A stretch of DNA of 29,744 bases, taken from positions 1 through 29,744 of IMG/VR virus record IMGVR_UViG_3300023180_000279; one strand, written 5' to 3'. Made by a program: the position numbers and the translations under genes. The notes under the pieces were generated by a model, which was given only the letters and a program-made list of their open reading frames with translations, was not told where the DNA came from and made no database searches. Shown piece after piece: positions 1-29,744 of this stretch. Each line of letters opens with the position of its first letter. Position 1 is the stretch's first letter. The stretch is from a virus.

Positions 1-322
1 TGTTTCCAACATCCTCTTCTACATCTTTCAGTTTCTTCTGTAAGTCAATCAACTTATCTGTTGTATCAGCGACACTTTTAATCAACTGACCAGCAACTTC
101 ATATGCTCTTGGACTACCACCTTCACCGGCAAGTTCCATGATTCCATTGATTGCTTCTTGACCCTTTTCAATCAGCGAATATAAGTTTGCTCTTGTATAC
201 TCATAGTCTTTTGAGATGTCAGTCTTTTGCTCAGATTTTTGGATACTCTTTGGAGTATCGTCAACCTCAACAATACTGCTCTCAACATTCAGAGCATCAT
301 CAATAGAATCAAATTCAGACAT
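1..322 (-). CDS. 16: Terminase small subunit gp16, partial (C-terminus off the left edge)
   Basis: Small subunit of the DNA packaging terminase: in T4, gp16 recognises concatemeric DNA and stimulates the gp17 ATPase/nuclease at the portal. About 107 codons are visible, starting MSEFDSIDDALNVES and continuing through an acidic, helix-rich stretch with YEYTRANLYSLIEKGQEA, PRAYEVAG and a Lys/Glu-rich helix near the edge. These are the features I know from marine T4-like gp16 proteins; the identification is by recall of the family plus its position directly after gene 15, the T4 order. The frame is open to base 1, so the gene is cut by the window and its length cannot be judged (T4 gp16 is 164 residues). 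The ATG lies 6 bases after the gene 15 stop, and no good Shine-Dalgarno sequence is visible, so coupling to gene 15 translation is likely. Confidence 0.87.
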   Translation of the reverse strand, partial: MSEFDSIDDALNVESSIVEVDDTPKSIQKSEQKTDISKDYEYTRANLYSLIEKGQEAINGIMELAGEGGSPRAYEVAGQLIKSVADTTDKLIDLQKKLKDVEEDVGN

Positions 323-328
323 AAGTTA

Positions 329-1123
329 TCAAATATCAGTTTGTTGTGTTGGACTATAAGACTTAGAATCACCCAGGTATTCCCATTCCTCACTAAATCC
401 AAAGTCATCACCAGGATTTGCATTAATTGGATCTGGGACAACTGTATATCTCATTTCTCTCTTGGCGGTTGTCCTATCGGTATCAGCATAGTTATCAACG
501 ATAACCTTGCGAATGAGACCCTCTGGATTGTCTGCGATAGGACCAAAGAGATAAGTTTTTGCAGTAAACTGTAATCTATATATTAACGCTCTTCTTGTGG
601 AAAAATCTCCTTCATAATCGTCTTGGAATGAGACACTGTTTAAGACGATTGGGATATCTCTCTTTTCTCCAATAGATTCGACTAAATCAACAGTCAAATT
701 AAACGCTGGTTGAAAGTTTGGAAGAATCTGCTCAACAATCTGTAAAGCATCATCATTTAACTTACATAAAATTGCCAACTCAAAACCAATGTTATACGGA
801 ACAGGCATGAATACCTTCTTCATGGTGTTTCCATCCACTGCTCTGAAAGTCTGAGTAACACCAGTCTTTCTTGTGGCATCATAGTCAATAGATGTCATCT
901 CAAATGACATTCTTGGCAATGTGATTTGAATCGGTTTGTTCAAATCTGCTTGCTGCTCAAGTCTTGCTAGAAACTTTTGAGTAGGTCCATATGCCAATGG
1001 AACTCTCATGTCACTAATGACTTTGGTTTCATCTTTGTGTTGAATATGAATATCATTAAAAAGCGTGCCAAAGGCAATGATAGTCTTTCTAATGATTTCG
1101 TGGTAGTGGTAAGTTCCTAACAT
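329..1123 (-). CDS. 15: Tail terminator / sheath stabiliser gp15
   Basis: Caps the tail tube and sheath at the neck and connects the finished tail to the head; in T4 it forms a hexamer under gp13/gp14. The 264-residue length is close to T4 gp15 (272). The N-terminus MLGTYHYHEIIRKTIIAFG corresponds to the T4 start (MFGYFYNSSFRRYATLMG-like), followed by a shared RVPLAYG segment. Around residues 130-140 the motif IVEQILPNFQPAFN is nearly identical to T4, and RDIPIVLNSVSFQDD and GLIRKVIVD also match T4 blocks. The start codon overlaps the gene 14 stop as TAATG, so translation is probably coupled. The acidic, Pro/Thr/Gln-rich C-terminal tail looks disordered. Identification is firm; oligomeric state is inferred from T4. 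Confidence 0.94.
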   Translation of the reverse strand: MLGTYHYHEIIRKTIIAFGTLFNDIHIQHKDETKVISDMRVPLAYGPTQKFLARLEQQADLNKPIQITLPRMSFEMTSIDYDATRKTGVTQTFRAVDGNTMKKVFMPVPYNIGFELAILCKLNDDALQIVEQILPNFQPAFNLTVDLVESIGEKRDIPIVLNSVSFQDDYEGDFSTRRALIYRLQFTAKTYLFGPIADNPEGLIRKVIVDNYADTDRTTAKREMRYTVVPDPINANPGDDFGFSEEWEYLGDSKSYSPTQQTDI

Positions 1124-2496
1124 TAATAGTTACCGAAAGGATTTGATTCTGTGAAGTCGAGTATATTGTCTGCTTCGAACTCAAGTTGATCATTTTGACT
1201 ATATTTATCGACAGTTGTGTTAGCTGCTGATACTCTCACCACATAACTAGCGCCAGATTTTGCACCTGTAATGATTTCCCCAGGATAGAAAGTTCCAGAA
1301 GAGATACCAACCTGAAGAATATTGGTGCTACTAGTCCACCTCTTAACCCTTGCAGTTGCTCCAGAAGTTCCCCCTGTAATGACTTCATTTTTCCAGAAGG
1401 TCCCAATACCAGTTGTGGATGCTGCACCAACTGTCAATGATGGTGTAGTCGTATAACCATCTCCAGGATTTGTAATTCTGATTGAAGTTACAGTTCCTGC
1501 AGATCCTACTACTGAGGTTGCTGTTGCTGTTGTTCCAGCACCAGGTCCAGAAATAGTCACTGTTGGGGCAACAGCATATCCCGATCCACCACCGGTAATA
1601 TTGACAGAAACTATACCATTTGATGTTGTATTGATAGAACAAGTTGCTGCAGCACCACTTCCACCACCACCTGTAATAGAAATAGTTGGGGCAACTGTAT
1701 AACCAGATCCAGCATTTGTCAATAATATCTCCTTAACGGATGTTATACTATTTCTTGTTGTAGTAATAGCAACTGCTGTTGCAGTTGTGAATCCCGTTGG
1801 TGGAGATGAGAACGTAACCGTAGGAGTGCTAGTATATCCGGATCCATCATCATTTAGGAAAATTTGTCTCACGTAACTACTACCAATGCTTACTGAAGCA
1901 TTTGCATTAGATCCACCTGAGAAAAGTCTGAGATCAATAATATATCCAGTTTGATCTAATACTTCACTGATTTCATCGACCGTAGTATCAATAACTTCAT
2001 CTTCGTATTCGAAGAGTTCACATTTCAGTTCATAGACATAGTTTTTACCTAACTGATAGAAAGGTTGCTCATGCTCTACAAACTTAACCTCAAATATTCT
2101 TTGACCGAGTGGGAAATAAATCAAATCTCCTTCTCTAGGTCTTGAAGATACTGTGATTTCTTCATCATCCATATCCTCAAGAAAAACTGAGATAAAGTCT
2201 TCGAATCTTTCTTTCGAAATAGTCAAAGATAACTCATCTCTAATACTTACACCAAACTTTGTCATTATATCGCCAGCACCACTGTATCCATCAAAGTTAT
2301 TAATATATGCTTCAAGCAAGAAGTTATCATCAAACGTTGATGATTGAATCTCCTCAATAATCGTTTGCTTTCTTACAAACTTTCTTGGAATGTAAGTTAC
2401 CTCTACACCATAGATCTTGAGTTGTTCATTGATCAACTCTTGAACTAATCTTTGTTCTCCGTAAGAACCTTGAAGAAAGAAGGGATTTAATGCCAT
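1123..2496 (-). CDS. 14: Neck protein gp14 with inserted GSGY beta repeats
   Basis: Head-completion/neck protein that, with gp13, seals the portal vertex after packaging and receives the tail. The N-terminal ~185 residues carry the T4 gp14 core: YGVEVTYIPRKFV, a NNFDGYSG block, EGDLIYFPLGQRIFEV and FYQLGKNYVYELK. The last ~20 residues (FTESNPFGNY) match the T4 gp14 C-terminus (SSPFDNDFMD type). Between them, residues ~205-345 hold four GSGY/GDGY units (GSGYTSTPTV, GSGYTVAPTI, GSGYAVAPTV, GDGYTTTPSL) about 40 residues apart, then a second Gly/Thr-rich unit (GEIITGAKSGASYVV). The protein is therefore 457 residues, against 256 in T4; the extra length is nearly all this insert. It starts in a TAATG overlap with gene 13, with only a weak GGA upstream. 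The insert probably forms a beta-rich decoration on the neck; that role is inferred. Confidence 0.93.
   Translation of the reverse strand: MALNPFFLQGSYGEQRLVQELINEQLKIYGVEVTYIPRKFVRKQTIIEEIQSSTFDDNFLLEAYINNFDGYSGAGDIMTKFGVSIRDELSLTISKERFEDFISVFLEDMDDEEITVSSRPREGDLIYFPLGQRIFEVKFVEHEQPFYQLGKNYVYELKCELFEYEDEVIDTTVDEISEVLDQTGYIIDLRLFSGGSNANASVSIGSSYVRQIFLNDDGSGYTSTPTVTFSSPPTGFTTATAVAITTTRNSITSVKEILLTNAGSGYTVAPTISITGGGGSGAAATCSINTTSNGIVSVNITGGGSGYAVAPTVTISGPGAGTTATATSVVGSAGTVTSIRITNPGDGYTTTPSLTVGAASTTGIGTFWKNEVITGGTSGATARVKRWTSSTNILQVGISSGTFYPGEIITGAKSGASYVVRVSAANTTVDKYSQNDQLEFEADNILDFTESNPFGNY
1440..1860 (-). repeat. Four GSGY beta repeats inside gp14
   Basis: Four degenerate protein-level repeats of roughly 40 residues (spacings about 43, 39 and 42), each with a Gly-(Ser/Asp)-Gly-Tyr turn, then Thr/Ala-Pro-Thr/Ser, a short beta strand and a Gly/Ala/Thr-rich linker. 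The bases are similar but not identical, so the copies have diverged. The same unit occurs in the gp8, DUF4815 and gp7-like genes of this window. Confidence 0.8.
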
Positions 2497-3341
2497 TATC
2501 CAATAAAGTCGTAGGGAGGAAGTTCATAATCCATTGCCATTCTTGATCTTATCTGTTCTATCTCTCTTTCAGCGTCTTCAAAAATCTCTCTACCATTCAA
2601 CTCAATTCCACCAGGAAGTTTAACACCCCTAAACTTGATTAAGTTTTGACCCCACTGACGCTTGATCAATGCAGTCAAATACTTCTTGACAAAACTGTCA
2701 TTGTAGACTGCTGTATAGTCTGATGGATTTAAGATTCTGTAGCAATCAATCACTAAGAAATCGCCAACAGATTGTGATTTCCAATCAATGTCAAGATACA
2801 GTCTATTTTGTCTCTTATTAAATCTTATCTGCTTATCTGTCGTTAAAAGGAAGTCAATATCTTCAAGATATGACTTGACCATCGCATATTGTAACAATTC
2901 AACCGAGTTGAAGTTGTATAGATCATTCAAAAACAACTGATATTTGATACTAAACATTCCACCAGATATTGCGCTGGTGTCAAATCTAAAAATCTTCTCA
3001 ATACCGATTACAGAATCTGGTATTTGGATAAAGTTTGATGTTTCGTAGAAGTTTGAGGTTGTTGTTCCATATCCAGCGATTGATGTGGAAGTTGCGCTGG
3101 TTGTTACGATACCAACCCCGTTGATATTTTTCGCTCTACCTCTATCAAGATCCGATTGTGTGATCTGATATTTCAGATACATTCTTTCGACACCATCAAA
3201 GTGTCTTTCTTGGAAATACTGAAGAGCATCATCGACCAAATCATCAATCTGGTCGTCATCTACGTTAATTTCCAATACTGGAGCACCTAACCGCCTAAGA
3301 CAGTAATCAATTAGTTCTTGGCGTGTTGATGGTTTTGCCAT
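2496..3341 (-). CDS. 13: Neck protein gp13
   Basis: Head-completion protein that binds beneath the portal and, with gp14, closes the filled head so that the tail can attach. The N-terminus STRQELIDYCLRRLGAPVLE followed by INVDDDQIDDLVDDALQYF is the hallmark of T4-like gp13, as is the downstream YLKYQITQSDL stretch. The length of 281 residues is near T4 gp13 (309). The C-terminus is rich in charged helix and ends ELPPYDFIG. The start overlaps the upstream small gene as TAATG, and a GAGG seven bases before the ATG supports this start. Direct adjacency to gp14 and gp15 is the T4 neck cassette. No oddities seen. Confidence 0.94.
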   Translation of the reverse strand: MAKPSTRQELIDYCLRRLGAPVLEINVDDDQIDDLVDDALQYFQERHFDGVERMYLKYQITQSDLDRGRAKNINGVGIVTTSATSTSIAGYGTTTSNFYETSNFIQIPDSVIGIEKIFRFDTSAISGGMFSIKYQLFLNDLYNFNSVELLQYAMVKSYLEDIDFLLTTDKQIRFNKRQNRLYLDIDWKSQSVGDFLVIDCYRILNPSDYTAVYNDSFVKKYLTALIKRQWGQNLIKFRGVKLPGGIELNGREIFEDAEREIEQIRSRMAMDYELPPYDFIG

Positions 3342-3565
3342 TAGAATTCCTCAGAAGATGAATTATCTGTTTTTGTAGTTTTTCTGGTATTTTTTGCTTT
3401 TAACTTTTCAATCTCATCATTCTGCTCATTGATCTTTTTAGTCAATGCTTCAATCATTTGATTTGAACTTATCACCTTTGCTTCAAGAGCAATATTCTGA
3501 TTAAACAAATCGTATGATTTTTGTTGGTATACTCCAATAAAGTTTTTATAATCGTTTTCAGTCAT
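3341..3565 (-). CDS. Small coiled-coil protein, first gene of the neck operon
   Basis: A 74-residue protein of unknown function. It begins MTENDYKNFIGVYQQKSYD and is followed by heptad-like leucine/isoleucine positions (IALEAKVIS, MIEALTKKINEQNDEIEKL) that predict one long coiled coil, then a basic/serine-rich tail ending SSSEEF. I recall very similar small proteins in marine T4-like phages just upstream of gene 13, always unassigned. Its stop overlaps the gene 13 start (TAATG), so it is co-translated with the neck proteins. It could be a small virion component or an assembly chaperone; neither is shown. It is the first gene after an exact late promoter and a 5' hairpin, and its ATG lacks a recognisable Shine-Dalgarno sequence. 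Confidence 0.85.
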   Translation of the reverse strand: MTENDYKNFIGVYQQKSYDLFNQNIALEAKVISSNQMIEALTKKINEQNDEIEKLKAKNTRKTTKTDNSSSEEF

Positions 3566-3580
3566 GTCAAGATACTAAAA

Positions 3581-3602
3581 TGGGTAGGATTGCTCCTACC
3601 CA
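3581..3602 (-). terminator. Rho-independent-type hairpin (9-bp stem, GCAA loop, T-run)
   Basis: On the minus strand the sequence reads TGGGTAGGA-GCAA-TCCTACCCA followed by TTTT. The stem is a perfect 9-bp inverted repeat, the loop is a GNRA-type GCAA tetraloop and the T-run is short. It lies in the gap after the repeat-fibre gene stop (3627) and before the 74-residue gene, so it probably ends transcripts from the fibre block. The stem begins immediately after the TATAAATA late promoter, so a transcript started there would carry all or most of this stem at its 5' end. Confidence 0.75.
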
Positions 3603-3610
3603 TATTTATA
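3603..3610 (-). promoter_or_regulatory. T4-type late promoter TATAAATA for the neck operon
   Basis: Exact match to the T4 late promoter octamer TATAAATA, which T4 reads with the gp55 sigma factor, gp33 and the sliding clamp. It lies in an intergenic gap, oriented toward the 74-residue gene and genes 13-16. By eye the exact octamer occurs on the coding strand only here, at 15245-15252 and at 29416-29423, all three between genes. Confidence 0.82.
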
Positions 3611-3626
3611 AGTTATTTGTTATTTA

Positions 3627-5582
3627 TCAGAATGACCCACAATCAATGAGGGTATTTTCTAATACGATGGATGATCTGCTAGCGTCATGGAAGAGAACCG
3701 TTGTTCCTGCTCCCATTGGGCTTCCACCACCATCATTAATAAACAGTTTTCCAAATTCAACTTCAGCGTATGCAATCTGAGTAAATACGCTTGAAGATTC
3801 TGTTACAGAAGATGCGAATGCAACCCTTGCGGCAGAATCATCCCAGAAAACAGATGCTTTTCTAGCGGCAGTATCAAAGTAGTGGAATACGACACCAACA
3901 TCAATGTTTGCGTCAGATGAAGGAGCAACAAGACTACCACCACTGTTAACAAGACCAATTTCAATCAGACTATCTTCAACCAGAAGAGTTTCTGTATTGA
4001 CTTCTGTTTGTGATCCAAGAACGATTAACTTACCACTAACAGTAAGGTCACTAGCGACGCCAACGTGACCATTTGAGTCTGTAATCGTGATGGAAGTCGT
4101 TCCATCTTTTGCTTTGACGTTTGTTACTTCAATCGATGTAACATCAATCGTATTATTAACAGTCAGTACATTACTATTGAATGTCAGTGCTCCACCACTA
4201 TCATTAACTGCTCCAGAAGCACCAGCAACAAGGACATCAAACTGAGTTAAATCGGAAACAGTTAACGTATTTCCTGTTGTAACTGTTATGTCACCATTGG
4301 CAGTTACATTACCAGTAAACGTTGATACTCCAGTAACACTCAGATTGTCATCAATTGTGGTCTGACCACTTGCGGAATCTAATGTAAGACCGCCACTTGA
4401 GGTGTCAATCTCATTATCATCGCTTACGCCAATCTGAATGTTATCAATCGTTGCGCTGCCATTAGCATCAATAGCGCCAGTAAAGGTTGTAGCACCAGTA
4501 AATGTTGATACTCCAGTAACACTCAGGTTGTCATCAATAGTAGTTTGACCACTTGAAGAATCAAGGGTAAGACCACCCGTTGAAGTATCGATTTCATTGT
4601 TATCGGTTATACCGATTTGAATATTATCAATCGTAGCACCGCCATTGGCATCAATGACGCCAGTGAAGGTTGAAACACCTGTTACGCTTAACTGGTCATC
4701 AACAATAACTGTTCCAGCAGCGGAATCGAGGGTAAGATTTCCAGATGAAGTATCAATCTCTGATGCGCCAGTGATTCCAATCTGGATAGCATCAGCAACA
4801 GCGCCAGTTGAAAACGTGCCTACGCCAGCAAAGTTTGCGTGTCTCCATGCTTTACCAGCAGCACCAAGATCAAATGCATCATTAGTTGTTGGAACTAAGT
4901 TTGATGCAAACTCACCACCGATGACAACATCATCAGTGTCAGAGTCACCAAGATTAATAGTGCCACCTCTAAAGGTTACAACACCAATAAACTCAGATTC
5001 TCCACCAACAAAAAGATTTCCTGTGATGGTGGTTGCTCCACCGACACTCAGGTTCTTCTCAATACCGACGCCACCTTCTACTACAACGGCACCAGTATCT
5101 TTATTAGTTGATTGTGTGGTATTGCTAAAGGTAACAATACCAGAAAAATCAACAGCAGCAGCATTGACATCAAGATTGGTGTTAGCAATCGTTGTAACAC
5201 CACTTAAGACAGTATCGGTAAGTGATGCTCCAGTGATTGCTGTAGACCAACTCAGACCACCTGTTGAGTTAGTTTTTAAGAAACCTCCATCAGTCGGAGT
5301 TCCGGGGAAAGTGTATGTAGTTACACCAGATAGAGACGAGGGAGCAGCAAGTGTTATAAAGTCTGTTCCGCTGGTGTTCTCTACCAGGTTAACACCACTA
5401 CCAGAGGAAGCAGTCTCTTGCGTCCAATATCTGTGTGAACCAACAAACTTATTGTTTGCTAATACGCTATCTAATCCAATAAATAAGTCAAATTTGTCAG
5501 TCGTAAAACCAGGCTCACCTGCTTTCAACGCTGGCAGATTACTAAAGGCACCTCTTTTAAACTGTAATACAGGAGTCGCCAT
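3627..5582 (-). CDS. Repeat-containing fibre/whisker-type structural protein (at the wac position)
   Basis: A 651-residue, Ser/Thr/Gly/Val-rich protein, probably a trimeric fibre or whisker. The N-terminus (LQFKRGAFSNLPAL, then AGEPGFTTD and LFIG) is the short head-like domain seen at the start of many phage fibres, similar to the Mtd N-terminal domain. Residues ~265-425 hold three copies of a 55-61-residue unit: IQIG...EIDTSSGxLTLDS...SVTGVSTFTG. The C-terminal third contains GKLIVLGSQTEVNTETLLVE and VFHYFDTAARKASVFWDD, segments I associate with marine T4-like structural proteins. It sits just before gene 13, where T4 has fibritin (wac), so a neck-whisker role is plausible but unproved; a baseplate fibre is the alternative. 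A 50-base gap precedes it; the nearest AAGGA is about 14 bases from the ATG. A hairpin terminator follows it. Confidence 0.82.
   Translation of the reverse strand: MATPVLQFKRGAFSNLPALKAGEPGFTTDKFDLFIGLDSVLANNKFVGSHRYWTQETASSGSGVNLVENTSGTDFITLAAPSSLSGVTTYTFPGTPTDGGFLKTNSTGGLSWSTAITGASLTDTVLSGVTTIANTNLDVNAAAVDFSGIVTFSNTTQSTNKDTGAVVVEGGVGIEKNLSVGGATTITGNLFVGGESEFIGVVTFRGGTINLGDSDTDDVVIGGEFASNLVPTTNDAFDLGAAGKAWRHANFAGVGTFSTGAVADAIQIGITGASEIDTSSGNLTLDSAAGTVIVDDQLSVTGVSTFTGVIDANGGATIDNIQIGITDNNEIDTSTGGLTLDSSSGQTTIDDNLSVTGVSTFTGATTFTGAIDANGSATIDNIQIGVSDDNEIDTSSGGLTLDSASGQTTIDDNLSVTGVSTFTGNVTANGDITVTTGNTLTVSDLTQFDVLVAGASGAVNDSGGALTFNSNVLTVNNTIDVTSIEVTNVKAKDGTTSITITDSNGHVGVASDLTVSGKLIVLGSQTEVNTETLLVEDSLIEIGLVNSGGSLVAPSSDANIDVGVVFHYFDTAARKASVFWDDSAARVAFASSVTESSSVFTQIAYAEVEFGKLFINDGGGSPMGAGTTVLFHDASRSSIVLENTLIDCGSF
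4308..4787 (-). repeat. Tandem repeats in the fibre gene (165, 183 and ~132 bp)
   Basis: Three head-to-tail units start at 4787, 4622 and 4439. The first is 55 codons and the second 61; the third matches for about 44 codons and then diverges. Shared core: IQIG, then EIDTS-G-LTLDS, IDD-LSVTGVSTFTG. The six extra codons in unit 2 encode ATTFTG next to STFTG, which looks like a local duplication. Third-position differences show that the units are not recent identical copies. Confidence 0.85.
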
Positions 5583-5632
5583 TTCTAACTACTTTTCCTT
5601 TTATACTTATTTAGTTGTTTTAGACCTTACCT

Positions 5633-5869
5633 TTAGAAGGTCCCTCCATCAAAGGCATCGTCGTCTACACCATCAGCCATATCAACGACTTGTGATGCAG
5701 GAACATGAATATATGTGTTGCTAGTAGTATCATACATTAATACTGTATAATTGCCTCTAGCACTAACATCAACATCAGAAGCTCCTCCAATGGAATTGGC
5801 GGCAGCTTTGTTTGATGCTATGATCTTTACACCTTGTCTTTGACCTACTCTTACTCTAATGTTTGCCAT
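5633..5869 (-). CDS. Small conserved structural-type protein
   Basis: A 78-residue protein starting MANIRVRVGQRQGVKII and ending DGVDDDAFDGGTF. It looks like one small beta-rich domain (alternating hydrophobic residues around RVRVGQ and YTVLMYDTT) with an acidic tail. I recall close relatives in marine T4-like phages next to fibre genes, always unassigned. The ATG overlaps the stop of the upstream gene as TAATG, and AAGGAG lies about 10 bases before it, so both coupling and its own ribosome binding site support this start. Its place between the 113-residue protein and the repeat fibre suggests a virion or fibre-adaptor role; that is inference from context only. Confidence 0.8.
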   Translation of the reverse strand: MANIRVRVGQRQGVKIIASNKAAANSIGGASDVDVSARGNYTVLMYDTTSNTYIHVPASQVVDMADGVDDDAFDGGTF

Positions 5870-6210
5870 TAGCGAGTTGCTCCTTGACTTACGATTACCA
5901 TCCCTTCAACAACTCTATCTCTTGTTCCAGAGTTGTCGGTCAATAGTACATCATACACGTAGCGACCTGGTTTTAAAGCGGCAGTTTGAGTGGTTGATAA
6001 CCCAATTTGTATTTGACCACCAGCTGCTGAAGCAATGCTGCTAGTAAAAGTAGTTACGCCAGTGGTGCTTCCTGGATGCTTTCTCATTTCAGACTTGATC
6101 GTGTAGTTGGTCAAGTCTACAACTGAATTTGTATTTACATTTTCCAATGTAAATGTCTGAGCGAAAGTAGTTCCAGTATTAATAACAATATTACTAACGT
6201 ATACTGCCAT
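5869..6210 (-). CDS. Small beta-sandwich-type structural protein (BppU-N/Ig-like appearance)
   Basis: A 113-residue protein that looks like one all-beta domain. The order TFAQTFTLEN, VVDLTNYTIKSEMRKHP, GGQIQIGLSTTQTAALKPGR and YVYDVLLTDNSGTRDRVVEG is the pattern of small Ig-like phage domains such as the BppU N-terminal family (ligand-like strands, then PGRYVYDV and RVVEG). It has no signal peptide or membrane segment. It heads the fibre block, 25 bases after the 59-residue gene, and overlaps the following gene (TAATG). A near-consensus late promoter (CATAAATA) lies 23-30 bases upstream of the ATG; no clear Shine-Dalgarno is seen. It probably connects or decorates fibres; the family call is by fold pattern only. 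Confidence 0.78.
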   Translation of the reverse strand: MAVYVSNIVINTGTTFAQTFTLENVNTNSVVDLTNYTIKSEMRKHPGSTTGVTTFTSSIASAAGGQIQIGLSTTQTAALKPGRYVYDVLLTDNSGTRDRVVEGMVIVSQGATR

Positions 6211-6232
6211 CTTATAGTAAGGTCTTTGAAAC

Positions 6233-6240
6233 TATTTATG
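6233..6240 (-). promoter_or_regulatory. Near-consensus late promoter CATAAATA
   Basis: Seven of eight bases match TATAAATA, on the coding strand, overlapping the stop of the 59-residue gene and 23 bases or more before the ATG at 6210. Spacing resembles the exact sites upstream of genes 8 and 25. A single mismatch at the first base makes this a candidate only. Confidence 0.45.
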
Positions 6241-6415
6241 CTAAACCTGAGATAGCAAAGTTTTTAATCACTTCTTGTTGTTTGAGATAGAGTTTAAAAT
6301 AAGACTTGGCAAAGTTTTTTAATTCTTCAACATCTAATTCATCAATAAGTCTTGAGTATTTTTCATACTCAAACATTTTGTTCATCGACTCTAGTTGAAT
6401 TTTGTCTGGGTCCAT
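6236..6415 (-). CDS. Small conserved helical protein (start set at 6415)
   Basis: A 59-residue, charged, helix-rich protein beginning MDPDKIQLESMNKMFEYEKY and continuing with VEELKNFAKSYFKLYLKQQE. Similar proteins with this MDPDK start are familiar from marine T4-like phages and have no known role. The frame stays open upstream to a GTG at 6448, but I prefer the ATG at 6415 because GGAG stands seven bases before it and because the known relatives begin there. Even so, it overlaps the end of the preceding 76-residue gene by 47 bases in another frame. Possible roles include a tail assembly factor or minor virion protein; nothing visible decides this. Confidence 0.77.
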   Translation of the reverse strand: MDPDKIQLESMNKMFEYEKYSRLIDELDVEELKNFAKSYFKLYLKQQEVIKNFAISGLA

Positions 6416-6599
6416 TGATGATCTCCATAAGTAGGGATTTGATTTCACTAATATCGTTTTTTAGACCTTCTATTTCTTCTCTTTGCTTTTGCCTCTCGTT
6501 TCTCAGTTTAACATATTGAGTGTAACCGTTTGTATCAGTATTAACGATAGCACCCGAATCTTCACGAAACAGGTGCTTTTGACCTTCAACTCTTATCAT
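6369..6599 (-). CDS. Small coiled-coil protein following the DUF4815 gene
   Basis: A 76-residue protein. The N-terminal part MIRVEGQKHLFREDSGAIVN with NTDTNGYTQYVKL forms a short beta-rich head; residues ~33-62 (RNERQKQREEIEGLKNDISE and IKSLLMEII) form a predicted coiled coil; the tail is polar. Proteins with this start are known to me from marine T4-like phages in the same place. The ATG overlaps the stop of the DUF4815 gene as ATGA, with a GAGGG about 13 bases upstream, so translation is likely coupled. It may be an adaptor or chaperone for the large DUF4815 protein; this is inferred only from adjacency. Confidence 0.8.
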   Translation of the reverse strand: MIRVEGQKHLFREDSGAIVNTDTNGYTQYVKLRNERQKQREEIEGLKNDISEIKSLLMEIINGPRQNSTRVDEQNV

Positions 6600-9500
6600 G
6601 CTAATGCGATTACCCTCAGATCTCTAAATCTTGGAGCATGAGCTTCATTGGATCCACTCATGACAATCTTGATTCTGAATCCAGTAAACTGCTCCAGATC
6701 ATCAACACTAAATTGATATTCAAGGAATTGGTCATCTTTGCTTGATGGGACAAATGCATCCGATCTACCACTATTCTTTGTAGAATCGATGATAGTATCA
6801 CCAAATCCATCACCATCAGTATCGCGGAGGTTATCATAACCAGGGAACAACTCAAATGATTGTTCAACATCGCTCGAATCTGCTCTAAAGAGTTGATAAA
6901 GAACTCTGAAATCAGCAGATGAATGTCTATAAGCACCGAGCAACACTTTGAGTGATGTTGCTGGTTGACTCAGAGATATCTGGTTAGAGACATAAACCGC
7001 AGTGTGTGGATCACCCTCAACCAACTTAACATCACCATTAGAAACATAATCGCCAACAGGTGAGTTAAGTCTATTTCTTCCAAAAACAACGGCAGAATTC
7101 TGAGTATCAATCACTGGTGATAAGTTAGAGTCATTAGAACTCATATTGATTCCAACAGTGAATGATTTGTTTCTTGGGAGATCGGTGAGTCTTGTAGTTT
7201 CATTTCTTTCAGAAGCAACAAGTCTTGTTGAAGAAAGAACATTTTGTTGATTAATCTCTACAGATTCAAATCCTTGATCAATGAATGAAACTTCAGATCC
7301 ACCTGCGCTGGTTCCAGAAACAGATCTGATCTGTGCCGAAACTGTAGTTGTTTCACCAGGAGTTATTACATTAAACTGAGGCAATACTGTGTTATATTGA
7401 ATGTTTCTAGAAGCAGAAATATTCTCACCACCAACAGAGTTTTCTGAAGTGAAACTCAGTTGAGCATCACCAGAAGCTCTGGATCCTCTGTTTATTTGAA
7501 TGTAATACTTGTCAAGATCTGCCTCTGCCTTCAGAGTAGCGTCTGTTGGCAGACTGTGGTTAGTGTTAATCTTGGTAAGAGAAACACCATTCAGTTCATA
7601 AGGATAAACCTTATCGTTGATATTATGAGCTCTAATGAGAGAACTGTCAACTCCTCTTGTTCCTATTCCAAGAGTTCCAGCGCCACCACTTCCAGGAGTG
7701 ATTCCGCTGTAGAATATAATCTCATTATTAACCTTGAGGTATCCAGTTGATGTGGAGATACCTTCGAATGTTGCAAACAGTGAGGTATTTGCGACTGAAA
7801 TTGTAGTGTCGTTTATTCCAAGAGCAGCATCCAGTGAAGATGGTGAAGTGTTTGGATCAATATTTGCAAGAGTGATAACGTTGTTATCAGCGTGCATTCC
7901 ATGGTTATATTGAGTTACTTCAATAACTCTTCCATCATACAGAGAACTTACAGTAGTTGAAGATGTAATATCCGTGTTAGCGAAGGAAACTGCAGTTCCA
8001 TTGCTATAGACGACCAGATCTTGACCAGAGGTCAACTCTTCACCTTGAACATTTGTTAGATACAAGGTATCGAAACCATTCAAAGTCGTTACAGAAATCT
8101 CAGCGCCAGTTCCTTTAACAACACTACTTGTAGTGATTCCGAGTAAATCTCCCACTACATATCCATTACCAGTATTTGTTATTGCTGAAATACTAGAAAG
8201 TTCGCCAGAAGAAAAGACTAAAGTTGCCTCTGCTCCAGTTCCAGATCCAGTGATAGAGTAGAGTGGAACTCCTGCAAAAGTTCCGTTACTATATCCAGCA
8301 CCAACTCTGGAAGAAGTTACGGTATTTAATCTTCCACCAACTTGCTCAATGTATCCATGAGGACCACCTGCAGCAGTTGTATCACTAACTTTTCTTCCGA
8401 TTACTAATGTAGAATCGAGAGCGGATGTTGTTGTGATACCAACTTTTAACTTTCTTGGAAGAGTTCTGATTGCATTGCTAATGAGATTTGATGAATCATC
8501 ATTAGTATCAAGAGTTGGATTGTAGAAGTATGCAGTTCCAGAATTGCTTGTGAAGTTTGCTTTGTAAAGCTTAAACTTCAGATCTTCAAACTGGTTAGGA
8601 GTCCAAATAGTGCCGTTTTGTGACTTGAAGAGACTTCCACCAACATATTGCTTGGTTACAATAACGCTTTCTGCATCAGGTAAAGTTGTCGTATTTACCG
8701 TTCTCTCACCCATTCTGGCAATCCATGCCTCATAGTTATCAGAATATGGTGAAAGAATAACAATCGCATATTCTGTGTCGGGTTGCAAGTAAATTGGTGA
8801 TGGGAAGGTTACCTTAGTAGCAACAGAACCATCGGTTGAGGTATTGACCTGAGATGGGTCGAGCGTAACCCTTGCATAATCTTCAACGAGTTGATCAGTT
8901 GGAGTTCCTAACTCTACTGTTCTAACTTCAACAGTTACTTTCTCATTTTCATCCTTGCTTCCGAAGAAGAGATCGACAGAAGTTAAGAATGCACCAGTTT
9001 CATCGACAGTAAATGTCTGTGCCAGTGGATCTTTACCACCGCCTCTGTTTGCAGGTGGTGCTGGTGGTGGTGGGGGTGGTCTTCTAACAACAACTCTAGT
9101 CTGTCTGTAAGTATCTACAATTCCACTAGAACTATAAGTGGTTTCTCCACTACTAATCAAGAGACTTCCAGGCAGAGGTTCGGCATTTGTTGAACTTGAA
9201 GTCAACTTGAATGTCTTGGAACCAGTTGTAAATCTAAGAGGAGGCAGTGGTGATGCGAGTGGATTTCTGAAGAAGAATGCTCCACCAAGATCACCGAAAG
9301 TATCGGTAACAAGTCTAATATTTGAAACAGATGCTTGAGCACCACTAGTTTCACCGAGAAGAACCATTCCAGTGGTAATATATCCACTATACTTACCTAA
9401 TACTTCATCAGATAATGCTTGAGCATCAATATTCAAAACGGTCGATGATGCTGAATATGTTGTTGGTAAGTTAGTTCCTCTATTATAAGGATTGAGTGAT

Positions 9501-12500
9501 AAAGTTGTTGTTGGATTATTATATGTTCCAGTCTTATGGTTTGGTTGAACAACTCTTGCTGAGAAGAGATTATTGCCACCAATGAATCCTTTAACAGTTT
9601 CACCGACTTGGAATGACCCCGAAGTCATTGTGATTTCGATCAGTTTTGGAATAATATCAAGACCACTAGACCCATCAAAGAATGGATAGTATCTGGTCAG
9701 TGGCTTGAGACCACCAGCAGCAAATGCTACGTTTCTGGAGCGAATATGTGTATCAGGATTACTTGAGATCTTGATGGTTTCAATGTATGATCCATTGAAA
9801 TCACCGGTGATCGTTCTTGTGCCACCATCAACGTAAACGTTTCTGACCCAGTTATCAGATGCTGGGGACAACTCAATTCTTCCATTGAATTCAATCATGT
9901 TGAAAGGATTGACATTCTCTACTCTTGATGCAAGAGGTTGCTCAATCCAATCTTTCTCCACATACTTGAGAGTAATCAAGTCTCCAGTCTTCTGGACATT
10001 TGAATCAAGAAGACTCAAGTTTGAACTGAAGTCTGCAGTATCTGGATTGAGAGAAGTATTTAAAGATATCTCTGGTTTTATGGAGTAGAAGTCAATAGGA
10101 GTCAATAACTCACCATTTTCTACATCAATGTTAGTGCTCGATAAATCTTTATCAAGTCTCTGAGTATCTTTAAAGTCATCTACAAAGAAACCAGACTTAA
10201 ATCTGTCGAACCCATCAATATCTCTTACTTGGAAAGACTTGGTATCAAGTTCTAACAAGGAGAGTGATGTTAAAGTTTCCAGATTGGTAACTCTATCATC
10301 AATCTTACCAATATCTCTCATAGTATATCTTCTATTATCAACCAGAGTGATTACTGCATCATCTGGGTTGTAGAGATATGCTGGATATTTGATAGTTGCA
10401 ATATCCATTGCCTCTTCAACATTCAAAGGTGCCTTTGGATTAGTTGAAGAAACGCCTTTTATTACACTAAAGTTTCCTGACTTATCGAGAACAACTTTGT
10501 CAACTCTTGGTAAGTAGAAATCATATCCAATAAGAGAACTTTCGCTAGGAGTTACAACCAGAGTTGGATTAGTTCCGGTGGTTGCAAACGTTCTACTTGC
10601 AAAAGCAAATGGTGAACTTGTTGTTGATGAGAAGGATGAAACTCTTGGTCTAAAGTCTAGAGTGTCAGAAGATCTTACGCCAGTTGGTAAGATTGGCATA
10701 TCTTTTGCAAATCTTTCATCATCATATGAGTTTACTGTATATACATCACCAATGTCACTCGCAGGTACATCATAATAGTCGAATATGATTAAGAGTTGAT
10801 ATGTTGGAATATATCCATCATTCTTTCTTACGATTCTTGAGTAATCGTAATATTGCTCTCTGTGACCTTTATCGAGATAGAACTTATTGGTAATATCTTG
10901 ATAGTTACCAAGATTCAATACCTGAATAGTGGAAACTATATTAGACTCTTCAAACTCTACGATTTCTCCAACTGAGAATCTATTTGAGTTTAGGTATACA
11001 AACTCAACTTTAGTTGCTGAAGATCTTGTTACTACCTGAGCAATCGCTCCATTAGTCTTACCAACTATTCTTTCACCAAGAATGGAGTTGGTATCCAGAC
11101 CTAAACCAGCTGGGAACTCTGCAGAGTCTAATACTGGTGCGCTTGTATTATATGATTCATATACGGCAACAACTTTAACAACATCTGGAAGATTCAGAGA
11201 GATTTCTTTATCTTCAACTCTCAATCCATAGAATGAGTTGGGTGATAACCCAGTGATAGCAGTTGAGATTCCTGCAGATGTCTTTGCTACAGTTACTTTC
11301 TGACTTCTCTGATATTCTTTTTTCTTATTTCTAATATCGTTCTTCTTAACTGTTGTATTAACAGTAACGTTATTAGACTGAGATGCAGTGAGACCAGTAA
11401 TTGTAATAGATGATCCACCAGTTGCTAATGTAAACTGATCTGAAGTAAGATCTTCTACTTGACCGTTGGAATAGTGAACACTATATCTTTCAGAATCAAA
11501 TGCTTCGAAGAACGCACTCGTTATACCAGTTGATGAAATCGGGATTGTTAATGATCCTGTAGCATCTGTTGATTCTTCTCTAATCTGTTTTGATACAATG
11601 AGATTTGAATCTGCAAGATTTACTGATGCTACATTATCGGAATCAATCTTAGCATAAAGACCACCTTTCTCTCTTACAATTGGATTAGCAAGCGAGAAGG
11701 TAACAGTTTCAGTTCCTCCTGGGAGAGAACCACTACAAACATCCGAAATATCAGCAACTGATACTACAGTCATTGATGTCCCATCAGCAGCAACGGCAGA
11801 AACTCTGTTGAATGTTTCAGTGCTAAGACCAGAAATCTGGTATCTAATGATGCTATCAGTCTTGATGCCAGCGAAAGAGTTGCCAGGTGAAGTTACATTA
11901 CCACCACTTGTGATTCTGATGGTGTCAGTAATACCAAAAGTCTTTGGAAGAGATCTTTGAAGAACTGTATCACCACTAAAATCAACTTTTAACTCTGCAG
12001 TGATTGCTGTAGAGTCTTGATAGACAGATTTTACATCCTGAATACCATAAACCTTAATAGACTTGACCGATCTTGAATACTCTGTGGTTTCATTGATCAG
12101 AAGACTCTCACCAGCAATGAAAGTTCCCGATGTTTGTGTAAGAGTTATTTCTGCCCCAGAAGCAGCAGTAGTGACGTAACCAGATGCACCACTACTTACA
12201 CCTCTGACATACGATGTAGCAGGGCACTGACCAGATGATAAAGACTCATTAAGAGTTAACTTGGTATATGTTTGAACATCGAAGAGATACAAATCCCATT
12301 CGGTGCTATTATCAGTATATGCAGCATCAGTCAAACTGTAAGAGTAAACTCTTGCTTCACCAATTTCAATACCATCAGCAGATGACGTAACAGTAGATGA
12401 CTTTCTTCTGCTTTGGAGTTTTACAGTATTTGAGTTATTGTTTACACCAAGGAATGGAGTTCCAGCAACATTATTTACTCTCAAAAGAGTTCCAAACTCA

Positions 12501-13675
12501 AATGGAACTAAAGATTGAGATACTGACTGCTTATCCCTTGGTTTTTCTACATCAAGAATAGTTGTAGCAGAAGACTCAATATCATATCCTCTGACATATG
12601 CTTTGCCAGGAGATACCTTTACGGAGACAAGATCATCTGATGGTGTATTACCTTGATCAGTCTTTTGTGAAGATGTATAGACGCCTTCATTAGAAAGACC
12701 ATCATTTAAAGATTCCTTTACTTCAACATTAAATCTACCTACAGAATAGTCACCAGACTCTTCGTAAGTTCTCTTTGCAAAGTAGTCTCTAATGACGCTA
12801 TATTCTGACCTATTCTGTAACTTTTTGAGTTCTCCACCATCAACTCTAACTAACTCTACAAATGTTTTATCATTATAATCTGTTAGTGATTTTTTTGATA
12901 AAACTGTAGAGATCTTAAGTCTATCTGCTCCTGGAGCAGCATAGTTTGAATATCCTTTAGCGTTATCATAAAGAGAAGGATCGTCTTTTGCAGTTACCAG
13001 TTCTTCTACAATGGTAAGACCAACTCTGTAGGAAGGATTTGCAGTATATGCATCAAGAACTATTTTGTCAGAAGCAACATCGACAAATGTTCCTCTGATA
13101 AAATAGACACCTGCTCCGATAGAAACTGCAGTGCCGCGAGCAGAAGCAGAATCTGCTACAAGAGTTGCTACACTCTCACCTTCATTTACTGTTGTATTGC
13201 CGTATGTAAAAGCATTTTCGGTAATAAGAACTTCACCATCTTCAAAATACTCTACATCATTGTTTGTTCCTGACTTAAGATACTTTACAAAGAGTGTTAA
13301 GTCGGTAATGCCATCTACATCAGAAACTGGCAGGTATTTGTCTACTATTGCTACAATATCTGATGACTCACCTCTAAGTCTCTTTCCAACCAAACTAGAA
13401 GCATATACTTCAACATCAATACCAAGGTGATCTTGATTTATTCTTACGGAATAGTATTCGGGATCATAACTAACGTTTCCAGGGATCACCATTGATCCTT
13501 CTTTGAAAACGTGACTACCGAATGATTCTACCTGATTCTGTAGGATTGACTGTAAAGTCGTTAACTCCCTAGCTTGGATTGGATATCCTGGTTTAAATAA
13601 GACCCTATAGAAGTTATTGTCCTTATCAAAGTCGTCATAATAGGGGCTTATATTGAGGTTCGTTTTTTGTGGCAT
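6596..13675 (-). CDS. DUF4815-type giant virion structural protein
   Basis: A 2,359-residue protein. The N-terminus (NLNISPYYDDFDKDNNFYRV, then PGYPIQARELTTLQSILQNQ and FKEGSMVIPG) is the DUF4815 signature typical of marine T4-like phages. The following parts are long beta-rich, Ser/Thr-rich stretches. Residues ~1531-1541 form a proline run (RRPPPPPPAPP) that looks like a hinge; it is followed by DPLAQTFTVDETGAFLTSVD, a likely jelly-roll segment. Residues ~1790-1845 carry a GAGY/GNGY beta unit like those in gp14. Near residues 2284-2293 is DTDGDGFGDT, a calcium-loop-like motif, and the C-terminus ends in a compact FTGFRIKIVMSG...PRFRDLRVIA domain. It follows gene 8 after 3 bases, where T4 has genes 9-12, so it probably forms the baseplate periphery or a host-contact fibre. 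The exact role is unknown. Confidence 0.85.
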   Translation of the reverse strand: MPQKTNLNISPYYDDFDKDNNFYRVLFKPGYPIQARELTTLQSILQNQVESFGSHVFKEGSMVIPGNVSYDPEYYSVRINQDHLGIDVEVYASSLVGKRLRGESSDIVAIVDKYLPVSDVDGITDLTLFVKYLKSGTNNDVEYFEDGEVLITENAFTYGNTTVNEGESVATLVADSASARGTAVSIGAGVYFIRGTFVDVASDKIVLDAYTANPSYRVGLTIVEELVTAKDDPSLYDNAKGYSNYAAPGADRLKISTVLSKKSLTDYNDKTFVELVRVDGGELKKLQNRSEYSVIRDYFAKRTYEESGDYSVGRFNVEVKESLNDGLSNEGVYTSSQKTDQGNTPSDDLVSVKVSPGKAYVRGYDIESSATTILDVEKPRDKQSVSQSLVPFEFGTLLRVNNVAGTPFLGVNNNSNTVKLQSRRKSSTVTSSADGIEIGEARVYSYSLTDAAYTDNSTEWDLYLFDVQTYTKLTLNESLSSGQCPATSYVRGVSSGASGYVTTAASGAEITLTQTSGTFIAGESLLINETTEYSRSVKSIKVYGIQDVKSVYQDSTAITAELKVDFSGDTVLQRSLPKTFGITDTIRITSGGNVTSPGNSFAGIKTDSIIRYQISGLSTETFNRVSAVAADGTSMTVVSVADISDVCSGSLPGGTETVTFSLANPIVREKGGLYAKIDSDNVASVNLADSNLIVSKQIREESTDATGSLTIPISSTGITSAFFEAFDSERYSVHYSNGQVEDLTSDQFTLATGGSSITITGLTASQSNNVTVNTTVKKNDIRNKKKEYQRSQKVTVAKTSAGISTAITGLSPNSFYGLRVEDKEISLNLPDVVKVVAVYESYNTSAPVLDSAEFPAGLGLDTNSILGERIVGKTNGAIAQVVTRSSATKVEFVYLNSNRFSVGEIVEFEESNIVSTIQVLNLGNYQDITNKFYLDKGHREQYYDYSRIVRKNDGYIPTYQLLIIFDYYDVPASDIGDVYTVNSYDDERFAKDMPILPTGVRSSDTLDFRPRVSSFSSTTSSPFAFASRTFATTGTNPTLVVTPSESSLIGYDFYLPRVDKVVLDKSGNFSVIKGVSSTNPKAPLNVEEAMDIATIKYPAYLYNPDDAVITLVDNRRYTMRDIGKIDDRVTNLETLTSLSLLELDTKSFQVRDIDGFDRFKSGFFVDDFKDTQRLDKDLSSTNIDVENGELLTPIDFYSIKPEISLNTSLNPDTADFSSNLSLLDSNVQKTGDLITLKYVEKDWIEQPLASRVENVNPFNMIEFNGRIELSPASDNWVRNVYVDGGTRTITGDFNGSYIETIKISSNPDTHIRSRNVAFAAGGLKPLTRYYPFFDGSSGLDIIPKLIEITMTSGSFQVGETVKGFIGGNNLFSARVVQPNHKTGTYNNPTTTLSLNPYNRGTNLPTTYSASSTVLNIDAQALSDEVLGKYSGYITTGMVLLGETSGAQASVSNIRLVTDTFGDLGGAFFFRNPLASPLPPLRFTTGSKTFKLTSSSTNAEPLPGSLLISSGETTYSSSGIVDTYRQTRVVVRRPPPPPPAPPANRGGGKDPLAQTFTVDETGAFLTSVDLFFGSKDENEKVTVEVRTVELGTPTDQLVEDYARVTLDPSQVNTSTDGSVATKVTFPSPIYLQPDTEYAIVILSPYSDNYEAWIARMGERTVNTTTLPDAESVIVTKQYVGGSLFKSQNGTIWTPNQFEDLKFKLYKANFTSNSGTAYFYNPTLDTNDDSSNLISNAIRTLPRKLKVGITTTSALDSTLVIGRKVSDTTAAGGPHGYIEQVGGRLNTVTSSRVGAGYSNGTFAGVPLYSITGSGTGAEATLVFSSGELSSISAITNTGNGYVVGDLLGITTSSVVKGTGAEISVTTLNGFDTLYLTNVQGEELTSGQDLVVYSNGTAVSFANTDITSSTTVSSLYDGRVIEVTQYNHGMHADNNVITLANIDPNTSPSSLDAALGINDTTISVANTSLFATFEGISTSTGYLKVNNEIIFYSGITPGSGGAGTLGIGTRGVDSSLIRAHNINDKVYPYELNGVSLTKINTNHSLPTDATLKAEADLDKYYIQINRGSRASGDAQLSFTSENSVGGENISASRNIQYNTVLPQFNVITPGETTTVSAQIRSVSGTSAGGSEVSFIDQGFESVEINQQNVLSSTRLVASERNETTRLTDLPRNKSFTVGINMSSNDSNLSPVIDTQNSAVVFGRNRLNSPVGDYVSNGDVKLVEGDPHTAVYVSNQISLSQPATSLKVLLGAYRHSSADFRVLYQLFRADSSDVEQSFELFPGYDNLRDTDGDGFGDTIIDSTKNSGRSDAFVPSSKDDQFLEYQFSVDDLEQFTGFRIKIVMSGSNEAHAPRFRDLRVIALA

Positions 13676-13678
13676 TTT

Positions 13679-15226
13679 TTAAAATTCCAGGATAATTTTA
13701 ACGTCTTCTTTTTGTCTAGAATTTCTTGTAATCAAGGGGCGATTATCAAGATAGATGACATCTCCCGTCCCTTTATTTATCTCAGGTGAAGAAAGTCCAT
13801 TTGTAAACTGGGTTCCCAATGAGATCAACTTTGATCCAGTAGGATTGGTTGTAATACCAGTAAATCCAGTGTCAATTGATCCAGAGAAACCACCAGTTGT
13901 AGTGACTGCATTTGCAGTTGATTCAAAATCTAAAACCTTAGATTCTGTAGAAACGCCAACATAATCAACATTATCGTATGTTGATTGGTTCAAGAATAAA
14001 GATCTATCTGTAAAATATTTTAAAACCTTTGTTTCACTATCATAGGATGCTACGAATCCTTTTGCGATTCCACCTGTGACTGTTTGATTGATCTTATCAC
14101 CAATGGCAATAGATCCAGATGTTGATGAAAACTTAAGAGCATTTAACGAAGAAAACTGATTTTCAGTGTATTTTGAAGTAGATCCATTTGCTGTTGGATC
14201 TTTTACAATACCAATCTGAGCAAATGATGTATCGATTGGGAAGTCTCTTGTAGAGTCATCAAATCTTGCATAGATCAATACTTTATCAGCACCCAACTCT
14301 TTATAGATGTCATATCCATGACCCCTAGATGGTGGGATAATGGGAATCAGTTTTGCTTTTGTTGAAGAACTAGCATTGATTGACCCAAGATCAACCATAC
14401 CATAGGTATATCCCTTACCACCAGAAGAGACGACGGCATTGGTTATGTTTCCAGTACTATTAACTTCGACAACAACTTTTGCCCCAGATCCATCACCAAT
14501 AACATTCAGTTCATGGGATCCTTGAGAATATCCAGCGCCACGAGTATGAATATAAATCTTCTTTATCTGATTTTCATTTACATCAGAATCTGCATTTGTT
14601 CTGACTGCACTTATCTGAGAGTTTGTTGATGTTGACCAATCACTTGGTAACGAAATATACTCTGTGGAATCAAACTTGATAATATCACTTGGCGAAACGG
14701 TAAACAAATATTTCCAAATATACCCATCTCCACTAACTCCCGCTGCAGATGGTTCCAAGTCAGTAAACGTTGGTTCATCTAAAGAAGCATTTCCAGTCGT
14801 ATTGATTCCTGAAGATCCATTATCAATACAAATATAAACTTTATACTCACTATTAATAACATAGTAGTTTGAGTCATAAAGTCTAGAGGACTTTGTGACT
14901 GGAGACAAATTCGCCAGACTATAGTCATGACGATACATTTCATATTTTGTTCCCCTGGTCCAGTCAATCCTCCTGGCAAGTCTCCTCACATTTGTTGAGG
15001 TTACTCTCTTACCATACATTGCACTATCACCAACAAAGTTGGTATAATCAAAGTTATCAGTAGGGTTTGGAGTATCAGTATCCCAATCGGAGTCTCTTCC
15101 GTATCCAGAAGCAGCAGGATTTGCCAGTCCGACAAAAACATAGTAAGAGTTAGAACTGTCACTGACAGAATCTACAAAGTTACCAGCGTTTAATATTCTA
15201 AACTGATCTGTTACAATTGCCGCCAT
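13679..15226 (-). CDS. 8: Baseplate wedge protein gp8
   Basis: Peripheral baseplate wedge component; in T4 gp8 is a dimer bound to gp7 and gp6. Matches to T4 gp8 include AIVTDQFRILNAGNF at the start (T4 AIVTSKFRTEKMLNF), a VFVGLANPA segment, RRIDWTRGTKYEMY (T4 RRDWGDTRYPDPY), GDGYIWKYLFTVSPSD (T4 GDGYVWEYLFEIPPD) and the C-terminus IYLDNRPLITRNS...DVKIILEF (T4 IYMENRPPIIMAM...EINILFTF). At 515 residues it is longer than T4 gp8 (334). The extra length lies in the middle and C-terminal half, including GAGY/GKGY units at ~227-279. Its ATG is 18 bases after an exact late promoter and has no clear Shine-Dalgarno; the DUF4815 gene starts 3 bases after its stop. Confidence 0.93.
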   Translation of the reverse strand: MAAIVTDQFRILNAGNFVDSVSDSSNSYYVFVGLANPAASGYGRDSDWDTDTPNPTDNFDYTNFVGDSAMYGKRVTSTNVRRLARRIDWTRGTKYEMYRHDYSLANLSPVTKSSRLYDSNYYVINSEYKVYICIDNGSSGINTTGNASLDEPTFTDLEPSAAGVSGDGYIWKYLFTVSPSDIIKFDSTEYISLPSDWSTSTNSQISAVRTNADSDVNENQIKKIYIHTRGAGYSQGSHELNVIGDGSGAKVVVEVNSTGNITNAVVSSGGKGYTYGMVDLGSINASSSTKAKLIPIIPPSRGHGYDIYKELGADKVLIYARFDDSTRDFPIDTSFAQIGIVKDPTANGSTSKYTENQFSSLNALKFSSTSGSIAIGDKINQTVTGGIAKGFVASYDSETKVLKYFTDRSLFLNQSTYDNVDYVGVSTESKVLDFESTANAVTTTGGFSGSIDTGFTGITTNPTGSKLISLGTQFTNGLSSPEINKGTGDVIYLDNRPLITRNSRQKEDVKIILEF

Positions 15227-15244
15227 ATTAATAGCTTTTTTCTA

Positions 15245-15252
15245 TATTTATA
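15245..15252 (-). promoter_or_regulatory. T4-type late promoter TATAAATA for gene 8
   Basis: Exact TATAAATA on the coding strand in the 27-base gap between the gp7-like stop (TAG ending at 15254) and the gene 8 ATG. With T4 late spacing, transcription would start near 15239, giving a leader of only about 13 bases. It would drive gene 8, the DUF4815 gene and the small genes behind it. Confidence 0.82.
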
Positions 15253-15253
15253 A

Positions 15254-18200
15254 CTATCCTAGATCCTTTCTAAGACCACCAGTATCTCTCAATCCATATC
15301 CTCTTCTCTGAATCGTTGGGAAAGTAGTCAATCCAGAGTCAACTGTTAATCCTGTTACACCGATTGAGATTGGTGATGATGATCTAGTGAAACCAGACAA
15401 TCTACCCCAAGAGAATCTTCCAACAGGGCTGGTTGTAAATCCAGTTATTGCCAATCCAGTAACATCTGTTGATGAAAGAATGTTGACAGTGATGTCCGCA
15501 TTAGATCCACCTGGAGTATTCAAACCATTAACAACATAAACATTATCCAGGAAAGTGGTTCCAACACCAACAACTGAAGTATCATGACTGTCGATTGAAG
15601 TTACACCAGATCCAATAGGAGTATTGAAAATGTAGATTGGATATCCAGTGCTGAGACCAGTGAATGATGATGCATTCAAGAAGAACTTGAGAGCAAGATC
15701 TGTTCCGATTCCAGCAACTGTTGTGATACCAGTGATGATTCCAGAAGATCCTTGGACCGTATCAATGCTGAGAATGTTCTCATAAGTTACATTAGCAGTT
15801 GGTGCAAGAACCGTAGGTGGATTGGATGTTGTATACCCAAGACCTGGATTCGTGATTGTAAGTGAAGTTATGATTCCACTGGTTATTGAAGCAGTTGCGG
15901 TTGCGGTTGTTCCAACACCAACACCGATCGACTTAGGTGCAGCGATTGAAATGGAGGTAGATGCTCCAACATATCCAGATCCACCACTTACGATAGACAG
16001 TGAAGAGATGGTTCCTGCTGCAGAAACAACAGCAGTTATTGCTGCTGCTACAGGATCTCCACCAGTAACAATAAGAGCATCAACATCTGCGATAACAATA
16101 GAAGACTCATTTTCTTCGTAGTTGAAGAATTGGGCATCATCAACAAATATTTCAGTATCTGAAGAGCTCAGATCACCAATAATCTTTGCAGTTGGATAGA
16201 CTTGAGACTCAATAGAATCTCTAGACTTATAAACATCATCTCCACTGATTCTGACATCTCTCTTTTGCTTGGACCAATCTACTGGTTTGTAGTTATTTTC
16301 GTCTATTCCGAGACCGGAATAGATATTGGTCTCAACCAAGTCAGAAGAATTAACGCTATACACCAATCTTGATGTCTGAGATACGGTATCATCAATGGAG
16401 TTGTTCTTGCGAACTCTCAATGTATCGCCAGATTTTACAAGTTCATTTACATCTACGTTAAGACTATCAGTTCCTCTAGTTCCTCTATAGAAGAAGATAT
16501 CAATATTATCACCTTCATCAGGTGCTTCAGTGAATGTGATAGAAGTTCCACCTTCAAATCTGTAACTTGAACCTGGTTCTTGAATGACACCGTTGATAAA
16601 GATCAGCAGAACACTATTCAGATCAATCTTAGAAGATCTTGAATCATTTTCATCAATTTCAAAACTTAACAACTCACCATTGTAGTAAAGTGGGAATCTA
16701 GTCTTTACGCCATTCTGAAGGGAGTCGATAGGATCGATGAAGTCAAGTTCTCCAAACTGCCAAGCAGAGAAGGAATCTGAGAATGTATCTAAAACTGTTA
16801 GTTCAAACTGACTGACAGGAGAAGAAAGATTTCTATCTGTAACCAGACCAACAACAGTAACTACATCACCATTTCTAAATCCATATCCAGGTCTAGAAAT
16901 CTTGAATGACTTGACTTCAAACAGTGTAGATCCAATACCAACAGAAGTTGATGCTGCTCCAACCTCAAGAGAAACTAAGAGATTGGATCCAGTATCCGTT
17001 GTTGCTCCAAATCCAACTCTAGAAACACCTACAACCTCAAGATTTTCATAAGATGGTTCTGATACGAGAATAGAAGGATTGGTATATCCAGTTCCACCAG
17101 CGCCAACGGCGAATGACAAAGTTCCACCAGCACCAACAGTTGCTGTAATAGAAGCAACATCTCCAACGTGACCACTTTCAAATACTGTTACACCAATAGA
17201 AACGATTCCATTATATCCAGATCCAACAATATCCGTAGATCCAAGACCAATGGAAACAATAGATCCACCTGCCCCAACAACAGCAGTTACAGATGCTCCA
17301 ACAAGAGGTGCATATCCAAGACCAGGTGTTGATCCAAGAGAAACGATAACTCCGCCTCTTGGTAACTGATTTTGATTAACATCATAAGTTGACTTCAGAA
17401 TACCACCAGTTGTTGTAACTCCTGTAAATATGACATTTGATCCACCACCACTTTCAGCAAAACTATAGTTGTTGCCAACATTGTTGTCTGTTGTTGGTGT
17501 TTGGAAGATATCGTTGATAAACAGAATACCACTTCCAGTCTCAATACCAGTTGTATTTGCTCCGCCAACATTTAATCTATATGTTTGACCTATACCAGTG
17601 AATGACTTGGAAATATTATCGAAAATTTTGTTTCCACTGTAATCATCTCTCAGGTATACTCTTGCATTAAATGATGATCTAGCAAATGGGAGATTGCCAG
17701 AATCTACAGTGCTCACATTGTTTCCGAGTGGTGCTTCTGTAAAGTGAATCTGATTACCTGCGATATTGAATCCTCCAAGATAAACTCTTGCTTCAACACC
17801 ATCGGTATGTGATGTTGCCGAAGATCCTACAAATCCTCTTGTAGACTCAATAAGATTAAAGGTTCCAATACCTGTGATAGGACCGATAGTAGTCGTTCCT
17901 AATCCTACAGAATCAACTCTTACATACTCATTTTCTATCTTAAGGATATCTCCTGGAAGAATAGAAGATATTCCAGAGAGAGTGAAGAATGTTGATGCGG
18001 CAGAAACGGTTCCACCATTAAAAGCAAGGTTATGACTTACTGGTGTAAACGCTATTGGACTCTGAACAACACCATCAACGGTTACGATGGATTTCTCCAT
18101 CTTCTTATCCATTTCAAGTGTGTGAGCATTTCCAGTTCCAACAGAGCTGAATGTTATTGCAGTTCCAGCAATAGCATTTGCTCTGGTCGTTGCCAGTTTA

Positions 18201-21200
18201 AACTGATCATCATTTATTCTAATGGCATATACTTCAGTGGAAATTCCAGATCCACCAGACTCAATAGTAGATGATGAAACTCCATCGAATGAAGATCCAA
18301 AGGCATAAATCAGTTTTTCACCAGTGCTGAAATAGTGATCTTGAACCGTGAATACCCCAGTTCCAGGTGTTAAAACACTTGTATCAGTAGGATCAAATGT
18401 CTTTTCGAAGATTGGGTTGCCATTGTGATTAAGATCAAAGTTTGTCTTATTGATTCTTGATCCATTGATAGCATTGTATGCTGAGATTGATACCGACTCA
18501 GATATCGTTCCATAAATCAGATTGAGTGGAGTATTTACCAGATCTCTTTCAGTCTGAACCAACTCACTGTAAGTTTGAATCTGAATCTCATCCGTTACAG
18601 ATGCATCTGGATAGAATTTAACGAGAAGGTTAGATCCACTGATTTCAGAACCGAATGTTCCAATGCCAGTCTGAGATCCATTTGTCAAGAATGGGTATTG
18701 TGTTACATATGAGTCAGTATCGTCATGGATGACCAAGAATTGATGCAATGCTGTAGTATTTCCAAAACCAACTTTTGCAATGGATTTGATAGTTGTGACA
18801 TCACTCTTGGATACTGAGAATACGGTAGATACTCCGACAGCATTTGTGAAGTTAGACTGTAATCTTGCAGTTCTTTCAGATCCATCTGGTTGACCTGTAG
18901 ACTTAAATCTATAGGTTCCGATACCAACGGCAGTTGTTCCAAATCCAACTACTTTAGATCTTAAGAATACCGAATCCGACTCGTCGTTTGTATACTTAAC
19001 TACAAGAGACCCTGATGTGATATCAGCATCAAATGATCCAATAAGATTTGTTGATGTATCGTTAGACTGATCATCAATATAGTATTCAGAAACAAATGTG
19101 TTTGTTCCATCTTGATCAACATACAACTCAACATAGTTAGTGTCTTTGGTTGCAGTATTCTTAACTTCAATGTTAAGGAACAATGCTTCTGTAGATGAGA
19201 CTGTCGATGTAAATACTGTTGCTGTAGATCCAGATCCAACAGATACATTAGATCCGGTGAGATTGACGAATCCAACACTTTGTGTTCCAACTCCAGCCAC
19301 ATTGGAGGAGAAGTTATTCTTCAGAATCTTAATATCATAGTCAGTGTCAAACTGATCTTCTGGAATGAATCTTAAGGTAAGATCCCCATCATCAGAAACA
19401 TTGCCAACAATCTCACCTATTTCACTTGACGTATTATACAGGTTTCCTTTCTGGAAAGTTACAATGTCTCCAGAAGATGTTGGAATAGTGATAACTTCAG
19501 TTGCTTGTCTTTCCGTTCCATTTGGATCTAAGACTTGGACAATAAACTTAGTGTATCCATCATCAATACTATAGTTTACGATTTCAGAGAAGAGTTGATT
19601 GTCACCTTGATTGCTTGAGAATTGATCCCTAACATTATCAACTGTCAGAACTCTGTTGCTCAAACACTTAATGTAGTTTGATAACTTTTTGTTCTGCAGT
19701 TTCAAATATTTTGATTTATCATCAACAGTATCAAAATCTAACGCAAGGTCAAAGTTTCTGATAGTATCAACTCTTTCCTCACCAATAATATCGATCAATG
19801 CCAAACTTGATGCAGAAGTAGTAACACCTGGATTTACATTAATAGTCTTAGATATTTCAGTGTCTGCAAAGTTCTTCAGACCAGTTGAGTGTAAGAGTCT
19901 ATTGACTGGATTGACTATCTTCTCATACTCTAAAGGACTCTTAACCGTGTAAGAAAGATTTTGATAGTAATCATTGTCTGGGGTTACCTGATAATCTTCA
20001 TTAAGTTTTCCAATATCATTAGACCAGTTGAAGTCTTTTCTTAAAGAGTAATCAACTTTAAATGTTGCTCTGTTATTTTCAATGGTATCGACAGTTGCAA
20101 GTGTGCCAGAGTCCATACCAAGAAGAACATCATCTTCACTCAGATCATATGTTCCATAAACTTTGATGCTATCGCTCAGATTCTCTGTTACGATTAGATC
20201 TTTTTCGACATATACTGATCCATCTAATACCAGCAGTTTTTCACCAATAATGAAGTTTAGTGGAGACTGCGTAACTTCGATGACTGGATAATCATCTTCT
20301 TTGATAACAGTTGCATAAGAGTTTTGATCAGTAACTGCTATTCCAGGATTGGTTGTAATGCCAGACAGATCATACTCAAGTTCTGCTGGATTAGTGTTTC
20401 TGTAAGCAGTTACGGAGAAGAGTTGATACTTGTGGTCTGTGGAGTTATGACCATCACCACTTGTTCCAAACTTCTTGATTCCCTCAACAAAGATTTTATC
20501 TCCAACTAAGAAGTTATTTGCTGGGAATCCTGCGATTGGAGTTGTCAATACGCAAGTAACTATTCCTGAAGATGATGTAAAGCAACTATTAATACCAATA
20601 CCATTAGTATTGTTTACACTGTAAATCTTATTTGTAGTATCACTCAGTCCTTTTGGAACCTCAATAATATTAACATCAGAGATTGAAGATCCTAAAACAA
20701 CTGCCTCAAGAACTCCGTTGGTATAAACTGTCCCAGTATCTGGATTTACTACAACCAAATCAGGTGCTGCAGTATAGTTTGATCCACCAGAAACAATATT
20801 GATACCATCAATAGTATTTCTGTCAACTACATTTACGATGGGTGAAATGTAAACTTCTGGATTTAGGGTCTTATCAGCAGAGAAGTCAAATCCTTGATCG
20901 TTGATTGTAACTTCTTTGATTCTACCAATGTCTGATGACTGAGGAATAATATCAGCATCTTCCCCTATGGTTGAAGCAATACTAATAAACTTAGGAAGTT
21001 TCTTATAGTTGAATCCTTGAGATGTGATTCTCATCGAATCAACACCACCCCTAGCGTTTAAGGATGTAGTGCTATACTTTAATACACTAGTATTATCTTG
21101 TGTATATGATAGGGACTCTGGAGAAGACTTCAGTGAAACATTAAATGTAGTTGATGCAGCAGAAATGACGGAATATGATCCATTGTAAGAGCTATCAATA

Positions 21201-24200
21201 TACAGTATTTCTGAAGAGTTTCTAACAGTTGTATCAGAAGTGCTAATATAACCAGACTTTTCTAATGCATAGTAGAGTTTTGATGGTAAGTCACTGCTGT
21301 GCTTCAGAGTAAGCGTTGCATTTGTCGAAACACCAACTGTTCCAAATCCAACAACATTAAATACGGTTGTTGATCCTGTTGAAACGATTTCATTATTAAA
21401 GTTACTATCTCTGAATATCTTCAGACTATATCCACTCAATGAAGAGTCTGATACATTAAATACCAGGTCATTGTCTCTAACAACTTCTATTTGTGGATTG
21501 ATCAGAGACAACTCCTGACCAGTTCCTCCAGTAGATCCAAAACTTACAATCGATGGTGGGAATGAGTTTGCGTCATAAAGGGTATTGGTCAGAGAAATGT
21601 TATTGTCATCATGCTTGTATACAAAGTATGATCCAGTGCTCAACCCAGAAATTAAAGTGCTAGATGAATCGTAGAATACTTTGTCTCCAGTCTTAAGACC
21701 ATGATTACTTAGATTTAACTTGCTGGTTTCGGATACAACAGAAGATGATGTAAATCCGATTGGATCGATAATCAACTTCTGACTTGTTGTGTTGTATTTA
21801 ACTGTGACGGATGTAGAAGTCCCAACGCCAACAGATTGCTCTGGATTTACCGTAAGAGTAACTCTATCACCAACATTCAGGAGGTGAGAAGTTGAGACTG
21901 AAACCGTTGATATGATTTTTTCTACTTTTCCTGTTACTTGAGTGTAGTTGGATTCAATCGAATACTTATAATCCGTATCATCAGCGTTTGATGTAAATGA
22001 TCTGAAATATAATCCACCAGTGTTTGTTGTAAATCCAACTTGAGTTGTAAGACCAATATAATCTTTAGATTTATTGATTACAAACAGTGTTTGTGTATCT
22101 GTTCCAGATGGAATGTTAAAAGTTCCACTGCTCTCAGTATTGGATACTGAGATGGCATTTGATCCATTTACTCTTTCAAGAACAACCTGTTGTGATGTCT
22201 TGAATGGGTGATTTGGTAAGTAAATGCTCTGAGTTGGAATAGAAATAGTTTTTGTAACATCACCTATTGCATAGTTTGAAGATATGGTAGCGCCAGTAGT
22301 AGTTCCAATACCAACTGAGTTAGTTGGATTGAAGTAAACTTTATCATCAAGTTTTGATTCAAAATATGGAGTATTCAAAGATATAGTCAGTTTTCCATCA
22401 AATGCAACAACCTCTGTAGAAGCAGTGTGTGCTGACCCTGCAAGACCTCTGATTGCTCTTACAACCTTGTTTTGGGGGAATATGTTCAATACCGATAATC
22501 TCTCTGTTCCTATGCCTATAGAAGACCCTACAGAGAGAATGCTTGGGATATCTGTAAGGTAAATATCCGTCACAACGCCTGCAGTTGCATTGCTTGGAAC
22601 TTCTTTTATCAACGATACGCTTTCAGTTCTAACGCCAACTACATGTGACTTATTAAGTCCCTTGACATATGTTGATAGACCAGAAATAACAACATTATCG
22701 CCATTCAAGATTTCATTGATCTTATCGATATGAAGACTTACTTCATTTTCATTTTCCCAAACAATATTTGCAGAATTATAAGTTGTTACTGAGGTCTGCA
22801 GATTTGTTATAGTCTTACCAGTCAGACTCCTAACATCGGCACTCAATCCACCACCATTCGTTCCTTCATTATCAAATGACGCAACATCACCAACAGCATA
22901 CCCAGATCCTGCCTTATTAATAGAAAGAGCACTTACTGATCCTTTTGTTACTGAGTCAATAGATGCACTTTGAATAAGAATCTCATTTGATTCACTGATG
23001 AAGTCGTTATCAGCATATCTATCAGATACCTTGTATGGGAAAGTATTTCTTACAAGATTTGAGTTATTGAAATCGAAGTTCTGATCTACTTCTTGGGTTA
23101 CTGGAAGAGATCTATATGTATTGCCAACAAAATATGGGAAACTAGACTCTAAAGTTACTGAAGATACAGTAGCAAAGTATGCATAGATTCCATTTGGAAA
23201 CTCTGGAGTTCTGCAGTATCTTCCATTATATTGATCCAAATCTCCAGAATCATTATACTTGTAATCATTAATAAAGAATCCTGAGCTGAAGGATGATGGG
23301 CGATCAGTTACATCCGAAGTTGATAATACATATCCACTCTTCAGAAGTTTAATGGCAGAGTTTTCATCTTCTGGATCTGTATAAGCATAAGGACCATAGA
23401 TTGGATTTCCATCATAAGCCCATCCAATGATAGGTGAATGTTGCGTTCCATCATCAGAAAAACTTGCACCGATGTGTGTTGTATAACCAACAACACCATA
23501 TTCTAAACCTTGATTATTCTTTGGATTATCTAATAATGTTTCACTTCCAAATCTATTATAAACATTGACATCCAGTGATCTAACAGTTGCCTCTGCATAT
23601 GCATTGATTCCATTTGACGCAACAACAACGGTTGTGTTTGAGTCGTATCCAGATCCTGGATTGACAATTATAACTTCCGAAATCTTGCCATTGGATATTG
23701 ATGCTCTTAACTTTGCACCAATACCACTACCTACGACAGAAAGTTTAGGAGCGGATGTGTATTCGGATCCAGAGTTTGATATCTGAATACTAACAATCTT
23801 CCCACCAGAGATGATTGGTTTGATCTCTGCATCTTTTCCAGTCTTGAATGTAATCTTTGGTTTTTTGTGGAAGTTTAAAACATCAGATCCGTATCCACTA
23901 CCTTCTTCATACAGATAAAGATTTGAGATTTCTCCTCTAATAATAGGAGTTGCTGTTATGATTCCAGATGCACCGTCAAACTCTGCATTGATAGTAATCT
24001 GAACCTCTGGGTAGTAGAAGTTCTGATATCCACTACCAACAGAAGTCAGATTGACATAGTTACGACTATCATAGTTAGTTTTGATTGTTGCTCCAACACC
24101 AGCATTGGCAAGTCTGAAGGTATTATCATCTTCCTTCAAAATATAGTAACTTGATGCTGTTGAAAGACCAGAGATAACAGTTCCATCGGTGGAATATCTT

Positions 24201-27106
24201 ACGATATCACCATCAGAGAATCCATGATTTGAAAACTTAATATTATCATCAATTACCGATACGGCAGATGGTTTTACGATCAGTCTCTTGTTCTCATAGT
24301 TAGAACCAGGATGAATAACCTTAATGTTTTTGAGTGTTTTCTTAGATTCAAATGTTCTAAACTTATGAATACCTTGAGCAGTAGAAGTGGTAAATCCTAC
24401 GGTATTGATTCCACTGGTATAATCGCCCAGTGTTGGATACAACTTTACTGTTGTTGAGTTTACGCTCTGAATGTAGTATACAGATCCACTATTCAAATCA
24501 CTTCCAGTATAGGCATTACTGCCACCAAATGTTCCAACACCAACTGCAGTGTTTCCATTTCTGTTGTATACTAATGGAGTGCCATTAGTAAAGTTGTGTG
24601 GTGTTGTGAATGAGATGGTATCATTAACAATATCAACTCCACCACCTGAGGTTGATATCCTTGCATCAAACTCAACTTCACGATACCTAACATCTAATAC
24701 AGGCTCCAAAATAGTTCCAGATCCATTACCACCACTAATAGTGGCAGAAACAACTCTCTTAAGATCAAAGTTTTGAGGATCGACAACGATTTCCTCAAGA
24801 GTTCCTCTAAGAGTAGGTCTGACTAAGGCAGTAGTCCCAGCACCAGAAGAAACTTCTACTGTTGGTGGATTGACCACATCATACTCTTTACCCTTATTAT
24901 AAAGAGCGATGGATTCAATAGGACCATAATAAACTTTATCTAACGACTTGTAGTTGGTGATTTCAACACCATTGACAAGCATACCAACAGATCCAGGAAT
25001 AGTCTCAGTCTTATTCCCTATCTTGATATTCTTTTGGTGTGGAAACTTCTTGAGGATCTTCTGAGGCTTGATCTCATCATCCTTCTGAGATACTAAAGTG
25101 AAGGTGTGTGATCCTGTGGAACTCAGTGAACTAAACTCAATAGGAATATCGCTTACGATCAAAGATCTGGAAAGATACAGTTTGATCTTGTTGTTTGGTG
25201 ATAAGACCTTTACATAATATGATCCCTCGGGCAATCCTGAGAGAGCAGTAGTTTCTGGTGTGTAATATACTTCGTCACCAGTAATGAATGGAACACTGGA
25301 ATCGAATGAAATGATAGAATACTTTTCAGTATCTACATTATATTGTTGGAGAGCAGACCCACTAGCAGAGGTCAATACTGCTTTCTTGATCGTTTGAGTT
25401 ATATTGTATGATGGCAGTGAGTTTGATGCAACATAGAAGTATTGATCATTTTCGTTGTAGACATTCTGAACATCACTGGTTAAAAGATTATTACCGTAGA
25501 GAATAGGAGTTCCAGAACTTGTTGCCGTCTTTAAATTTCTTCTGATAGAATAATCTAAAGATGAGTCTGCAGTAAAACCAATGAGATTGTTTAAGGTAAT
25601 CTGCTTCCCAGAAATAGATGCTACCGTTGCTCCAGTATGAGAAACAGTTTCTGTGGATCCTACTAAAATATCTACAGTATCACCAACTCTCAAACTCGAC
25701 TTGTCAATATCAGACTTGAGTGTGAAGTTAGATCCACTGATATTATCTACAAAGTATCTTGAACTGGTGTTATAGATCCAAGAGTTTGCAAACAGTTGCT
25801 TATATGTCTTATCAACATCAGGGTTGGTGATTTTTTCGCCAACATTCTTGACGTAGATCTTTTGCCCTTCAGTAGATAACTTAATATCTGTGATTTGTTG
25901 GAAGTCTGAAAGAACGCCAGTGAGACGAATCTCAACCTTCTTGGTCAGATCTCCATTCTCATATCCAAAGAATACCTCATCAGTTCTTACATCACCCTTT
26001 ACAGCAATTGCAGTATCAACACCACTGCAACCCAAAAACTGGTTTACAGTCTTACCAGTGTAGGTGATCGTATTATCGCCAGAGATCAGAGTTCCACTAT
26101 CAGGAAATCCGATTGTTGAGTCTACAGTGATTACTGAAGCGCCAACAGAAACTTGATTGATTACACTTGCTTTTGGTTGAATCGTGAAGTTTCCTTCAAT
26201 CAGATCCTTGTCATCATATCCAACAAAGAGACCAAGTTTATAGTAAGTGCTAATACCAGCTCTGGTGAAGATTTCAACCTCAGATACAGATCCCTGTGTA
26301 GTAGAATCTGAAGACTTCTTGATTGTCTGACCAATCAACTTGCTTGGATCACCAGAGATTCTTTCTGCAACTACAATCTCTCTTCTCAGATACTCTGCAG
26401 AAGATGGTTTTGTGAGATAGTTTTCAAGGTCAACGACCTTTGGTGTTACGCCATATAATACATTAAACAGAATCTTGAAAGATTCTTCAGTTCCTTTTGA
26501 TTCATATAAAGATCTAGATTCTTTGATGAAGTTATTGACATCAAGATCAGATACAAAGTCTACATCCTCTAATCCAGGAGTAAATGTATACTTGAGTTTC
26601 TTATAAAATTCTTTGAGAAACTGTGCACTAAGATTCTTTACAGTGGCACCAGAAGTATGCGATGCCTGGTTTGATTCAACAAATACTAACTCTTCTGGAT
26701 TTAAGATTGATCTATAAGTGGTGATACCACTAAATCCTCTGACACAACCAGTGAAAGAGTTTGTGGTGATACCTGTATAGGTGAATACTTCACTATCAAT
26801 CTGGAAGAGACCATACTGGGCAGGAAATCCCTTAGTAGAAGATACCTGAACAGTGTCGGAGGTGGAACTGATTCCAGCACTGAGGGTAGTAGATCCAGTG
26901 ATTACTTCTGGAGTTAGATTATCAATCCTTAAGTATTGATCAAGGTTATCTGCCAGATCAGCAGGACCACCTTGATATTCTTGAGAAATATAATATTGCT
27001 TTAAAAAATCTACTGCTTTAGGACTTTCGGAACGTAAAAACTCTGGTAGTTGGTTCTCAATAATTTGCTGAACTTTTACCCTCGTCTCAAATCCAGTTTT
27101 TATCAT
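15254..27106 (-). CDS. 7: Giant gp7-like baseplate wedge protein with YHYH-type domain
   Basis: A 3,950-residue protein, about 40% of the window. Residues ~150-330 resemble the C-terminal part of T4 gp7, the central wedge protein: SRSLYESKGTEESFKILFNV matches T4 SRSYDFYSTKGIEASYKFLF, followed by LIGQTIKKSSDSTTQGSV and a GLFVGYDDKDLIEGNF block aligning with T4 LVGQTI...LLGRLIAGQEV. The rest is beta-rich: numerous GSGY units (for instance IIVNPGSGYDSNT, SGGSGYVGAS, NPGLGYTTSNPPTV), GVGT-type repeats, a YHYH-type domain at ~1202-1314, and an FINGVIQEPGSSY module at ~3500-3540 like those in other phage tail proteins. The C-terminus reads TIQRRGYGLRDTGGLRKDLG. The start follows the gene 6 stop by 1 base and has GAGGG upstream. 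T4 gp7 is 1,032 residues, so this is heavily expanded. The position 6-7-8 supports the assignment; calling it gp7 proper is less certain than calling it a baseplate protein. Confidence 0.8.
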   Translation of the reverse strand: MIKTGFETRVKVQQIIENQLPEFLRSESPKAVDFLKQYYISQEYQGGPADLADNLDQYLRIDNLTPEVITGSTTLSAGISSTSDTVQVSSTKGFPAQYGLFQIDSEVFTYTGITTNSFTGCVRGFSGITTYRSILNPEELVFVESNQASHTSGATVKNLSAQFLKEFYKKLKYTFTPGLEDVDFVSDLDVNNFIKESRSLYESKGTEESFKILFNVLYGVTPKVVDLENYLTKPSSAEYLRREIVVAERISGDPSKLIGQTIKKSSDSTTQGSVSEVEIFTRAGISTYYKLGLFVGYDDKDLIEGNFTIQPKASVINQVSVGASVITVDSTIGFPDSGTLISGDNTITYTGKTVNQFLGCSGVDTAIAVKGDVRTDEVFFGYENGDLTKKVEIRLTGVLSDFQQITDIKLSTEGQKIYVKNVGEKITNPDVDKTYKQLFANSWIYNTSSRYFVDNISGSNFTLKSDIDKSSLRVGDTVDILVGSTETVSHTGATVASISGKQITLNNLIGFTADSSLDYSIRRNLKTATSSGTPILYGNNLLTSDVQNVYNENDQYFYVASNSLPSYNITQTIKKAVLTSASGSALQQYNVDTEKYSIISFDSSVPFITGDEVYYTPETTALSGLPEGSYYVKVLSPNNKIKLYLSRSLIVSDIPIEFSSLSSTGSHTFTLVSQKDDEIKPQKILKKFPHQKNIKIGNKTETIPGSVGMLVNGVEITNYKSLDKVYYGPIESIALYNKGKEYDVVNPPTVEVSSGAGTTALVRPTLRGTLEEIVVDPQNFDLKRVVSATISGGNGSGTILEPVLDVRYREVEFDARISTSGGGVDIVNDTISFTTPHNFTNGTPLVYNRNGNTAVGVGTFGGSNAYTGSDLNSGSVYYIQSVNSTTVKLYPTLGDYTSGINTVGFTTSTAQGIHKFRTFESKKTLKNIKVIHPGSNYENKRLIVKPSAVSVIDDNIKFSNHGFSDGDIVRYSTDGTVISGLSTASSYYILKEDDNTFRLANAGVGATIKTNYDSRNYVNLTSVGSGYQNFYYPEVQITINAEFDGASGIITATPIIRGEISNLYLYEEGSGYGSDVLNFHKKPKITFKTGKDAEIKPIISGGKIVSIQISNSGSEYTSAPKLSVVGSGIGAKLRASISNGKISEVIIVNPGSGYDSNTTVVVASNGINAYAEATVRSLDVNVYNRFGSETLLDNPKNNQGLEYGVVGYTTHIGASFSDDGTQHSPIIGWAYDGNPIYGPYAYTDPEDENSAIKLLKSGYVLSTSDVTDRPSSFSSGFFINDYKYNDSGDLDQYNGRYCRTPEFPNGIYAYFATVSSVTLESSFPYFVGNTYRSLPVTQEVDQNFDFNNSNLVRNTFPYKVSDRYADNDFISESNEILIQSASIDSVTKGSVSALSINKAGSGYAVGDVASFDNEGTNGGGLSADVRSLTGKTITNLQTSVTTYNSANIVWENENEVSLHIDKINEILNGDNVVISGLSTYVKGLNKSHVVGVRTESVSLIKEVPSNATAGVVTDIYLTDIPSILSVGSSIGIGTERLSVLNIFPQNKVVRAIRGLAGSAHTASTEVVAFDGKLTISLNTPYFESKLDDKVYFNPTNSVGIGTTTGATISSNYAIGDVTKTISIPTQSIYLPNHPFKTSQQVVLERVNGSNAISVSNTESSGTFNIPSGTDTQTLFVINKSKDYIGLTTQVGFTTNTGGLYFRSFTSNADDTDYKYSIESNYTQVTGKVEKIISTVSVSTSHLLNVGDRVTLTVNPEQSVGVGTSTSVTVKYNTTSQKLIIDPIGFTSSSVVSETSKLNLSNHGLKTGDKVFYDSSSTLISGLSTGSYFVYKHDDNNISLTNTLYDANSFPPSIVSFGSTGGTGQELSLINPQIEVVRDNDLVFNVSDSSLSGYSLKIFRDSNFNNEIVSTGSTTVFNVVGFGTVGVSTNATLTLKHSSDLPSKLYYALEKSGYISTSDTTVRNSSEILYIDSSYNGSYSVISAASTTFNVSLKSSPESLSYTQDNTSVLKYSTTSLNARGGVDSMRITSQGFNYKKLPKFISIASTIGEDADIIPQSSDIGRIKEVTINDQGFDFSADKTLNPEVYISPIVNVVDRNTIDGINIVSGGSNYTAAPDLVVVNPDTGTVYTNGVLEAVVLGSSISDVNIIEVPKGLSDTTNKIYSVNNTNGIGINSCFTSSSGIVTCVLTTPIAGFPANNFLVGDKIFVEGIKKFGTSGDGHNSTDHKYQLFSVTAYRNTNPAELEYDLSGITTNPGIAVTDQNSYATVIKEDDYPVIEVTQSPLNFIIGEKLLVLDGSVYVEKDLIVTENLSDSIKVYGTYDLSEDDVLLGMDSGTLATVDTIENNRATFKVDYSLRKDFNWSNDIGKLNEDYQVTPDNDYYQNLSYTVKSPLEYEKIVNPVNRLLHSTGLKNFADTEISKTINVNPGVTTSASSLALIDIIGEERVDTIRNFDLALDFDTVDDKSKYLKLQNKKLSNYIKCLSNRVLTVDNVRDQFSSNQGDNQLFSEIVNYSIDDGYTKFIVQVLDPNGTERQATEVITIPTSSGDIVTFQKGNLYNTSSEIGEIVGNVSDDGDLTLRFIPEDQFDTDYDIKILKNNFSSNVAGVGTQSVGFVNLTGSNVSVGSGSTATVFTSTVSSTEALFLNIEVKNTATKDTNYVELYVDQDGTNTFVSEYYIDDQSNDTSTNLIGSFDADITSGSLVVKYTNDESDSVFLRSKVVGFGTTAVGIGTYRFKSTGQPDGSERTARLQSNFTNAVGVSTVFSVSKSDVTTIKSIAKVGFGNTTALHQFLVIHDDTDSYVTQYPFLTNGSQTGIGTFGSEISGSNLLVKFYPDASVTDEIQIQTYSELVQTERDLVNTPLNLIYGTISESVSISAYNAINGSRINKTNFDLNHNGNPIFEKTFDPTDTSVLTPGTGVFTVQDHYFSTGEKLIYAFGSSFDGVSSSTIESGGSGISTEVYAIRINDDQFKLATTRANAIAGTAITFSSVGTGNAHTLEMDKKMEKSIVTVDGVVQSPIAFTPVSHNLAFNGGTVSAASTFFTLSGISSILPGDILKIENEYVRVDSVGLGTTTIGPITGIGTFNLIESTRGFVGSSATSHTDGVEARVYLGGFNIAGNQIHFTEAPLGNNVSTVDSGNLPFARSSFNARVYLRDDYSGNKIFDNISKSFTGIGQTYRLNVGGANTTGIETGSGILFINDIFQTPTTDNNVGNNYSFAESGGGSNVIFTGVTTTGGILKSTYDVNQNQLPRGGVIVSLGSTPGLGYAPLVGASVTAVVGAGGSIVSIGLGSTDIVGSGYNGIVSIGVTVFESGHVGDVASITATVGAGGTLSFAVGAGGTGYTNPSILVSEPSYENLEVVGVSRVGFGATTDTGSNLLVSLEVGAASTSVGIGSTLFEVKSFKISRPGYGFRNGDVVTVVGLVTDRNLSSPVSQFELTVLDTFSDSFSAWQFGELDFIDPIDSLQNGVKTRFPLYYNGELLSFEIDENDSRSSKIDLNSVLLIFINGVIQEPGSSYRFEGGTSITFTEAPDEGDNIDIFFYRGTRGTDSLNVDVNELVKSGDTLRVRKNNSIDDTVSQTSRLVYSVNSSDLVETNIYSGLGIDENNYKPVDWSKQKRDVRISGDDVYKSRDSIESQVYPTAKIIGDLSSSDTEIFVDDAQFFNYEENESSIVIADVDALIVTGGDPVAAAITAVVSAAGTISSLSIVSGGSGYVGASTSISIAAPKSIGVGVGTTATATASITSGIITSLTITNPGLGYTTSNPPTVLAPTANVTYENILSIDTVQGSSGIITGITTVAGIGTDLALKFFLNASSFTGLSTGYPIYIFNTPIGSGVTSIDSHDTSVVGVGTTFLDNVYVVNGLNTPGGSNADITVNILSSTDVTGLAITGFTTSPVGRFSWGRLSGFTRSSSPISIGVTGLTVDSGLTTFPTIQRRGYGLRDTGGLRKDLG
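15780..16080 (-). repeat. GSGY/GLGY beta units in the gp7-like protein, C-terminal part
   Basis: Two adjacent units near residues 3680-3770: SGGSGYVGASTSISIAAP, then a Gly-Val-Gly-Thr/Ala-Thr linker, then ITNPGLGYTTSNPPTVLAP. The spacing and order (Gly-x-Gly-Tyr turn, Pro-Thr strand, GTTATAT linker) closely resemble those of the gp14 insert. Further copies are scattered through the same gene. Confidence 0.7.
23165..23500 (-). other. YHYH-type domain inside the gp7-like protein
   Basis: Residues ~1202-1314 contain VGYTTHIGASF, then HSPIIGWAYDGNPIYGPYAY, a GYVLSTSDVTDRP stretch, and GRYCRTPEFPNGIYAYFATV. The DGxPIYGPY core and the later tyrosine/phenylalanine-rich strand are characteristic of the YHYH family, found in bacterial exported proteins and in several marine phage structural proteins. 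Its function in phages is unknown; a ligand- or metal-binding role is a guess. Confidence 0.75.
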
Positions 27107-27107
27107 C

Positions 27108-28988
27108 TTATACCCTCTTTAGTTCTCCGTTTAAGTAGCTAGAAGTCGTCTTATATCCGACACCGGATATCTGTTCGCCAGAAGTAATAGTATCCTTAAT
27201 CATATTTATCTTGCTATCGGCAACCGAGAAGCTCAAATAGAGATCCTTGAGACCAATGACATCATTCGATTCTGGGTATGCCTGAATCTCAACAACGTTA
27301 TTCGCAGCAGTAGTAGAAGTGATATTTATTGTGTTGATAATAATCTCACCCTTGGTGTAATCAATCGTTCCAGCAGACTTAACTTCTACAATATATTTTC
27401 CACCTGTGGTGGATTCTTTAACGATTGAAAGGACGCCCATTCCATTTTCGCCTGGGACGTCAGTGAAGTAGAATGTTCCGGATCTTCCAGCAAGAGTGAA
27501 TCCAGTGCTCTTGATGTTATAACCTGCAGTATTGTAATGGAATGCATTACCATAGCAGAGTTCATACTGAGCAGACTGATTAATCAATGTCTTCAGATTT
27601 CTTCTAATGACAACTCTTGTGATATTAGAAGTAATCGCATTGTCAGTGTTATCAATCGTCTGACACAACTTACTATACTTAAATCTTCCACCAAACTTAT
27701 TGATATTTGCAACAGCAAAAGTATTCAATGTGTCAGTAACCTTTGTCTTAAGGTCATTGACATTGGTAACCTGTGAACTGTTGTAGTAAACTGCAGAATC
27801 AACCTCAACATAAAGAACTTTCAGGTCAATGATTTGTTGGTTGATGCCAGAAAGTGAGTAGTTCTTGAGTTTGGCAAGGATAGTATTCTTATCAAAATCA
27901 GAAACATAGTCACCATTCTTTGGTTTGATGCTAATGATGACATTACCAAACTGTGGTGGATCTAACTCTTCACCACCAACAACAGAGACTGACTCTGTGT
28001 TAGGATAGATCATCTGTATAATTGCCTCATAGTCCCTCGCTGTAACCGCTCTATACTGCGATGAATAGATCCTAGGGGCAAAGTACTTAATCGACTCAAC
28101 ACTCTCTATATCGCCGCCATTAGAGGCACCAGAGACGGTTGTGATTGTGATTGAGTTGGTTGGAACAACAACGTTATTCAAAGAATCTAAGATTCTTCCA
28201 GAGAATGCAAAATTAGAAGCACCATTACCATCCTTACCATCAGTAATGACATAGGATACAGTAATCACTGCACCATCTTCTAACTTCTTACCAAAATATC
28301 CATCACCAAACAGGAGTTCATACTTCTCATCCTGAACTTCCTGAATCATATAGATTTCAGAGTTTGCATTCAGATTTAAAATATTATCAACTAACAAATA
28401 TTCCTTACCTTCACCAGAATCACTGGTTCCTTTTACCTTAACAACAATAGTTGAGGTATCAATGAAAGAGTTATTGAGAATAAATCTCTGATCAAGTGAT
28501 CCATTAACAACAAAACTATTTTTTACATACGTTCCCTGATAGATTGTCAAGTCTGAAAATGTTGCTGATCCAGAGTTGACAGTTGTTGTTACACTTTCTG
28601 GGACTGAGAAGATATAATTCGACTGATTTGCAGATCCTACGCATACTAGACCAGCGTCTAAGGTTACTGTTGGGGTATCTACGTCTGTTTGTATGGTAAA
28701 ACTTATAGTTGCCTTAGCGGCGCTCCTAGAGCGTGGTACGTAACCGATATTTCTTGCAAGAGAAACGACATTTTCTCTCAACGTTGCCGAATCCAAGAAG
28801 GATTCATTGACAATCATGTTTGAGTTGAATGCCGTAATATAGGTATTATACGCTAGCGTGTCGATTAAGACTGAAAAATTAGACCCCTCAAAGTCAAAAT
28901 CCGTGAAATTTGAGTTTGCACGGAGATAATCTTTGATAGAGGTCCTTATTTGGTCAAAATCGAGGTTGGTAAACTTAGTAAAAGGCAT
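27108..28988 (-). CDS. 6: Baseplate wedge protein gp6
   Basis: Core wedge protein; in T4, gp6 dimers form the inner ring of the baseplate and clamp the wedges together with gp25 and gp53 during sheath contraction. The N-terminus FTNLDFDQIRTSIKDYL, then FDFEGSNFSVLIDTLAYNT and LRENVVSLARNIGYVPRS, is the conserved J-like (Baseplate_J) start of this family. Later come YFAPRIYSSQYRAVTARDYE and IIQMIYPNTESVSVVGGEE, also typical. At 626 residues it is close to T4 gp6 (660). The ATG lies 3 bases after the gene 25 stop, and the next gene starts 1 base after its own stop, so translation of 25-6-7 is probably coupled. No anomalies seen. Confidence 0.95.
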   Translation of the reverse strand: MPFTKFTNLDFDQIRTSIKDYLRANSNFTDFDFEGSNFSVLIDTLAYNTYITAFNSNMIVNESFLDSATLRENVVSLARNIGYVPRSRSAAKATISFTIQTDVDTPTVTLDAGLVCVGSANQSNYIFSVPESVTTTVNSGSATFSDLTIYQGTYVKNSFVVNGSLDQRFILNNSFIDTSTIVVKVKGTSDSGEGKEYLLVDNILNLNANSEIYMIQEVQDEKYELLFGDGYFGKKLEDGAVITVSYVITDGKDGNGASNFAFSGRILDSLNNVVVPTNSITITTVSGASNGGDIESVESIKYFAPRIYSSQYRAVTARDYEAIIQMIYPNTESVSVVGGEELDPPQFGNVIISIKPKNGDYVSDFDKNTILAKLKNYSLSGINQQIIDLKVLYVEVDSAVYYNSSQVTNVNDLKTKVTDTLNTFAVANINKFGGRFKYSKLCQTIDNTDNAITSNITRVVIRRNLKTLINQSAQYELCYGNAFHYNTAGYNIKSTGFTLAGRSGTFYFTDVPGENGMGVLSIVKESTTGGKYIVEVKSAGTIDYTKGEIIINTINITSTTAANNVVEIQAYPESNDVIGLKDLYLSFSVADSKINMIKDTITSGEQISGVGYKTTSSYLNGELKRV

Positions 28989-28991
28989 TGC

Positions 28992-29393
28992 TTATCTTGT
29001 TGCCTCTAGTAAAAATGTAAATTCTTGAGCAGGAAAGTCTTGTCCAACGATATCAAAGATTACATTGACCTCAAAAGTGTTATCATCAGGTTGTGGATTG
29101 ACCTCAACACGCAAATTTGACACTCTTGGCTCAAAATTTTCAATCGCTGTCTGTATTTGGTCTTCAATTTCGGATGCAGTACCAAAATCAACGAAGTCGA
29201 AGAGACTTGATCTGACATCAGATCCCAAAAGTGAGTTGAAAAACCTCTCAGTTGGGATCGTTTCGACCAAGTTTCTTACAGAACGACGAATTGCATTCTC
29301 ATTTTTAAGAATAGGCAGGTCTTTTGTCACGGGATGTGGTTCAAAAGACAAACTAATGTCCTTAAATGCTCTCGATACCCGTGTATTTGCCAT
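28992..29393 (-). CDS. 25: Baseplate wedge protein gp25 (GPW_gp25 family)
   Basis: Small wedge protein that, with gp6 and gp53, contacts the first sheath ring and nucleates sheath polymerisation; the fold resembles the lysozyme-like gp25 of type VI secretion. The 133-residue length equals that of T4 gp25 (132). Signatures include an N-terminal FKDISLSFEPHPVTKDLPIL, then NAIRRSVRNLVETIPTERFF (T4 family R.L..T..GERF pattern) and a C-terminal strand FEVNVIFDIVG. In T4 an EPR-type triad near the middle of the family is conserved; here NFEPRVSNLRVEV carries that EPR motif. It starts 23 bases after an exact late promoter and shows no clear Shine-Dalgarno sequence. Gene 6 follows at once. Confidence 0.95.
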   Translation of the reverse strand: MANTRVSRAFKDISLSFEPHPVTKDLPILKNENAIRRSVRNLVETIPTERFFNSLLGSDVRSSLFDFVDFGTASEIEDQIQTAIENFEPRVSNLRVEVNPQPDDNTFEVNVIFDIVGQDFPAQEFTFLLEATR

Positions 29394-29415
29394 TGGTAAG
29401 ACGTTTTCTTGGGAT

Positions 29416-29423
29416 TATTTATA
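29416..29423 (-). promoter_or_regulatory. T4-type late promoter TATAAATA for genes 25-6-7
   Basis: Exact TATAAATA on the coding strand, in the gap between the 83-residue gene (stop at 29425) and the gene 25 ATG at 29393. T4 late spacing would place the start near 29410 and leave a leader of about 17 bases. It is the likely late promoter of the baseplate operon. Confidence 0.82.
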
Positions 29424-29424
29424 C

Positions 29425-29676
29425 TTACGTCCAAGGATTTCCGTAGTTTGGTTCTGTTCCATACTCCCAATCATCATAATCTTCATCATTACGAATCTTT
29501 TCATGGAGTTCAGTCTGTTTTTTGAGGTTATGATGAGGTGCAGTATCGTGCATTACCTCTGTTAGAACTCTTTTTTTGTCATTATGTTGCATTGAACCAT
29601 AATCTGAGGCGAGTTTAGTGGTTCCCCACATCTCTCTCATGTATTCTCTGTTCCTATCGACAGGTGAATTACCCAT
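29425..29676 (-). CDS. Small hypothetical protein upstream of gene 25
   Basis: An 83-residue, very polar, charged protein: MGNSPVDRNREYMREMWGTT, then a His/Asp/Lys-rich middle (HDTAPHHNLKKQTELHEKIR) and an acidic aromatic tail (DYDDWEYGTEPNYGNPWT). It has no membrane segment and little hydrophobic core, so it may be a partly disordered assembly factor. I recall similar small proteins in marine T4-like phages but no function. The start is well supported by AGGAG six bases before the ATG, the strongest site in the window. It ends just before the gene 25 late promoter, so it is probably expressed from an upstream promoter, perhaps the AATAAATA at 29735-29742. Confidence 0.8.
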   Translation of the reverse strand: MGNSPVDRNREYMREMWGTTKLASDYGSMQHNDKKRVLTEVMHDTAPHHNLKKQTELHEKIRNDEDYDDWEYGTEPNYGNPWT

Positions 29677-29734
29677 TTTAGCTCCTGTTTTATAAAAAAA
29701 CAGAACTTTTAGAGGGGTTGCTATCCCTTACTGC

Positions 29735-29742
29735 TATTTATT
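29735..29742 (-). promoter_or_regulatory. Possible late promoter AATAAATA at the right edge
   Basis: Seven of eight bases match the late octamer, about 60 bases before the 83-residue gene. The window ends two bases further on, so its context is unknown. The stretch 29677-29744 otherwise holds the ribosome binding site AGGAG and a weak A/T-rich hairpin (ctgtttt/aaaacag, 29685-29703) that overlaps it. Confidence 0.35.
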
Positions 29743-29744
29743 TT

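Follow-up and report, generated by a model that had tools for sequence, protein, structure and literature searches.

Does the element between the tail-fibre and neck genes of a T4-like cyanophage end the transcription that reaches it, start transcription of its own, or combine the two? The window analysed here, that is, the whole stretch of 29,744 bases, is a contig of such a phage, and all of its DNA matches to named phages are to cyanophages or marine viruses, at 60–80% identity. Its minus-strand late genes include those for baseplate wedge proteins, 2 giant structural genes, and genes for a fibre assembly protein, a 651-aa fibre-like protein, a 74-aa protein and the products of genes 13, 14 and 15. 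The element lies between the fibre-like gene and the 74-aa gene, the latter standing ahead of the neck genes 13, 14 and 15 (Table 1). The original prediction had proposed for it a dual role, as a late promoter fused to a perfect hairpin that could serve both as a terminator and as a structured 5' end of the neck mRNA.

Table 1. Features of the fibre–neck junction and its neighbouring genes (window coordinates).
Feature	Position	Strand	Remark
Gene 14, neck protein, head closure Hc2, fibre-like C-terminal part	1123..2496	-	phrog_460, E 3.5e-139
Gene 13, neck protein, head-tail adaptor Ad2	2496..3341	-	phrog_211, E 1.8e-49
74-aa gene, first after the element	3341..3565	-	conserved small protein; coiled-coil-like composition
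U tract TTTT, then AG	3577..3580	-	short here; 5–7 T in most relatives
Hairpin right arm TCCTACCCA	3581..3589	-	pairs with left arm
GCAA loop	3590..3593	-	read from sequence
Hairpin left arm TGGGTAGGA	3594..3602	-	perfect complement of 3589-3581; pairing kept in relatives with double changes
Predicted transcription start (+1), within left arm	3597	-	inferred from T4 box spacing
T4-type late promoter box TATAAATA	3603..3610	-	exact octamer
Second box-like octamer GATAAATA, partly fibre stop codon	3621..3628	-	18 bases upstream of main box
651-aa fibre-like structural gene, upstream of the element	3627..5582	-	phrog_697, E 7.6e-14

Among the neighbouring genes, the C-terminal part of gene 14 also matches phrog_5342 and phrog_701, which are fibre or virion-structural families, as if a fibre-like domain had been fused to the neck protein. 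The 74-aa protein found no match among the PHROG families; its own family carries the signature MNE.DYKNLI..YQQKS.DLFSQ..ALEAK. In phage S-B43, the 74-aa homologue precedes tail-fibre genes rather than gene 13.

The minus-strand letters bear out exactly the base arrangement on which the original prediction was built: the box abuts a perfect 9-bp stem without a gap, and the GCAA loop and TTTT follow. Pairing of the box's final A (3603) with T3580 would lengthen the stem to 10 bp, and 15 bases (3580-3566) lie between the stem and the ATG of the 74-aa gene at 3565. The exact octamer upstream of late structural genes, TATAAATA or NATAAATA, is shared with T4-type late promoters, and NATAAATA is the published late-promoter motif of cyanomyoviruses, as described for S-PM2 (PMC2984593). 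Unlike at the usual T4 late promoters, a GC-rich stem follows the box here and not an AT-rich stretch, which is usual in T4 without being a strict requirement (PMC2988020). No stem follows either of the 2 other exact TATAAATA boxes of the window (15252-15245 and 29423-29416), and the stem is therefore no part of the promoter itself. RNA begun at the second box-like octamer, GATAAATA, would hold the whole hairpin and should be terminated; this octamer is missing in many relatives that keep the main element.

The hairpin has the attributes of a Rho-independent terminator, namely a perfect GC-rich stem, a short loop, a U tract and a position at the end of an operon; it departs from the usual form in having a promoter built into its left arm. 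A 51-nt stretch of the element folds as RNA at -17.2 kcal/mol (z = -5.4), and none of 200 dinucleotide shuffles was equally stable. It is the top terminator-like match in the 15 kb scanned, where the total of 9 such matches was not above that in shuffles (7.7). In shuffled sequence, the octamer followed directly by a stem of 8 bp or more turns up about 0.01 times per window. When a terminator score from the literature was applied to 43 distinct elements, 42 scored above 0; the short U run of the window's element, of the weakest type (UUUU then A), leaves its score close to the threshold. The stable GC-rich stem-loop thus stands directly before a U tract in the manner of an intrinsic terminator, with a tail that is weak in the window and strong in most relatives. 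Rfam covariance models gave no match to window positions 3400–3800 up to E = 1.

Conservation of the element was assessed in relatives of gene 13, of the fibre gene and of 3 different 74-aa proteins, collected irrespective of the presence of the element and supplemented with named phages. For the 74-aa family, this yielded 72 distinct upstream sequences from 124 loci, 51 of which have the NATAAATA box and, directly against it, a GC stem of 6 bp or more. Another 3 combine a stem with a CTAAATA-type box, which abuts the stem in L481 and L477 and lies 6 nt from it in phage DSL-LC02. Neither box nor stem is present in 16 sequences; in most of these, the small gene lies right next to the fibre stop or a weak match is misplaced. 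Loss of the stem with retention of the promoter, which the original prediction had named as evidence against itself, was scored in the remaining 2 sequences: L060 is a real stem loss and the one clear case, whereas L480 keeps a weaker, AU-rich abutting stem. The element is also present in the named isolates S-B05 (at 44916-44947), S-B43 (at 17135-17166), RN05-S and RB11-B. A pattern scan of viral contigs in which only TATAAATA, GGTNGG and a T run were fixed returned 120 matches; 81 of these can form the stem, and all but 2 of the stem-forming matches (79) lie at the junction of a fibre gene and a 74-aa homologue. Since the fibre and small proteins have diverged to approximately 35–50% identity in many of these loci, the element outlasts the divergence of its surroundings.

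Within an alignment of 29 diverse elements, TAAATA of the box is invariant and the first 2 positions nearly so, whereas the loop and the flanks vary. The spacing from box to stem is nearly fixed, unlike the length of the loop and the distance to the ATG. Loops are free in both sequence and length (TGTATT, CGAGT, ATAA and CATTGT among others), for which reason the GNRA loop was rejected as a functional feature. The stem is occupied at the same place by different families of complementary arms, including GGGTAGGA/TCCTACCC, AGGTGGG/CCCACCT, AGAGGGAG/CTCCCTCT, AGGGGAGC/GCTCCCTT and AAGAGGGTA/TACCCTCTT. Compensatory changes in the stem, proposed at the outset as a check, were found with pairing preserved: 89.2% of the stem cells are paired, compared with 82.5% in shuffles, and 19 cells are changed on both sides, compared with 8.0, although these counts overstate the number of independent events, as the sequences in the set are related. 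Covariation exceeded that in all 500 shuffles, and sliding the stem register lowered pairing to 50–65%. Some alignment rows are one base out of register, a bias that runs against the pairing result. Taken on these sequence comparisons, the element is a conserved unit.

Where new transcripts would begin bears directly on what the hairpin could do to them. The T4 late box spans positions -13 to -6 (PMC1524935); with the last A of the box at 3603, the predicted +1 is therefore 3597, a position carried over from T4. Counted over 10 bp, this is position 7 of the left arm, in keeping with the expectation that T4 spacing would place the start inside the stem or at its edge, and 41 of the 43 distinct elements have G or A at the predicted start. 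Across these elements, the mean folding energy drops from -13.5 kcal/mol for the whole element to -4.2 kcal/mol for RNA from the predicted +1. The remnant in the window is a 4-bp stem of -3.6 kcal/mol, out of contact with the U tract; being small and removed from that tract, it should not terminate by the usual rules. The promoter's own RNA should, on this folding model, escape the hairpin. The spacing exception is DSL-LC02 (L084, 2646-2691, minus strand), where 6 nt separate the CTAAATA box from the stem; the start is predicted at the stem base, and the RNA would keep the stem.

A structured 5' end fares less well. The remnant folds at approximately 0 kcal/mol in several relatives, with almost nothing left in L592, L481, L478 and L477, and since it is weak or gone, a stable 5' structure is not the conserved feature. 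What stands of the proposed dual role is thus a putative terminator with an embedded late promoter, for which the 51 of 72 upstream sequences, the compensatory changes and the U-rich tails argue; the 5' cap finds no support.

We consider it likely, from the sequence comparisons, that the element combines an intrinsic terminator with a late promoter lodged in the terminator's 5' half and that it borders the tail-fibre and neck transcription units. A reading in which the hairpin is a terminator only, and the box merely one of the A-rich flanks that are common before such stems (e.g., of the 'aaaagg' type), seems unlikely to us: the box reads exactly NATAAATA in almost every element and CTAAATA in the others, the T residues at its positions 3 and 7 are unable to pair with the U tract, the comparison of genomes shows boxes clustered at this position, and the window box scan found no other box close to the neck operon downstream. 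It is less probable still that the hairpin serves chiefly to protect the fibre mRNA at its 3' end or is a processing site, with the box overlapping it for compactness. Terminator hairpins commonly protect 3' ends, and the gap between the genes is short, but this reading leaves unexplained why the spacing from box to stem is nearly fixed while the loop length and the distance to the ATG vary.

The geometry also recalls a known translational switch. In T4 e, soc, 49 and I-TevI, a hairpin hides the ribosome site on longer RNAs, and for e and I-TevI it is stated explicitly that the position of the late promoter leaves the 5' part of the hairpin out of the late RNA (PMC2988022, PMC3014915); T4 reviews list gene 49 among those whose translation start carries an inhibitory hairpin (PMC3014915). 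The present element resembles these genes, as well as segB and mobE of Aeh1, in having the late box in left-arm DNA, in its case at the base of the arm with the predicted +1 at 3597, so that early or middle RNAs would keep the hairpin and late RNAs would lose it. By analogy, long RNAs might here hide the ribosome site of the 74-aa gene in a hairpin that late RNAs lack, a reading favoured by the matching geometry, with a late promoter in the left arm (PMC2988022, PMC3014915), and by a blind geometry scan that also recovered the T4 gene 49 site, which served as a positive control. Several features make such a switch very improbable, and they lend no support to the effect on translation suggested in the original prediction. 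The right arm, which late RNA would retain, is pyrimidine-rich (CCTACCC or CCCACCT), holds neither a Shine-Dalgarno sequence nor a start codon, and stops 15 bases short of the ATG; it is the U run, not a ribosome site, that is conserved after the stem. AGGAG in the left arm was rejected as a Shine-Dalgarno sequence, as the ATG is approximately 28 nt away and stems of the AGGTGGG type lack this motif. Unlike in T4 e, soc, 49 and I-TevI, a U run follows here, no ribosome site is hidden and transcription would end. Because the sequestration of a ribosome site is lacking, the element is not a T4-type translational switch; by analogy, it would work like the T4 promoter-in-hairpin elements without being one of them.

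To place the promoter built into a terminator among other operon borders, we considered junctions at which both signals meet. A terminator-like hairpin is present at all 70 distinct junctions after the major capsid gene (gene 23) of T4-like phages, and a box at 54 of them. Terminator and late box thus stand together at the operon border, as they do here, but in the other order: 53 of the 54 boxes lie beyond the U tract and one (L674) precedes the stem, whereas in the element the box comes first and the predicted start lies inside the stem. In the gene-23 junctions L599–L678, a terminator with a late box shortly after it is the rule, and many of the loops are TTCG. In relation to the 198 terminators of 9 complete genomes, boxes lie 0–9 nt before the stem in 6 cases and 0–19 nt after it in 18, with only 5 other boxes within 70 nt. 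Judged by position, 2 arrangements stand out, in which the promoter either follows the terminator or is apparently fused into it. Sites of the fused order include S-B43, at the homologous junction, and T4 gene 49.

The fused layout also occurs at other junctions. In another T4-like clade (L310, L326 and relatives), a TATAAATA box abuts a GGGGGAGC/GCTCCCCC terminator directly after gene 23, ahead of the tail tube and uvsY genes. Since the same layout recurs there at a different junction, more than one origin seems likely. Matches to a second pattern, TATAAATA before GGGG-CCCC-TTTT, show the layout elsewhere but yield no rate, since the pattern itself demands the stem. In the marine contigs L385, L353, L403 and L400, TATAAATA abuts stems of the GGGGAC..GTCCCC-TTTTTT type, upstream of a gene for a protein of approximately 156 aa and a phrog_455 gene. 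In S-PM2 (NC_006820, approximately 115168-115200; L596), GATAAATA overlaps a hairpin with GGAGG in its right arm, and the start of a gene for a RusA-like Holliday junction resolvase follows immediately. T4 gene 49 likewise encodes a Holliday junction resolvase, and the S-PM2 site looks like the gene 49 arrangement.

From the directly observed sequence, conservation, pairing and spacing, we infer termination, the start site and the use of gp55 as follows. RNA arriving from the fibre gene would form the whole stem followed by U residues and would be released. A polymerase of the gp55 type would bind the box and start approximately 6 bases after it, within the left arm; its RNA, lacking the stem base next to the U tract, would not rebuild the terminator and would continue into the 74-aa gene and then genes 13, 14 and 15. 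The nearly fixed spacing from box to stem would keep a promoter located upstream of a terminator from defeating itself. In the fused order, an arriving polymerase would cross the promoter before stopping, and its footprint would then lie on the promoter, which it could either block or feed. The latter might take the form of a hand-over, in which the polymerase that has freed the fibre mRNA stays on the DNA and restarts at the neck promoter with the late sigma factor. For Escherichia coli, in vitro work has shown that RNA polymerase can be recycled to promoters close by once it has terminated (PMC6978380). We regard a hand-over at this junction as doubtful; if true, it would couple neck synthesis to fibre transcription.

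A search of the open-access literature found no description of the terminator form of the fused layout. In such a compact phage genome, the stop and start signals would share 30 bases in a way that leaves the start unstopped, extending the T4 principle of a promoter in the hairpin from translation to termination. Predictors that handle terminators and promoters separately could miss or misread the element. It would offer a simple test of termination followed by re-initiation, and may predict operon borders in many uncultured T4-like phages.
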